A stretch of 64,000 nucleotides of DNA, from positions 62,001-126,000 of the forward strand of contig NZ_AP025020.1 in NCBI RefSeq assembly GCF_019977735.1, in the 5' to 3' direction. The stretch comes from Calothrix sp. PCC 7716. GTDB taxonomy: Bacteria; Cyanobacteriota; Cyanobacteriia; Cyanobacteriales; Nostocaceae. Below, in pieces: positions 1 through 64,000 of this stretch (within the stretch, counting starts at the first letter, position 1; each line of letters opens with the position of its first letter). A model generated the notes under the pieces. That model had not been told where the DNA came from and searched no databases. It saw only the letters and a program-made list of their open reading frames with translations. The position numbers and the translations under genes are program-made.

Positions 1-504
1 CTTACCTTGAACCAAGACGAACTTGCAGCTTTGATGCTTGGCATGGAAATGCTGTCGCGCTCTACTGGAGATGACTTAGCACAAGCAGCAAAAACTCTTT
101 TAAGCAAAATTGAAGCAGCGTTGCCATCAAGAACTTTAAAACCAATTCATACACCTATTCAAGCACTAGCCAACATTTTAAATGACCAAACTTTAAAACA
201 TTGGAACAACCTTTATCGAGCCATTCAACAACAAAAAGCAGTTAAAATTGTCTATTTTAGCTTGAATGAGCAATTGTCCGAAAGAATTATTTTCCCGTTG
301 GGGCTATTTTATTGGGGTGAAAAGTGGATAGTTGGAACATGGTGTGTACTAAGGAATTCATACAGAGATTTCCGTGTTGACCGAATACAAAATCTTGATA
401 AAGCTGATAATGTTGAGTCTCCAGGGCAAGAAATTAGTCTTGAAGCATACACTCACTTCAATGCTGAGGCTTGGAGAATAGCAAAATTATCTAGTCTCCA
501 CTGA
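1..504 (+). CDS. WYL-domain transcriptional regulator, 3' part
   Basis: The reading frame is open from the first base, so the gene is cut by the window edge and only about 167 C-terminal residues are present. The stretch ending in DFRVDRIQNLD is the typical end of a WYL domain, a ligand-sensing module found in YafY-type helix-turn-helix regulators and in several defence-linked regulators. The N-terminal DNA-binding domain would lie upstream of the window. The next gene starts 26 bases after the stop on the same strand, but nothing shows that the two are functionally linked. The family call is good; the ligand and the regulated genes are unknown. Confidence 0.8.
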   Translation, partial: LTLNQDELAALMLGMEMLSRSTGDDLAQAAKTLLSKIEAALPSRTLKPIHTPIQALANILNDQTLKHWNNLYRAIQQQKAVKIVYFSLNEQLSERIIFPLGLFYWGEKWIVGTWCVLRNSYRDFRVDRIQNLDKADNVESPGQEISLEAYTHFNAEAWRIAKLSSLH

Positions 505-530
505 CATCACGCTGTCAGTAGGGTAATTTT

Positions 531-1526
531 ATGCTGAGTACTGCTCAACAATTTGTTAAGGAGTATATAGGCGCCATGTTTGAGATGTTTCCTAACTTTT
601 GGACTCCAGTATTACCCATTGCTGAAATTGGATTTACGCCAATAGCGGTTGAATTAGCTGGTGAATTGCTGGTACTTTTTCGTAACTCAGCAAGTCAGTT
701 TGCGGCATTATTAAATCGCTGCCCTCATCGAGGCGCCTCTCTCTCACGAGGACAAATCACAGAAGATGGTTGCCTACAATGTCCCTATCATGGTTGGCAT
801 TTTGCTGCATCAGGCGCCTGTACTCGTGTTCCTTTTAACCAGCTTAATCAGGCTCAACTATCAAAATTGTCAGTAGTAAGTTTCCCTACAAGGGTAATAG
901 CAGGTATCTTATGGATATTTACAGGAACAGAAAACGTGCCAGAAATACAGTTGCCGTCCAGCTTAATGGAACCAGACGAACGCTATATAATTCACCATGA
1001 AATTTGGAATGCTCATTGGACAAGAGCTATCGAAATTTCGCTGGATTATTTACATATTCCCTTTGTGCATAGAGATTCATTTGGTCGCGAGTTTAATGAC
1101 GTAGCACACAATTCGGCGCTCGCACAAATTAGCATTACTTCAACAGCAAATGGAATGACGGTCATAAATCGAATCAATACCTTACCTGCTGGGATTGAAA
1201 TTGAGTGGCGCCAGCCCAACAACGTTATTCTAAAGTTAGATTTAGATGGAATGCCACTGCGTCCTCATCTATTTGCCATTCCAATTAATGCCCAACAAAT
1301 GCGATTTATGCAGGTCGTTCTACCCAAACCTGGTATAGATATAAACAACTTTAACTTCGATGAGTTTTTTGCAGCATCCCTCGACGACCGCATCATGGTT
1401 GAGTCACAAATTGGTGAAGTACCTAACACAACTGACGAATACAACGTTCCTACAGATGAACCATCATTGCGATTCCGTCGTTGGTACTACCGTACAGTAA
1501 AAAGTGAAGTACTGCCCCAGGTTTAA
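531..1526 (+). CDS. Rieske [2Fe-2S] ring-hydroxylating-type oxygenase
   Basis: The protein has 331 residues. The N-terminal Rieske domain shows both cluster-binding motifs: CPHRG (Cys64, His66) and CPYHGWHF (Cys84, His87). The catalytic half carries the mononuclear-iron motif DYLHIPFVH (Asp172, His175, His180). The family hydroxylates or demethylates ring or hydrophobic substrates with O2 and electrons from a reductase; no reductase is visible nearby. The start at 531 has an AGGG seven bases upstream. A second ATG at 576 has AAGGAG further upstream, so the true start could be either. A broken P450 gene follows 59 bases later, which suggests both once acted on the same molecule. The substrate is unknown. 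Confidence 0.88.
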   Translation: MLSTAQQFVKEYIGAMFEMFPNFWTPVLPIAEIGFTPIAVELAGELLVLFRNSASQFAALLNRCPHRGASLSRGQITEDGCLQCPYHGWHFAASGACTRVPFNQLNQAQLSKLSVVSFPTRVIAGILWIFTGTENVPEIQLPSSLMEPDERYIIHHEIWNAHWTRAIEISLDYLHIPFVHRDSFGREFNDVAHNSALAQISITSTANGMTVINRINTLPAGIEIEWRQPNNVILKLDLDGMPLRPHLFAIPINAQQMRFMQVVLPKPGIDINNFNFDEFFAASLDDRIMVESQIGEVPNTTDEYNVPTDEPSLRFRRWYYRTVKSEVLPQV

Positions 1527-1585
1527 CCATTTTGCTTAAAACATATATAGTTAAAATATTATGGGATGAATGGGTTTGATTGTAT

Positions 1586-2815
1586 ATGACGAAAACTTAT
1601 CAAAGCATTACCCTCGAACAAGTTAATATTAACTTACCTACTTTTAGAGCCAATCCTTTCCCAACTTTTAAACGTTGGCGTCATAATCGACCTGTTGTAC
1701 CAGTAAAAGCCTTTGGGCAACGTGCTTGGCTTGTTACTCGTTACGATGATGTGCTTGTAACCCTTACAGATGAACGTTTTGTAAAAAATCGACGCAATGC
1801 TACTGATGGTAATAAAAAACCACCTCACATGTGGTTGCCAGGATTTGTTAAGCCGCTTGAGCGTTTGGATGCTCGACTCTGACAACCCTGACCACGGTCG
1901 TTTACGTTATGAGCGTGCATCAGGCATTTACACCACGCTTAATTGCCCAAATGCAAACTCGTATTCATTGCTTGGCACACGAACTAATTGATAAAGCCAT
2001 AGCTAAAGGGGAAATGGATTTAATTCGTGATTTTGCGTTACCAATACCAATGGTTGTAATTAGCGAAATGCTTGGTGTCGCTGAACAAGATAGAGCGGCT
2101 TTTCATCGTTGGTCAAACGTTATGGTCAGTGTTAGTAAACCTATCGATGGTATTTTTGCTATTCCTAGCTTATACCAACTAGTTAAATTTTTACGTAGAC
2201 TCCTGGGTACACGGCGCCAAAATCCTCAAGATGATTTAACTAGCGCTTTGTTACAAGCTTCGGAAGAAGGCTCGAAATTATCAGAAGACGAAGTGGTTGG
2301 TATGGCTGCACTTTTACTAACCGCAGGTCATGAAACTACTGTGAATTTAATAGGTAATGGTGTATTGGCTTTACTAACACATCCAGCAGAATTAGAACGT
2401 TTACGTACCGAACCAGAACTGATGAAATCAGCAGTTGAAGAACTCGTGCGGTATACATCCCCAGTGTTATTTGCTACAGAACGTTATGCTCGTGAAGATA
2501 TTGAGATGGCAGGTACAACTATTCCAGCATCTGAAGAGCGTATTTGCTGCACTTGGTTCTGCTAACCATAATGAATCAAACTTTGATAATCCCGAAACCT
2601 TAATTCTAGATAGACAAAACAATAAACACCTCGGTTTTGGCTCTGGAATGCATTATTGCCTCGGCGCCTCTTTGGCAAGGCTTGAATCTAGCATAGCTTT
2701 TCAGGTATTGTTTGAGCGATTGCCTTTCTTTAGACTTGCAATTAACCCTGAAAACTTACGTTGGAATTCTAGTTTGATTATGCGAGGCGTTTCTTCGATA
2801 CCCATTAAATTTTGA
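1586..2815 (+). pseudogene. Cytochrome P450, disrupted by three frameshifts
   Basis: P450 sequence runs collinearly through 1586-2815 but changes frame three times, near 1867, 1908 and 2537, each time by +1, so the last part returns to the first frame. The recognisable pieces are the helix-C region (LDSDNPDHGRLR), the I-helix motif AGHETT near 2326, the K-helix ExxR (EELVRY) and the haem loop FGSGMHYCLG near 2640. Two of the shifts look like an extra G. All key motifs survive, so the decay is recent or the shifts are assembly errors. Upstream is the Rieske oxygenase gene, probably co-transcribed. I used ATG 1586; an in-frame TTG lies at 1580. Confidence 0.85.
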
Positions 2816-3379
2816 TTACTAGATTTTAGGTTTATTCTGGGTTACTCCGAACGGAAAAAATTTCCTATCGGTAAATGTTAGCAGAGTGATGAGTTTAGGC
2901 GCCTACAACCAAAAAAATACCACAATTATAAAGAAAACATTAAGATTTTTCTTTTGAACGTAATTAGATGTATATCTAAATAGTAGAATAAATTTTGTTA
3001 TTACAACGGGGTCAGCGATTATAAAGACCTTGACTATAAAACAATTCAAGGAGCATAATTGACGATTTTACGGTGCCGAGTTCTCTATTATGAAGACTTG
3101 GCGCTGCCTTTAGCACTGAGCTAATTTTCCAAAATCTTGTTTTCTTCTTTCTTGTTTTATAGAATGTAGGGTGCGTGATGCCATGAAGGAATTTCAACGT
3201 ATATATAAGACTTGTAGCGTCACGCACCGACTTATGATTATGACAGCATAATCACTTCGCATAGAAAAAAGCCTTAAGTATGGAACAATGCAAACGTGTA
3301 ATAAACTAAACCATATTGACATGTAAGTATTTAAAATAACGTTATTAATTGCATGGGGTGAAGTTTTTACGCAATCACC
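2816..3379. other. Intergenic region, no gene seen
   Basis: This 564-base AT-rich stretch follows the P450 remnant. Apart from the inverted repeat listed separately I see no coding signal. The reading frames in it have no recognisable content. Confidence 0.5.
3170..3228. repeat. Inverted repeat GGTGCGTGA / TCACGCACC
   Basis: A 9-base perfect inverted repeat (3170-3178 and 3220-3228) encloses a 41-base AT-rich spacer. GTGCGT...ACGCAC hairpins of this type are dispersed repeats in many filamentous cyanobacteria, so this is more likely a small repeat element than a terminator. Confidence 0.5.
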
Positions 3380-3706
3380 ATGTCAATTAAAAAAACGCAC
3401 CCCTACTCAACTCAGCTTGAATTTGACTTTTCCATTCTGAGTAACGGCACAAAGGTCATTGTTACTGGGTATGATGTTTACAACCTCCAAGATATGAGTA
3501 GACAAACTGGCATAATTGACGGATACTCAAGACAATATGGTTATTACTCAGTTTATTTTAAGAACTTCCCAGGATTATTCGGCGCCAAGAAACTCATCCT
3601 GTATTACTGCCGCGAACAGCTTCAACCTATACCTGGCGCCAAAGGTCGCTGTAGTTGGCAAAGTGCGGTTGAACGAGAGATAAAGAAGTCCCGCAAATCT
3701 AAATAA
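3380..3706 (+). CDS. Hypothetical protein, 108 residues
   Basis: I do not recognise a family. The protein begins with a polar stretch, then a segment that looks rich in short beta strands (TKVIVTGYDVY, TGIIDGYS, YYSVYFKNF), as in small SH3-like folds, and ends in a lysine- and arginine-rich tail. There is no signal peptide or membrane segment. The ATG at 3380 has no strong ribosome-binding site. Two GGCGCC sites fall inside it, as in the resident DNA around it. The Uma2 gene follows 94 bases later on the same strand. Confidence 0.5.
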   Translation: MSIKKTHPYSTQLEFDFSILSNGTKVIVTGYDVYNLQDMSRQTGIIDGYSRQYGYYSVYFKNFPGLFGAKKLILYYCREQLQPIPGAKGRCSWQSAVEREIKKSRKSK

Positions 3707-3800
3707 ATTTATCTGCCTAATTAATGTTGAACTACGAGAGCTTATGATGGAAGGAAAGTTTTAAAGGCAGCTACAACCATACATCAGCCCCACCAAAACT

Positions 3801-4442
3801 ATGTACGCCTTAATTTCAACTGAAAAAATTCAACTACCTTCCGGAATGTTGGTGCGAGTACCTGGTTCTTGGCAACTATATCGTACCCTCTGCGATAGCC
3901 GGGGCGATTCCTCCATTCCACGTATAAAGTACCGCTCTGGAGAAATTTTATTAATGTCACCATTGCCTAAGCATGGACGCGAAGCAAATATTTTGGCAGA
4001 TGTTGTTAAAGTTTTACTTGATACCCAAAACCGCAACTACGAAGCATTCACTCCCATTACAATGGAACTGCCCTCTGAAAGTGGCATTGAGCCAGATTAT
4101 TGTTTTTATATAGATAATTGGCAAGCAGTGGTCGGACGCGACAGGTTAGATTGGCAAACCGACCCATCACCAGATTTAGCAATCGAAATTGATGTCACTT
4201 CGTACACCGATGTCAATGACTATGCACCGTATCGTGTCCCAGAAGTTTGGCTGTTCAAACGCAATCAATTATTAATTTACGGCTTACAAAACAATAAATA
4301 CCAATTGCAACCAACCAGTCGTTACTTCCCTAATGTAGATTTGCAAACTCTCATAACTCAATGCTTAGAAGCAGCAAGCGCGCGTGGTACAGGTGTCGCA
4401 ATTCGTGAATTACGCAGTTCTTTGACACTCGGTTTGGAATAA
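3801..4442 (+). CDS. Uma2 family (DUF820) endonuclease-like protein
   Basis: The protein has 213 residues. It matches the Uma2/DUF820 family, which is greatly expanded in cyanobacteria and has a PD-(D/E)XK nuclease fold. Visible landmarks are the IEPDYCFY segment, where the acidic residue of the active site sits, and SPDLAIEIDVTS, which corresponds to the second acidic motif; the usual E-x-K is less clear (EID). The length fits the family. It stands alone between a hypothetical gene and parA. The physiological role of the family is not established. Confidence 0.85.
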   Translation: MYALISTEKIQLPSGMLVRVPGSWQLYRTLCDSRGDSSIPRIKYRSGEILLMSPLPKHGREANILADVVKVLLDTQNRNYEAFTPITMELPSESGIEPDYCFYIDNWQAVVGRDRLDWQTDPSPDLAIEIDVTSYTDVNDYAPYRVPEVWLFKRNQLLIYGLQNNKYQLQPTSRYFPNVDLQTLITQCLEAASARGTGVAIRELRSSLTLGLE

Positions 4443-4541
4443 TTACCTATATTTTCCGCCCATATGTTGACTATGCAACATTATATGCTATTCTCTTTTT
4501 CAAGAATCTTGTTTTCTACTTTCTATAATCTACCTAACTAG

Positions 4542-5366
4542 ATGGAAGAATCATCTAAACTAGCAACTGTTATCGCTATCTCTTGTCTAAGCGGGGGTTC
4601 TGGCAAAACCACCACCGTCTTAAACATCGCCACGATGCTTTCAGATAAAGGTAAAACTCTAGCTGTTGATTTCGACCCGCAAGGAAACTTGAGTCAATGG
4701 CTTGGTATTAACGACCTTTCCGAATCTGCTACCATCGCGGAGACTATTTTACCTGACACCGACCGCGTACAAATTAAGGAAATTATTTTACAGCCGACCA
4801 ACGAAGACCGCAAAGGGCGCCTACTACTTGCACCCAGTGACTATAGTTTATCGAGGGCAGCCGATGCAATTGCAATGGAACCTGGACGCGAACGTTTTCT
4901 CAAGCGCGCGTTAAAACCCATCCTTTCTGAGTACGACTTTATTGTCATCGATGCTCCACCCTCGAAAGGTATCCTTACATATAACGCAATTCTCGCTGCT
5001 GACTTTTTGGTTATTCCTACCGAATGTACCCCCAAAGGAGTCACTGGCGCAGTTAGTACTTCAGTCTTAGTTAAAGAACTCGAAGAACTTGACTTTCAGG
5101 TGCCCCGTATTTTAGGAATTGTACCTACCAGAGACGCTTGGGCAGGCGCCAATCAAACGCGCATTTCCAAAGCAGCAATAACAGCACTCAAAGAAGCACT
5201 TCCAGAAGTCCATATATTTAGTTCCGTTCGTCAAAGTACAGTAGTCCAGCAAACAAACCACGCTGGATGGTCACTGCTGGAAGCTGGAGAGAAGTCCTTA
5301 GCACAACCTTACATAGAAGCTGTTAGCGCAATAAGAAAAAGCCGGAAGTCAGAAGTAAAAAAATAA
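4542..5366 (+). CDS. parA: ParA-family partition ATPase
   Basis: The protein has 274 residues with the ParA/MinD fold: P-loop SGGSGKTT (residues 17-24), Walker A' DFDPQGNLSQWLG and Walker B FIVIDAPPS. ParA proteins segregate plasmids or chromosomes by ATP-driven binding to DNA with a partner protein. The signature lysine that normally opens the deviant Walker A motif (KGGxGKT) is a serine here, while the P-loop lysine is kept. The downstream gene begins 12 bases after the stop and is probably the partner. No iterons or clear centromere repeats are visible nearby, so plasmid location is an inference. Confidence 0.85.
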   Translation: MEESSKLATVIAISCLSGGSGKTTTVLNIATMLSDKGKTLAVDFDPQGNLSQWLGINDLSESATIAETILPDTDRVQIKEIILQPTNEDRKGRLLLAPSDYSLSRAADAIAMEPGRERFLKRALKPILSEYDFIVIDAPPSKGILTYNAILAADFLVIPTECTPKGVTGAVSTSVLVKELEELDFQVPRILGIVPTRDAWAGANQTRISKAAITALKEALPEVHIFSSVRQSTVVQQTNHAGWSLLEAGEKSLAQPYIEAVSAIRKSRKSEVKK

Positions 5367-5378
5367 GAGAGACAAATT

Positions 5379-5996
5379 ATGGCTACACCTAAAAAGAAGC
5401 TACCTACTGGACCTATACGGATACAGGCGCCTGTCACCAAAAAATCTGAAACAATTACTGCACAAGCTTTAGAACCAGATACTAGTTCAGAAGAAACCAC
5501 AAATCTAGAACCTGTAAAACAAGAATCTACTAAACTAGAATCATTTACATTAGAATTAATACCCGAAACTAGTAATCACACTAACGTTATACCGCTACAA
5601 GAATCTAGTTTTATAGAAGCTAGTAAACTAGATGCTGCAATTCCAGATGTACAAAATCCTCAAACTCAAGAAACTACCAAATTAACAAAAGATTCAGCTA
5701 GTCAAGAATCTAGTTTTCCAGAATCAAGTTTGCAAGAATCTTATCTACAAGATACAGACTTCAAGAAAGTAGCAATGCGGCTTTCTGGTGAAGCAGTCGC
5801 TAAATTGCAGCAATTCCGCGCGTCATCAGGTATACCCTACGAAATTTTGGTTGATGTCATGGTTCGTAACTGGGAAAACCTGCCTCAACGCACACAAAAC
5901 TCTTACCTACACCAAGCAAAACAACTACGAGTACAAAGACTCATGGCTGGACAAGAAAAAACAATGCAAACCATGAAAGCCAAGTATTTACAGTAA
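5379..5996 (+). CDS. Putative ParA partner with low-complexity N-terminal region
   Basis: The protein has 205 residues. Residues 1-125 are low complexity, with many short acidic and serine-rich units such as QESSF, PESSL, QESYL and QDTDF in a five-residue rhythm. The last 80 residues form a charged, probably helical domain (FKKVAMRLSGEAVAKLQQFR...) that could bind DNA. Twelve bases separate it from parA, and a GAGAGAC tract precedes its ATG. Position directly after parA suggests a ParB-like or adaptor role, but no ParB signature motif is seen. Function is inferred from context only. Confidence 0.55.
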   Translation: MATPKKKLPTGPIRIQAPVTKKSETITAQALEPDTSSEETTNLEPVKQESTKLESFTLELIPETSNHTNVIPLQESSFIEASKLDAAIPDVQNPQTQETTKLTKDSASQESSFPESSLQESYLQDTDFKKVAMRLSGEAVAKLQQFRASSGIPYEILVDVMVRNWENLPQRTQNSYLHQAKQLRVQRLMAGQEKTMQTMKAKYLQ

Positions 5997-7113
5997 ATCA
6001 ACTGCAAATTGTTATGCCCAGGTAGAAGCATCTGGAACGTAAACGCAGTTTTCCTGCACGACCAAGTTGGCGCACCTTTCAAACTTCTACCTCAAGGTGA
6101 CTAGGCTATCATTAATGATTGAATCATTGCTTCAAGACCTTGTAGTGACGGCACTATAACTTTTATTCTTGAATATCATACCACCCTTGGAGAAAAGCCA
6201 CACAATTTTTATAATTATAAAGATTTTTATAAGATAATGAAATTTTGGGTTTAGTAGCTTGATTTCTTAAGTATTTACCGTTAAATTAAACGCTATAGTT
6301 TTTTAACTTGGTATAATTACAAAAATAAAATTTTGTTCTTGAATAAAATAAAAGCGTTAGTAGTTTATTGAATAACATGAATCATATTAGATGTAAACCC
6401 AAAGCTGTTATATGACAAAGTAATAACTTTCATTTGTTTGCAAAGTCAAATTAGAAAGTTGTATCACAGTATATTTTAACTATTGTAATATAGATTCAGT
6501 ATATTGAGCTACCTGTTCAATATTGAGCTTTAAGTTTTTAATCTTTCTGTAATCTTTGTGTAAATAAAGCGAATCTCCTTTTACAAACATAAATGCTTGT
6601 GTCCACAGGAAATTGAACTGACTTTATTTGAACATATTTTTCTTGTGATTGAAACAAGAGCTAAATTTATTAGTACAACAATGCTAAATAAAATAGCTTG
6701 ATTTTAGTTAAAAATACTGATAAATTGGAAATTAATAAATTTTGATAATCATTTTCATAATTGTTTGGAGTACATTGATGATGAATAATAAATCTGATTT
6801 AGTACACTCGCCTTTATTATGCAACTTTTTAAAGTTTGCTAGTGCTGGCGTTAATGCACGAGTTACATTTGAAAATATTTGAATTAATATCTAAATTCAC
6901 CTCGAACGTATTAATCAACGGCGCTTTATGAATAGTCTCGAACTCCCTATCCTTTTTTTGGGAAAGCTTTGCTTCAGATTATTCTATTAGGAAATCAAAA
7001 CTTAGCTTACAGGCATGTTCATGGGGAGCAAGTAACTCTATTGATGCCTTTCATCGTAACAATTTTTAGATAGTTTTCCAAAATTTAAATTTCACAATTT
7101 TTGAGGTTTATCA
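5997..7113. other. Long AT-rich non-coding region
   Basis: This 1.1-kb region lies between the ParA pair and a PEP-CTERM gene. It contains no GGCGCC and no gene I can support except the tiny reading frame at 6778. I looked for iterons or tandem repeats that could mark a replication origin or centromere and saw none. Confidence 0.5.
6778..6882 (+). CDS. Possible 34-residue small protein
   Basis: Tandem ATGs at 6778 and 6781 follow a GGAG eight to eleven bases upstream and open a 34-residue frame starting MMNNKSDLVHSP. It resembles no family I know. It could be a small protein or the stub of a decayed gene. The only support is the ribosome-binding site and the gap in other coding. Confidence 0.2.
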   Translation: MMNNKSDLVHSPLLCNFLKFASAGVNARVTFENI

Positions 7114-7914
7114 ATGCTTTTGAATAACATAAAGAAGATTATGGTGGTAGGCACTGTTTTCACAGTTTTAGCTTGCTTATTCCCACAATCTGCTCAAGCT
7201 CGAAGATTTGGTTTCTCTGGCAGTCCAAACGGGACTATTAGAGCTGATGAATGTTGTATAATAGATTCCTCTATTCAAGATTCATCCCCGAATGATGATA
7301 ATGTAGGTATTTTTAAAGGAGCATTTGAGAAGTTTTCTTTTACAATTCAAGAAAGAGCAATTGATTTTTTTTACTCACAACCACCTTTGTTATTAGGAGA
7401 TATAAGGTCTTCTCTAATTACAGATAATGATTTAATTCAAGACCTTATAGGCGCAGCAATTAATCCAGATGTTTCTAATCCAACAGCTGCTCTCTTTGTG
7501 AATGGCGGGGTGCAGTATGAAGCTACATTTAGTAACAGTCTAATAACGTTCACCTTTTTTGCTCCCTTTGTGGATTCTCATTCGTCTACTCGTTCTGCTT
7601 TAATCAATGATTTATCAAGCTTAGAACAATTTAACTTTCGTGGTATTCCAGCATTCATTCGTAATATTATTAATCCTTTAACAGGTAGTTTCTATGAACA
7701 GATTGGTTTTGGCGCTCCCGGAGGCTTTGGTAGTACTCCTGTTGCATTAGGATTTAGAGTAATAGATGATACTCCACCATTGACAACAAAGGTGCCTGAA
7801 CCTATATCACCAGCTAGCTTACTAGGTATTGGAGCTATAAGCACAATATCACTTTTAAGACGTAGAAATATGAAGATAAAACTAGCTAACAGTGAGTTTA
7901 CTCTATCTAAATAG
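7114..7914 (+). CDS. PEP-CTERM sorting-domain protein
   Basis: The protein has 266 residues. It starts with a signal peptide (positive MLLNNIKK, hydrophobic core, cleavage probably after SAQA) and ends with the PEP-CTERM module: VPEP, a hydrophobic helix and the basic RRRN cluster. Such proteins are exported and processed by exosortase at the cell surface. The middle shows no recognised domain. A clear rho-independent terminator follows at 7966. The next gene is also for an exported protein, and two more PEP-CTERM genes lie within 8 kb. Confidence 0.85.
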   Translation: MLLNNIKKIMVVGTVFTVLACLFPQSAQARRFGFSGSPNGTIRADECCIIDSSIQDSSPNDDNVGIFKGAFEKFSFTIQERAIDFFYSQPPLLLGDIRSSLITDNDLIQDLIGAAINPDVSNPTAALFVNGGVQYEATFSNSLITFTFFAPFVDSHSSTRSALINDLSSLEQFNFRGIPAFIRNIINPLTGSFYEQIGFGAPGGFGSTPVALGFRVIDDTPPLTTKVPEPISPASLLGIGAISTISLLRRRNMKIKLANSEFTLSK

Positions 7915-7965
7915 AAGACTAGATTCAATTTAAAACAATCTTTTTGTAGAGTTATTTAGCTGTTA

Positions 7966-8004
7966 AAAGTTAGGAGTATTTTCAACTTTGCCTCCTAACT
8001 TTTT
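7966..8004 (+). terminator. Rho-independent terminator after the PEP-CTERM gene
   Basis: An 11-base perfect stem (AAAGTTAGGAG at 7966-7976, CTCCTAACTTT at 7992-8002) with a 15-base loop runs into a T tract. It lies 51 bases after the stop codon of the PEP-CTERM gene. Confidence 0.85.
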
Positions 8005-8061
8005 ATCCTTAGCAGTTAAAAATTAAATAATATGAACTGGAAGACTGAGGGCATTCTATTT

Positions 8062-8766
8062 ATGAAACGTTATACTTTCCAATTTTGGTTTTGTAATGGA
8101 AGTATTTTATTGTGGCTATTAGCATCTAAGTCAACTTTGGCAGAAATTATTCCAGATAATACTCTGCCTGTTAACTCTATTGTTACACCTTCTAGCAATA
8201 TTAGAGTAATTGAGGGAGGTACCCAGCTAGATGGCAATCTCTTCCACAGCTTTCGAGAGTTTTCATTTTCATTACTTTCTAGTGATACTACTGGAGACAC
8301 TGCATTTTTCAATAATGGCGCCTCAGTTAGAAACATTATTACGCGCGTTACAGGTGTATCAATTTCTAACATAGATGGTGTAATACAAGCTAACGGCGCC
8401 GCCAATCTATTTTTTATTAACCCCAATGGCATTATTTTTGGACCTAATGCCAGTTTGAATATTGGAGGTTCGTTTGTAGCAAGCACAGCAAACAGCCTGA
8501 AGTTTACCGATGGCACCGAATTTAGTGCAACCTTTCCTCAAACCTCTGCTTTGTTAACAGTTAATGTTCCCTTGGGACTGCAATTTGGCTCAAACCCAGG
8601 AGAAATTCTTAATCAATCCCAAGCAAGTCCTCTTGAAGGGGTCAATAGTATTGGCTTACCCGTTGGATTGCAAGTTCAAAGCGGTAAGACTCTTGCGTTG
8701 GTGGGTGGTAATGTATCTTTAGCTGGCGGCAATTTAACTGCAATTGGAGGAAGAATTGAGCTAGTA
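8062..8766 (+). pseudogene. Filamentous haemagglutinin-type exoprotein, 5' part (split by IS630)
   Basis: The first 235 codons encode a signal peptide ending near STLA, then the TPS-type haemagglutinin secretion domain, recognised by LFFINPNGIIFGPNASLNIGG. These domains are exported by a two-partner TpsB pore, which is not in the window. The reading frame enters the IS element and stops at 8799. Removing the IS and one TA copy joins it in frame to the 3' part at 10089, giving a protein of 899 residues. An in-frame ATG at 8032 exists, but the ATG at 8062 has GAGGG upstream and gives a better signal peptide. Confidence 0.85.
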
Positions 8767-10086
8767 CATAACGGCGGAAATAAAACAACCATTAAATAGC
8801 TAATGCTTTACCCTTATATGTCCACTTAAAAGGTTTAGCCATTGTTTTATTAAAGTAATCAATAAATTCAAGAATTCGGGTTTTGAGGTCAGCTTTGCTT
8901 TTGAAGCTAGCACGCTTGAGTAATTTACGAACTAAAATACTGAACCAAATTTCAATTTGATTGAGCCAAGAAGAATGCTTTGGTGTATAATGGAAGACAA
9001 TTCGATGGTCGGGATTTTTTAAAAATTCCGCACGAGATTTCATAGATTTGAGTACACCGCTTTCTCCTTTAATACCTAAGTCGAGATTTAAACCCTCTTT
9101 TTCTGCAATTAAACGAACGAGTGATTCAGACTGATGAGTGTTAAGACAATCCATAATTAAGTGCCATTTAGGAGCATTGGGGTCGCTTTCAATAACTTTA
9201 CGAATATGTTCAGCAAAATCCTCTTCTGTTCTGGTATCTCCACAGCTTGGTTCAATAATTTGACCAGTGGCAATATCAAAACTAGCTATTAAACTTTGTG
9301 TACCATGACGAACGTACTCAAACTCTCTTCTTTCAACTTTACCCGGTCGTATCGCTAAGTCTTTTTCTATACGCTCAGTTGCTTGAATACCAGTCATTTC
9401 ATCTATCGATACTGTGCGCTCACCGTTTTCGTGACGTTCGATTGCACTGATATATAAGCCAGTAATATCTTCAAGTTTTTCATCAAATTCTTCGTCCAGA
9501 GGGGGGGGTTAACCAGTAGCGACTCTGGTGGGGCTTAAGTTCTGCTTCTTCTAATAATCTTCCTACATGTCGAACAGATATGCTTTCAATAATTCCTTGT
9601 TTCATAATTTCGTCTGCTAGTTCTCGCGCTGTCCAATGACTTATCGGTCGTCCATAGTCTTCAGGGGGTGAACATGCAAGCGTAAATAATCCTAAAACTT
9701 GTTCCATACTAAATTTAGCTGGGGCACCTACACGCTCAGAGTCTTGTAATCGTTGAGTTATTGTTAAGTCACTTCCAGATGTTAAAAACCATCGCTCTCG
9801 CCATAAACAAGCTGTATGCCGACTAATATCCAAGATTCGACCGATTTCCCGATGATTTTTACCTTCTGATGCCAATAAAATGATTCTTGCTCGCATTGCT
9901 AGTTGCTGCGGCGTGCTATGACGATTTACCAACTGTTGGAGTTCCAAACGTTCAAAATCGTTTAAATTTAATGGTTTTGGAGCTAATCCTGTCACACCCT
10001 GACTCCTACTATGTTTACTAAAACAGCTTAAAAAAGCTTATTGCTTAATTTACCATAACAGTGGTCAATTTATTTCCGCCGTTGTG
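8767..10086 (-). mobile_element. IS630-family insertion sequence, 1320 bp
   Basis: The ends are CATAACGGCGGAAATAAA at 8767 and its near-perfect inverted copy ending at 10086 (17 of 18 match). It is flanked by TA on both sides (8765-8766 and 10087-10088), the usual IS630 target duplication. The transposase lies on the minus strand in two frames. It contains no GGCGCC, unlike the gene it interrupts. Exact removal restores the haemagglutinin frame, so insertion is recent and clean. Confidence 0.92.
8792..9995 (-). CDS. IS630 transposase in two overlapping frames
   Basis: The N-terminal frame (9483-9995, 170 residues) carries the helix-turn-helix region. The C-terminal frame (from about 9482 down to 8792) carries the DDE catalytic core: Asp in VSIDEMTG, Asp in LIMDCLNTH and Glu in SWLNQIEIWFS. 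The frames meet at a run of eight C on the coding strand (9501-9508), where slippage during transcription or translation could fuse them. Many IS elements make their transposase this way, so the element may be active. A simple mutation or a homopolymer sequencing error is the alternative. Confidence 0.85.
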
Positions 10087-12083
10087 TACTAGGTAGTGTT
10101 GCTTCTGGTGGTTTTGTTAATTTAGGCGAGATTGAAACAGGCTATGCACTAGGGTACGCAAGCGTTGAGAAATTTCAAGATATTCAATTGTCTCAGGGAG
10201 CGATTGTCGATACTAGTGGTTCTAGTGGAGGAGCTATCAAACTACAGGGCAGAAATCTCATTCTTTCTGGTGATTCGCAAGTTTTTTCTACAACTTCTGA
10301 GTCAGAAAATGGGGGAAATTTAGTAATTAATGCTACTGACTCTATAAACCTAAGTGGAAATAATACCGCTATATATACGTTTACTTCCGGTAGTGGAGCA
10401 GCTGGCAACTTAACAGTAGTAACTAAAAAGTTAACGGTTGAAGGAGGCGCTTATATAACAACTTCTACTCAAGGTGAAGGGCGAGCAGGAGATTTGCAGG
10501 TCAATGCTTTGGAGTCTATAGAACTTACAGGAACAACCTCTGTTGGTGAACTTTCCAGTGGTTTAGGTTCTCAAGTATGTCCAATCTTAAATAATTGTGA
10601 GAGCGTTACTGGCAATGGTGGAAACTTAACCATTGAAACTAGGCGCCTACTTATTCAAGATGGGGCACGCATAGATGCTTCGACTTTTGGGACGGGTCGG
10701 GGAGGAAATGTGCTAGTAAGAGCTTCGGACTCTGTGGAACTAATTGGAGCAAGTCAAAGTGGTTTAGTTAATAGTGGCATTTTTACCCAGGTTGGAAACG
10801 GCGCCATAGCTAATGCAGGTGACGCAGGTAACTTAACCATTGAAACTCAGCGATTAATAGCCATGAAAGGTGGGGCGGTATCTAGTGCGACCTTTTCTTA
10901 CGGTAATGCGGGAACTTTGATTATTAACGCCTTAAATTCTATTGAACTTAACGGAACTTCATCATCAGCAACTTTAACTAGAGGTAGCAGTGGTATTTTT
11001 GTTTCTGCCGAGCCTAAAGCTACAGGTAATGTAGGAAACTTAAACATTCGCACTAAGCTACTAACAGTTGAGAATGGTGCAAAAATTTCGGCAGATAATT
11101 TTGGCACAGGTCAACCTGGAAGCATGACTTTGAACGTTGACAAGTTGGCGATACGAAATGGGGGATTAGTTAGAGCTGGTTCATTTGATGAAGGTTCGGG
11201 AGGAACTTTGACTGTTAATGCTGCTCTTGATGTAGAAATTAATGGAACTGGAACTATTGGTTCCGATAAAGTTAACAGTACTTTAACCATAAGCAGTCAA
11301 GGCACTGGGCAGGCAGGTGATTTAAAAGTCACGGCTCGTTCCGTAAAATTGGATAACCAAGGCAAGCTAATTGGTGAAAGTGCCTCAACTGATGGAGGAA
11401 ATATTACTTTGAATCTGCGCGAATTACTGCTATTGCGCCGCAACAGTCAAATTTCTACAACTGCTGGCACTGCACAAGCTGGTGGAAACGGAGGTAATAT
11501 TACTATCGATGCCTCTAATGGATTTATCGTTGCCGACACACGCGAAAATAGTGATATCACAGCCAATGCTTTTACTGGTAGAGGTGGAAATGTAAATATT
11601 CGCGCGCAAGGTATTTTCGGAATTGAGCCGCGTCTTCGAGAGTCTCCACAAACTAGCGATATTACCGCAAGCTCTGAAACTGGTATTCAAGGTCAAATAT
11701 CTATTAATGACCCCGATGTTGAACCTGCACAGGGACTAATAGAACTACCCGAAGAAGTCGTTGATGCTACTCGTCGGGTTGCTCAAATTTGTCCAAGAGA
11801 ACCCGGCGCCAAGCCACTTGGAGAATTTACCATTACAGGACGAGGTTCTTTACCTCCTAGCCCACTCGAACCATTACCCGGTGCCACCAACACCACTAAA
11901 CTAGCAACTTTAGATGATAACAATACTAATGTATTAAATATAGCCCCTAACAAAGTGCAAAACGCAATAGTTGAGGCGCAAGGCTGGGTTAAGAATAATG
12001 ACGGGAGTTTAGAGCTTGTTGCAATGGCGCCAAATTCTACACTTATGCCGCGTGTTGTAGCATCTGCATGTCCTGATAATTAA
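10087..12083 (+). pseudogene. Filamentous haemagglutinin-type exoprotein, 3' part
   Basis: This is the continuation of the gene starting at 8062; homologous coding sequence resumes at 10089 (LGSVASGGFVNLGEIETG). It consists of many glycine- and asparagine-rich beta-helix repeats (forms of GNLTIET, GGNVLVRASDSVEL) and ends with the AQGWVKNNDGSLELVAMAP segment typical of the C-termini of these cyanobacterial proteins. An in-frame ATG at 10188 would yield a protein without a secretion signal, so the 3' part alone is unlikely to be exported. The 3' part itself is otherwise intact. Confidence 0.85.
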
Positions 12084-12429
12084 TCTCATCAATCAATGTA
12101 TAAAAGAGTGCTACTCACTATCAATTAGGGCAAACTCCGTTTACGTTCATTTTTTTTTAACATGAATGAATTGATAATGTTCATATGCGTTCACGTAGTG
12201 TTCCGCAGGAAAGCTTTCTTTGAGCGTAGCGAGTAGTGCCTATAATTAAATCAATTTGGAGAGCAACATGAAACGCATTTGGTGAATTAGCTTTTAAATT
12301 TGGACTATTTCCTGCACATAATATGAAGTTAAAGAATTAGTAAAATCATGCATTGACTATTTATAAACACATCAATAATCGGATATATTTAAGTAAATAC
12401 CGCAGTTGTACAATATCAGAATTAATAAC
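12084..12429. other. Intergenic region
   Basis: About 346 bases between two exported-protein genes. It includes a fragment of the form GTTCCGCAGGAAAGC and GAGCGTAGCGAG (about 12200-12235), which resembles short dispersed repeats of cyanobacteria. No gene is seen. Confidence 0.4.
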
Positions 12430-13689
12430 ATGTCAATATCTAAATTCATCTCAACCACAGTTGTGCTTGGAATAGCTTTCTTATCCTCAAATACACCCGT
12501 ATTAGCAACCGTATATGTATCAGGAAGTGTTAACTTAGTTGATGGACCTAACATAAAAACAGTCCCAGGACCTAATGCGTCGGCATCGGTAACAGCATCG
12601 ACTTTAGGAGGAAATGCATCAGCTTCTGCAAGCGATAATGGAATTTTAAGTGCTGTTTCTACATCCGAAAATTCTCTTTTAATTACGGATTCTTTTCTTA
12701 TCCCTTCTGTTGCAGTTGCTGGCTTTAACACTGGATACATTATTACTGGAAATACAAATAATGTTTCTATTCCTCTAACGTTTAATTTTGGTTTAAATGG
12801 AAGTTTAAATGCTTCTAGTGTACCCAAAAGACTTGATGGTATTTGGTCAAGAAGCGAAGCTTCATATACCTATAACCTATTTAATAGTGGCACTCGTATT
12901 ACAGGATGGACTACTTTAGAATCTAGTTCTGGAATTCCTAGTTACTTAAGTTCTGACAGTTTTGGTAGCGGTGCCCGTCTAGGTGCAAGAATCACTCCAG
13001 TATTATATCTAGAAGAAAATATTGATAATGTTGATATAGATGGCGAAATATTAACACCAGATGATTTTAGAAATTTAGCTAATGACCCAGGTCGTAGTGA
13101 AGCCGAGAAACTTGTACTTAATCAAGTTGCAGATACTTTGTCAAATAATATTTCCTTGGAACAATTTAGTACTCTATTTTCTTTTGCTGGAGGAGGTATT
13201 ATTAAGACAAGTATTATTGATGCAATTTCAGCTTTCGGTTTACTTAGACTAAATATTCCCTCTGGTAGAACAGGCGCCAGTCTTGAATTAGGCTTCAATA
13301 CAAACTTCTTCTTAGATACAAACATTAAATTACAGCAACAAGTGCAATAAGGTGGATCTCTATTAGGAGTTCTTATAACATCTGCTTCCTCTAGTTCCTT
13401 GGAAGCATCAGCATCAGCTCAATTTGGGGATGCTCTAAAATTACTATCGGTAAGCGTGCCTCAAGACTTCAACACGATTGATATAAATAACCTTAAAGTT
13501 GTACTTGATTCCGGTTTGATTTTTGATGTAGTAAGGGAAACGGATGGTAGCAATGGCAATAATGGTGGAGAAAATAACGGTGGGGTTTCAGTACCAGAAC
13601 CCTCCTTTAGTTTAGCTATGTTAGCATTCGGCAGTTTTGGCTTACTCAGTCGGCGAAACAAAAAACGCCCGTCCAGAACTGCAATGTAA
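12430..13689 (+). pseudogene. PEP-CTERM protein with an in-frame UAA
   Basis: The frame opens at ATG 12430 (or 12406) with a signal peptide ending near PVLA, runs to a TAA at 13348-13350, and continues in exactly the same frame to 13689. The downstream part contains SVPEPSFSLAMLAFGSFGLLSRRNKK split as a VPEP motif, a hydrophobic helix and a basic tail, so it is the sorting domain of the same protein. The sequence before and after the stop (QQQVQ stop GGSLLGV) reads smoothly. A single substitution, for example CAA to TAA, would explain it. Without readthrough the product lacks its sorting signal. Domain content of the 400-residue body is unknown. Confidence 0.8.
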
Positions 13690-14010
13690 ATTGCTTCATA
13701 TCAAAGTCTTTTACAATAATGCACGTGCAATAGTAAACTGCACGTGCAATAAAGAGATACGTGTAATTTAATGGCAACTCCAATTCTCGCTCTCAAGAGC
13801 ATGATAACTAGCTAACTTTTTGTCAAAAATGTAACTTTATATATAGCGGTTCTCATTCTAATCAAACACATAAGAGCAAGGATGTTCCAAACTTTGCTGA
13901 AAGAATTATCTCCCTGTAAGTTCTCTCTGCTCCACAAGAAATTAATTACATCCCTAAATAAATATCGATATTAGATAATTAAATTTTCAATCAATGTACC
14001 TCATTTACAG
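13690..14010. other. Intergenic region between convergent genes
   Basis: About 320 bases between the PEP-CTERM pseudogene and a minus-strand hypothetical gene. It holds the TGCACGTGCAAT direct repeats listed separately and nothing else I can name. Confidence 0.4.
13720..13750. repeat. Two copies of the palindromic TGCACGTGCAAT
   Basis: TGCACGTGCAAT occurs at 13720-13731 and 13739-13750, 19 bases apart start to start. Each copy contains the perfect palindrome TGCACGTGCA. The spacing of almost two helical turns would suit two protein dimers on one face of DNA, but the site lies downstream of genes on both sides. Confidence 0.45.
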
Positions 14011-14502
14011 TTAATTTTTTGTGCTACCTGGGAGAAGTGCTAAAACACGTTTAGCAATTCCTGGTAATTGTCGTAAACCAATAAGACCCCCAAAAAGTCT
14101 TAAAGCTACATCTGGCATATTTTCTTCAATCTTGACTATAAAATCTGTAAAAATATGTCCAACTTTTTCCCACCAAGTTGGTTCTCGATTAGCAATTATT
14201 TCATTAACATTTTCCAACTTTTGTCTAACTAAGTTTTTCTCTTTTTCGTAGCATTTACGTCCTTCCTTACTTAATTGACCGTTATTATTCCAATTTACTA
14301 CGTCATCGCCTATTTTATCTGTAATTGAGTCGATTTTATAGTGATGCTTAGAGTTAAGCAAACTTTCCTGAGAATGAACATGAGTTTCAAAAATCCAAAA
14401 CCCTTGCTTTTGTTCAATTTTTGAGCTTAAAAAATTTATTTCCCTGTATACTCTAGCAAATTTTTTCTCTAAATCTATTTTTTGTTGCAAACCATTTGTC
14501 AT
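14011..14502 (-). CDS. Hypothetical protein, 163 residues
   Basis: I do not recognise this protein. The first 110 residues are polar and mainly helical, with heptad-like charge patterns that suggest a coiled coil (LEKKFARVYREINFLSSKIEQK; KEKNLVRQKLENVNEI, about residues 11-105). The last 50 residues are more hydrophobic (FGGLIGLRQLPGIAKRVLALL) and could contact a membrane. No signal peptide is seen. It stands alone, transcribed away from the RTX remnant next to it. It contains no GGCGCC. Confidence 0.45.
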   Translation of the reverse strand: MTNGLQQKIDLEKKFARVYREINFLSSKIEQKQGFWIFETHVHSQESLLNSKHHYKIDSITDKIGDDVVNWNNNGQLSKEGRKCYEKEKNLVRQKLENVNEIIANREPTWWEKVGHIFTDFIVKIEENMPDVALRLFGGLIGLRQLPGIAKRVLALLPGSTKN

Positions 14503-14540
14503 AATAATTATCCTTTTGTATTTTATTTTTTTATGAAAGT

Positions 14541-14906
14541 TTTATTGGCAACGATAGCTTTGTCTTTGACATCAACGCCGCCTTCAACGGTACTATCGGC
14601 ATCGACACCATCACCGACTTTCTAGGCGGCGCCGACAAAATTGTCCTTGATAAAACCACTTTCACAGCCCTCAGCAGTGCTAGTGGGTCTACCCTCGGCG
14701 CCAGCGAATTTGCTACCATCAATGCATCCACCAATGGAGCTACCATCGCCGGAAGTAGCATCGCTCGAATCGTTTTCAATCGTGCCAACGGCGACCTCTT
14801 CTATAATGCAAATGGTGCGACAGCAGGTTTAGGTTCTGGAGGACAATTAGCAATTTTATCACGGGTTACTAATTTGTCTGCCACTGATTTGTTAATACAA
14901 GCATGA
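14541..14906 (+). pseudogene. C-terminal remnant of an RTX/haemolysin-type calcium-binding protein
   Basis: The plus-strand frame 14541-14906 has no start codon but encodes GNDSFVFDINAAFNGTIGID..., then TITDFLGGADKIVLDKTTF and further to an in-frame TGA. This is the C-terminal secretion-type end found after calcium-binding repeats in cyanobacterial haemolysin-like proteins. The repeat region and N-terminus are missing, so this is the 3' stump of a larger gene. It is unusually GC-rich and carries two GGCGCC sites, unlike the flanking genes. No upstream Met in frame gives a plausible intact protein. Confidence 0.7.
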
Positions 14907-14938
14907 TTCAAAAGAAATTTAATGTGGTATTATGTTTA

Positions 14939-15715
14939 TTAATTGTGATTTTTTACACGTTTTGCATATTTCTTTTTAGATAAAGTCGCTAATCCCAAGA
15001 CTATCCCACTTCCCAAGATAGTTACAGGTTGGGGGAGGGGTTCTGGTACTGCTTGAATTGTTTCTAAGCTAACATTATTAATAGAAAGAGCAGAGGTAAC
15101 AGCAAAATCATTGATATCCACTAAACCTAAAGCAATTGTATATGTTCCGGCATTATTAAATCTGTATTCGTACTTTTGAATTCCTGTTTCTTTATTAAAA
15201 GTGCCAGCACTAACAGTTGCGTTATTAATATCTGCGAGCTTCTGAATTTGCCCATTAACTAAGAAAAAGCTATAGTCTATAAATGAACCACGTAACGGTT
15301 CTGTCGCTAGAAAAGTTTCATTGGTGCTGAAGTTCCATGAAAATCTTAATACATCACCAGTGTTGACATTAATGGTCTTTTTGATGGCAGAACCCTCATA
15401 AGCATAACCACCTACGTCTAATACACTAACATCTACACCAAGAAAATGTTCTAAACCCCCAAAACCAACCATTCCAGCAGGATTTCCAGAGTAATTAAAG
15501 TCACCATTATTGGCGCCTAAGTCAAAGTCATCATCAAATAAACCATCTGTAGATAAGTTTGCTTGAGTAGGATTAACTACTTCAACATCTCCAAACTTTT
15601 CCCAGGAATTATCAAATTTTAAATCCAATGCTTGTGCTGGGTTGGAGAATATTAAGCTTCCCCAGGTTAATAAGCTCACGAGTTTAATACTGGTCTTCAT
15701 ATTTTTATTTTTCAA
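14939..15715 (-). CDS. PEP-CTERM sorting-domain protein
   Basis: The protein has 258 residues. It has a lysine-rich N-terminus, a hydrophobic core and a signal cleavage site near AQA. The C-terminus has VPEPLPQP, a hydrophobic helix (ILGSGIVLGLATL) and a basic tail, the exosortase sorting signal. The central part looks like a beta-sandwich carbohydrate-binding-type domain (TGDVLRFSWNFSTNE; AGTYTIALGLVD), as in many cyanobacterial PEP-CTERM proteins. It is transcribed towards the RTX remnant. Exported surface protein of unknown role. Confidence 0.85.
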   Translation of the reverse strand: MKNKNMKTSIKLVSLLTWGSLIFSNPAQALDLKFDNSWEKFGDVEVVNPTQANLSTDGLFDDDFDLGANNGDFNYSGNPAGMVGFGGLEHFLGVDVSVLDVGGYAYEGSAIKKTINVNTGDVLRFSWNFSTNETFLATEPLRGSFIDYSFFLVNGQIQKLADINNATVSAGTFNKETGIQKYEYRFNNAGTYTIALGLVDINDFAVTSALSINNVSLETIQAVPEPLPQPVTILGSGIVLGLATLSKKKYAKRVKNHN

Positions 15716-16622
15716 AAGGTTTATTTAGATGAAAACAAACAACTGTCCTGTTTTCTAAATAGTTTTATCAAAAAATACAGTTAAATACAAATCATGATGT
15801 ATCTATTATTTGGGTTAATATCCGTAGAAAAATGTATAATCAATTATTACAGATAACTGATTTGCTTGGATTTACCCAATAGCGATACATCTGAGATGCT
15901 GCTTGAAAATCAAGTATAAGAATATTACTGAGGAGGTAGGTAAATTTGAAGTGAAGAAAACTACCTCATGTATCAAATGGTCGTAAAGATACCGTGATAT
16001 GGCTGTAATATTTAGTCAAACTTAAAGCGATCGCTAGTCAAGCCAAACTGTACTCCCTGTTTACTAGTACGAACAAGAGCGATTGCACAGTAAACAAACA
16101 GACTGAATCCCGAACAGCGATCGCGTCTTATCCCCTAGCCAATAAAAGCCTATTTGTAAGGCTCGTCTTCAGACATAAACGAAAAAGTTAACTTTGTGAT
16201 CGCATAAACCATCGATAAAATTCAAGATTAAGGTGCGTTACAGTAAATTTGCACAGAATAAGGTCTAAGCTAAAAATAGTCGCTTTCAAAACAGGTGGAA
16301 TATATGGAAAATAACAGTAGGCAAGTCTATAACTATAGTTCTAAGTTATCTTCCAGTTTAAGTGTTTTACTCTTGTTTTATGATTACTTCTGTAACCAAA
16401 CTTACAAGTTAGGTTCTTCATTACTTGTTATGCCAAAAAGTCGATAAAACAACCTGTATCCCTTACTGGACAATAAAAGTAGGTTTTCTAGTTCGAGGTT
16501 TGAGGCTTGCGGATAAAATTTCAGTTCTAACTCTCCGAAAAGCCTGATTCTCAAAGCAAATACTTAATTTCAGTTTTAATTTTAGCATAACACCTAGGGA
16601 AGAACCACAAGTTATTTATTTC
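15716..16622. other. Long intergenic region with both HIP1 octamers of the window
   Basis: About 900 bases between the PEP-CTERM gene and the Rhs gene. I see no gene. Two copies of GCGATCGC, the HIP1 octamer common in cyanobacteria, lie near 16026 and 16117; I found no others in the window. A 7-base inverted repeat GAGGTAG...CTACCTC lies at 15933-15967. No candidate immunity gene for the Rhs tip is found here. Confidence 0.45.
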
Positions 16623-19622
16623 CTATTGGTCATTCAATCCCAAGATTTCTTGTAAGCAAGCTATTACTGATTCTTTGATATCATAAATATTCTTAATAGT
16701 CATTATAATATTGAAAAAATTAAATTTGAACGAGCCAATTTGCTCTGCAACAAATTTCGGGTTCAACACATAACTTGAGAAAAGAAAAATTACTTCTATA
16801 ATTTGAAATTTATCTTTTAAACTTGAACCTTGATAATTTTCTGTACAGCCCAAGCTATAAGAAATATATTCACCAATTTTTCTAGCAATAAATGTTGCAG
16901 CATTAGCTTTAATTGTATACTCAATCAGGGATAATTTACCTGAAGGGTCTGTTAATAAAATTGGATTAACATTACCATACAAATAGTCATTCAAGGTCAC
17001 AGGCTGGTTATTATACCCCTCAAACGGGTCTTTAGAAACAAACCGCCCTGTCGCTGGGTCATAATACCTTGCGCGCAAGTAATATCCATCTACAGCATTA
17101 TCAAATTGTTCGCCTGCAAACAGATAGTTATTGCTTACATTTCCTACTTTCCTAGTTAAATTACCATAAGCATCATAGTTATATTCTTGGATTACTACCC
17201 CATTATTATTCGTTAACTGGCGCCCACTTCCTAACCCATCGACTTGGTAGTAAATACGTCCATCTGCATTGGCTTGAGATATCAAATCCCATCCATGTAC
17301 ATAGGATGCTTGTACTGTGCCATTTGGCTTATATTCCTCAATTACCTGAGCATATTGCTGTTGATTACTATCAATTAAGAAGCGGGTCTCTTCCCCGTCA
17401 ACTTTGATCGCAACACGAATTCCCTCATGGTCGTATTCAAACTCAACTCGTCCCGTTTCCCCGTTTTCCGTGGTTTCAACAGCAATTAACTCACCTTTGG
17501 TATTCCATTCATACTTTGCCTGAGTTGTACCATTTTCAATTTTGGCTGTGAGATTACCGTTGTTATCATATTGGTATTGTGTGACTTTACCGCCAAGGAC
17601 TTCTTCGATGAGTCTATCGTTTTTGTCGTAGCTGTAAGTGCTTGTACCTTCTACTGAGTCAATGCGCTGTAAACGGTTGCCTACGGGGTCAAATTGATAT
17701 TGAACTGTTTTGTTACCTGCAACAGAGTCGGTTATTTTCTCTTGGATGAGACGATAGAGTTTATCGTAGCTGTAATCAACTACACGTCCATCATTTTCTA
17801 CTACTTTGGTACGGTTGCCCATTGCATCAAGAGTATAACTGTAACTAGAAATAATGCCCGTTTGGTTACGGTTTTCCAAATAAGTTAAGCGGTTTAATAG
17901 GTCATATTGTTGATTTTCTGTTACTCCGTTGGCAAATTGGGTTTTAATTAAATTACTTACTGCATCATATGTATAATCGGTGATGCCACCATCAGGAGCG
18001 ATTACTTTGTCGATGCGATTGAGTGGGTCGTAGGTGTAGTTGGTTATGCCAGAAGGAGCGTTGAGAGAGAGAATATTGCCTGCTGCATCGTAGGTGTAAG
18101 TAATTTGGCGATTATCGGGTTCGGTGCGAGATAAGAGACGGTCGCGTTCGTCATATGCGTAACTTGTTACACCTCGGTTATCTGTAACCGTTGCTAATTC
18201 CCCGGTGAGAGTATAAGTAAAGGTTTCTGTAGGTGTACCATCTGAGAAGGCTTTTTCTATGATGCGATTGCGAGCATCATATTCGTAGGTTGTTGTTGCA
18301 CCATTAAAGTCGGTAACGCGAATCAGGTTGCCAATTTTATTATGAATAGTCTCGTTGCGCTGTCCCCCTGGCAGAATCATCGCTTTGCGGCGCCGCAAGG
18401 TGTCGTACTCAAACTTAGTAATGTTGCCGTTAGCGTCTTTCTGTTCGATTAAGTTACCTACGGCATCGTATTTATACTCAGTTCGTTGATTTAAGGCATC
18501 AATTACTCTTGTGAGTCTTCCCAATGCGTCATACTCATAGCTAGTGGTATTACCAGCTAAGTCAGTTTCGGCGATGATGCGTCCTAATGCATCGTAGGTA
18601 GTCGTCATCACCGTGTTATTGGCATAGGTTGTGTTAACGAGACGGTCTAAAACGTCATAGCCGTAATTAGTGATGCGTCCCAAAGCTTCTTTCATGGAAA
18701 TTTGCCGCCCGTCCGCATCATAGCTATAGGTAGTAGTTTCATTGAGGGCATTAGTACTACTTATCAATCTTCCTACTTGGTCATACGCTAACTGAGTGCG
18801 GTTGCCTAATTCATCAATTTCGCCTATAACGCGACCTGCTCGGTCATATTCGGTTTTCATTCTGGGGTTATCGCTCAAATCTGCTGGTGTTGCATCAGCG
18901 TAAATAATTTCGATGCGGCGCCCTTTAGCATCATAAACATAACGGGTTTTACGTCCCAATTCATCAGTAGTAACTAGGAGACGGTCTAAAGCATCATACT
19001 CATTCTTAGTTCTGGGATTATCGCTTAAATTAGTGGGAGTTGCATCTGGATGAATAGTTTCTACCAGTAAACCGCGTTCATTATAACGGTATTCGGTACG
19101 GCGCCCCAATGCATCAATTTCGGCTATTTTTTCACCCGCTGCATTGTATTCGGTTCTAGTTATACCACTTCCACAACCACAGCTACTGCCTTCTGGGTCG
19201 GCTTTTTCAATTAGGCGCCCTTGGGCATCATATATATAATTAGTAATTGCCCCTAATGCATCGGTAACACTGGTAACTCTACCATTACGGTCATATGTAA
19301 AGTTAGTTTTTGCTCCAGTGGGGTCTGTAAGTGCGGTAATATTACCAGAAAAATCATAAGCAAAGGTACTGCGATTCCCTTTAGCATCAACGACTTCCGT
19401 GAGTAAGCCAAATCGGTTGTAATTGTAGGTGGTAACTTTACCCGCAGCGTCTTTACGACTTGTGAGATTACCCTTGGCATCGTATATATATGTAGTCGTA
19501 TTGCCTAATGGGTCGGTTTCTGTGAGCAGGTCATTATTTGCATTATAGGGGGTAAAAGTAGCGAAGCTGTCACCAGCCGCCATGCGACGGCTGTAACCTA
19601 TACTCCAAGTGGGTTTCAGCAA
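16623..19622 (-). CDS. Rhs/YD-repeat protein, 5' end replaced by a Tn3 terminus
   Basis: The protein of up to 999 residues is almost entirely YD repeats (forms of NTTTYIYDAKGN, TSYEYDALGRL) followed by the Rhs core end YYLRARYYDPATGRFVSKDP near residue 855 and a variable tip of about 100 residues. In polymorphic toxins the repeats form a shell around a C-terminal toxin. The tip here is rich in hydrophobic residues and matches no toxin I know. The first 24 codons are the terminal repeat of the Tn3 element (19549-19598) read through, so the native N-terminus, including any export domain, is lost. No immunity gene follows. Probably a truncated, silent gene. Confidence 0.8.
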   Translation of the reverse strand: MLKPTWSIGYSRRMAAGDSFATFTPYNANNDLLTETDPLGNTTTYIYDAKGNLTSRKDAAGKVTTYNYNRFGLLTEVVDAKGNRSTFAYDFSGNITALTDPTGAKTNFTYDRNGRVTSVTDALGAITNYIYDAQGRLIEKADPEGSSCGCGSGITRTEYNAAGEKIAEIDALGRRTEYRYNERGLLVETIHPDATPTNLSDNPRTKNEYDALDRLLVTTDELGRKTRYVYDAKGRRIEIIYADATPADLSDNPRMKTEYDRAGRVIGEIDELGNRTQLAYDQVGRLISSTNALNETTTYSYDADGRQISMKEALGRITNYGYDVLDRLVNTTYANNTVMTTTYDALGRIIAETDLAGNTTSYEYDALGRLTRVIDALNQRTEYKYDAVGNLIEQKDANGNITKFEYDTLRRRKAMILPGGQRNETIHNKIGNLIRVTDFNGATTTYEYDARNRIIEKAFSDGTPTETFTYTLTGELATVTDNRGVTSYAYDERDRLLSRTEPDNRQITYTYDAAGNILSLNAPSGITNYTYDPLNRIDKVIAPDGGITDYTYDAVSNLIKTQFANGVTENQQYDLLNRLTYLENRNQTGIISSYSYTLDAMGNRTKVVENDGRVVDYSYDKLYRLIQEKITDSVAGNKTVQYQFDPVGNRLQRIDSVEGTSTYSYDKNDRLIEEVLGGKVTQYQYDNNGNLTAKIENGTTQAKYEWNTKGELIAVETTENGETGRVEFEYDHEGIRVAIKVDGEETRFLIDSNQQQYAQVIEEYKPNGTVQASYVHGWDLISQANADGRIYYQVDGLGSGRQLTNNNGVVIQEYNYDAYGNLTRKVGNVSNNYLFAGEQFDNAVDGYYLRARYYDPATGRFVSKDPFEGYNNQPVTLNDYLYGNVNPILLTDPSGKLSLIEYTIKANAATFIARKIGEYISYSLGCTENYQGSSLKDKFQIIEVIFLFSSYVLNPKFVAEQIGSFKFNFFNIIMTIKNIYDIKESVIACLQEILGLNDQ
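19549..19598 (+). repeat. Tn3 terminal inverted repeat, copy 1
   Basis: The sequence opens with GGGG, as Tn3-family termini usually do. It matches the copy at 24954-25003 on the opposite strand at 47 of 50 positions. It marks the exact point where Rhs coding homology is cut. Confidence 0.75.
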
Positions 19623-19634
19623 AAAATTTTCAAT

Positions 19635-21596
19635 TTACGCAGCATCTAGTTCCAACCGCTCGTTCATGTTCAAGTGAAAAGTTCCGTAGGGATTAACGTG
19701 CTTCCAAATCAATGGTGTGAGCGCCCTTAAGTCCTCGTGCGTCATTCGTTTCATCCACACCGGGTCAGCCAAAACCTTCTGAATCATTAATGTGTTTATA
19801 TATACTAAGCACATCTGTAGTAAATGCAAACACAGAACTGACAACTCCTGCTCGTCTAAGCGGTTTGTTGCAATTTCGCTGTTTTTACCGTAGAAAATAA
19901 AAGTGTTGGCGCCGTTCCACTGCTCCACAACATTTAGTCCTTCATGAATTTCTCGGCGTAAAGCTTCGGAATGCAAGTAATGACAAAGAAAGATAGTTTT
20001 TACTGCTTTACCTAGTTCATTAAGTGCCTTATGTGTTGGATGTTGGACGGTTGAGCGACTAAAACGCTTTAAAATATTGTCCGCCTCCGTTGTACCTAAG
20101 CGTAGCGCTGTAGCATATTTTATCATCTGGTCGTATTGCTGACGGATGAGTTCCCAATCGATAGCTGATTTTAGAATGGGTTGTAGGTTTGGGTAGTCTT
20201 GTTTTTGGTCGGCGAATGGTAAGGATAATTTTTTATCGCCAATTCGCTTGATACGAGGCATTAAGTCAAAACCCAATAGTCGGCAGAATGCATAAGCAAT
20301 TTCGTTTTGACCGTGAGTATCAACATAGTTTTTCTTTACCTCCATATCGGTACAATGATGTAATAAGCCTTGAATCATGGCTCCAACTTCACTGCTCGAA
20401 CAAGTTTTAAGTTGAGAATAAATACACGCAGACTTTTTCTCAACATGCCAATAAATCATGACTCCACGACCACCGTAACGAATGTGCCATTCGGTCATTA
20501 GGTTTTGGTCCCATGAACCAAACTTCTTCGAGTCACTGGCACACGCTGTTGTCCCCTCTCCCCAAATAGATTTTTTTCTAACCGCTAAAGTTGCATTTAC
20601 TACCTCAGCTGAGGCGTTAGCAATTTCAAATAGCAAGCGGGGTTTGTTATCAACCCGTTTAAATTCTTCCAAAAGCTCTTTGTCCACACGGCGTTCGGCA
20701 CGGGCATTAATACCATGTATAATTTGCACTAATAATTCAACCAAGCTATCTGTTATTTCTTGGCTACGTTGCCAACAAAATGCAGCTACCAGTGTGTAAC
20801 GAATTGAGACAGGATGGCGGCGTAGTTCACGAGGTGTTTCCGCAGAAGCTCGCCGACGATAGTGGTTAACAATCTTCGGAGGAACTAAATCAAATAAGTT
20901 CAACGGTAATTGTAAGTCTCGAATACATTGAAGTTTGGATATTTCTTTGAAAATACTTTGAAGACTAGTACGTCCTGGGTCAGATTTGAGAAAGTTAAAT
21001 ACTGATTGGCGAAAGTGGCTCTCGTCATCATCAAACCCATCTTTAGTATCAAGAAGTGCATCCATTTTCCTTAACGAGAATAGAGAAAGCTGCCCAAGAA
21101 TATTCGTACAGAATTTCTTCTCAGTTGTTGTTACCGCAGACCGAATTAATCGTTCAAGTCGTTCTGGAGTTGGTGGTTCTAACTTCAGTTCGCGTAAGCG
21201 TTTATAAGAAGCGCTTTCTAAGTGAGATTGTTGACGTTCATAGGTCAATACTTTCTCGCACAGCCAAGCTTTTAATTCTTCTCCATCTAGTACTGTAAAT
21301 TCCCGAAATCCAAAAAATTCTCTAATTTCTGCTCTATGCCTTTCAAAAGTCCTCCCCTCCCATTCATACTGTTTATAAAGTCTTGGTGACAAACCTAAAA
21401 GACTTGCAATATAAGCAACAACGAGTTTTGGGACTTCTTGTCTGGTACGCGGAAACTTAGCTTCCATCTGAAAGAACTTGAGCAAAACCGCAAACCCCAA
21501 ACGATTCTCTTCACTTTTATTTTCAAGTAGTGCCACCTCTTCGGGTATTAGGGTGAAATGCTCTACAAGCTCAGTTGCGTCCCATTGTCTTTTCAA
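19635..21596 (-). CDS. tnpA: Tn3-family transposase, internally deleted
   Basis: The protein has 653 residues, against roughly 950-1000 for the family. The N-terminal DNA-binding part (from MKRQWDATELVEHFTL) and the catalytic end are both present: ACASDSKKFGSWDQNLMTEW with the first Asp, NYVDTHGQNEIAYAF with the second, and the NRLDEQELSVL segment with the Glu. About 300 residues appear to be missing in frame near residues 325-340, where the linker (NKPRLLFEIANAS) runs straight into the catalytic domain (VVNATLAVR). A perfect palindrome CCTCAGCTGAGG sits at that join (20603-20614). The product is probably inactive. The regulator gene lies 46 bases upstream. Confidence 0.85.
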   Translation of the reverse strand: MKRQWDATELVEHFTLIPEEVALLENKSEENRLGFAVLLKFFQMEAKFPRTRQEVPKLVVAYIASLLGLSPRLYKQYEWEGRTFERHRAEIREFFGFREFTVLDGEELKAWLCEKVLTYERQQSHLESASYKRLRELKLEPPTPERLERLIRSAVTTTEKKFCTNILGQLSLFSLRKMDALLDTKDGFDDDESHFRQSVFNFLKSDPGRTSLQSIFKEISKLQCIRDLQLPLNLFDLVPPKIVNHYRRRASAETPRELRRHPVSIRYTLVAAFCWQRSQEITDSLVELLVQIIHGINARAERRVDKELLEEFKRVDNKPRLLFEIANASAEVVNATLAVRKKSIWGEGTTACASDSKKFGSWDQNLMTEWHIRYGGRGVMIYWHVEKKSACIYSQLKTCSSSEVGAMIQGLLHHCTDMEVKKNYVDTHGQNEIAYAFCRLLGFDLMPRIKRIGDKKLSLPFADQKQDYPNLQPILKSAIDWELIRQQYDQMIKYATALRLGTTEADNILKRFSRSTVQHPTHKALNELGKAVKTIFLCHYLHSEALRREIHEGLNVVEQWNGANTFIFYGKNSEIATNRLDEQELSVLCLHLLQMCLVYINTLMIQKVLADPVWMKRMTHEDLRALTPLIWKHVNPYGTFHLNMNERLELDAA

Positions 21597-21642
21597 TTAA
21601 TTTCTCCGTCGGTATTCAATTTTTTAGAACGTAAACAACGCT

Positions 21643-22095
21643 TTAGTTTTTATAAGATTCGCCACAATATGGACAGAATCTATATTTCAGCGACATGATG
21701 CGTTCATTACAACTTCCACATCGGTCACGTAAAGTTGTACCACAAGCAAAACAATATTTTGAACGTAAAGATGTCCACATTGGGTCAAGTGTCGTCCCTG
21801 GTGTCCAGCACTTGGGACAAAACTTCAGTGCAGTTACTGTCTCTAAAGGTGTTTGTTTAACTACTGCGTCGAGATACTCCTGGGGAATACCGAGTGCAGC
21901 TGCTAATCCTGATTTTCCTTTGTGGCTGAGTCTGGATGTTCCACCAGCTTCGATTTTACGGATGGTTTGGACATGTATACCAGCCTTTGCGCTTAACTCC
22001 ACCTGAGTTAAAGATAAAGAATCTCGAACCCTCTGGATGTACCGTCCCAATGGTTCAGATGGGGCAGGCGCCGCATCCGCGATGGAAACATTCAT
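21643..22095 (-). CDS. XRE-type helix-turn-helix regulator with zinc-ribbon tail
   Basis: The protein has 150 residues. Residues 17-75 form an XRE/Cro helix-turn-helix (LSLTQVELSAKAGIHVQTIRKIE). Residues 92-150 contain eight cysteines in four pairs (CPKC, CFACG, CGSC, CPYCG), a double zinc ribbon. It lies 46 bases before tnpA on the same strand and diverges from the tyrosine recombinase gene, with a 30-base palindrome between them. The arrangement suggests it represses tnpA and the recombinase by binding that palindrome. The function is inferred from domains and context. Confidence 0.75.
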   Translation of the reverse strand: MNVSIADAAPAPSEPLGRYIQRVRDSLSLTQVELSAKAGIHVQTIRKIEAGGTSRLSHKGKSGLAAALGIPQEYLDAVVKQTPLETVTALKFCPKCWTPGTTLDPMWTSLRSKYCFACGTTLRDRCGSCNERIMSLKYRFCPYCGESYKN

Positions 22096-22114
22096 AAAAT
22101 TATTGTGATTTTTA

Positions 22115-22144
22115 GCACAAATAATATTAATTTAATATTTGTGC
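22115..22144. promoter_or_regulatory. Divergent palindrome, possible operator or resolution site
   Basis: GCACAAATA at 22115 is mirrored by TATTTGTGC ending at 22144, around an AT-rich centre. It lies in the 84-base gap between the regulator (minus) and the tyrosine recombinase (plus). It could be the regulator's operator or the core site at which a TnpI-like recombinase resolves Tn3 cointegrates. Confidence 0.6.
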
Positions 22145-22179
22145 AAAAAAATCAAGTACTTACATGAGAAATATTTAAA

Positions 22180-23076
22180 ATGAGTATGACTTTAGCAACG
22201 TTAGTGACTAAGTATTTAGAGCGTCAAGAATTAGCAAGCTCAACTATCCGTACCTATGAATCGATTTTTATACCTTTACTTAAACAGTATGGACGTTGGT
22301 CGGTTGAAATTGTTGACCGAGAAATACTAGTTGAATATTTAAATGCAATAAAGTCGGTAAAATTTACTACTCATCATAAGCATCAGGCAGTAATTAACGC
22401 ACTGTTTAACTTCGCTGTTGAGCAGGGTTATATTAAATCAAATCCAATTTTTCGACTCAAACGGCGCAAACCAGATATTAATTTAGGTGAGCATGATAGT
22501 GATGAAGAAGTGCGTTATTTAACACCAGTACAATTAAATCTTTTATATCAAGCTGTTAAACAAGATGTACGGTTAGATGCATTGGTGCATTTGCTACATA
22601 GCAGTGGAGCAAGGATAGCGGAAATATTAGCCTTGGATTTAAAAGATATAGATACTGTCAATCGGAAGTTTCAGGTGATTGGAAAACGAAATAAAAAACG
22701 ATGGTGTTTTTACAGTGAACATACTTCGGTTAGTCTAAATAATTACTTAAAATATTATAGACACCAAAACATAAGCGCATTATTTACCGCTCAACAACAA
22801 TTTACTAATAAAGTTTCTCGATTGTCTTATGCAGCAGCTTATAAATCTTTGGTTAAGCTAATTGATGATATTCCAGAATTGTCGGGTGTTTGCTTTCATC
22901 AACTCAGACACTGCTTTGGAACCGAAAGAGTCGGTCTTGTTAGTATTGATGAACTACGTGCGCTTATGGGTCATGAGGACATTCAAATGACTCTACGCTA
23001 CTCCAAAGTAACTTCTCGGCGTGCGGAGGAAGTCGCACAGCAAGCTTTTAATCAAATCCCAATTTACGGGCAGTAA
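22180..23076 (+). CDS. Tyrosine recombinase, possible TnpI-like resolvase of the Tn3 element
   Basis: The protein has 298 residues. It has an N-terminal SAM-like core-binding domain (residues 1-95) and a catalytic domain with the full set: Arg in SGARIAEIL, Lys in KRNKKR, HQLRH, His in MGHED and nucleophile Tyr in TLRYSKV. Its position divergent from tnpA and regulator matches Tn3 elements that use a tyrosine recombinase (TnpI type) instead of a serine resolvase to separate cointegrates. An unrelated integron- or phage-type integrase is the alternative. Confidence 0.75.
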   Translation: MSMTLATLVTKYLERQELASSTIRTYESIFIPLLKQYGRWSVEIVDREILVEYLNAIKSVKFTTHHKHQAVINALFNFAVEQGYIKSNPIFRLKRRKPDINLGEHDSDEEVRYLTPVQLNLLYQAVKQDVRLDALVHLLHSSGARIAEILALDLKDIDTVNRKFQVIGKRNKKRWCFYSEHTSVSLNNYLKYYRHQNISALFTAQQQFTNKVSRLSYAAAYKSLVKLIDDIPELSGVCFHQLRHCFGTERVGLVSIDELRALMGHEDIQMTLRYSKVTSRRAEEVAQQAFNQIPIYGQ

Positions 23077-23227
23077 ATAAATACTGTAAAATCTAAAAAG
23101 TTTAGACTGTTATGCTTTGATAGCGCACTTGTGTAAACACGATTCCATAGAATTGATGTTTCTCTTTACCAAGAAAGTGAGTGAAATCTAAAAATGTATG
23201 TAATTTTTTTGTACTAATAACCTAGAA

Positions 23228-23833
23228 ATGGATATTGAAGAGTTATTGCAAAGGTACGAGTTGGGAGAAAGAGATTTTGCTGGGGCTAATCTTAAAAACA
23301 GATTTTCTAGAGATTTGAGTGGTATAGATTTAAGTGGTATCAATCTCAGAAAAGCTGTTCTTGACAGTATTGCTTTTGAAGGAGTCAATTTGAGCAAAGC
23401 TAACTTGAGCAATCTGACCTTGTTTAAAAAATCTTTTAAAGGAGCTAACTTAAGTAGGGCTAACCTGAGCAAAACGAGACTTTTTCAAATAGGTTTTTGG
23501 GATGCAGATTTACAAGGGGCTAACTTTAGTAAGTCTTATTTGACTGAAGGTGTTTGTTTTCGGGGGTCAAATCTCTATGAAGCTAAATTTAACTCATCTC
23601 AACTTATTGAGGTTGATTTTCGAGATACTAACCTTATTAAAGCCAATTTTACTAAAGCTAACATCATCTATGTTGATTTCCGTGGAGCTAATTTGCAAGA
23701 AGTAAACTTCCTAGGGTCTTCGTTGAATATTACTTTGTTAAATTATGATGCCGTGCGGAAAGTATCCTATATTGAAGGTACTATTTTCCACAATACCATC
23801 ATGCCTGACGGCAGTATTCGTAGTGACAGTTGA
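23228..23833 (+). CDS. Pentapeptide-repeat protein
   Basis: The protein has 201 residues. Most of it consists of A(N/D)LxX-type units (LSKANLSNL, LSRANLSKT, LQGANFSKS, LIKANFTKA), about 25 in all, which fold as a right-handed four-sided beta helix. There is no signal peptide or membrane segment. Pentapeptide proteins have diverse roles, including DNA mimicry that protects gyrase, but nothing here identifies a partner. It lies inside the Tn3 segment and may be cargo. Confidence 0.8.
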   Translation: MDIEELLQRYELGERDFAGANLKNRFSRDLSGIDLSGINLRKAVLDSIAFEGVNLSKANLSNLTLFKKSFKGANLSRANLSKTRLFQIGFWDADLQGANFSKSYLTEGVCFRGSNLYEAKFNSSQLIEVDFRDTNLIKANFTKANIIYVDFRGANLQEVNFLGSSLNITLLNYDAVRKVSYIEGTIFHNTIMPDGSIRSDS

Positions 23834-24114
23834 TTTTAGGATATCTTTTAATTTAAAGCTTTAATAATTCTTTTTTATCCATAGCTCAATTCTTGTATCA
23901 AACAACATATATAAAGATAGCCCACGCAATAAAGGACAACCCTCTATTCATAACTAAACAGTAAAATTTTAATTTGGCTAAAGCTCATGCCTGGTAGGGC
24001 TTTTAAGACTTGACTTTATTCCAAGCGCGTACAATGAAACCCGACGAGCGCACGTTCTAACCTACATACGAAGAGCCAGCTTTAGTACCCATAATTAAAA
24101 TGAGGTAAAATCAA

Positions 24115-24579
24115 TTATCCAAGATTTTCCCATTCACTCCATTCATCTTTACACCACCCTAAGCTACACCAGCCTCCACAACCATTAGATTGTTTTTGAA
24201 AAGCAAATGAAAGAAAGCTTTCGCCAGTTTTTAGTCGTAAACGGTTGTCACCAGTAGTATCAAACAAAAATAGCACAAGACTAACATGAAAACTATCTCC
24301 CGATTCTTCATTTCCTACGATATCGCCACCAATTAGGGCTGACCAAGTTACAGATATAGGGGAGTTTCCTCTCTCCAATGTCCATATCCACCGACCAAAC
24401 GACGGACAATACGGGTTTTCAATATTTAATTTAATTTCAGGGTCTCGTTGAAAAGGGTGCCTAACAAACTCATGAAAATCATCCAATAGGGCATCTATGA
24501 TTTCATACCAAGTTTCTCTGCTATATGCTATCTCTCCTTTTCCTGCATTCCAAAGCTTCTGTTCAAGTTCTGAATTCAT
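24115..24579 (-). CDS. Hypothetical protein, 154 residues
   Basis: I do not recognise this protein. It is acidic and tryptophan-rich (FGRWIWTLERG, GGWCSLGWCKDEWSEWENLG), with a predicted mixed alpha/beta fold and no signal peptide. Small acidic proteins of this kind are often immunity proteins, but it is 4.5 kb away from the truncated Rhs gene and nothing ties them together. It is within the Tn3 segment, on the opposite strand to the pentapeptide gene. Confidence 0.45.
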   Translation of the reverse strand: MNSELEQKLWNAGKGEIAYSRETWYEIIDALLDDFHEFVRHPFQRDPEIKLNIENPYCPSFGRWIWTLERGNSPISVTWSALIGGDIVGNEESGDSFHVSLVLFLFDTTGDNRLRLKTGESFLSFAFQKQSNGCGGWCSLGWCKDEWSEWENLG

Positions 24580-24728
24580 CTTTTAATCTTCCAAAATAAT
24601 AGGTTTAGGGTATTTAGGTGCAGTTCTGCCTACTACTAATTTCAACATAATTGGGGTTATCAGCCCAAGGGAACAGCAGGTTCGTAAGTAGCCGGAACTT
24701 CTCTACCTCCTAGTTTTTTAGTAACCCA

Positions 24729-24917
24729 TTACTACAGATGTGCTTAGTATATATAAACACATTAATGATTCAGAAGGTTTTGGCTGACCCGGTGTGGATG
24801 AAACGAATGACGCACGAGGACTTAAGGGCGCTCACACCATTGATTTGGAAGCACGTTAATTCCTACGGAACCTTTCACTTGAACATGGACGAGCGGTTAG
24901 AACTCGATGCTGTGTAA
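24729..24917 (+). pseudogene. Second Tn3 transposase, 3' fragment
   Basis: The last 63 codons of a tnpA gene, opposite in strand to the long copy, with very similar sequence ([16 protein letters not shown]; ends LDAV where the long copy ends LDAA). Homology starts abruptly at 24729. It is followed by the second terminal repeat. Confidence 0.85.
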
Positions 24918-24953
24918 ATTCCCAAAATTTTGATGAAATCTAGTTGGGGCAAA

Positions 24954-25003
24954 GGTTACAGCCATCGCGTGGCGGCTGATGACAGCTTCGCTACTTTTAC
25001 CCC
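24954..25003 (-). repeat. Tn3 terminal inverted repeat, copy 2
   Basis: Inverted near-copy of 19549-19598 (47 of 50). Its outer edge at 25003 coincides with the point where the DUF262 gene is cut. Confidence 0.75.
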
Positions 25004-25114
25004 TGATAGCATCAGCTTACGTACCTGGTCGCGGTTCCAGACATAACCACGTTGAAATTCTGGTAAAGCAATGGCGCCGATATCTATTTGGTCTAATATA
25101 GTACTTATGTTCAT
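25004..25114 (-). pseudogene. DUF262 (GmrSD-type) protein, N-terminal fragment
   Basis: Starting at ATG 25114 the minus strand encodes a segment containing the DUF262 signature LPEFQRGYVW followed by NRDQVRKLM. In GmrSD-type enzymes this domain opens a nuclease that attacks modified phage DNA. Coding homology stops after about 36 codons, exactly at the edge of the Tn3 terminal repeat, and the frame then runs through transposon sequence. The rest of the gene is not found on the other side of the Tn3 segment. Confidence 0.75.
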
Positions 25115-25182
25115 AACAGGATAACAATTACTACAGGTCATTTTTAACACACGGGTGCTGTGAGGCGCCTATAGTTAAGGGT

Positions 25183-25686
25183 TTATAAAAATCGCTCAAT
25201 CATGATTTCGTCAATATAAAACCCGTTGATTTTGGCGTGTTTTCGTGCTGTGCCGATAATATCAAAACCTTGATTAAGATAAGTGCTTAAAGCAACTTGA
25301 TTATCTGCTCTTACGTAAGCAAAAATCTTTTCGTAGCCTTTGTCTATACACGCATTAAATGTTGCTTGAAAAAGACTTTTAGCAATACCTTGTCTACGAT
25401 GCGATAAACTTACAAAGGTTCCAATAACCCCCACATGGTCAAAAGCATCAGTAAAATCATTCCCAAATGGTTCTACATTTTGAAACCCGACTATTTCTTG
25501 CTGTGAGTTATCGACAGCAACGTGAAATATACCTCGCTTGTTAAATTTTGAAATAAATTCACGTTCTGCGTCTATAGAAATGGTTTTAGTTATAGCTGTA
25601 TAAATTCCTGCTTTGATAATAGGATTAAAGATATTTATAATACCTTCCGCGTCCGAAATTTGAGCTTCACGAACTCTTAAATCCAT
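25183..25686 (-). CDS. GNAT-family N-acetyltransferase
   Basis: The protein has 167 residues covering a complete GNAT domain. The acetyl-CoA-binding motif A is SHRRQGIAKSLFQ (about residues 95-107), after the beta-4 strand VGVIGTFVS. The C-terminal LNQGFDIIGT segment is also typical. The overall sequence resembles the phosphinothricin/amino-acid-type acetyltransferases. Substrate unknown. It is transcribed divergently from the nuclease-like gene at 25804, leaving about 115 bases for promoters. Confidence 0.85.
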   Translation of the reverse strand: MDLRVREAQISDAEGIINIFNPIIKAGIYTAITKTISIDAEREFISKFNKRGIFHVAVDNSQQEIVGFQNVEPFGNDFTDAFDHVGVIGTFVSLSHRRQGIAKSLFQATFNACIDKGYEKIFAYVRADNQVALSTYLNQGFDIIGTARKHAKINGFYIDEIMIERFL

Positions 25687-25803
25687 AGCTTTAAAAATTT
25701 TATTTAACTATTATTACGTAAATATATTATTTATGCAATAACTTTCTTTTGTTAGCGAAGGATGTGTTAATATTGAAAACACTCTCTACTAAGAATTATT
25801 CTG

Positions 25804-26421
25804 ATGGTTACCCTCGGTATCACCAAAGCGATTACCAATCTTACCGAAGCACACGCGAAACTGGGCATTTCGCCGACCTCAGATGCAGGCTTCTTTACCG
25901 AGTGGAAAGAACCATTACCTACCTTGACTGATACCGAAAAAGTGAGGCTCGAACACCTCAAACAGAGGTATCTTTACTACGCCGATAGTGGAGCTATAAC
26001 CGAAGGCACGGTTAACTTAATTTTGCTGTCCCCCTTTCTGGAAACCCTTGGTTTGTTCGATTCACCCTACCAAGTCCGAAGTGAAAAATATATCCGGTTT
26101 GAAATTGAAGATGGCGATACCCAACTGGACGGTTTGATTGATGCCTTGGTGATTAGAGATAGCCTCTGGCTAATTGTTATTGAAAGTAAACGTTACGGTT
26201 TTAGCGTCCGGCAAGCGATTCCACAAACCCTTGGCTATATGTTTGGGGCGCCAAATTCTCCTGTGTTTGCCTTGATTACTACGGGAGAAGACTATTTATT
26301 TATTAAATTAGACCGCGACAGTGGCCACTATGCCCTGTCAGATAAATTTACTCTCAGTACAGCGGAAGGTAATGAACTGTATTCTGTTGCACAAATCTTG
26401 AAGCGGTTGGTTAGCATGTAA
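25804..26421 (+). CDS. Restriction-endonuclease-like protein (type I HsdR N-terminal type)
   Basis: The protein has 205 residues. The central part, QLDGLIDALVIRDSLWLIVIESKRYGFS (quoted in pieces: QLDGLIDALVI, then LIVIESKRYG), gives the PD-(D/E)XK set with Asp and E-x-K, as in the N-terminal nuclease domain of type I restriction subunits. No helicase domain follows, so this is the short stand-alone form that is common in cyanobacteria. Partner specificity or methylase genes are not adjacent. An active nuclease is plausible; its role in defence is inferred. Confidence 0.7.
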   Translation: MVTLGITKAITNLTEAHAKLGISPTSDAGFFTEWKEPLPTLTDTEKVRLEHLKQRYLYYADSGAITEGTVNLILLSPFLETLGLFDSPYQVRSEKYIRFEIEDGDTQLDGLIDALVIRDSLWLIVIESKRYGFSVRQAIPQTLGYMFGAPNSPVFALITTGEDYLFIKLDRDSGHYALSDKFTLSTAEGNELYSVAQILKRLVSM

Positions 26422-26492
26422 TACTGAGAGCGAGTTGGTTGAGGAAGTAGAGTACAGAAAGTATGGGTATATAAACTATTTTTAAAAGCTAA

Positions 26493-27338
26493 CTATAAAT
26501 GCTTGGCTTGGGTCATATCCAAAATAAATGCGTCAAGTTCAGCTACAGAATATTGCGTTAACCCATTGGTATGCAAGTGATTTGTGAACGCACTCGATAT
26601 ACGAGTATAAGAAAATGCTGGTTTATACTGGCGTTCTAGGTCTTTACGTTTCTTTTTGCGCTCTGCTCTCGGTAAATTATATGTTGAACTACGAAATTGT
26701 AACAATTGATACTCCCATTCGGCTTCTGACTGAATGAGAATGTTTGAATCTTGTCGCAATTGCTCAGTATACCTTAATTTGCTTTGAAATAATTTATCTT
26801 TTACCTGTGCATCATCACCTACAAATTCAGATAGCACATCGACAACCGCCCAACGAGTCATGTAAAGAAAGCTACTCATCATTGAGTCAAGAAGTGCCCA
26901 TAAATTTTCGGCGCCGAGCCAAGCCATCTCACCAATTAATCTAGGTAATAGAATTGGGTCAGTGTCTCTAAATACATTAAAAGCTTGATTCAACACTTTC
27001 GTACTGCTATAACTGCAAGCCTTACCCAAGGTATACACTACTTGCTTACGAGTAAAATGGTTTGGAGAAAAAAGAAGTTGTTCAAGATTTTCGACAATTG
27101 AAGACTCTGGATAACCTTTTACAAACTTCTCACTATTATGAGGTCGAGAACCTAAAACCAGCAAATCTCGAATGAAGAGACAAGTTGAGCCGATAATTTC
27201 ATCATCCTCTGATTGCAAAAGTTCATTGATGATGTTGCATAGTTCTGTGTCAGATACTGAGTTAACAATTTCAGCTAAATAATCTACATCTTGTAAGTGA
27301 TTAAGGTAATGCAAAATTTTGCTTTTTATCATTTCCAT
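26493..27338 (-). CDS. HEAT-repeat-like protein, last gene of a five-gene operon
   Basis: The protein has 281 residues. Residues 1-190 look like consecutive helical pairs of HEAT type (FTRKQVVYTLGKACSYSS, DPILLPRLIGEMAWLGAENLWALLDSM in pieces of helices). The last 80 residues are basic then helical. It starts 12 bases after the stop of the gene before it, so it belongs to the operon headed by the HEPN gene. HEAT proteins usually act as scaffolds. Function in the system is unknown. Confidence 0.6.
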   Translation of the reverse strand: MEMIKSKILHYLNHLQDVDYLAEIVNSVSDTELCNIINELLQSEDDEIIGSTCLFIRDLLVLGSRPHNSEKFVKGYPESSIVENLEQLLFSPNHFTRKQVVYTLGKACSYSSTKVLNQAFNVFRDTDPILLPRLIGEMAWLGAENLWALLDSMMSSFLYMTRWAVVDVLSEFVGDDAQVKDKLFQSKLRYTEQLRQDSNILIQSEAEWEYQLLQFRSSTYNLPRAERKKKRKDLERQYKPAFSYTRISSAFTNHLHTNGLTQYSVAELDAFILDMTQAKHL

Positions 27339-27350
27339 CTAGCTCATTCT

Positions 27351-28244
27351 TTAATTACAATCCGCCTTGTTGCGTTTAATAGGCATAGTAAATTTACTAC
27401 CTTCTTGGGTATTTTCTGTAGTCTCTTCCTTCTGTGGCGCCACTTCCCCTTTACGCAATGAGAGAGCTTCAGCTTTCATCTTCTTACTAGCTTTAAGAAA
27501 CTTCGGCGCCTCTGCTATTGGCATTTGAGCAAGTGACTCGAAGCCGAATGCATTTTTTTGAGGAAGGAACTTGGCTATTATAGAAACAAAGTATGGTCGT
27601 CCCTGCTGCTCTTTTGGCACCTTGGGATTAAATCTAAATGGTGGTACAAGTGCATCCTTCCAAAATAAGGGAATATGACTTGCTTTCATGTATTTAACCC
27701 GTTTAGTAACATCTGCCAACTTGATATATTCTAGTCTTTGCTCTGTGAAGTTTTTAAAGATAGAAATGCAAGGAGTTTGGCACACTGGGATAAATTGCCA
27801 TATACCACTAAGTTTAAATTGCAGGTCTTTGAATTCTCCATACATTCCTTGATTATTTCCAGAGTCAAATGCTACAAGCTGGAATATTATTTGATGGGGT
27901 TTATCTCTTCCTGGAAAGTGTATTACTTTAGGATAAACTATTAAACGATAATTATTATTCCCGGTATTGGCTATATGCTTTCTTAGCCCCTCAAAAGCTA
28001 TTGAACCTTTATTATTGGGTATGTGGAATAATGGGTATTTATTACCGCCAACTCTGACTGTGGCATTCCTTGTGTCTTCTACGAACTCTACTGCACCTGA
28101 AATTATACCTACTGCTGTGAAAAATAATTCTGGAGCAGGTTTCGAGGAATCTTTTTCTATGGGTTCTACAGTTGGGGTAATTTCTATATTCTTTTTAGGT
28201 TTGACTATTGGTGGTAGCACCCGTTTTTCTTGATTGTCTGACAT
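27351..28244 (-). CDS. Hypothetical protein in the HEPN/ATPase operon
   Basis: The protein has 297 residues. I do not recognise the family. Residues 40-150 seem to form a beta-rich, possibly OB-like domain (FFTAVGIISGAVEFVED, RLIVYPKVIHFPG, QIIFQLVAFD), and both termini are charged and probably disordered. The C-terminal third is rich in lysine. The gene sits 30 bases after the ATPase gene at 28275 and 12 bases before the HEAT gene. An OB-type fold would suit single-stranded nucleic acid binding, but this is a guess from strand pattern. Confidence 0.5.
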   Translation of the reverse strand: MSDNQEKRVLPPIVKPKKNIEITPTVEPIEKDSSKPAPELFFTAVGIISGAVEFVEDTRNATVRVGGNKYPLFHIPNNKGSIAFEGLRKHIANTGNNNYRLIVYPKVIHFPGRDKPHQIIFQLVAFDSGNNQGMYGEFKDLQFKLSGIWQFIPVCQTPCISIFKNFTEQRLEYIKLADVTKRVKYMKASHIPLFWKDALVPPFRFNPKVPKEQQGRPYFVSIIAKFLPQKNAFGFESLAQMPIAEAPKFLKASKKMKAEALSLRKGEVAPQKEETTENTQEGSKFTMPIKRNKADCN

Positions 28245-28274
28245 AGAATTTTTTTTATTAATTATATAACAGTT

Positions 28275-29786
28275 TTATTTTGGACGTTTAATCCCACCTC
28301 GACGTTTTACTTTAAAGCCATATAAGTAAATCTCAGGCATATTAATACGTCCATCAGAACGGCTTTCAACAATTCCAAGTTGTAATAAGTATTTTAAAAC
28401 TTCCTCTGGTTTTGTAGTGGGAGGACGTTTACCAAGTTGTTCGCTCCATTCTGTAGCTGTAAGCGCTTCTAAAAACTTTGATTTTTGGATGGGAACTTCA
28501 AGACCCATCAAATTGATTTTTAAAGCTTCTAACCAAGGATATTCTTCTTGGGCTAACTCTCTAATTCTATCAAGAGAGGTATCCATTAAGCAAGATTGTA
28601 AATCTGATGGCATAAGTAATGCAGTGGGTGACATTTGTTCGTCTTGTTGGCTTAACTTCTCTAATCTACGGTTTGCAGCTAAGGAAAATAATTTTAAAAA
28701 CGAACGTGGTGCAATTCTTCCTCCAGCATCCTGAAGATGGTTTGGAATCCAGCTATAAGTATAACCCTTCCTAGCATTGGCGCCCATAAATTTACCAATT
28801 ATTTTCTCAATCATTGATTGAAAGAGTGATTCTTCGGGCGTTATAGTTATACCGAGAGCAGTATTACTATCATTAATTAAGTTTGGAACTATACGTAAAT
28901 ACTCCGTCATTTCTGAACCGGAGTTTGCTAGACGTTTAAATAATAGTTGATATAACCATAAATGTTTCCATTCAAGATTAATTTGATGCGCTCTGAGTTT
29001 AGAAGCATCAGGAAAACCTAAAAAATCTTCTCGAAAAAGGTCTGTACGTAAAAAAATCTTTGGTCGTATTCTTTCCCAACGGCGCCATTTATCTAACCAA
29101 AATGCCAAAAGTTCACGGATGGGAGCAGAAAGTTCGTTATAAGATACCCGCAATCTATCTAACTCATCATAAGTTACAAACAGCCATTCATCAGCTTCAA
29201 GCAATTTTTCATCTAATAAATCTAAAGCATAATTCATCTTTTCAATTTCCTGGCTTACCAAAGGTAGCCATTCTGACAGAAGTGGTAACTTATTTACCAA
29301 AGCTTGACGAGTTTCTAAGGGTATTTCCTCAGCCCACTCTGTATTTAATGTTCTATCTGAGCGCTGAAGTATTATACCTAACATTAATCCAATCCAGAAA
29401 GCACGCCAATCAATATTACTCGCGTTTTTCATGCGTGCTTCTACAGTTTCTGGTGTTGGAAATGTTTTTTCTTTCTGCCGAACACGACCAAAAGCCGCAA
29501 TCCATGTAGTTTTATCTAAAGAGGGTAAAGCCCTAATTCCTAGATGTTGTACTAATGCCGCGCGTCCGGCTTCGATAGCCAATAAACGAAATAATTCTGT
29601 TTTACCTACACCTCTTCCGCCTAATATTAATAGTATGTCTGGTTCTAGAGCGCGCCGATAGTCAGGAACAGGAAGGAAATTTTTAAGGAAAACTGCATCG
29701 TCATCACTCTCATGTTCCGCTGTTCCTCTCCCCGGTGCTATATCTATAATTAGTTCGAGTAGTTTATTTTTATTAAAATTACTCAT
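28275..29786 (-). CDS. P-loop ATPase with winged-helix-like C-terminus
   Basis: The protein has 503 residues. The P-loop GGRGVGKTE is at residues 56-64 and Walker B LFVTYDELD at about 202-210, then a sensor-like KIFLRTDLF. The C-terminal 120 residues look like a helical/winged-helix region (KPEEVLKYLLQLGIVESRSDGRINMPEI). It overlaps the 3' end of the ParA-like gene by four bases (ATGA), so the two are translated together and probably form a complex. The fold is of the STAND/AAA type; no effector domain is visible. Confidence 0.7.
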   Translation of the reverse strand: MSNFNKNKLLELIIDIAPGRGTAEHESDDDAVFLKNFLPVPDYRRALEPDILLILGGRGVGKTELFRLLAIEAGRAALVQHLGIRALPSLDKTTWIAAFGRVRQKEKTFPTPETVEARMKNASNIDWRAFWIGLMLGIILQRSDRTLNTEWAEEIPLETRQALVNKLPLLSEWLPLVSQEIEKMNYALDLLDEKLLEADEWLFVTYDELDRLRVSYNELSAPIRELLAFWLDKWRRWERIRPKIFLRTDLFREDFLGFPDASKLRAHQINLEWKHLWLYQLLFKRLANSGSEMTEYLRIVPNLINDSNTALGITITPEESLFQSMIEKIIGKFMGANARKGYTYSWIPNHLQDAGGRIAPRSFLKLFSLAANRRLEKLSQQDEQMSPTALLMPSDLQSCLMDTSLDRIRELAQEEYPWLEALKINLMGLEVPIQKSKFLEALTATEWSEQLGKRPPTTKPEEVLKYLLQLGIVESRSDGRINMPEIYLYGFKVKRRGGIKRPK

Positions 29787-31177
29787 GCCTCTACCTCGCG
29801 TACATCTTGGTTCTTATCGAATGAGCGCCCAAACAGTCGGCAAAGTCTCCGTGCGAGTCCTTGATAAGGATCACCTGTTATTACCTTAACAAGTTCTGAC
29901 AAACGATTGGCTTCTTCTGGACTTTGGTCGCGCGCGAATAAAGCAATATCTCCCCGAAGGTCGTCTTGCATTGGTAGTACAATTGGTGTAAAAGGCGCAT
30001 CACTGTCATTGATGTTGGGAACTACATCAGTATCATAGTAATAATTTTCTTGAAAAATTTGATACGCTTTATCTGCAAACGCTTTTAATTCCTCAACTCT
30101 TCCGGTTTCCCGTAGTGCAGGCGCCATAGCATGAACCAGTAGTACGGGTAATTGTTCCTTTACCAATGGTCTCGCAAGTCTACGAATAACGTGCGTTAGT
30201 CCAGCCCAACTTTGGCGAGATTGTGTGCCAAATATAACGGCGCCGTGAGACAAATCAGCTATGGCTAAACCACCAATATCATGGAATCCGGCTCTCGCAT
30301 CTAGTAAAATAAAGTCTAAAGGTTTAGATGCGCTTTCTAGCTCACCTAGCAAACTGCGTAGAGTTTTAGGTAAGTGGTCATCAACAATATTTTGAAAATC
30401 TAGCCTTGCCAATTTTTCTAAGTAATTATCATCAACTGTGCCAGCAGAAACTAGACGTATAGTTTCGCCATTATCGCCCAATAGAGCTTGCTCATTAATT
30501 GATAATATATGATTTCTTAAAGTCCAATTCTTTAACTGAATTTTTTTCTCTAATAAATAATCAATAACACCAGGGTTTTCTACAGTATCAGGAAAAAAGA
30601 TTGTAGATAAACCTGGAGCTTCTAAATCTAAATCAACTATGGCTATACGATGACCGCGACGTGCAAGTGTAATAGCACAAGCGACTAATCCCGTGGTACG
30701 TCCGGCGCCACCTTTAAAAGAAAAAAATGTGACTATAGCTGGTTTACTTCCTTGGTCTACATATTTTTGCTCCCAAGGAGGACTGCCTGCATCTTTATTA
30801 GTCCACGCTTTTTTGGCAACGTGACGTTCTAATAGATACCAACGCGGCAAAACAGTATCCGAGTCCCACTCAGCAGGAACTCTCTGCTCAAGAATCACTT
30901 TAATTAAAGGTTTATAAGCATCCTGTTCACCTTGTGGCAACCAAATATCTTTACCGTAGTAAGAACCAAGTTTTTGAGACAAGACGTTTTCTAGAGCAGT
31001 AATGTCTGTTGGTTGAGGTTTAAAAGCATCATCATGCTCTAAGTATAAGCGTATTACTCCGTAAACATCGCGTATAATAGTTATAGACTGGAGATTTGGA
31101 GTCCAGAGCGATAATATTGCTGGTTCTTGAAAGCACTCCTGCACCTTAGTAAAGGTTTCACCGAAATTAATCGCCAT
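29783..31177 (-). CDS. ParA/MinD-like ATPase with KGGAGRTT motif
   Basis: The protein has 464 residues. After 145 residues of unknown fold comes a MinD/ParA-like domain with FFSFKGGAGRTTG (residues 151-163) and IVDLDLEAPGL. The signature lysine (155) is kept, but the P-loop lysine is Arg160. KGG(V/A)GR-type proteins are known from multi-gene signalling and conflict systems. A C-terminal tail (LARRLCRLFGRSFDKN) follows. It starts 12 bases after the HEPN gene and overlaps the next ATPase gene. ATP binding is likely; hydrolysis may be altered. Confidence 0.75.
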   Translation of the reverse strand: MAINFGETFTKVQECFQEPAILSLWTPNLQSITIIRDVYGVIRLYLEHDDAFKPQPTDITALENVLSQKLGSYYGKDIWLPQGEQDAYKPLIKVILEQRVPAEWDSDTVLPRWYLLERHVAKKAWTNKDAGSPPWEQKYVDQGSKPAIVTFFSFKGGAGRTTGLVACAITLARRGHRIAIVDLDLEAPGLSTIFFPDTVENPGVIDYLLEKKIQLKNWTLRNHILSINEQALLGDNGETIRLVSAGTVDDNYLEKLARLDFQNIVDDHLPKTLRSLLGELESASKPLDFILLDARAGFHDIGGLAIADLSHGAVIFGTQSRQSWAGLTHVIRRLARPLVKEQLPVLLVHAMAPALRETGRVEELKAFADKAYQIFQENYYYDTDVVPNINDSDAPFTPIVLPMQDDLRGDIALFARDQSPEEANRLSELVKVITGDPYQGLARRLCRLFGRSFDKNQDVREVEA

Positions 31178-31188
31178 TTTAAAACAAC

Positions 31189-31605
31189 CTAAATTGGAAT
31201 TCTACCGTCTAAAATTAACCCAGGAACAATCTCAAGATAAATCTCCTCCGCGCGCTGAACTGCTTGTTTAGTCTCAACTTCGCTCCAAAGTCCCGATTTT
31301 GCATAGCGTCGTTCTGGGTGGAATTGTTCTAGTACGGTTCCCATTGTACGATTAGCAGGAAGCTGCATATCAAGTGCTGGGTACATAAAACGTAACCTTT
31401 CCATTGCTGTACCTTGAAGTTCTGCTAAATCATGACCGTATTTTTTTGCTGATGCAGAATCAATATATACTTCAACTAACACTTTAAATGAGCATTCCAC
31501 AACATAACCAGCAAGGTAGACAGCATTGTCCCAGCGCTGCTTATCAAGTAAACATTGTGCATCACTTAGGTGCCTTGAGGCTGCTTGTTGAAAATCATCA
31601 GACAT
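31189..31605 (-). CDS. HEPN-domain protein, first gene of the operon
   Basis: The protein has 138 residues and matches the HEPN helical bundle: HLSDAQCLLDKQRWDNAVYL followed by GYVVECSFKVLVE. Many HEPN proteins are RNases with an Rx4-6H motif; I do not see that motif clearly, so this one may be structural or nucleotide-binding rather than a nuclease. It heads a minus-strand operon of five tightly spaced genes and is divergent from the DUF499 gene, with 66 bases between the two starts, so both units could share control. Confidence 0.7.
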   Translation of the reverse strand: MSDDFQQAASRHLSDAQCLLDKQRWDNAVYLAGYVVECSFKVLVEVYIDSASAKKYGHDLAELQGTAMERLRFMYPALDMQLPANRTMGTVLEQFHPERRYAKSGLWSEVETKQAVQRAEEIYLEIVPGLILDGRIPI

Positions 31606-31671
31606 AATATAAGTTATTTGCTTTTTTGAAGTGGTTTAACATAGTAGTTACATAAAATACCTAGCACCCCT

Positions 31672-34545
31672 ATGGCAGCACTCAAACCTTGGTATAAAAT
31701 TGATGGACTAGTACCGCGTGAGGATTTGCGGGAAGGGAAACCGCTTGATGCTTCGGAGTTTGCTGTTCATCTTGACAAGGTACGAGACAAAACTGCCCCT
31801 TCTGATTATAAAGAGCCGGAGAGATTTTTTGACAGAACTTACTTAACTAAATATTTAACTGACCTTGCTGCACAGGTTGTCCGGCGCCTAAGTGGTGAGA
31901 AAACAGAAACTTCTGCTGTTTTTAACCTTGCTACCCAGTTTGGAGGTGGTAAAACTCACGCTTTGACCCTACTTTATCATTTAGCCAAACATGGAGCAGG
32001 CGCCAAAAATTGGACTGGGGTGCCTAAAATTCTGCAAAAAGCAGGTATTAATTCTATTCCAGAAGCTGCTATTGCAGTGTTTGTTGGTACTGAGTTTGAT
32101 TCAATTCAAGGACGTGGTGGTGATGATGGTACTCCGCTTCGCAAAACACCGTGGGGAGAAATTGCTTTTCAATTAGGGGGTGCAGAAGCTTTAGCTGTAC
32201 TTGCAGAGCATGAGTCACAGTTTATTGAGCCTAAAGGCGATGTAATTAGAAGATTTCTTCCCAAAGATAAACCCTGTTTAATTTTAATGGATGAAATTAT
32301 TAATTACGTTAGTACCTATCGTCGTAAGGGCTACAATAATTATCTTTACAATTTTATTCAGTCATTATCTGAGACAGCGCGAAGTTTGGATAATGTCGTG
32401 CTAGTAGTTTCTATTCCTGCTTCTGAGATGGAATATACCACCGAAGATGAGGCAGACGAGCAGCGTTTCAAGAAAATGCTCGACCGTGTAGGTAAACCAA
32501 TTATAATGTCCGCTGAGTCAGAAACATCTGAAATTATCCGGCGCCGTTTATTTGAGTGGGATTCAGGCGCCGTAACTCCAGATGGTAAAATTATGTTACC
32601 CAAAGATGCAATTAATACTTGTAATGAATATGCAGATTGGGTAGTGGAACATCGCACCTCCTTACCAAGTTGGTTTCCCCTCGATAATGCTCGTGAAGCT
32701 TTTCGCGCAACTTACCCATTTCATCCAACAGTATTATCAGTATTTGAGCGCAAATGGCAAGCTTTACCACGCTTTCAACGCACTAGAGGAGTATTAAGAC
32801 TTTTGGCTTTGTGGGTATCAAATGCTTACCAACAAGGATACCTCGGCGCCCATAAAGATGCTTTAATTAGTTTAGGAACGGCGCCACTTGATGACCCACA
32901 ATTTCGAGCAGCAGTATTTGAACAACTTGGTGAAACTCGTTTAGAAGGTGCTGTAACTACAGATATATGTGGTAAAAAAGACTCACATGCTATTCGTTTA
33001 GATGTAGAAGCTGTAGATGTAATTAAAAAAGCTAGATTACATCGCAAAGCAACAACTACAATATTTTTTGAATCAAATGGTGGTTGCACGCGCGCGGAAG
33101 CAACAGTTCCCGAAATTAGACTTGCCATAGCAGAACCATCTTTAGATATTGGCAACGTAGAAACCGTTTTAGATACACTTTCTACAGATTGTTATTATTT
33201 ATCAATAGATAAAAATAAATATCGGTTTAGTTTATCTCCCAACTTAAATAAAATTCTCGCTGACCGTCGCGCAAGCGTTCCCGCATCGAAAATAAACGAA
33301 CGAGTATTAGCCGAAATTCAAAAAGTTTTTGCACCTGCTCAAGGAATACAACCAAATTTCTTTCCTGAAAACTCCAGCGCTATCCCTAACCGACCTGTAC
33401 TAACACTAGCTGTACTGGCGCCGGAATATTCAATGTCTAGCGAAACTATATCATTAATAGAATCGATGACACGGGAGTCGGGCACATCCGACCGCACTTA
33501 TAAAAGTGGTATAATCTGGGCAATAGCAGAAAACGATGCTCAATTAATCGAAGAAGCACGAAAAGTACTAGCATGGCAAGCTATTCGTGATGAAGACTCA
33601 GAAAGACTTGACGATAGTCAAAGGCGCCAGTTAACAGAAAACCTGAAAAAAGCAGAACGTGATTTAAAAGAAACCGTATGGCGCTCTTATAAAAATACAG
33701 CACTATTAGGTAAAGATAACCAAATCCGCATCATCGACTTGGGAATGATAACATCGAGCATGACCAACAGTAACAGCATGGTTGGTTTAATAATTGAAAG
33801 ACTGCGCGCGCAAGGAGATATCGAAGACAGTATAAGTCCCCGCTTTATAGTACGCAACTGGTCGCCAGCATTTACAGAATGGAACACCAAAGCAGTTCGC
33901 GATGCATTTTTTGCCTCACCATTATTTCCCAGGTTACTAAATGCAGATGCAGTCAAAGAAGCAATAGCGCGCGGAGTTAGAGATGGTATATTGGCATATG
34001 TTGGTAAAACCAGTAACGGTACTTATGACCCGTTTCAGTATCAATGCTCAATAACTTCAGTAGATATAGAAATATCCGATGACGTATATATTATTACTCA
34101 AGAAACAGCCGAAGCATACAAAAAAGCTTTAGCAGACGCTGAAAATGACAAAGATAAAGATGAAAATATTGAAACAGACACTTCACCTGCTCCAAGTATT
34201 ACATACAAATCTGGAAGTGATACCGCTAAAATTACTTCTTCTGGTGAAACAAAAGTGATTAATGGAGGAGTTTCTTATAAAACAGATACTTCTAGCAAAA
34301 CTATAGAACCCTCTATTGAAACAAACACAGCGCGCGTACTCAAATGGACAGGTGCAATAACTACCCAAAAATGGATGAACTTTTATACAAAAGTACTAAG
34401 TAAATTTGCAACCGCTCAAAACTTGAAATTAACATTAAAAGTTTCTATTACCGTAGAAGGAGATATATCATCACAGAAAATAGAAGATACTAAAGTCGCA
34501 TTGCAGGAATTAGGGTTAGATAGCGATGTTGAGTTGGAGAATTAA
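31672..34545 (+). CDS. DUF499-domain ATPase of a helicase-linked defence system
   Basis: The protein has 957 residues. The opening (WYKIDGLVPREDLREG) and the P-loop FGGGKTH (residues 90-96) with Walker B LILMDEI (203-209) are those of DUF499 ATPases, which occur with DUF1156 adenine methylases and SNF2-like helicases in anti-phage loci. The C-terminus has a low-complexity acidic linker (about 825-875) and a last domain of about 70 residues. The helicase gene follows at once on the same strand. The usual methylase is not found. The molecular activity of DUF499 is not known. Confidence 0.88.
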   Translation: MAALKPWYKIDGLVPREDLREGKPLDASEFAVHLDKVRDKTAPSDYKEPERFFDRTYLTKYLTDLAAQVVRRLSGEKTETSAVFNLATQFGGGKTHALTLLYHLAKHGAGAKNWTGVPKILQKAGINSIPEAAIAVFVGTEFDSIQGRGGDDGTPLRKTPWGEIAFQLGGAEALAVLAEHESQFIEPKGDVIRRFLPKDKPCLILMDEIINYVSTYRRKGYNNYLYNFIQSLSETARSLDNVVLVVSIPASEMEYTTEDEADEQRFKKMLDRVGKPIIMSAESETSEIIRRRLFEWDSGAVTPDGKIMLPKDAINTCNEYADWVVEHRTSLPSWFPLDNAREAFRATYPFHPTVLSVFERKWQALPRFQRTRGVLRLLALWVSNAYQQGYLGAHKDALISLGTAPLDDPQFRAAVFEQLGETRLEGAVTTDICGKKDSHAIRLDVEAVDVIKKARLHRKATTTIFFESNGGCTRAEATVPEIRLAIAEPSLDIGNVETVLDTLSTDCYYLSIDKNKYRFSLSPNLNKILADRRASVPASKINERVLAEIQKVFAPAQGIQPNFFPENSSAIPNRPVLTLAVLAPEYSMSSETISLIESMTRESGTSDRTYKSGIIWAIAENDAQLIEEARKVLAWQAIRDEDSERLDDSQRRQLTENLKKAERDLKETVWRSYKNTALLGKDNQIRIIDLGMITSSMTNSNSMVGLIIERLRAQGDIEDSISPRFIVRNWSPAFTEWNTKAVRDAFFASPLFPRLLNADAVKEAIARGVRDGILAYVGKTSNGTYDPFQYQCSITSVDIEISDDVYIITQETAEAYKKALADAENDKDKDENIETDTSPAPSITYKSGSDTAKITSSGETKVINGGVSYKTDTSSKTIEPSIETNTARVLKWTGAITTQKWMNFYTKVLSKFATAQNLKLTLKVSITVEGDISSQKIEDTKVALQELGLDSDVELEN

Positions 34546-34651
34546 TTCATTAGAAATAACAACGTTGCAGAGACGCAATTGAACCCTTGTCTCTACATGT
34601 GTGAATTATCAATATTTACTGTTAAACTATAAATATCTACTACTTCCGAAT

Positions 34652-37600
34652 ATGGCAAAACTTGAAGAATTAATTCGTGGTGTTAAAGTTAAGGGAATTC
34701 TACCTAACGGTCTTGTTTTGTTAGTCGATGTAAAATGGTTTGGTTCTGATGCTGTAAAGGTTATATATGAAGATGCAAGCGAGCATGTAGGCAGTTGCTT
34801 GTTATATCGTTCGGATGAGCCAAGATTAGAAATTGTTCGACAAGCGTCTCGTTGGCGTTTTGATGCAGATGGAGCTTTATTTCGGCTAGTGTCAGAAGCA
34901 CAACGCATTCGACTTGCACATTTATTTGACCCATTTTTAGCAATTCATACTTCGCTTGTTGAGCCGTATCCTCATCAAATTACGGCAGTATATCAAGAAA
35001 TGTTACCACGTCAGCCGTTACGTTTCTTATTGGCTGATGACCCAGGCGCCGGAAAAACAATTATGGCAGGGTTATTGATAAAAGAATTAATGGCAAGGGG
35101 AGATTTACAACGTTGTTTAATAGTTGTTCCTGGTAACTTAGTAGACCAATGGCAGCAAGAATTATATGAAAAGTTTGAATTAAGTTTTGATATTTTAACT
35201 GCGGAACAAATAAAAGTAAATAAAACAGGTAATTGTTTTGAAAAATCACCTTTACTTATTGCTAGGGTAGATAAACTGAAGCGGGATAAATCAACTGAAG
35301 ATAAGTTACTGCAAGAAAAGTTAAAGGAATCAGATTGGGATTTAATTATTTGTGATGAAGCTCATAAAATGTCGGCTTCATTTTCAGGTTCAGAGATGAA
35401 GCCAACCAAACGTTATAAAGTTGGGCAGTTGTTATCGAACATCACCAGGCATTTTTTACTCATGACGGCAACACCTCACAATGGTAAAAAGCCTGAGTTT
35501 CATTTATTTATGGCACTTTTAGACCGCGACCGCTTTGAAGGTAAGTTTCGTAACGGCTTTGAAGCTACCGATACATCCGATATTATGCGTCGTGTTATTA
35601 AGGAAGATTTGGTCAAGTTAGATGGTACGCCTTTACTGCCAGAAAGAAAAGCTTATTCTGTAACCTATGCTCTCTCAGAGTTAGAGTCTCGTCTTTATCA
35701 AAAAGTAACAGAATATGTCGAAGAAGAATTTAACCGCGCTGAAACTTTAGAAGAAGGACGCAAACGCAGTATAGGTTTTGCTTTGACAATTTTACAGCGT
35801 CGTTTAGCCTCTTCTCCCGGCGCCCTTTATCAATCTTTGGGTAGGCGCCGAAAACGACTTGAAGAGAAGTTGCGTAAACAAGAAGAGCAACTCAAAGATA
35901 AAAATTGCCCAGAATGGGAAGATTTGGAGGAATTACCAAGTACAGAGTTAGAACTACTCGAAGATGAATTTGTAGATAGAACCACTGCCGCACGTAACAT
36001 TACAGAGCTTCAACAAGAAATTTACTGTTTGCAACAACTAGAAATGTTAGCACAACAAGTATTAGATAGCGGCGTAGATAAAAAGCGTGAAGAACTAACA
36101 AAGCTGCTGCAAAACCATCAAGAAATGTTTGACTCACAAGGTCGAAGACGTAAAATAATTGTTTTTACAGAACATAGAGATACACTTAATTATTTAATTT
36201 ACCGTTTGAGACGACTAATAGGTGATAATGCTGTAATAACAATTCATGGTCAAATAAACCAAGAGCAGCGTCGAGAGGTACAAAGAAAGTTTAACGAAAA
36301 TTCAGAAATCCAAATATTAGTTGCTACAGATGCAGCAGGTGAAGGTATTAACCTGCAACAAGGCTGTCATTTGATGGTTAACTATGACTTACCTTGGAAC
36401 CCAAACCGTATCGAACAGCGCTTTGGTCGTATACATAGAATAGGGCAAACAGAAGTTTGTCACTTATGGAACTTAGTCGCAGAAGGAACGCGCGAGGGAG
36501 ATGTTTACTTAACACTGCTAACCAAATTAGAAGAAGCGCGCAAAGCATTAGGAGGTAAGGTATTTGATATCTTGGGAGAAGCAATAAATGGCGAAGAATT
36601 AAAAGATTTATTAATAGAAGCTATACGTTATGGCGAACGTCCGGATGTTCAAGCAAGGTTAGAACAAGTAATTGAGGAGCGTTTAAACTTGAAACGACTT
36701 CAAGAATTATTACAAGAGCGTTCGTTAACCCACGACAAACTAGATATATCTAAAATTCATCAAATTAGCGAAGATATAGAAAGAAGCGAAAGTCATAAAC
36801 TACAACCTTACTATACATATGACTTTTTCACGGAAGCATTTCAAAAATTAGGAGGTAAACTGCAAAAAGAAACTGAAGGACGTTATCATGTTACTTTCAT
36901 ACCAGCAAATATTCGTAATAGGTTAAACAAAGAATACAAATATATTTGTTTTGAGAAAGCAAAAACACAGCTGAGAGGCAAACCCAATGCTGAATTTATT
37001 TATCCTGGTCATCCTTTATTAGATACTACAATTGAATTAACCCTGGCGCCGAATCAAGATATTCTCAAACAAGGAAGCATTTTCGTTGATGAGCATGACC
37101 CCAGTGATAAAGTACGCATCCTTGTATACTTAGAACACTCTATTAAAGACGCACGTCAAGATGCATCTGGAAACTTGCGATTAGTTTCAATGCAAATGTT
37201 ATATGTTGAGATTGATTATCAAGGTAATGCATACAGTGCAGGTTATGCACCATATTTAGATTATCGTCCACTATCAGAATCAGAGAAACAACTGGCGCCG
37301 TCTATAATAGTAGAAGCTTCACCAATATTACAAAAAGGAATAGAAGAACAAGCACAAGAATATGCTATCACCCAAGTAGGGCGCCTGCATTACCAAGAAG
37401 TACAGCAACGTCGCATTGACCGTATTAGCAAAACAATAAATGCAGTACAAACTCGTTTAACTACAGAAATAAACTTTTGGCAAGATAAAGCTACCCAACT
37501 AAAACTAAAAGAACAAACAGGCAAAACTAATACACGATTAAATTACGATAAAGCCAAGCGTAAAGTAGACGAGTTAAACGAAAGATTAAAAAAACGTTTA

Positions 37601-38086
37601 CAAGAACTTGAACAAGAACGTCAACTATTACCACAACAACCAATTGTAATTGGTGGCGCCTTAATTGTACCATTAGGTTTAATACAACGCTTACAAGGCA
37701 ATCAAACTAATTTTACCCAAAGCGCATTCAACAAACAGCAACAAAAAAAATCAGCTATAGCAGCAGTTATGCGCGCTGAAACTCGTTTAGGTTACGAACC
37801 AAAAGATGTAAGTATAGAAAGATACGGATACGATATAGAATCACGAATACCCAACACAGGTAAATTGCGCTTTATTAATATAAAAGTTCGTACCCCTGAA
37901 AATACTATAAATTTTACTAGAAACGAAATTATAACAGCATTAAACAAACCAGATAGCTTTATATTAGTACTAATGGACGAAGATAAACTGCGCTATGTAC
38001 GGCGCCCGTTCCATCGATATACTGAGATAGAAACAAACGTAGAATATAGCTGGCAGCAACTCTGGGACTTAGGCAGAGAAATATAA
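34652..38086 (+). CDS. SNF2/DEAH helicase with C-terminal DUF3883
   Basis: About 1144 residues from ATG 34652; an upstream in-frame start at 34601 adds 17 leucine-rich residues. Motif I DDPGAGKT lies near residue 130, motif II DEAH near 235, and motif VI QRFGRIHRIGQ in the second RecA domain, as in SNF2/RapA-like helicases. A long coiled-coil (about residues 950-1030) precedes DUF3883, recognised by YGYDIESR, RFINIKVR and TRNEIITALNKPD. DISARM DrmD and DUF499-linked helicases have this layout. It forms a unit with the DUF499 gene. Expected to move on invading DNA; the nuclease partner may be the 42037 gene. Confidence 0.88.
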   Translation: MAKLEELIRGVKVKGILPNGLVLLVDVKWFGSDAVKVIYEDASEHVGSCLLYRSDEPRLEIVRQASRWRFDADGALFRLVSEAQRIRLAHLFDPFLAIHTSLVEPYPHQITAVYQEMLPRQPLRFLLADDPGAGKTIMAGLLIKELMARGDLQRCLIVVPGNLVDQWQQELYEKFELSFDILTAEQIKVNKTGNCFEKSPLLIARVDKLKRDKSTEDKLLQEKLKESDWDLIICDEAHKMSASFSGSEMKPTKRYKVGQLLSNITRHFLLMTATPHNGKKPEFHLFMALLDRDRFEGKFRNGFEATDTSDIMRRVIKEDLVKLDGTPLLPERKAYSVTYALSELESRLYQKVTEYVEEEFNRAETLEEGRKRSIGFALTILQRRLASSPGALYQSLGRRRKRLEEKLRKQEEQLKDKNCPEWEDLEELPSTELELLEDEFVDRTTAARNITELQQEIYCLQQLEMLAQQVLDSGVDKKREELTKLLQNHQEMFDSQGRRRKIIVFTEHRDTLNYLIYRLRRLIGDNAVITIHGQINQEQRREVQRKFNENSEIQILVATDAAGEGINLQQGCHLMVNYDLPWNPNRIEQRFGRIHRIGQTEVCHLWNLVAEGTREGDVYLTLLTKLEEARKALGGKVFDILGEAINGEELKDLLIEAIRYGERPDVQARLEQVIEERLNLKRLQELLQERSLTHDKLDISKIHQISEDIERSESHKLQPYYTYDFFTEAFQKLGGKLQKETEGRYHVTFIPANIRNRLNKEYKYICFEKAKTQLRGKPNAEFIYPGHPLLDTTIELTLAPNQDILKQGSIFVDEHDPSDKVRILVYLEHSIKDARQDASGNLRLVSMQMLYVEIDYQGNAYSAGYAPYLDYRPLSESEKQLAPSIIVEASPILQKGIEEQAQEYAITQVGRLHYQEVQQRRIDRISKTINAVQTRLTTEINFWQDKATQLKLKEQTGKTNTRLNYDKAKRKVDELNERLKKRLQELEQERQLLPQQPIVIGGALIVPLGLIQRLQGNQTNFTQSAFNKQQQKKSAIAAVMRAETRLGYEPKDVSIERYGYDIESRIPNTGKLRFINIKVRTPENTINFTRNEIITALNKPDSFILVLMDEDKLRYVRRPFHRYTEIETNVEYSWQQLWDLGREI

Positions 38087-38120
38087 ATTTTTTCTTAATC
38101 GCTTGCATATTCTTAGTAAG

Positions 38121-38134
38121 GTGGCTTAAGCCAC
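38121..38134. repeat. Perfect palindrome GTGGCTTAAGCCAC
   Basis: A 14-base palindrome in the 95-base gap between the convergent helicase and kinase genes. It could act as a bidirectional terminator stem although no T-run follows, or be a dispersed repeat. Confidence 0.4.
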
Positions 38135-38181
38135 TCTACTACAGAGGCACAGAGAGCGCAGAGAAGATAAAAATATAGTAT

Positions 38182-39924
38182 CTAAGTTTTTGGTCGAGTC
38201 CGCTTTAAAGATTGTAATTCTCTTTTAGCTACAGTTAAATTATGCATAGCTTTATCATTACGAGGATTTAGTTGTAAAGCTTTTGTATAACTTTGGATAG
38301 CGTTATTATAATCATGAAGGTAACAGTACGTGTTTCCTAGATTGTAATATAATTTATCATTAGTAGGGTCATATTGTATTGCTAAATCAAAAAACTTAAT
38401 TGCTTCAGTATAATCTTGTTTTTCTATGCAATTCCTTGCTTTTCGTGAGTACATTAAAGGCATTTTGATATTTGGCTGAGGCTTTACAGTAGTTTGAGTA
38501 ATAGTGTTAGTGCTAGGTTTATTTTGAGACTGAGGAGTTGTTGCAGATGCGAAACTAGTGTTTTGTAATATAATTTGAGGATATAATCTTGTTTTAGTTG
38601 ATTTGATATTAATTTTTCCTGTAACTTTAACTATTTTTCCAATTAATTCAGTTACAGCATTGATTGATACACCAACAAGTTTTGATACTTCTTCAGGACT
38701 AGATGCAAAAAGAATAATACGAAAATATCCATTTCCCCTACCTGATTTACCGAAATTGAGAATCAACTTATGCTTATTGCCGCATGGACTTATACTGATA
38801 ACTTTCCCTTTAACTGTAATCTCTTGAGATTTTTGTTTAATTAGTTCTTTTGTATTTGTGGCTTCAAATATTTTAGATTGACGTTGACTTGGTTTATTTG
38901 CAACCGCTTTACCTGGGAATATATCAAACTTAATATTTGAATTTCGTTCGCACCAGTAGCATTTGCCATAGCTTTTACTATATATATGTTTATCTACTAA
39001 ATTACAATTTGTTAATTGCTCATGCGCGCTCTTCAAAGCTTTTTTCCACTCAGCGGCAGTCGGGCGCCTGTGAGGTACAATATGTCCATCATCAAAACAT
39101 AATTGAAAGCATCGTTGAAGTTCTGGGTGTAAGATATTCAAGGGAATGGTAAGTGAACTCGGCTTAATTAAGCTATTTATTCCATGACTCCAAAAACCTC
39201 TACGCAATAACTCTGTAGGTTCTGGATGTTCTCCCGTACCTGTCCATAGTCCTTTAAAAGGTTGTTCTGCAAGTAGCAACAAATAAATAATAACCGCAAG
39301 TCGAAAACGGTCGTGAATCTCTGTTTGTTCTATTATAGATAAATCTTGCCCTAGCAATTCAGGGGGTGTAAAACCTTCAGAACCAACCAAACAATGGTAA
39401 AGTTTATTATTATCTGGGTTACGAACTTGGAAAGAGTCTGTATCTATAATAGAAGGCAGAGCGCGATTATTTACTAAGATATTTTGTGGCTTGATATCAT
39501 CTATAACATATCCTTTAGCATGAATAGCATGAATAATTGATGCTATATTGTAAGCAACTGTATGTAAAAAATACCAGTCAATCTCAAGCCCTAGTTTTAG
39601 GCGAACTTGTGGATTATAAATATTAATAAGTTCTTTACTGTCAGGGATATAAGGCATCAAAAAGCCGAGTATCCAACCGTTTTTATCTTGCAGTAATGAT
39701 TTAGGCCAAGCGAAAGAAATATGATTAAGGTGTGAGTTTGGCTCTTTCGGTGGATAAGCGAGCATTACCTTTAATTTTTCGACCCTCTCAAAATCTGGAG
39801 TATGATAAATTTTAGCAATATAGTTATTTTTATTAGTTTGCCAAATAGTGCCTTCACCACTTGTATTAATTTCTTTAATTAGAGTAATTGCTTCACCTGT
39901 AACGCTACAAAAAAGGGTTGTCAT
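38182..39924 (-). CDS. TerY-P-type protein kinase with OB-like and TPR regions
   Basis: The protein has 580 residues. The kinase domain (about 1-290) has the glycine loop TSGEGTIW, Lys in YIAKIY, the catalytic loop GYVIDDIKPQNILV and DTDSFQV in place of DFG. This wording is typical of the kinase in TerY-P triads. After a CYWC cysteine pair comes a region that looks like an OB fold (VKGKVISISPCG...), then TPR repeats (about 485-565). The phosphatase and VWA genes lie directly upstream on the same strand. The altered HRD and DFG motifs leave catalytic activity open. Confidence 0.82.
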   Translation of the reverse strand: MTTLFCSVTGEAITLIKEINTSGEGTIWQTNKNNYIAKIYHTPDFERVEKLKVMLAYPPKEPNSHLNHISFAWPKSLLQDKNGWILGFLMPYIPDSKELINIYNPQVRLKLGLEIDWYFLHTVAYNIASIIHAIHAKGYVIDDIKPQNILVNNRALPSIIDTDSFQVRNPDNNKLYHCLVGSEGFTPPELLGQDLSIIEQTEIHDRFRLAVIIYLLLLAEQPFKGLWTGTGEHPEPTELLRRGFWSHGINSLIKPSSLTIPLNILHPELQRCFQLCFDDGHIVPHRRPTAAEWKKALKSAHEQLTNCNLVDKHIYSKSYGKCYWCERNSNIKFDIFPGKAVANKPSQRQSKIFEATNTKELIKQKSQEITVKGKVISISPCGNKHKLILNFGKSGRGNGYFRIILFASSPEEVSKLVGVSINAVTELIGKIVKVTGKINIKSTKTRLYPQIILQNTSFASATTPQSQNKPSTNTITQTTVKPQPNIKMPLMYSRKARNCIEKQDYTEAIKFFDLAIQYDPTNDKLYYNLGNTYCYLHDYNNAIQSYTKALQLNPRNDKAMHNLTVAKRELQSLKRTRPKT

Positions 39925-39933
39925 GACATTGTA

Positions 39934-40707
39934 TTAACGATTGTATAGGCACATAAGTAAGGTTTTATCGTCGTTAGTATAGTGATTTAATCGTTCAGAC
40001 TCCAGAAATGCTCGAATATATTCATCTTCAGTTTCTGGACAATCTACCTCATTGAGATATTCTTGAAGAGGGTTAAAAAAGGGTGGAAAAGGCGCCCAAT
40101 CCCTAATTTGAATTGCGACTCTTTCTAATCCATCAGTTGAAGCACAAATGAATTGTTGCTTTCCAGGCTGTACACATGTTCGCATTTCACTTAGTGCCGA
40201 AGCTGAAGTAACAAACGTCGTTTCATTTGCAAATTCTCCTTTATCTGGTGGAAAGAGTAGTTGATAACTTCTTTGTTGGGGACAGATGACAATAAAACCA
40301 TCACCTATCTGCATTGCTGCAATCCAATGTGGTGTTGCGACAAACACCAACAAGGTGCAAGCCAAATCATTAAAACGGTAATTATTTCGCAGCGCTTCTT
40401 CTCGTAGCGAATAGATAACTCGTTTAACACCTTGCGAAAACATTTCTCTAATTGGTTCTGAGGAACGAGGTCTGCTACGTTCTTGCCAGTAGGGCTTATT
40501 TACCTGATATTCACAAAGATACGAAAGTACTGTTTTAACAGCCAATTTTGCACCAATATTAGCAAATTTTGCACTACCTGCCCCATCAGCGACTGCCCCC
40601 AAAATTACATTATTGAATACACGATAGTCACTGTAATCTTGACAAGGCATTTGTTGCTTTAAATGACTAGTTCCAACTTCCGAACGTGCTATTGCTTTCC
40701 AAACCAC
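39934..40707 (-). CDS. PP2C-type serine/threonine phosphatase of the TerY-P triad
   Basis: The protein has 257 residues. The metal-binding acidic residues of PP2C phosphatases are visible in CQDYS, AVADGAGSA, STDGLERV and TNDDKTLL. It would reverse the action of the neighbouring kinase. Nine bases separate it from the kinase gene and 27 from the VWA gene, so the three form an operon. Cytoplasmic, with no membrane segment. Confidence 0.87.
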   Translation of the reverse strand: MVWKAIARSEVGTSHLKQQMPCQDYSDYRVFNNVILGAVADGAGSAKFANIGAKLAVKTVLSYLCEYQVNKPYWQERSRPRSSEPIREMFSQGVKRVIYSLREEALRNNYRFNDLACTLLVFVATPHWIAAMQIGDGFIVICPQQRSYQLLFPPDKGEFANETTFVTSASALSEMRTCVQPGKQQFICASTDGLERVAIQIRDWAPFPPFFNPLQEYLNEVDCPETEDEYIRAFLESERLNHYTNDDKTLLMCLYNR

Positions 40708-40734
40708 AATATTTCCTCAACTTTAAGTGTGAAA

Positions 40735-41400
40735 TCAAGTAGAAATTTGACCCCATCCCACAGGGGGTAAAGCAAGAACTTCGCCAACCTTGCCACTCGA
40801 TACCCGCTTCATTGAAGTACTTAACCAAATAAATAATGAGCTAAAATCCAAACCATTAAGTAGTACAGGTGGACGTTCTGGTGGAGCAATTTGTTTAAGA
40901 ATTTGCATATTGGCGCCTTGTACACCAACTGCAAAAAATAATAATCGACGATTAGCTTCATCCTCTTGAATTCTATGTGCTGCCGCTCGCCAATAATCTG
41001 AAGAATCTGTAGGCGCCCCATCAGTAATCAGAAATACCCAAGGGCGGTAATATTGAATACCGTTTGCTTTATAAGTCGCTTTACGGTCTTCTAATAAATC
41101 TAAAGCAGAATCAATAGCTTCAGCTATCGGAGTATTGCCCTGAGCCTCCAATATAGGTGGTGTAAAATTATCAATAGTGACAAAATCTTGGATTAACTGC
41201 ACAGGACCAAACCCTACGATAGCAACTTCCACACTTAATGAAGCTTGTGTATCTCTAAGTATGTCCTTCTTTAAAGCAACAATGCCTTTATTCAACTCCT
41301 GAATTGGCTGACCAGACATAGAAGCAGAAGTATCAAGCAATAAAACGACTGGTACGCGATTTTCAGGGTTTACAGCAAATTCAGGCAGTCCTACGGGCAT
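40735..41400 (-). CDS. VWA-domain protein of the TerY type
   Basis: The protein has 221 residues, almost all a von Willebrand A domain. The metal-ion-dependent adhesion site is complete: DTSASMSG (residues 23-30), Thr in GNTPIAEA and Asp in LITDGAPTD. VWA, PP2C and kinase genes together define the TerY-P triad described for tellurite-resistance-linked and DNA-processing systems. As first gene of the operon it has its own promoter region in the 636-base gap upstream. It likely binds a partner protein in a metal- and phosphorylation-dependent way. Confidence 0.85.
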   Translation of the reverse strand: MPVGLPEFAVNPENRVPVVLLLDTSASMSGQPIQELNKGIVALKKDILRDTQASLSVEVAIVGFGPVQLIQDFVTIDNFTPPILEAQGNTPIAEAIDSALDLLEDRKATYKANGIQYYRPWVFLITDGAPTDSSDYWRAAAHRIQEDEANRRLLFFAVGVQGANMQILKQIAPPERPPVLLNGLDFSSLFIWLSTSMKRVSSGKVGEVLALPPVGWGQIST

Positions 41401-42036
41401 TTGACACTCCTGGTAAAATATTATTCATTAAACGGTATTTAGTTATATTAATATATTTTTGTATAAAAATGATAGTATAGAAGGTTTACAGTTAGAATAA
41501 GATTTTATTGAGAGTGAAAACTCCAGAATGCTGCTGTAATTTTCTTGCATCCTTGCTCAAAAAATTTGATTCTTTAAGAATACATGCCGACATTATGTAA
41601 AGCGATTACCCTAAAATTGCTTTAATACGTATTACAACTGCTCCAATACACATTCAAGAGGTAGTTAGCTAGCAAAAGACAATAAATCTGACGCAAAACC
41701 TGTCTGTAATAAAAATTTACAAAAACATGCTTTGCAAGCAAGATACAAGGGTATTAGTGGCATCGAAACAGAAAACATATCCAGAGCAGAATTACGACAA
41801 TGCGTAAATCACTACTCTTACATTACGGTTTACCCTACCAATTTAAGTATTTGATTCTCAATATAAAAAGACTACAGTATTAAAGTACTAAAATATACCA
41901 TTAATGCGATGCGCGGGCATGGAAGAAAAAACGAACTGGCATAACACAGCTTCGCATAATTGGTACGCGCTACGTTCGTTAATCAGCTTGTTTCTATCAC
42001 TAATAATTCAAATGTATAATAAATAACAATTTAAAA
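41401..42036. other. Intergenic region between divergent units
   Basis: A 636-base AT-rich gap between the start of the VWA gene (minus) and the start of the nuclease gene (plus). It must contain the promoters of both. I see no gene, hairpin with T-run or repeated motif that I can name. Confidence 0.5.
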
Positions 42037-43584
42037 ATGATTTTCAATAATTTTACTGAACTACGGAATTCACTTCGTGTATATAATTCAAATTCGATTT
42101 TGGATATAGGAAGCAAGATATGCTGGCAAATATCAGAAAATCAATACTCGGAACCATTAGCTTGGTTATTAGATAATGCTAAACGTAATTACGCTGTCCG
42201 TCTAATGTTACTTGCTAGTGCAGGTAATCCCCATCGACACAAGAATATTAATTCTCAAGAATTTGAGAATTTAATTAATGTTTACCATAACTGGGGTGAA
42301 CATACCATTGCATATCCAGATATTCTTGATAAAGAAGCAGAAACTATACTAGAGTCTATCCAAAATTGGGAAAACAAAAATGCGAAAAAAGTTCGTAATT
42401 GGACGCTAAAACTTAGTGATATTTTCGGAGTTGAATTGATTCGCCAACGCATGGCTGGTCTGTTTTTACAACGTCAAGTAGCCTTTCAGAATGCGGGATT
42501 TGGGCAACCATTTTATCGCATTGAGCGAACAATTAAATTTATTGATTTGTTGAAAAAGCACTCATCAATAAATTTCTCAGAAAATTTTATAAATTCTACA
42601 GGATTAAGTTCAGAAATCTACTTTAAGCAGTTTTGGGGTTGTTTAGCTTTATTAAAGTTTAATCATAAAAGAAATAGTTACTTTGATTTCTCTCAATTGC
42701 CTATTATTGATGATGATATAATAAAAATGGGCATTACTCCAGAAAATTTAATGTTGTTCATGAAGCAAAATAGTGCGCCATTTCATTTAGAATCTAATAT
42801 CTCATTCCGTACTAAAGTTAAAACAAAGCTCAATAATATATCTGAATTATATAAACCTTTCTTTTATAATGTTTTTTTAGAAACTCCCTTAATTGAATTG
42901 AATAAAGATAAGTATTGTTTGCCAGACCCTTTCTCTTTTACTGAATCATGCTGGAATCAAATTGAAGGCTTAGTACTAAATAAATTGCCTCAGAGAGAAT
43001 TAGGAAATATATTAAGTGATACATTTGAAGATTATCTTGAAAATGTACTTTTCCCATATATAGCCCCCTGCTCTTTTGAAAAAATACCTGAAGTTCAAAA
43101 TCCTGCGAACAAATCGGATAAACGAGCTGACTTCCTTATTAAACTTCAAGATGCATATATAGTAGTAGAATGTAAAAGCAGCGTCATGCATCTCGATGCA
43201 AGCACATATTTTCATCCTGAAGGAATTGCTGATGTGTGGTGTCGTATTCACTCTGCATCCGAGCAAATTGCTGCAACAATACAAGCTCTCAATCTTAGAG
43301 ATAAGCCAGTAATTCCTCTTATTATGACTTTCTATGATAACATTACGTCATCGCAAATATTAGAAATAATGATAAAGCAAACTGATTATTGTAAGCTTAT
43401 GGGATTGAATATTTCCCCAATTGTACGTTCATTACACGAATTTGAACATTGGATATCTGATAGAAGTATTGGTAATTGGGCTGATTTAATTTTAACAAGA
43501 CATAACACTAATATAGGTATAAAACCCGATAGCAAAGGACATAATTATCAACACTTAAAAAGTGTTCCCATAATAGATTATTGA
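42037..43584 (+). CDS. Large protein with PD-(D/E)XK nuclease domain
   Basis: The protein has 515 residues. The first 330 are mainly helical and unrecognised. Residues about 360-385 contain RADFLIK (Asp365) and YIVVECKSS (Glu378 and Lys380), the spacing and form of a PD-(D/E)XK nuclease active site. It lies alone on the plus strand between the TerY-P operon and the ATPase operon. With the DUF499 ATPase and the helicase it would supply DNA cleavage to the island, but this is inference. AT-rich and without GGCGCC, it may have arrived separately. Confidence 0.65.
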   Translation: MIFNNFTELRNSLRVYNSNSILDIGSKICWQISENQYSEPLAWLLDNAKRNYAVRLMLLASAGNPHRHKNINSQEFENLINVYHNWGEHTIAYPDILDKEAETILESIQNWENKNAKKVRNWTLKLSDIFGVELIRQRMAGLFLQRQVAFQNAGFGQPFYRIERTIKFIDLLKKHSSINFSENFINSTGLSSEIYFKQFWGCLALLKFNHKRNSYFDFSQLPIIDDDIIKMGITPENLMLFMKQNSAPFHLESNISFRTKVKTKLNNISELYKPFFYNVFLETPLIELNKDKYCLPDPFSFTESCWNQIEGLVLNKLPQRELGNILSDTFEDYLENVLFPYIAPCSFEKIPEVQNPANKSDKRADFLIKLQDAYIVVECKSSVMHLDASTYFHPEGIADVWCRIHSASEQIAATIQALNLRDKPVIPLIMTFYDNITSSQILEIMIKQTDYCKLMGLNISPIVRSLHEFEHWISDRSIGNWADLILTRHNTNIGIKPDSKGHNYQHLKSVPIIDY

Positions 43585-43665
43585 GTTAATGTTATCAAAC
43601 TTACTGCCCAATAATAAACCAAAGCCGCTTTATAAACACTCCGGAAATCACAGTGGTAAAAATCT

Positions 43666-44370
43666 TTACTCATTTAAAACGAATAACTCATCTGTTACAT
43701 CCGTTGTATCCGTTGCCAAAACTACCCACACCTCATCAACATCATAAAACTCCCCACGCTGCTCCAACTTAAAATCTCCAAGCAGCAACCCTAACCAAAC
43801 TTCCACAAGTGCCAACCCTAAAACGCGCGCAAGTTCAACCAAACGAACGGCGCCTTTTCTACACATAATATAATCAAAAATCTTCTGCCGCCAACTCTCC
43901 ACATCTTCGTTTCCTGCTAAATTACGAATATCGTCCCAACTCTCGACAGCTTGCAGCATCTCCAAAACATTATCCTTTTCGACAGGCGCCGCCACCGAAT
44001 CAGTAGCAATAGTAGGATAATTATGGGCGCCATGTGGTTGAAACGTTTGGGGAAGAGGTGGTTCTTTCAAGTCATCCAAGTCAAGGTGCATCGACATCCG
44101 CACCAAACCAGCAAAAAAATCACTATCAACAACAGGTCCCAACTCACTATTACTATCGCGCGTTTCCTCCAAAAGTAACAACGAACGCGCTTTGAGAATA
44201 TCGGCAATTTGTACAAATGCTAAACTAGCAGCTTCCAACTGTTGCTCAACAGTCAATAAAGGCAACTCCAAATCAAGACATTCCCAAACAACATCAAGCG
44301 TAGCATCAGGTGGCGCCGATGATAATTCGTCCAAGATATCCCAAATAGTTAACTGCTGAAACTCTGCCAT
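43666..44370 (-). CDS. Unknown protein with winged-helix-like C-terminus, third gene of ATPase operon
   Basis: The protein has 234 residues from ATG 44370, two bases after the stop of the gene before it. The part FVQIADILKARSLLLLEE (about residues 55-72) resembles kleisin/ScpA helices, and the C-terminal 75 residues (IMCRKGAVRLVELARVLGLALVE) look like a winged helix. That resemblance is weak, but a kleisin-like partner would fit next to an SMC-like ATPase. Acidic linker in the middle. No family assigned with confidence. Confidence 0.5.
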   Translation of the reverse strand: MAEFQQLTIWDILDELSSAPPDATLDVVWECLDLELPLLTVEQQLEAASLAFVQIADILKARSLLLLEETRDSNSELGPVVDSDFFAGLVRMSMHLDLDDLKEPPLPQTFQPHGAHNYPTIATDSVAAPVEKDNVLEMLQAVESWDDIRNLAGNEDVESWRQKIFDYIMCRKGAVRLVELARVLGLALVEVWLGLLLGDFKLEQRGEFYDVDEVWVVLATDTTDVTDELFVLNE

Positions 44371-44372
44371 AG

Positions 44373-44843
44373 CTACACATCTGAACGCAAAGGACATTCA
44401 GAAATTGGACATTTTGATGGGCTAATCTCGAACATTTCCTTATATTGAACGAGAGTACAATTATACTTTTGAGAAAAAGCTTTTAGAACCTGTTCGGTAT
44501 AAGCCTTAATTTTACCAGCAGTCAACCCAAAGCAATGAATAGGTTCCAAGCGACAAATCGCCTTTTGTCCATACCACAACTCGGCGCCAAGTGCATGTAA
44601 CGGTTTATCACCCGGCGCCTTATATAAATACAGCACAGCAAAATAATTAGCTGGTGGCTCAACACTTATCGTATCAATTTCTGCATCATTAGTCTGCGAA
44701 GCGCGGCGCCGATAAAACGAACGGCGGTTATGACAATGTTTAGCATCCCAACAATTATCACCATCAGAACCATGCACTATTTTTGCTTGTGCGGTAGAAA
44801 GCCTCGTACACAATAAACATTTATTGTTAAATGGTTTTGGCAA
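44373..44843 (-). CDS. Cys/His-rich protein, second gene of ATPase operon
   Basis: About 156 residues if it starts at the TTG at 44843, which aligns with the ATG start of its relative at 46765; ATGs at 44882 and 44873 would overlap the ATPase gene more. The N-terminus has KCLLC, then CWDAKHCHNRRSFYRRR, a likely zinc site. The C-terminal part has the conserved block PLHALGAELWYGQ and HCFGLTAGKI. A paralogue lies inside the Tn7-like element at 46292. It overlaps the ATPase gene by 17 bases. Family and function are unknown to me; it is not a standard HNH nuclease. Confidence 0.65.
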   Translation of the reverse strand: MPKPFNNKCLLCTRLSTAQAKIVHGSDGDNCWDAKHCHNRRSFYRRRASQTNDAEIDTISVEPPANYFAVLYLYKAPGDKPLHALGAELWYGQKAICRLEPIHCFGLTAGKIKAYTEQVLKAFSQKYNCTLVQYKEMFEISPSKCPISECPLRSDV

Positions 44844-45927
44844 GCGAACCCCCAGCCAATCGGTAAGTATCATCTTCACCAATCACATCGCTAACAGCAT
44901 CACTATGGGTTGTCACAATAAACTGGCAAGTTGAACAAAGTTTAGGAAGCTGCTTTATTAATAACTGTGCTGCTGGTGGGTGAAGATTTAAATCAATTTC
45001 ATCAATTAACACAACCGAGTATGCTATCTGCTGACGCACAAACTCGTAAAGTATCGGAAATACCGACTGTTCCCCCGCTGACATCTCCACAATATCGTAA
45101 TTACGGCGCCCGTCACTGATTAAAAAATAGTAATCTTCCGGTGTAGGAGAATCTACACCCGGCATTGGTTCCACACCAGCAAACGAGCGTTCAGGAAAAA
45201 TCTTGGTATATAAATTTTCTAATTGTGTCAAATAATCTACAGTCGAAGTCTGAGTAAGTTGAGCGAACTTCCAACCATTTAAATACTTCCGTAACCTCGC
45301 CACACCCACTTCAAAAGAGACTCTTCCAGTTGTAGATTTACTTATACGTGCAGGACTGGCGCCGTTTTCTTCCCTTTGCGGTGTCACACCCAAATTACGA
45401 AACTGGTCAAACCAAAAAATACCAGGCAACTTATAAAACTCAGAGCGCACCGTTGGGTCAGTCTCCAACAAACTGCGCGCGTAATAACGTCCCGCAAACT
45501 GAAAATATTGAGCATCATCAGCAGCATAACAGCGCTCACCATCAAGAACAAGCCGAACACGCTCAGTATCACCAGGTTCAACCAAAGCACGTTCCGACTG
45601 AGTAGCAGCCCATCTATGGAACAACGCGCGCGTAGCAGCTAATTCCTCAGTCGTAAACAATACCTCAATTTCGATATACGGCGCCCCCCAACGTTGGTAG
45701 CGACCAGGAAGAAACCCCAACCAATCAAAATCAGTAACACGTCGAATTTGCTTAGTAGCCAACGCCAAAGGAAGCGCAATAGCTTGCAACAGCGTAGTTT
45801 TTCCCGTACCGTTATCACCCAGCAACAGGAAACGATTACTAACCGTATCGAGAGTTTGGTTTTTAAACGACACCTCTAAACGCTCAAAGCGCTTAAAGTT
45901 CTTGATAGTTATAGACTCAACCTTCAT
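44827..45927 (-). CDS. SMC/OLD-like AAA ATPase, first gene of a three-gene operon
   Basis: The protein has 366 residues. It begins MKVESITIKNFKRFERLEVSF with Walker A LLGDNGTGKTTLL near residues 35-47, has the ABC-type signature EMSAGEQS, Walker B VVLIDEIDLNLHP and the H-loop IVTTHSD. Such stand-alone SMC-like ATPases drive systems such as Septu, OLD/Gabija and retron complexes with a nuclease or effector gene next door. Here the neighbours are a Cys/His-rich protein and a winged-helix-like protein. Its start lies 120 bases from the left end of the Tn7-like element, so the element sits in or near the operon's promoter. Confidence 0.85.
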   Translation of the reverse strand: MKVESITIKNFKRFERLEVSFKNQTLDTVSNRFLLLGDNGTGKTTLLQAIALPLALATKQIRRVTDFDWLGFLPGRYQRWGAPYIEIEVLFTTEELAATRALFHRWAATQSERALVEPGDTERVRLVLDGERCYAADDAQYFQFAGRYYARSLLETDPTVRSEFYKLPGIFWFDQFRNLGVTPQREENGASPARISKSTTGRVSFEVGVARLRKYLNGWKFAQLTQTSTVDYLTQLENLYTKIFPERSFAGVEPMPGVDSPTPEDYYFLISDGRRNYDIVEMSAGEQSVFPILYEFVRQQIAYSVVLIDEIDLNLHPPAAQLLIKQLPKLCSTCQFIVTTHSDAVSDVIGEDDTYRLAGGSLAKTI

Positions 45928-45974
45928 TGAAATTATATCCCTTGTAGGGTAAACACTCCTCTCTCTCTTGTGGA

Positions 45975-45992
45975 GCGGGCATCCCTGCCCGC
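45975..45992. repeat. GC-rich hairpin GCGGGCA-TCCC-TGCCCGC
   Basis: A 7-base perfect stem with a 4-base loop, upstream of the ATPase operon. Hairpins of this wording are dispersed repeats in many cyanobacteria. No T-run follows. Confidence 0.55.
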
Positions 45993-46046
45993 CCCATATA
46001 TACTCACCTAAATTTTGTGCAGGCGCCTGGGCATTATAAATTAAAG

Positions 46047-46188
46047 TATAGGTTTACTTAAAAGTTGCAAATTTTGGGACGTAGTTACGTTGTTTCAGGT
46101 ATCTATTTTTTCACAAAAGTTGCAAATTTTTTTCACAGAGTTGCAAATTTCCGAGAAAATTTACGCAAAAGCTGCAAATTTTGTCACC
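46047..46188 (+). repeat. Left end with four TnsB-type binding sites
   Basis: Copies of the AAAAGTTGCAAATTT motif lie at 46057-46075, 46111-46130, 46134-46150 (GAGTTGCAAATTT) and 46163-46182 (AAAGCTGCAAATTT), all in the same orientation. The terminal ten bases TATAGGTTTA match the right end at nine. Confidence 0.8.
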
Positions 46189-46291
46189 TATATTTTAAGA
46201 AACATGTACATTATAGCAAATCCTGGCTACAGCTTGACTTCAAGCCTTGACGGCGATAAAGTTCCAATCCTGCAAAAATAAATGTATTTAC

Positions 46292-46765
46292 TTAATCATC
46301 GGGGTGTAAGGGGCAGGGGCGAACTGGGCATCTTTCGGGGCTAATCTCGAAAATATCTTTATATTTATTAAGATTTATGCCGCTAGCGAGTGAAAATGCT
46401 TCGAGTACCTGTTGCGTGTATTCCCTGATTGCTCCAGCAGTTAAACCAAAGCAATGTACTGATTGTAACCTAAATGTAGGTGCTTGTCCTAGCCATAATT
46501 CAGCACCTAAAGCGTGTAAAGGACGCTCTCCAGAGTCTCTGTAGAGTAAGAGAATTGCAAAATAATTCTCTTGTGGTTTGAGTACGACAGTGTTTATAGT
46601 GTTTTTCTCATTACTAGTGCGTGCTAGTTTTCGATAAAAGGAGCGACGGTTGTGGCAGTATTTGTCGTCCCAGCATCTATCCCCCTCTTGGCCGTGTAAC
46701 AACCTTGCCTTTTTGGTGGTCAGTTGGGAGCAAATCAAGCATTTCTGTTTAAGTGGCTTAGGCAT
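46292..46765 (-). CDS. Cys/His-rich protein inside the Tn7-like element, paralogue of 44373
   Basis: The protein has 157 residues and is collinear with the protein at 44373: MPKPLKQKCLIC, HGQEGDRCWDDKYCHNRRSFYRK, PLHALGAELWLGQ, HCFGLTAGAI, ERCPVRPCPLH. The cysteines and histidines of the probable zinc site are the same. It is the only gene between the left end and tnsB. An additional end-like motif separates it from tnsB. It may be cargo captured from an ATPase operon, or a component that helps target the element next to such operons. No ATPase gene accompanies it. Confidence 0.7.
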   Translation of the reverse strand: MPKPLKQKCLICSQLTTKKARLLHGQEGDRCWDDKYCHNRRSFYRKLARTSNEKNTINTVVLKPQENYFAILLLYRDSGERPLHALGAELWLGQAPTFRLQSVHCFGLTAGAIREYTQQVLEAFSLASGINLNKYKDIFEISPERCPVRPCPLHPDD

Positions 46766-46840
46766 ATGTACTTCAGAGCGAGGTTAAAAAGCTTCGATTA
46801 ATACCTTTGCGCGCGTCTCTCTAATCTCTTATAAGTTTAT

Positions 46841-46866
46841 GTAAAAATTGTAAATTTTGGGACGTG
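46841..46866 (+). repeat. Degenerate left-end-like motif inside the Tn7-like element
   Basis: GTAAAAATTGTAAATTTTGG and the following GACGT match the outermost left site (AAAAGTTGCAAATTTTGG then GACGT) in the same orientation, with AAATTTTGGGACGT shared exactly (14 bases). It sits between the Cys/His-rich gene and tnsB. Confidence 0.6.
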
Positions 46867-46873
46867 TATGGAT

Positions 46874-49318
46874 TCAAACATTGATTTTAGCGTTAGAGTT
46901 ATCTAGAAAGTATATGTCTTCATGTGTCAAATATTTTAATGCATCAATTGATAAAAAGGGAATAGCAAAAAAAGGTGGAAGAAAGTCAGGATTAGCTTTA
47001 TGAAAACGGGATAAAACTGAATCGACATTACTGATTGATACCTGTTGATAAATATAAGCTGATAATAACCATTCTTCAAAAATACATTTTTCAAACCAAT
47101 CATTGAAATAAAAATTACATTTTTTGCATTGAACAAAATTAGGGCTGGATAAATTTATTATTTGACCACAAACTGGACAGCTATCAACAAGACGGCATTT
47201 ATGATATGGGCATACTGTGACATAACGCAAATCCCAAACTTTAGGATAATAAGGCTTGAGAGCCAAACAAGCTGGACAAATAGTAAAACATTTATCGTTA
47301 AGTAACGAAACCGAAAAAATTTCTCCAAATCCATTTACTTGGTTTGTGTAACTACCCTCATAAGTTTTCGTATAAAGAGAATTTTGATTAGAAATAGCTA
47401 TTTGCTCTTCATGATAAGCCTCAACATCGCTTGTATCTAAACCATCACGTCCAATACCAAGCCACCGAGCCATTGATGTTTTAGTTCGACCTCGATTTGT
47501 GGTAGACCAATCTCGTTTAACAATGTCTTGAATTTTTTGTTTGGCAATAGATAGTGCAACAATATCAACTTGTTGTGCTTCAAGATAAGCTAGTCTCTTA
47601 ATTACCTTATGCTGCCAAAGTGAAAGGTTTGAAGTATAATTTTGGTCTACAGCAGGAATTGCCACAAAATTGTGGCTATCTGGGTCAAAAACGTAGATAA
47701 AAGAAATGTTTGTAGGGTCGTACTTAATTTTTGCTTTTTCTCTTTCTCTTCTACCCGTAGTTCTACGTTTATCTCGTTGTTCATAAATATGACGTAAACG
47801 AGTTAGCTCAGGACTTCTATAGTATAGTCCTTCAAATTCTATACCGTTTTGAGAAATAACTCGATAAGTTACTGCACCTAGTAAAATTCTTAAATCATTG
47901 ATATTTGCAGGTAGTAATGGTGGATATTTAGATATACCTTGAAGCCAAACATCAACCCTTGGTATTCCAAAGTCAGTGTGAGGCATCTGCCCAACTATGT
48001 CAATAATAAATAAGTGAAGGATTTCATTCAAAGAATCGATTGATATGACGGCACTTTTTTTCGGGTCATACTCATCATCATATTTTTTCATAAATTTCAA
48101 AAAACTGCCTGGTTGACCTTGCAGGGTAATTGTAGAGATGGTTCGGAAAAACCGCTCTACTTTCGCTTTATACCAAGCTAGTTTTGGTGGAGCGTAATCT
48201 AAATCAATAAACAGTAATTCGCAAGCATCTTCTAACTGAACTCCTTTAAATTCAGGAGCATTATCTGTCTTAAGCGCTGACATTAAACCGTAACAAGGCC
48301 ACGTATGCTTAACTGAAGGGAATTTGCTTTGCACGTAATGTTTTGGTTGAATAGAGTGCCATAAGCAATGCATTACTGATAAGTAACTCGCTGGTTCAAA
48401 ACTAATATAATAACCAATAGGCATCCCTGTATATCTATCTACAGCTGTTGTCAGCGTGGGGATTCCTATTGGGAGGCTTGTTTCTAAATCAACAACATAT
48501 AACGGTAATTTTGTATGGTCTATCTCAACTATTTCTAGTGGACGCATCGTATTTGGCGGTAAATATGTACATGTATTAAACATCTTATCTGCTGCTGCTT
48601 TGCCATAACGAGCAACCATTTCTTTATAAGGGTCAAGCTTGTTAACAATTCGATATATTGTTACTTGAGCAGGAATTTCTAAAGCTGGTAAACCAATTTT
48701 TTGACGAACAGCGTTTTCTTGAGTTATTTCAAAAACTACTTTTAAATAAAGGCTTGAAACTGATGGTTTTTCTAAAGTTAAATAATATTCATCAATGACT
48801 TGCTGAATAATACTTAACACCTCCGAATGTAATTGACTTTTTCTACCTTTAGCTATATTATTAGGAATTAAAGAACGAATATCACCCTCACTAAATTCAT
48901 ACTTTTTAATCCAACGATTAAGAGTTGACCAATGTGGAGGTTTATTGTCTGCCAATTCTTGAGATACCTTATTAATAATTGGTTGAAGAGATGATTCTGT
49001 TCGTTTCTTTTGCTCAGATTCAAGAAAGCATTGAATATATTTAAATCTTCTTCTTGCCTCTGCTTTTAGGTCTGAGTCAAGTTGACTAAAGTCAGCTAAT
49101 AAATAATCTTTTTTAGTTTTATCGCCAGTATCTTCTAGATAGAATTTGAGTTGATTTTCAAAGAAAAGCTTGCACAAAGATGATTCACTGTACGTAGATA
49201 AAACCCCCTTTGCAATATCAATTACTTGAAAATCGCCATTGCTAAGGCGTTTATCAATTTCATATTCTCGACCATTTAACCAAAATTTTAACCCTAAATG
49301 AAATTTAATTCTAACCAT
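46874..49318 (-). CDS. tnsB: TnsB transposase fused to a C-terminal TniQ-type zinc domain
   Basis: About 814 residues from ATG 49318, which has GTGAGG just upstream; an upstream in-frame start at 49396 would overlap tnsA. The DDE core is complete: Asp267 in EIDHT, Asp352 in LKTDNAPEF, Glu388 in KAKVERFFRT. Helix-turn-helix segments precede it and a beta-barrel-like region follows. From about residue 675 the sequence becomes TniQ-like: CPAC, VCPYHKCRLVDSCPVCG, CKKC, a zinc-binding pattern not part of TnsB. TniQ normally is a separate target-selection protein encoded after tnsC. The fusion could be functional or a scar of deletion of tnsC and the front of tniQ. Confidence 0.85.
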   Translation of the reverse strand: MVRIKFHLGLKFWLNGREYEIDKRLSNGDFQVIDIAKGVLSTYSESSLCKLFFENQLKFYLEDTGDKTKKDYLLADFSQLDSDLKAEARRRFKYIQCFLESEQKKRTESSLQPIINKVSQELADNKPPHWSTLNRWIKKYEFSEGDIRSLIPNNIAKGRKSQLHSEVLSIIQQVIDEYYLTLEKPSVSSLYLKVVFEITQENAVRQKIGLPALEIPAQVTIYRIVNKLDPYKEMVARYGKAAADKMFNTCTYLPPNTMRPLEIVEIDHTKLPLYVVDLETSLPIGIPTLTTAVDRYTGMPIGYYISFEPASYLSVMHCLWHSIQPKHYVQSKFPSVKHTWPCYGLMSALKTDNAPEFKGVQLEDACELLFIDLDYAPPKLAWYKAKVERFFRTISTITLQGQPGSFLKFMKKYDDEYDPKKSAVISIDSLNEILHLFIIDIVGQMPHTDFGIPRVDVWLQGISKYPPLLPANINDLRILLGAVTYRVISQNGIEFEGLYYRSPELTRLRHIYEQRDKRRTTGRREREKAKIKYDPTNISFIYVFDPDSHNFVAIPAVDQNYTSNLSLWQHKVIKRLAYLEAQQVDIVALSIAKQKIQDIVKRDWSTTNRGRTKTSMARWLGIGRDGLDTSDVEAYHEEQIAISNQNSLYTKTYEGSYTNQVNGFGEIFSVSLLNDKCFTICPACLALKPYYPKVWDLRYVTVCPYHKCRLVDSCPVCGQIINLSSPNFVQCKKCNFYFNDWFEKCIFEEWLLSAYIYQQVSISNVDSVLSRFHKANPDFLPPFFAIPFLSIDALKYLTHEDIYFLDNSNAKINV

Positions 49319-49373
49319 AAATACCTCACCCTGTTCATGTGAGTAATTTTTTACAAGTATTTTCCCAGTAATT

Positions 49374-50039
49374 TTAAAATTCAACGCCAGCTTCAATTAA
49401 ATATCTACGCATTTTATCCGAAATTTTAATTTCGCTTGTATAGGAAATTGGTAATATTAATTCTATTTCTAGAAAACCTGAGAATATAAGGCTAAACAGA
49501 ATTTGTTTGCTAATTCCGTCTTTGTGTAATACTTGTGTAGCTTCTTGAATTGTAACAGATGAAAAATTTTGCAAATAGTTTTTGCATCTAACCAAATCTT
49601 GTAAAGAATATTGTACCCTTGAGTACTTGTAAAGAATCTTAATATTATCGAGACAAGGCTGAATTCTTATCATCTTGTCTGTAACTACACAAAATTCCCA
49701 GCCAAATTCAGTAATTATTGGAGCAACCTTATTAAACAAAGTTAGATACTTCAGTAATCGAGCTTTACTTTCTGGTTTAACTTCTACAACTTGCTTTTTA
49801 TTTGTTCGCTCAACAAAAAAATCAGGTGTATACCTCCGTAATTTACCATCAAGGTAATAGTTCAACTTGAAAGGTTGACCAGTATAAGAAATTACCTGAG
49901 AGTCAATTTCAAGGAAATATAGATAGTCTCTTTCAAGGTGCGATTCATAAGGAATAAGTGCCTGATTTTTATTACTTACAAATTTTCCTATGTTCTTTTT
50001 TGTACCCGTATTATTAATTTTTCTAGCTGGAGTAGACAT
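49374..50039 (-). CDS. tnsA: TnsA endonuclease of the Tn7-like element
   Basis: The protein has 221 residues. The N-terminal domain has the TnsA nuclease set: Glu32/Glu36 in YESHLERDYL, Asp73 in RYTPDFFVE and E86-V-K88 in VVEVKPE. The C-terminal half is the helical TnsA region. TnsA cuts the 5' strands at the transposon ends so that the element moves by cut-and-paste. A strong GGAGG lies six bases before the ATG. It is the first gene inside the right end, followed by tnsB after 55 bases, the order of Tn7. Confidence 0.87.
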   Translation of the reverse strand: MSTPARKINNTGTKKNIGKFVSNKNQALIPYESHLERDYLYFLEIDSQVISYTGQPFKLNYYLDGKLRRYTPDFFVERTNKKQVVEVKPESKARLLKYLTLFNKVAPIITEFGWEFCVVTDKMIRIQPCLDNIKILYKYSRVQYSLQDLVRCKNYLQNFSSVTIQEATQVLHKDGISKQILFSLIFSGFLEIELILPISYTSEIKISDKMRRYLIEAGVEF

Positions 50040-50370
50040 ATTTCCTCCACAAAGAAAAAGCGGTTTGTATTCAACCTAACTGTTTTCCCTTGAATTAAAA
50101 ATTAAATTTTTGTTAACTCCAAAGTTTTCAGAACTCACGTCAGAATAAGGGTTTAAGCTTTGCTCCCAAGAAGTAGTTGCTGTGGAATGAGTCTTAGTGC
50201 ATATGGGTGGTCGCAAGAAAGTTGACCTGCTTGGTCTGCACCACTATGACGAATAAACCTGTTTTGTCCAAAAGCAATGTAGGAGGGCGCCCAAAGTCAA
50301 CACCCTACCCTTAAACCTCCAGACCGTCCGTCCCACAGAGGATTAAAGAGATTATCAGTACTTATGTATG

Positions 50371-50442
50371 GATAATTTGCAACTTTTGTGAAAAAATTTG
50401 CAACTTTTGAGTAAGGATTTGCAACTTTTGAGTAAACCTACA
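50371..50442 (-). repeat. Right end with three TnsB-type binding sites
   Basis: On the plus strand AATTTGCAACTTTTG-type motifs start at 50374, 50395 and 50416, a spacing of 21 bases, and the terminus reads GTAAACCTACA ending at 50442. They are inverted relative to the left-end motifs. Confidence 0.8.
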
Positions 50443-50710
50443 AAAGCCTTATAAACACGCCCCTGATAATATCATGAAATTTTAATCGTATTTTATGTCG
50501 TATAAAAGATAAGAGATACTTATTTTGTATTGTAGTATTGTAGCATATGTAATTTTAACCATAAGTTGAGCAATCCTAGCACTGGAGAGTAGCAAAGCTG
50601 TTATTTAGGGCAAACTAAGTGCTTTAGTTGAAGTACTGTATAAATTCTCTACCTCCTCTACCGTATAAAAAAAGCATTTTATTAAACTCAAAGCGGGTAT
50701 TGTTTTTAAG

Positions 50711-51685
50711 TTAACAAACACCGCTAGCTTGTAAACTAAAGATAGCTGGATATTCACCGCGTTCTTTCGGTGGAAATGCACTACCCCAATTATTGCGTCT
50801 ATCAGCTTTTACTTGCTCAATTAAATCTCGTTTTGTATTTAAGAAAGTAAGTGTGTTTTCATTCCAAAATAAATGATTGTGCAACCAATAATAATAAGCC
50901 TCCGAAGCACTACCACAGATTAAGTTAGCCTCATGAAATGCTTTTGGTTGTTTGGGTAAACTGAGTAATAAAATTTCTGCAATCAATGGAGCGCTATTAA
51001 TTGCTTTATCAAGATACCTACTACCTTTGTGGGTATCACCTAATTTTAGAGCAGCCAAGACCGCTGCATATTCAACATCAGCGGATGCTCCTTCAGGGTA
51101 CTTAGCAGCCAACTTTAAAATATCTTTATATCTATTGAGTGACAAATAGCATTGAGCTAATTTTATTCGCGCACCGATATTGTCGCTGGGGTGAACATTA
51201 ATTAAATTCTCAAAAATCTCTACAGCTTTAACAAGATCCCAAGTTTTTAAGAAGTTATATTTATTACTTAATAGCGTTGCACGTTCGATGTAAGCCTCAG
51301 CCAATCCATAGCAAGTCTCAAAATAAGGTCGATTTGATAGTACATAATAATTAATTTTATCCTTGCCAAACTCAAATTCGCGTGGAATCGCCATCCGAAT
51401 TAAATCAAACCCTCGTTCCCAGACTTGAATTGATAAATCCAAATTACCTATATCCAGAAGAATTATTGCTAACAAATTATAAGCATTAAGGTAATGGGGG
51501 CAGCTTTCAATTAAAGCTTCTAGCTGGGCTGTCTGAATGCTTGGTTCCCCAGAACCATAACCCCAGCTATCACAAATTTCATAGTAAACTGACTCAAAGT
51601 CACGAACACAAGCAGGAAATACAAATTGCCAGAGATTAGACTCTGATGGTTCTCTTAACAACTGCAAAGATTTTGGCGATTTCAT
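50711..51685 (-). CDS. TPR-type helical repeat protein
   Basis: The protein has 324 residues made largely of TPR-like helix pairs (LNAYNLLAIILLDIGNLDLSIQVWERGF; IGARIKLAQCYLSLNRYKDILKLAAKYP, in about six units). No enzymatic motif, signal peptide or membrane segment is seen. It is a probable protein-interaction scaffold. It stands alone between the Tn7-like element and a tyrosine recombinase. Partners are not evident. It contains no GGCGCC. Confidence 0.65.
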   Translation of the reverse strand: MKSPKSLQLLREPSESNLWQFVFPACVRDFESVYYEICDSWGYGSGEPSIQTAQLEALIESCPHYLNAYNLLAIILLDIGNLDLSIQVWERGFDLIRMAIPREFEFGKDKINYYVLSNRPYFETCYGLAEAYIERATLLSNKYNFLKTWDLVKAVEIFENLINVHPSDNIGARIKLAQCYLSLNRYKDILKLAAKYPEGASADVEYAAVLAALKLGDTHKGSRYLDKAINSAPLIAEILLLSLPKQPKAFHEANLICGSASEAYYYWLHNHLFWNENTLTFLNTKRDLIEQVKADRRNNWGSAFPPKERGEYPAIFSLQASGVC

Positions 51686-51995
51686 ACAACACCGCCTGTC
51701 TACTGTTGTATTAATAATTTTGATTATATTGCACCAGCTAGATACTTTTTATTAAGAAATGTTCTCACACCAATCTTGATACGGGTGAGATTGTTGGAGT
51801 TGGAAGTTAAAGAAATTTAAAAATAAACCAGGAATTCAGGTAAAACAGTTATTTTAGTTACAAGTTAAAAACGTATATTTACGGTTTCTAAGTTTTCATG
51901 CGTAAGTCTTAACCTACTATGTGCGCTTCTCTGGTATGATTATCACGCTTTGTGACTTATAAAGCATGCGCCCCGGAACGTAGGTAAAATTTACA
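51686..51995. other. Intergenic region between divergent genes
   Basis: 310 AT-rich bases that must contain the promoters of the TPR gene (minus) and of the recombinase gene (plus). I see no other signal. Confidence 0.4.
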
Positions 51996-53024
51996 ATGAG
52001 TTACAGTACAAACTTACCGCCCATTAAATTGATTTCTCTAGAAGGTAAAAAACAACTCTCACTTCAAACGGACGACTTCAAACGAACGACTTCTTCTGAT
52101 ATTCGCTGGTTAAAAGTACAAGAATTTTTGAGAAGTGTAAGTCTGACGCCTAACAGTCGTAAATTATACGAGCGTGAACTACGAAGATTCTTAGCTTGGA
52201 GTAAGTTAGGTTATCACGAACTTCGTACACGACATCTAGCAAATTACAAAGAATATTTAGCTGAAGAAGTTTGTACAGATAAAGGTAGACCGCTGGCAAA
52301 GTCCAGTATAAACGCAGCATTAGGCGCCTTAAAAAGTTTCTTCCACTGGTTGCGCGACACATACCCAGATATCATCGAAGTCAACCCAATGGCAGGAGTA
52401 AAATTTGAGAAACTACCACTTCCTAGTGCCCAAGACTTGGCGCCATCTGAAGTAGAACAAGTTAGGACAGCATTAAATAATTTAGGAGAAACCAAACTAC
52501 GCGACACTGCGTTAGTCCATATATTATGTCATGGACTGCGCGCGTCCGAAGTATCAAGCTTAAATATTGGTAACTATGATGGCAAACTATTATATATAGA
52601 AAACACCAAAGACAAAAAACCTCGCCTAGTACCACTAGTACCAGAAAGTAGAAAAGCAGTAGAAACCTACATACAGCACCGCAGCGACGAAGGAGAACAA
52701 CTTCACGAAGACAACCCGTTACTACTCTCCTACCATAACCGCATCCCACAATACACACGCATCAACAACCCAGAAGGCGCCAGATTAAGTTACCACGGAA
52801 TATACTTCGCCATTACAAAACTTGGCGAACTAGCACAACTACCCAACCTCCACCCCCACGCATTTCGTCACACCTTCGCCACCCAACTACTTATAGTTGG
52901 AATGGATCCAACCCACGTCAAAACCCTAACCGGACACGAAAGCGAGCGCGCGTTTCGTCGTTACGTAGTCCGTGCCAAACAAGCAGCAGCAATAGCAGCA
53001 TTCGATAAACTGCACGAACAGTAG
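51996..53024 (+). CDS. Tyrosine recombinase/integrase (XerC/D-like)
   Basis: The protein has 342 residues. It has a core-binding domain (about 40-135) and a catalytic domain with Arg in HGLRASEVS, Lys in TKDKKPRLVP, HPHAFRHTFA, His in TGHESE and nucleophile Tyr in FRRYVVRA. Proteins like this excise or integrate elements or resolve dimers. It converges with xisI/xisH, factors that control excision of the fdxN element in Anabaena, but the known recombinase there (XisF) is a serine type, so a link is not assumed. The 3' half is richer in C than the rest of the area. Confidence 0.85.
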   Translation: MSYSTNLPPIKLISLEGKKQLSLQTDDFKRTTSSDIRWLKVQEFLRSVSLTPNSRKLYERELRRFLAWSKLGYHELRTRHLANYKEYLAEEVCTDKGRPLAKSSINAALGALKSFFHWLRDTYPDIIEVNPMAGVKFEKLPLPSAQDLAPSEVEQVRTALNNLGETKLRDTALVHILCHGLRASEVSSLNIGNYDGKLLYIENTKDKKPRLVPLVPESRKAVETYIQHRSDEGEQLHEDNPLLLSYHNRIPQYTRINNPEGARLSYHGIYFAITKLGELAQLPNLHPHAFRHTFATQLLIVGMDPTHVKTLTGHESERAFRRYVVRAKQAAAIAAFDKLHEQ

Positions 53025-53054
53025 AGGCTGGTTGCAGCTATCACCCGATACTAT

Positions 53055-53390
53055 TCAAGCCACACTATAACCCGTATCAATCCTGGCATATTCTGGCTGT
53101 AATCCCAACACAATATCTGAGCGTTCCACACCCATTTCAATGAGTTCTCGCGCAATTAAGCGATCTGTCTCATTGCGCTGAATCCAAATTTTACCATCCT
53201 TAATATCAAAGTGCATCAGGACAGTGTAAAATCGTTTATGCTTCTGCCATCCCAGGCTGACTAATTGATAATGGTCATTATCGCGGTCGCACAAAATCTG
53301 TGTTTCAAAACCTGCATCACTACGATTGCCAAGCGTATAATCTTGCAGCAAATCTTGAATAATTTTTCTGTACTGCTCTAGTCGATCCAT
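53055..53390 (-). CDS. xisI: XisI-family protein
   Basis: The protein has 111 residues and matches XisI throughout (LEQYRKIIQDLLQDYT, YQLVSLGWQ, GKIWIQRNETD, ERSDIVLGLQPEY). XisH and XisI are needed for excision of the fdxN element in Anabaena heterocysts but are found in many copies in cyanobacteria where they resemble toxin-antitoxin-type pairs. It overlaps xisH by 13 bases. No GGCGCC lies in the pair. Confidence 0.92.
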   Translation of the reverse strand: MDRLEQYRKIIQDLLQDYTLGNRSDAGFETQILCDRDNDHYQLVSLGWQKHKRFYTVLMHFDIKDGKIWIQRNETDRLIARELIEMGVERSDIVLGLQPEYARIDTGYSVA

Positions 53391-53794
53391 AGGACGATTT
53401 CCTCCTCGATCGGGTTATATACCAGTAGTTTAACCTGATAAGTACGAACTGAAGCCTTTGCTAGCGGGCGTTGGAAGAAAACTTCATAAGCAGTTAAGGG
53501 AACGGCTAAATATAGGGTTCTGTCAGGCTCCTGGGTTTCCAACACTAAGCGATAGTTGAGAAATTGACCCAAGGCCGCATGGTAATCAAATAAGGCTGAT
53601 TCACTCAGGAAGCTCTTGACTTCCACCGCAATTTTCTCTTGCCCACGATTGGCTATCAGTAAACGTTCTGCTCCCAAATCAATCCGTACTTCATCTTCAT
53701 TCTCAAATTTGAGGATGAGTGGATCGGTGAGTTTCCATTTTTCTTTGAGTAAGGCGTTTCTTACTGCGTTGTGGTAGCGGTCTTTAGCGGACAT
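53378..53794 (-). CDS. xisH: XisH-family protein, endonuclease-like
   Basis: The protein has 138 residues. It is a typical XisH: DRYHNAVRNALLKEKW, RIDLGAERLLIA, KIAVEVKSF and VPLTAYEVFFQRP. The Asp of IDLGAE and the E-x-K of VEVKSF form a PD-(D/E)XK-like site. It is the first gene of the xisH-xisI pair. No XisF-type serine recombinase is present in the window. Confidence 0.92.
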   Translation of the reverse strand: MSAKDRYHNAVRNALLKEKWKLTDPLILKFENEDEVRIDLGAERLLIANRGQEKIAVEVKSFLSESALFDYHAALGQFLNYRLVLETQEPDRTLYLAVPLTAYEVFFQRPLAKASVRTYQVKLLVYNPIEEEIVLWID

Positions 53795-54289
53795 GGTGGG
53801 AGGAGAATGGAGTCTTTGCTATCATACTTTAATCCTACCTTAATGTTCTGGATAAAAAAACCAAAACAATCTCTTTTCTGACAAATCATCTTAAAATGAC
53901 AGTTATTACCCATTTTTAGTATAAAGCAAGCGCCTACCAGGCAGGTAAAACACATTCGAGAAAAGGCATGAAAATTTGAAATGACAATTTTGACTTATCA
54001 TAAAAAAAGTATCATTCTTTTCATCTAGAAACTCTTCTAATTTTTTCGTTACCTAAATCGATACATTGTTGATGTATATTAGATTGGAAAAAAACTCTAT
54101 TAATACCTGAGTTTGACCTATTTTTGATAGAACAAGAAACTATGAAAATAGCGGTTGCAACTATTAGAACTTTAATTTGAATATTGTTCATATGTCAAAT
54201 AAGGAAGAATTTATTTTTAATTTGACAGAGAATACAAAAAAGATAAACATGTTTTATTACCATTTTGTAGGCATAAACACACAAAAACA

Positions 54290-54305
54290 TGGCACAAAAG
54301 TGCCA
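54290..54305. promoter_or_regulatory. Palindrome TGGCACAAAAGTGCCA, site 1
   Basis: A perfect 16-base palindrome with TGGCA arms, 217 bases before the start of the gene at 54523. It shares the TGGCA-N6-TGCCA frame with sites 2 and 3. Confidence 0.65.
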
Positions 54306-54374
54306 ATGTATAAATATCCCACTCACATTAAAAATTAAGTACTTACACTAACGATAATTATCGATTTACGAAAA

Positions 54375-54390
54375 TGGCACTTTTATGCCA
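54375..54390. promoter_or_regulatory. Palindrome TGGCACTTTTATGCCA, site 2
   Basis: Same TGGCA-N6-TGCCA frame as site 1, 85 bases downstream of it, which is close to eight helical turns. It lies 132 bases before the gene at 54523. Confidence 0.65.
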
Positions 54391-54522
54391 GCAACTTGGA
54401 AATTTTTGGCAAACTATTGGCGCCCTAGCAAGTGTAAACTAATAAAACGTTGTAAGTTAAATAACAGGGATAGCAACAGTGACTATAAGACAATCAAGCA
54501 TTAAATCACATCTAGATAAATA

Positions 54523-55221
54523 ATGTATTTTATACTAATGCCCATAAGTGGAATTACCCTAATTTCAATTTTAGTGTGGTTGCTCGTATCCAATTACAGA
54601 AGCCAGAGAGCATTAATATGGTGGCATAGTAGGCAATTAGCAAGAATGCATCAGGAAGGAGAAGCTATCCGTAATGGTGTGCTACAAACTACATTTTTTA
54701 TGCGTCGGCATTTAGAATCACCTGTGCCTAGTAGTACTGAGAATCAACATAAATTAGATAAGCACTACTTAGAGAGTATTGAAAAATTTCATAACTCAGT
54801 TAAAGAGCTAAGTGACTATTTGTACCCAGCATATATTGATGAAAGTCTACCTCTGGCGATTCAGCATTTGCTAGATACCTGGAAAAATCGCTCTGGTTTA
54901 AAGCTAGAATACGAGCTACCAACTGAGTGGAGTGATGAAGCTTGTGAGCGCATTCACTTATTTTTGATGCTATTAGAAGAGTTTTTACGTATTTATGTAT
55001 TAGAAGTTACAAACAATCCCAGTGTATATGTAAAGTTAAAGCAACAGAAAACTCTGAGTGAGTTAATGATTCAATTTACATATTCAGAAGAGTCTAAATT
55101 GAATGATATAAAAACTGTAGACGATATATTTCATTTGTATCGAACGATTGAAATATTATTATCTGCTAAGTGTTATCATCATCGGCGCCATAAAACTGAA
55201 ACTTGGTACTTGCGCTGGTGA
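54523..55221 (+). CDS. Membrane protein with degenerate histidine-kinase region
   Basis: The protein has 232 residues. One membrane helix (about 3-23) is followed by a dimerisation-type helix containing AIRNGVLQTTFFMRR. This aligns with the phosphorylation box IIHNGPLQTIARMIK of the CHASE2 kinase encoded at 56040, but the histidine is Arg50. The C-terminal region (HLFLMLLEEFLRIYVLEV) corresponds to the ATPase part but lacks the Asn and DxGxG motifs. It is thus likely a pseudokinase that heterodimerises with or regulates the true kinase. First gene of a group of four on the plus strand. Confidence 0.65.
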   Translation: MYFILMPISGITLISILVWLLVSNYRSQRALIWWHSRQLARMHQEGEAIRNGVLQTTFFMRRHLESPVPSSTENQHKLDKHYLESIEKFHNSVKELSDYLYPAYIDESLPLAIQHLLDTWKNRSGLKLEYELPTEWSDEACERIHLFLMLLEEFLRIYVLEVTNNPSVYVKLKQQKTLSELMIQFTYSEESKLNDIKTVDDIFHLYRTIEILLSAKCYHHRRHKTETWYLRW

Positions 55222-55316
55222 TGTCAAAAATGAGACTATAAAAGAGCAAAATAGTTTTGAATTCCGCACTTTTAATCAAAAATCGTCATTTATCGTAGCA
55301 TATTAGGTGATTAACG

Positions 55317-56000
55317 ATGCTTCAGCCAGTCGCAGTACAAAATAAGCAAACATTAACATTTTTGGTTGTTGATGACCAAGAGTTGGCTTTATACGCAACA
55401 ATCAATGTTTTAAAACCGCAGTATCCGGATATAAAAATTATAGAAGCTCAAACTGCTTCAGAAGCACTAAACCTTATAGCCAGCAATCCTAGTTTACCCG
55501 ACCTAGCCATTGTTGATTTATCAATGCCACAGACAGCAGGAGAATCTGCTCGAACCGATGCGGGAATTCAGCTACTGCGTACACTAATGGAAAAGTACCG
55601 TAATCTTAACATAGTGGTGCAAAGCGCTTATCCTCGTTCTTTAATTCGTTTAAAAGCTCTAATTAGCTGTCACGAAGGAGGGTTTACAGTTGCAGATAAA
55701 AGTTTACCCATGAAGGAGATGTTAGCCAAAGTTGATTGGGCACTTAACGGTGTAATTTATACTCCCAAAGAAATGCGTACAGTGTTAGAAGTAAAACCGG
55801 AATGGTTGGAAATGTTGGAATGGGCATTTAAGAAAGGATTGCAAGATAAAGAGATTGCAAAACAAATGAAGATTGCCGAGCGAACAGTACGTCATTACTG
55901 GAGGAATGTTCAGAATGTTTTGGAAGTTTACCCTGATGATGGTAAAAATTTACGGATTCAAACAGAAATTAGAGCTAGAGAAGAAGGCTTAATTGATTAA
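55317..56000 (+). CDS. Response regulator, receiver plus LuxR-type helix-turn-helix
   Basis: The protein has 227 residues. The receiver domain has the acidic pair DD (19-20), phosphoacceptor Asp67 in LAIVDLSMP and Lys in VADKSLP. The C-terminal helix-turn-helix (FKKGLQDKEIAKQMKIAERTVR, in pieces GLQDKEIAKQMKI and AERTVRHYW) is of the NarL/LuxR type. Located between the pseudokinase and the CHASE2 kinase genes, it is their likely partner. It may bind the TGGCA-N6-TGCCA palindromes flanking the group. Confidence 0.87.
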   Translation: MLQPVAVQNKQTLTFLVVDDQELALYATINVLKPQYPDIKIIEAQTASEALNLIASNPSLPDLAIVDLSMPQTAGESARTDAGIQLLRTLMEKYRNLNIVVQSAYPRSLIRLKALISCHEGGFTVADKSLPMKEMLAKVDWALNGVIYTPKEMRTVLEVKPEWLEMLEWAFKKGLQDKEIAKQMKIAERTVRHYWRNVQNVLEVYPDDGKNLRIQTEIRAREEGLID

Positions 56001-56039
56001 TTTAAATATAAATATAAATATATTATCATAATCAAAAAT

Positions 56040-57911
56040 ATGAATATATGGCGTATTGGTGTATTACCCGGAATTGCGGCAATAGGGCTTACAATTATCG
56101 CGCGTATGTTAGGTTCGTTGCAGTCATTAGAGCTAGCTGCATATGATACATTCATGCGTTTGCGTCAAGATGAACCCATAGATGAGAGAATTTTGATTGT
56201 TGGTATTAATGAAGAAGATATACGACGAATCAAACAGTATCCAATACCTGATGGAGAAATTGCAAAACTACTACGTACATTACAAAGCTATCAACCTGCC
56301 GCAATTGGGTTAGATATTTATAGAGATATACGTGTTGAACCAGGACATAATGAATTAGCTAGTGCATTCCAAGAGATGAAAAATGTTATTGGCATAGAAA
56401 AGGTTTTACCGGGTATTGATGGATTTACGGTGAACCCACCTCTAAATTTACCGTCGGAGCAAGTAGGTTTTGTTGATACTCTTGTTGATAAAGACGGTAA
56501 ACAGAGACGGACTCTATTGGGTACACCAGATTTAAAAGATGAATGGCGCCTATCTTTATCGCTAAAGTTAACAGATATTTATTTAAAAAAACAAGGTATT
56601 AATCGGAAAGAAGAGCAAAGTCCGAGCGAAGGATATTTAATAAAGTTTAATTCTACAAAAATACCTAAGTTTCTGCCAAATGATGGTGGTTATATTTATG
56701 CGGATAAGGGCGGATATCAAACATTAATCAATTTCCGTAGTAATATCAAACCTTTTCGTATTGTCTCTCTTACAGATATTAACAATAAAAAAGTTGATGC
56801 TAGTTGGATTCGAGATAAAATCGTGCTAATTGGTCTTACTACTCCCAGTATTAAAGATTATACATTATCCGATACGATAAAAGCTAAGAATATTCCGTTA
56901 ATTTATGGAGTAGAAATACATGCTCATGTAACTAGCCAACTTATTAGTTCTGTATTAAACCAACGACCTTTTATTAAAACTTGGGCAGATAGCTGGGAAT
57001 ATTTATGGATTATCAGTTGGGGTATTATAGTAATTGCATTAAGAAGGAAAAATTTTTCTCCATTAATAAGAATTATTGTGATTAATGGGATAATTATATT
57101 TTTTATAACTATTAGTTATTCTTTGTTAACTCTAAGTTGGTGGACTCCATTTATTCCATCATTATTAATACTATTTCTTAATGCCTTCTCTATACTAATA
57201 GCAGCAATTGACAGGTACGAAGAAAATTGGCGCCTGCGTATACAGGTACAGAAACTAGTAATTAATAAAACATTTGATATAATCCATAATGGTCCACTAC
57301 AAACAATTGCTCGAATGATAAAGCAAGTTGAAGAAAATAAAGAAATATCTAATACACAAAATTTTTTATCTGAACTACGTCAACTTAATCAAGATTTACG
57401 AGGAGTGTATAAATTAGTCAAACAAGAAAATTTTATAGCGAATAATACTTTTTACATAAATCAAGAGCAAGAAATAGATTTGAAAAGACCCCTTCATGAA
57501 GCTCTAAACGAAGTGTATATTGAGGTTTTTGATAGAGATTTTCCATGTTTTAAAACCATTAAATTTAATATAATTAACTTTCAACCCTTAAATGAAAAAA
57601 ACTTGAGTGCAGAATTAAAACACAGCATTTGTCGTTTTCTCGAAGAAGCATTATGTAACGTAGGAAAGTATGCTCAAAATACAACTCGACTTGAAATTAG
57701 TTGTGAATGTAAGAAAGGAAAAAATATAATTATAGTCAAAGATAACGGTTTAGGTGTACAAAAATTCAATCATTCGTCCTACCAAGGATTCGGAACTCAA
57801 CAAGCAATGACTTTAGCAAAGCAGTTAAGAGGTAAGTTTGAACGTCTTCCTAATTCTCCAAAAGGAACTATTTGTCAACTTTCTTGGTCTACACATAAAA
57901 GCTGGTTATGA
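56040..57911 (+). CDS. CHASE2-domain sensor histidine kinase
   Basis: The protein has 623 residues. An N-terminal membrane helix is followed by an extracellular CHASE2 domain (about 30-300; FMRLRQDEPIDERILIVGI is diagnostic), then three membrane helices (about 320-395). The cytoplasmic part has the H-box IIHNGPLQTI with His416 and a HATPase domain with EEALCNVGKYAQ and DNGLGV. It is of the NarX-like histidine-kinase class, matching the LuxR-type regulator encoded just upstream. CHASE2 kinases often stand near CHAT, DUF928 and haemagglutinin genes in cyanobacteria, as here. Signal unknown. Confidence 0.9.
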   Translation: MNIWRIGVLPGIAAIGLTIIARMLGSLQSLELAAYDTFMRLRQDEPIDERILIVGINEEDIRRIKQYPIPDGEIAKLLRTLQSYQPAAIGLDIYRDIRVEPGHNELASAFQEMKNVIGIEKVLPGIDGFTVNPPLNLPSEQVGFVDTLVDKDGKQRRTLLGTPDLKDEWRLSLSLKLTDIYLKKQGINRKEEQSPSEGYLIKFNSTKIPKFLPNDGGYIYADKGGYQTLINFRSNIKPFRIVSLTDINNKKVDASWIRDKIVLIGLTTPSIKDYTLSDTIKAKNIPLIYGVEIHAHVTSQLISSVLNQRPFIKTWADSWEYLWIISWGIIVIALRRKNFSPLIRIIVINGIIIFFITISYSLLTLSWWTPFIPSLLILFLNAFSILIAAIDRYEENWRLRIQVQKLVINKTFDIIHNGPLQTIARMIKQVEENKEISNTQNFLSELRQLNQDLRGVYKLVKQENFIANNTFYINQEQEIDLKRPLHEALNEVYIEVFDRDFPCFKTIKFNIINFQPLNEKNLSAELKHSICRFLEEALCNVGKYAQNTTRLEISCECKKGKNIIIVKDNGLGVQKFNHSSYQGFGTQQAMTLAKQLRGKFERLPNSPKGTICQLSWSTHKSWL

Positions 57912-57941
57912 AAAGTGTAAATAAAAATTAAGTTCAATCAG

Positions 57942-57957
57942 TGGCATTTTTCTGCCA
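57942..57957. promoter_or_regulatory. Palindrome TGGCATTTTTCTGCCA, site 3
   Basis: Third TGGCA-N6-TGCCA palindrome, 118 bases before the start of the DUF928 gene. With sites 1 and 2 it brackets the signalling genes. Confidence 0.65.
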
Positions 57958-58074
57958 AGTTCATGACGAGTTTTTACCAAAAACTAGGAATAAAAAGATA
58001 ATGACTAATAAACAGTTTATTTTTATTATGCTGGTAATGTAAATAATGTATATTATTCGTAATGGAAATCAGCA

Positions 58075-58854
58075 ATGAAAAAAAGATACTCCTCAAAGCA
58101 CTATTGGGCTATTAAACTATTACCCTCTTTGGTTCTCTTATCCTATTTTGTTGTAGTAAATATAGTACTTGCTACTCCTCCAAAAGGTTCGGCAGAACGT
58201 ACTCGTCCAATAAACACGGGTTCAAATGGACATAGGACAGCATGTAGTCGTACAAAAGGAAAAGAAACCCTAACAGTTCTAAGCCCTATCTATGGAAAAA
58301 CTGTTTCTACTCGACCAGTCTTTTCTTGGTTTGTACCTGACACAGAGTCATACCCTATGGAATTATACCTCTATGAAGATACCGAAAAGGGTAAAGGAGA
58401 AGAAATTCTAGCTGAAATTCCGTTACAAAGTAAATTGGGAATTATGAATTATACTTTTCCACAAGATAAAATTGCTTTATCTGTTGGGAAAAAATATATA
58501 TGGCAAATAGTACTTATGTGCGATAAAAATAATCCAATTAAAGATGTTATTGCAGAAGCTGTTTTTGAGGTAGTGGATATTCCAGCGAGTTTAAATAGTC
58601 AGTTAAAGCGTGCAAATACTAATAAAGAGAGGTCAGAGTTATATGCTCAATTTGGTTTTTGGTATGATGCTTTTGCCGAAATAAATAATGACTCCATAAA
58701 TAGAGAATTGAAACTAAGCTTGTTGGAAAGAATTAGGCAGTCAGAAATTAATACTGCAAGTGGTGTTTTAGAGGATAGAGATAAAAAAGATTTGGAAGAC
58801 CAAGCTGAAAGGCTCAGGCTTGTTATAAGTGCAGAAAAAGCAAGACAAAAGTAA
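58075..58854 (+). CDS. DUF928-domain exported protein
   Basis: The protein has 259 residues. It starts with a signal sequence (MKKRYSSKHYWAIKLLPSLVLLSY in pieces; cleavage probably near VLA) and contains the DUF928 domain (PIYGKTVSTRPVFSWFVP, GKKYIWQIVLMCD). DUF928 proteins of cyanobacteria are periplasmic and typically neighbour CHAT and CHASE2 genes. Site 3 lies in its promoter region, so it may be a target of the response regulator. Function unknown. Confidence 0.87.
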   Translation: MKKRYSSKHYWAIKLLPSLVLLSYFVVVNIVLATPPKGSAERTRPINTGSNGHRTACSRTKGKETLTVLSPIYGKTVSTRPVFSWFVPDTESYPMELYLYEDTEKGKGEEILAEIPLQSKLGIMNYTFPQDKIALSVGKKYIWQIVLMCDKNNPIKDVIAEAVFEVVDIPASLNSQLKRANTNKERSELYAQFGFWYDAFAEINNDSINRELKLSLLERIRQSEINTASGVLEDRDKKDLEDQAERLRLVISAEKARQK

Positions 58855-58898
58855 TTAATTATTTTGATTGGCGCCTGGTAATAAACTAGTAATATAAA

Positions 58899-61000
58899 TT
58901 ATAACCAGTTGCCAATTATTACATAAGGAGACCAATTTCGTGGATGACTGTATAGCTTACCATTTTCATATCTTTTTTCGTCTTTAATAAGCTTTACAAG
59001 TACAGATTGTAATGCTTTTGCTTTACTAACACTATAATTACGAAGTAGTTCATCATAAAAATCAATAGCAACTTTTGCTGCAGTTACATCATCAACAACC
59101 CAAAGAGAAGCTAAAGCGCTTTTTGCTCCTGCCTGTACTGCTACTCCTCCTAATCCTAAAGTAGAACGGTCATCACCCGTTGCTGTTTCGCAAGCTGTTA
59201 AAGCTAATAGTTCTAATGGTTCTGTATTACGATTAAATTCACGAATTATTTTGTCAAATTCGTTGAAAGTAATTTTCTTATTATCTCCCGTAACTATAAA
59301 AGTATCTTCTGGTCTAATACCAAATTGACCGTGGGTTGCTATATGGATAATAGAGTAGAAATTTCTTGCGAGTTCTTGTTTTAGTGTGTCGTTGTTAAAA
59401 TTTGTATTTAATAACGGTTTGCCTGATATTTTCTGCAAAACTCCTTTAATTTCTTCAAGAACATTTGGGAGTGGTCTAAATAACTTACCATCTATTGTTG
59501 CTTCTTGACTTAAACCTAAAGCTAGTACCTGCAAATTTTTACGGTTTATCAGTTCTGGTTTAGTCAAGCTGAAACTAGGAATAATTGCAATAGCATATCT
59601 TTCAATTAAAAATTGCTTATTTTTTTTGTCAAACAAAGCAGCCATTGGCACATTACGTAAAATTCCATCTTGAATAAAAACTAATGTATCAATATTATTT
59701 TCATAGCTTGTTTTCTGCAAAATATCAAACTGTCCAATTATCCAAGAGTAAATATTGCCAGCTAAATTTTCATCAAATAAACCTCTTCCTTTTGAAGCTT
59801 GTATATTCTTACGAAACTTTTTAATTTCTTCTTCAACGTTTTCTCTATTTTTATTGTATGATGCAGTTTGAATTGTACCATTTGGAAGAGTTAAGAAAAC
59901 AGTTGTTTTATCTTCCAAAATGAAAGTGCTAATAACAGCTGTTTTATTTACATACTTCTTAGATTCGCCACTAACTCTGAATAATCCATCTTCATTAATA
60001 TTTTGTAAATTATCTCTACCTTGATTCAATGCTGCCAAATTACAATCATCACCAAAATAATTTTGTAACTCTGCTAATTTTAAAGAATCAATAGTTTTAA
60101 GGATAGATGAAAAGTTAGTTTGATTATTTTTGGAAATAGAAGATTTAACAGATGCTTCAATTGGTTTGTTTAAACTTAGCTTCATCGCAACTAAATCACG
60201 ATAAATTGGGTCAATACTATCTCGGAAGTCAAATTGAATATCTCTATTTGCTGTTAAAATATCAGAGCGACTGTTTTTTTCTAAAGTAGAAACTGCCTGC
60301 TCGTAAGCTCGAATAGCTTGTTCTATCTTTTTTTGCTTCTTAAGAATACGTCCAGTTTGCCACTCCCATAAATACAAGCTATCTAAAGACTTTCCTTTTT
60401 CTGCTGCTGCTCTTGCTTGGTCAGTAAAATCGATTGCATTAGTATATTCTTGACGACATTCATATATATTACCTTTTTCTCCAAGTGCGAATGACTTAGC
60501 GCGGTTATCTTTAAGAGTATTTGCAATATCAACCGCACTATCAATTAGTTCTTGAGCTTGTTTCTCCAAATTTTGTGGTATACATCTTGCTTTATTTTTT
60601 TGCAAATTAATCAAGTTAACAGTAGTATAAATTTTAGCTCTGCTATTAGGTAATTTCGTAATTAGTTCAGTTGCATTGTCCAACAATATTTGAAAATCTT
60701 TTTTTTGAACATCTTTAAATTTTCTATTTGTTTGAAAACTATTTTCTTCGCAATCAAAGTTGATTGCACCTTTTTCTTTTTGAATTTCGTCAAACTTTGT
60801 ATAAAAATTACTTAAACTTAAAATAGCTTGAATTTGACCTTGATTATTTTCCTGAAGTTTTGCATTATCTCTGCTCTTCTGTAAAAAATACCACGCTTTA
60901 TCAGCACTACAGATAGCGCTGTTTCTGAACTTTTCAGTATCACCACTGCTTCCGACCTGACTCAAAGAGCGACGGTAGTTTAGTAGAGCTTGTTGATTTT
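58899..61000 (-). CDS. CHAT-domain caspase-like protein with TPR repeats, 5' end missing
   Basis: A TTG start at 60965 gives 688 residues. The C-terminal CHAT domain has the caspase-type dyad: His in IHIATHGQFG and Cys in LALTACETATG. TPR-like repeats fill the N-terminal half (AIRAYEQAVSTLEK, SFALGEKGNIYE). The minus-strand frame stays open upstream of 60965 and still reads like a TPR (QQALLNYRRSLSQVG), ending where haemagglutinin coding begins on the other strand near 61000. The gene therefore seems to lack its true start and signal peptide. CHAT proteases cleave protein partners; the target here is unknown. Confidence 0.8.
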
Positions 61001-61002
61001 TA

Positions 61003-64000
61003 ATGAATCCGAATGGGATTGTTTTTGGCGAAAATGCAATATTAGATATAAATGGTTCATTTTACGCAACAACTGCGAACGAAATTCAATTTGGAAATCA
61101 AGGAAATTTTAGTACAATAAACCCCCAGGCGCCAAGAGCATTAACCGTTAACCCATCAGCATTATTTTTTGACGCAGTAGCAAAACAAGGTGAAATAGTT
61201 AATCGGTCAATAGATGGTTTAGAAGTTCTATCAGGAAGAACTTTAGGATTAGTAGGGGGTAATATTCTTCTTGAGGGTGGTGCTTTGCTGGCGCCTTCCG
61301 GACGAATTGAATTAGGAAGTGTTGCACCTAATAGCCTTGTAAATATAATACCGACGGGTACAGCTTATAGTTTGAACTATGAGGGTATTAACAACTTTCA
61401 AGATATTCTTCTGAGTCAGGAAGCATCAGTTAGAACTACTGGTAACAGTGGTGGCGCCGTTCAGGTACAGGGAAAAAATATAGCTGTGATTGGTGGTTCT
61501 GGTATTAGCGCCAATCTCACAGGAAATGGAGTAGGAGGAGGTTTAACAGTTAATGCCTCAGAGTCAGTGCAGGTAATTGGTGAAAATGCTCAAGCCGATG
61601 ATATTAGCGGCTTACGTGTTCAAGTTTTAAGAACAGGAACAGGAAAAGGGGGAGATATGACAATCAATACTCCTACTTTAATTGTCAAAGACGGGGCGCA
61701 GATTTCTACGGGTGTGTTTGGAGCAGGGAAAGGTGGAAATTTAAATATTAATGCTTCTGAATCTGTTCAGCTAAGTGGTGTGGCGCCAAATGTGCGTCTT
61801 AGTAGCGATTCAAATTCTCGCCTTGCTAGTGGTTTGTACTCCGAAACGCAAGGAACGGGGGATGCTGGTAATACAACAATCAATACCCAAGAGTTATTGC
61901 TTCAAGATGGGGCGCAGGTGAATGTTGGTAGTCGAAATTCTGGTAAAGGTGGGGATTTAACAGTCAACGCCTCCAAAACTGTTCAGTTGAGCGGTGCAAC
62001 AAAAAATGATTTATTTCCCAGTATTTTATTTTCTAGAACTACAGGCTCAGGAAATGGGGGAAATATAACAGTTAACACTCCAACGTTATCAGTTCAGGAT
62101 GGCGCAAGGGTAGTTGCTGGAACTGGGGGTGCAGGCAAAGGTGGAAACTTGACTGTCAATGCTTCCGAGTCTGTGCAGATAAAAGGAGAGTCAACGAACG
62201 GTCAATTTTTCATCGTAAGCGGTTTATTTACTGGAACTCAAGGAGCAGGAGACGCGGGTAATTTAACTGTTAACACACGTACTTTGTTAGTAGCAGATGG
62301 CGCAAGTATTGATGCTAATACCTCTAGTGATGCAAAAGGCGGTAATTTAATAATTAATGCTTCTGAATATATCAGATTAACAGGAACTTCTGCAATTTCT
62401 CCCACAAACTTTTTTAGTGGCTTGTTTGCTGACACTGAAGGTGTGGGAGATGGAGGTAATATAATAGTCACAACTCCGATATTGCAAATTCAAAATGGAG
62501 CCATAATAAATACAAGTACCTCTGGTTCCGGCAAGGGAGGTAATTTACTTATTAATGCTTCAAAGGAAGTGGAACTTAGTGGTGATTTATTTAATATTAT
62601 ATTTAGCCGCATTGCTTCTCAAGCGACTCGGACAGCAACAGGACAAGCTGGAGATTTAAGGATAAATACTTCTAATTTAAAAGTTCAGGACGGAGCGCAA
62701 ATTTCAGTTGGTACTTTTGGTGCAGGAAAGGGTGGAAATTTAACTGTTAATGCAACAAAAGAAGTACAGCTAAATGGTATAATTGTTGATGGAAAAACCA
62801 TTACTTGGAGTGGTTTATTTTCAGAAACGCAAGGAAGTGGAAATGCTGGAAATATAACTATTGAAACTCCTATATTACGAGTTCAGGATGGAGCGCGGAT
62901 TGATGGAAGTACTCGTAGTGAAGGAAATGGTGGATTTTTAACTATTAATGCTTCTGAGTTAGTACAAATAACAGGTACTTCCTCTAAATCTCAACAGTCA
63001 AGTGCCTTATTAGCGCTCGCAAATGGTCTTTCCACAGGGAATGCAGGTAATTTGACAATTAGTACACCTATTTTGCTTATTCAGGATGGAGGAAATATAA
63101 ACGCAAGTACCTTTGGTTCTGGAAAAGGTGGTAATTTGACTGTTAATGCTTCTGAATCCCTACTTATTGACGGTCAAGGTGATGCTGGTATACGTACAAA
63201 TTCCATTGGTAAAGGAGATGCAGGCACCCTAACAATCAATGTGGGAGCATTAACTGTAAAAAATGGTGGGTATATTGAAACACTTACTAGTGACACAGGT
63301 AAGGGAGGTAATTTAAATGTAAATGCTTCCAAATTAGTCGAAATTACAGGTAGAAACAGCAGATTAATCACTGGAACCGTGGGTGAAGGAGATGCAGGTA
63401 ATTTAAAGATTACTACCCCTATATTAATTGTCAGCGATGTAGCCCAAGTAAGTACAAGTACTGTTAGTTCAGGGAAAGCTGGAAATTTGACTGTCGATGC
63501 TTCTGAATTTATCAAACTTATTGGTTCAACGCCTGATGGGAAATTCTCCAGTGGTTTATTCGCTAGAGCAAATGAAAACTCAACAGGAGATGCAGGAGAT
63601 TTAATGATTAAAACTCTTGTATTAATTATTCAGGATGGTGCAAGGGCGGAGACTGCCACTTTAGGTTCTGGCAAAGCAGGCAATCTAACAGTAGATGCTT
63701 CTAAAGAGGTGCAACTTATTGGTACAACTGCCCTTGGTATTAATGTTGGTGGTTTAGCAGCTTCAGCAAGAAAAGAAGGAACGGGAAATGCAGGCAATTT
63801 AACTGTAAATACTCCAATATTGTTAATCAAAGATGGGGCACAAATATCAACAGGTTCTTTTGGTGAGGGGAACGGAGCAACTTTAACTATTAATGCCTCT
63901 GAATCTGTGCAAGTTATTGGAAGCGGGAAAACTGGACCTCAACGACCTAGTGGTTTATTTTCCGTAGCAGAACAAAGTGGAAATGCAGGCAATTTAAACA
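61003..64000 (+). CDS. Filamentous haemagglutinin-type exoprotein, both ends incomplete
   Basis: An open frame runs from ATG 61003 beyond the window. Haemagglutinin homology starts at 60997 (FLMNPNGIVFGENAILDINGSF in pieces), in the middle of the TPS secretion domain, preceded by an in-frame TGA; roughly the first 130 residues of the domain and the signal peptide are missing. Then follow about twelve beta-helix repeats of 60-75 residues with the pattern GKGGNLTVNASESVQL ... GDAGNLTINTP ... VQDGA. It may be a non-exported remnant. It faces the CHAT gene head to head. Confidence 0.8.
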   Translation, partial: MNPNGIVFGENAILDINGSFYATTANEIQFGNQGNFSTINPQAPRALTVNPSALFFDAVAKQGEIVNRSIDGLEVLSGRTLGLVGGNILLEGGALLAPSGRIELGSVAPNSLVNIIPTGTAYSLNYEGINNFQDILLSQEASVRTTGNSGGAVQVQGKNIAVIGGSGISANLTGNGVGGGLTVNASESVQVIGENAQADDISGLRVQVLRTGTGKGGDMTINTPTLIVKDGAQISTGVFGAGKGGNLNINASESVQLSGVAPNVRLSSDSNSRLASGLYSETQGTGDAGNTTINTQELLLQDGAQVNVGSRNSGKGGDLTVNASKTVQLSGATKNDLFPSILFSRTTGSGNGGNITVNTPTLSVQDGARVVAGTGGAGKGGNLTVNASESVQIKGESTNGQFFIVSGLFTGTQGAGDAGNLTVNTRTLLVADGASIDANTSSDAKGGNLIINASEYIRLTGTSAISPTNFFSGLFADTEGVGDGGNIIVTTPILQIQNGAIINTSTSGSGKGGNLLINASKEVELSGDLFNIIFSRIASQATRTATGQAGDLRINTSNLKVQDGAQISVGTFGAGKGGNLTVNATKEVQLNGIIVDGKTITWSGLFSETQGSGNAGNITIETPILRVQDGARIDGSTRSEGNGGFLTINASELVQITGTSSKSQQSSALLALANGLSTGNAGNLTISTPILLIQDGGNINASTFGSGKGGNLTVNASESLLIDGQGDAGIRTNSIGKGDAGTLTINVGALTVKNGGYIETLTSDTGKGGNLNVNASKLVEITGRNSRLITGTVGEGDAGNLKITTPILIVSDVAQVSTSTVSSGKAGNLTVDASEFIKLIGSTPDGKFSSGLFARANENSTGDAGDLMIKTLVLIIQDGARAETATLGSGKAGNLTVDASKEVQLIGTTALGINVGGLAASARKEGTGNAGNLTVNTPILLIKDGAQISTGSFGEGNGATLTINASESVQVIGSGKTGPQRPSGLFSVAEQSGNAGNLN
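61690..64000 (+). repeat. Tandem degenerate repeats in the haemagglutinin gene
   Basis: The unit GGAAAGGTGGTAATTTAAC... and its companion GATGCAGGTAATTTAAC... recur roughly every 190-230 bases from 61690 to the end of the window, about a dozen times. They encode the beta-helix rungs and could recombine among themselves. Confidence 0.7.

Follow-up and report, generated by a model that had tools for sequence, protein, structure and literature searches.

A Tn7-like transposon of Calothrix sp. PCC 7716 in which tnsB is joined in frame to the end of tniQ, probably by internal deletion

The element and its surroundings

The 64,000-nucleotide stretch of the Calothrix sp. PCC 7716 genome analysed here (the window) carries a transposon of 4395 bp (nt 46047–50441), the bounds of which were read against a related element in Calothrix sp. 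HK-06 (L010) and an element-free relative. Three repeats of the TTGCAAAT type are found at each end, inverted between the two sides, as is typical of Tn7-like elements (Table 1). The flanking pentamers, TAAAG and AAAAG, agree in four of five bases; under the same end convention, L010 is bordered by a perfect ATTTT pair. In element-free G431 (L078) about 65 bp separate the homologies to the two flanks, and AAAAG occupies the site in our alignment; in G432:C11 (L077), also element-free, the distance is about 330 bp. A further match in the same genus, G432:C12 (L076, near nt 57,100 of its contig), has the left flank of the window followed by about 42 bp of an element end and then by unrelated DNA, and is interpreted as what is left of this insertion or of an earlier one.

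Between the ends there are three ORFs of at least 80 aa and no others: a tnsA gene, the fused gene described below, and a Cys-rich gene, X. The tnsA frame is intact and encodes a TnsA-like endonuclease; it lies upstream of the fused gene and, like X and an interior end-like copy, was not part of the initial annotation. The claim that no AAA+ regulator is encoded within the element was borne out, as none of the ORFs of at least 80 aa in nt 46047–50441 represents a tnsC or other AAA+ gene. None of them is cas-like either, so the element does not qualify as a CRISPR-associated transposon (CAST). An AAA ATPase gene does occur outside the element (nt 44827–45927), and matches AAA_21, AAA_15 and SMC_N but no TnsC model. 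It belongs to a trio of same-strand genes adjoining the element (nt 43666–45927, minus strand), which encode a 243-aa protein, an X-family protein and this SMC/RecF-like ATPase. The ATPase has PtuA/AriA-like matches in PADLOC, and the trio is possibly a defence cassette. DNA homologous to the trio, with the element absent, is present in G431 and G432.

The X protein shows no match in Pfam, NCBIfam or PADLOC, and is one of a family of Cys-rich proteins of 157–169 aa that likewise lack Pfam or NCBIfam matches. The copy in the neighbouring operon (nt 44373–44882, minus strand) is 55% identical to the X of the element, and two further copies are found elsewhere in the genome. In the sister element L034 (see below) X is broken, and an outer X copy (nt 7803–8312) starts about 5 bp past the element end. 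X may be carried as cargo, or the element may have acquired what was once a target gene. A decayed end-like sequence is located between the fused gene and X, the counterpart of which in L034 lies between tniQ and X, and the element may have been extended outward past X via capture of a second end.

Table 1. Features of the transposon and its borders (positions in the window)
Feature	Position (nt)	Strand	Basis
Putative target-site duplication TAAAG	46042–46046		end alignment
tniQ-side element end, three TTGCAAAT-type repeats	46047–46190		end repeats, comparison with L034 and L010
X, 157-aa Cys-rich gene inside the element	46292–46765	-	ORF; broken copy at the matching place in L034
Interior end-like sequence, decayed, between fused gene and X	46830–46865		86% to outer end 46047–46082
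Fused ORF, TnsB residues 1 to ~646 plus C-terminal ~168 residues of TniQ, in frame	46874–49318	-	ORF, Pfam, comparison with L034
Deletion junction, good to a few bases	47378–47383	-	comparison with L034
tnsA (TnsA-like endonuclease), 221 aa	49374–50039	-	PF08722, E 2.3e-11
tnsA-side element end, three 21-bp repeats	50374–50441		end repeats, comparison with L034 and L010
Putative target-site duplication AAAAG	50442–50446		end alignment

The fused reading frame

The fused gene specifies an 814-aa translation, beginning MVRIKFHLGL, that is uninterrupted by stops. The catalytic triad (Asp267, Asp352, Glu388) is followed in the same frame by the motifs CPAC (681–684), CPYHKC (703–708), CPVCG (714–718) and CKKC (731–734), the triad lying where the initial annotation had placed it. 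Residues 478–552 match Mu-transpos_C in Pfam (PF09299, E 2.5e-8), which together with the triad identifies a TnsB-type DDE transposase. Residues 649–710 match TniQ (E 6.3e-8), but only at profile positions 78–142 of 142, indicating that the N-terminal half of TniQ is gone; relative to L034, 74 N-terminal codons are missing, and the protein does not contain a complete TniQ/TnsD target selector. The PADLOC models for TnsB (1.4e-20) and TniQ_IF (8.1e-13) are both matched. Structure prediction for residues 2–814, from an alignment of 18 rows, gave a mean pLDDT of 59.7 and a pTM of 0.29, the DDE core being mostly at 30–57. For the TniQ part alone (9 rows), the mean pLDDT was 50.7, with residues 51–110 of 168 at 62–78. 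Both models are of too low a quality for conclusions about the zinc region.

Comparison with a sister element

The scan of 217 family genomes described below yielded a close sister element, L034 (genome G545, same family). It resembles that of the window in gene order, ends and the interior end-like copy, and differs in keeping tnsC (380 aa), a tniQ of 238 aa and the TnsB tail, while having lost the catalytic core of tnsB. The two align in four main blocks of 80.6–90.1% DNA identity, which cover tnsA and the start of tnsB (85.6%), tnsB codons 566–646 (90.1%), the stretch that begins near tniQ codon 75 and takes in X (80.6%), and the tniQ-side end (87.5%). Between the second and third of these, L034 has 1726 bp (nt 4556–6281) that are absent from the window. 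This segment contains about 137 codons from the tail of tnsB, tnsC in full (380 codons), and tniQ codons 1–74. The junction in the window sits on a codon boundary of both parent frames. The retention in L034 of the sequence missing at the join supports one of the explanations originally offered, namely that tnsC and the front of tniQ were deleted and the fusion is the resulting scar. Direct remnants of tnsC at the join had been named as evidence that would speak against a real architecture, but the join is clean and no tnsC codons are recognisable at it.

L034 has a scar of its own, a 1548 bp segment (516 codons) having been cut in frame from tnsB, including the catalytic core. With the tnsB core lost (L034 nt 4142–4969) and tnsC and tniQ kept, this loss is the complement of that seen in the window. 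Under the end convention used, the flanks of L034 show no matching 5-bp repeat, and the insertion may therefore be rearranged.

All nine Cys/His columns of a nine-row TniQ alignment are kept in the window. Between the window and L034, the NG86 dN/dS ratio is 0.15 for tnsA, 0.05 and 0.10 for the two pieces of tnsB, and 0.23 for the TniQ part, at dS values of 0.33–0.45. The ratios show constraint over the entire time since the window and L034 diverged, within which the period after the deletion is not separable; when L010 is used as the outgroup for the TniQ part, 24 of the 30 amino-acid differences stay unassigned. Taken with the open frame and the kept Cys/His columns, the low dN/dS indicates that the fused protein is not visibly decaying, which counts against its being part of a damaged copy.

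Related elements in other genomes

Three overlapping sets of genomes, 217 from the family, 388 from the order and 386 from the phylum, were scanned with the full fused protein at cut-offs of E ≤ 1e-40, 1e-40 and 1e-20, respectively. As scoring was confined to a few top candidates in each genome, a fusion that has diverged might have escaped notice. Matches were obtained in 14, 16 and 6 genomes, each count including the window's own, and in none of the three sets was the fused frame seen outside that genome. All places listed in two of these scans, including that of the family, were surveyed, giving 32 other elements and setting aside the window's own element, the matches of 28–30% identity (L006–L009), those in the same genome (L002–L004), and plasmid matches (the best 30 listed from 4633 records searched). 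Since some are copies or near kin, they do not amount to 32 independent lineages.

In 27 of the 32, TnsC has a frame of its own that follows tnsB, although it is in pieces in L051, L053 and L055. The remaining five consist of one fusion of TnsB to the end of TnsC (G388), one element cut by a contig end (L024), and three (L047, L050, L054) in which TnsC was not found within 1.0–1.5 kb downstream, the ORFs of L047 and L050 having also been checked. In 20 elements TniQ was seen beyond the TnsB frame, on its downstream side; in no element was it found within that frame (0/32). Thus, tniQ is separate wherever it is visible, and the suggestion that the fusion might be a recurrent architecture found no second example among these elements or in any other genome at the scan cut-offs. 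The element in Calothrix sp. HK-06, of the same genus (L010, NZ_MRCD01000083.1), has similar ends, and its TnsA and TnsB are 63% and 68% identical to those of the window. It differs in that tnsB (776 aa), tnsC (380 aa) and tniQ, as well as tnsA, are separate, and in that X is recognised over only about 20 codons; its tniQ is frameshifted near the end.

The G388 fusion (L040, nt 6094–8568, minus strand, 824 aa) joins TnsB, up to about residue 712, in frame to TnsC residues 273–367. It starts past the TnsC ATPase, so that the C-terminal quarter of TnsC is kept, and tniQ is a separate frame of 205 aa. Both excisions, that of the window and that of G388, leave TnsA and the catalytic core of TnsB in place, along with some or all of TniQ. 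Decay is seen elsewhere in the family, in the scars of L034 and G388, in the broken frames of L038 and L010, and in deletions or frameshifts in L051–L055. That the TnsC ATPase and TnsB tail were lost in frame by two distinct events may therefore be a matter of chance in a family that decays often, although it could also hint at selection for the loss of TnsC, and it is the chief argument for the TnsC-free transposase considered below.

The regions lost from TnsB and TniQ

A six-frame scan detected the motif WxP[DN]LxxW near a stop codon in 22 of the 32 relatives, at the end of tnsB where this was compared. The same scan did not find WxPDLxxW in the window, the fused protein lacking the C-terminal tail of TnsB. 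The spacing of the tryptophan, leucine and aromatic residues in the motif equals that of Trp605, Leu609 and Phe612 of PseCAST TnsB, by which the TnsB hook is held in TnsC according to a preprint (PMC13228271); deletion of this hook abolished transposition (PMC13228271). In ShCAST, deletion of the hook or of the C-terminal domain likewise abolished transposition (PMC9371665), and TnsC is contacted by the N-terminal tail of TniQ (PMC9876797). It seems probable from the motif that WxPDLxxW is the TnsC-binding hook of this cyanobacterial family. The parts removed in the window are those known to contact TnsC in other systems.

Copy number and possible helpers

The fused gene is present in a single copy, three other TnsB-like matches in the genome being 29–35% identical over part of the protein. 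A search for the end pattern returned eight matches, of which six belong to the element's own ends and two are isolated, three-mismatch matches on C1, equal in number to those of the reversed control. Neither a second copy of the fusion nor a second pair of ends was found in the genome. No match was obtained when the family TnsC was used as a query against the genome, in a search run without a positive control that missed a TnsC-like gene on C1 (L013); the latter is 23% identical and lies beside another TniQ, and a helper acting in trans is therefore possible.

Origin and possible activity of the fused gene

As close relatives keep the missing genes, the locus is most readily explained as a compact Tn7-like transposon of cyanobacteria that has suffered an internal deletion, and not as a new kind of transposase, a reading to which we assign a probability of about 0.88. 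The parent element would have carried tnsA, tnsB, tnsC, tniQ and X, in this order, between two repeat-bearing ends. A single deletion of about 1726 bp would have taken the entire tnsC gene together with the TnsB tail on one side and the first third of tniQ on the other. The leftover front of tnsB and back of tniQ would thereby have been joined in frame, a one-in-three outcome. The fused protein may have retained the ability to bind its own ends and to carry out strand transfer. With neither the TnsC-binding hook nor TnsC, and lacking the part of TniQ that contacts TnsC, it could not be recruited to a target in the usual manner, and most likely the element is stranded, at most interfering with, or being used by, related elements.

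A deletion origin is also compatible with the fused protein having been kept as a repressor, or as an end-binding protein acting in trans, which blocks related elements while being itself immobile. Retention of the N-terminal region and of both end arrays, together with loss of the hook, would be expected to give a protein that is inactive but still binds DNA. However, no other element with matching ends that could be repressed was found in the genome, and this role is considered unlikely. That the deletion is absent from the organism and arose in assembly is very improbable, even though the sister L034 likewise has a large in-frame gap: the genome (12.4 Mb in 10 contigs) is listed as 100% complete, the join is clean, and no collapsed repeat is expected in a single-copy region.

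The initial annotation had also raised the possibility of a streamlined transposase that selects its targets without TnsC. Such a protein, which could itself have originated by deletion, might use the TnsB-attached TniQ zinc region in place of TnsC, or might support untargeted transposition by TnsA and TnsB. Mutants of Tn7 TnsA and TnsB that bypass TnsC exist; moreover, the fused frame, triad, zinc ligands and tnsA frame are all intact, the ends are present, and G388 has lost the TnsC ATPase by a different in-frame event. Set against this, there is one copy in one genome, none of the three scans returned another, and the systems that have been studied require the TnsB hook and the TniQ N-terminus that are missing here. 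Direct support was not found, and we regard the proposal as very unlikely. A wider form of it, in which the family has on two or more occasions lost the TnsC module by in-frame excision and the products are TnsC-independent transposases free of target control, is just as hard to credit.

Relation to known systems and significance

The best solved-structure matches of the window TnsB are to Type I-F3 CAST proteins, PseTnsAB being the closest (5.3e-70), along with TnsB of Tn6677 (5.9e-55). For the TniQ part, the top profile match scored 5.6e-23, and the top matches are presumably TniQ proteins of the I-F type. The element differs from Type I-F3 CAST in having no cas-like ORF of at least 80 aa, in the joining of TnsB to a truncated TniQ, and in the lack of TnsC. 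Tn5469, by description, is likewise a Tn7-like element of cyanobacteria that has one TniQ, and it is without cargo (PMC11406308); no fusion is mentioned in that description. A natural fusion involving the C-terminal region of TniQ is represented by TniQ-TnsF (SCZ64694; PMC10293859), but there the partner is a target selector and not a transposase. The term 'TnsB-TniQ' does not appear in the literature searched, a set that lacks some relevant work on cyanobacterial Tn7-like elements.

A working TnsC-free transposase, if real, would be an exception to the principle that Tn7-type transposases are linked to target choice through an AAA+ regulator. As an internally deleted copy, the element of the window represents a natural loss of the parts that touch TnsC in other systems, and the presence of WxPDLxxW in its relatives would, at the sequence level, add this group of cyanobacteria to those in which a TnsB hook has been reported.
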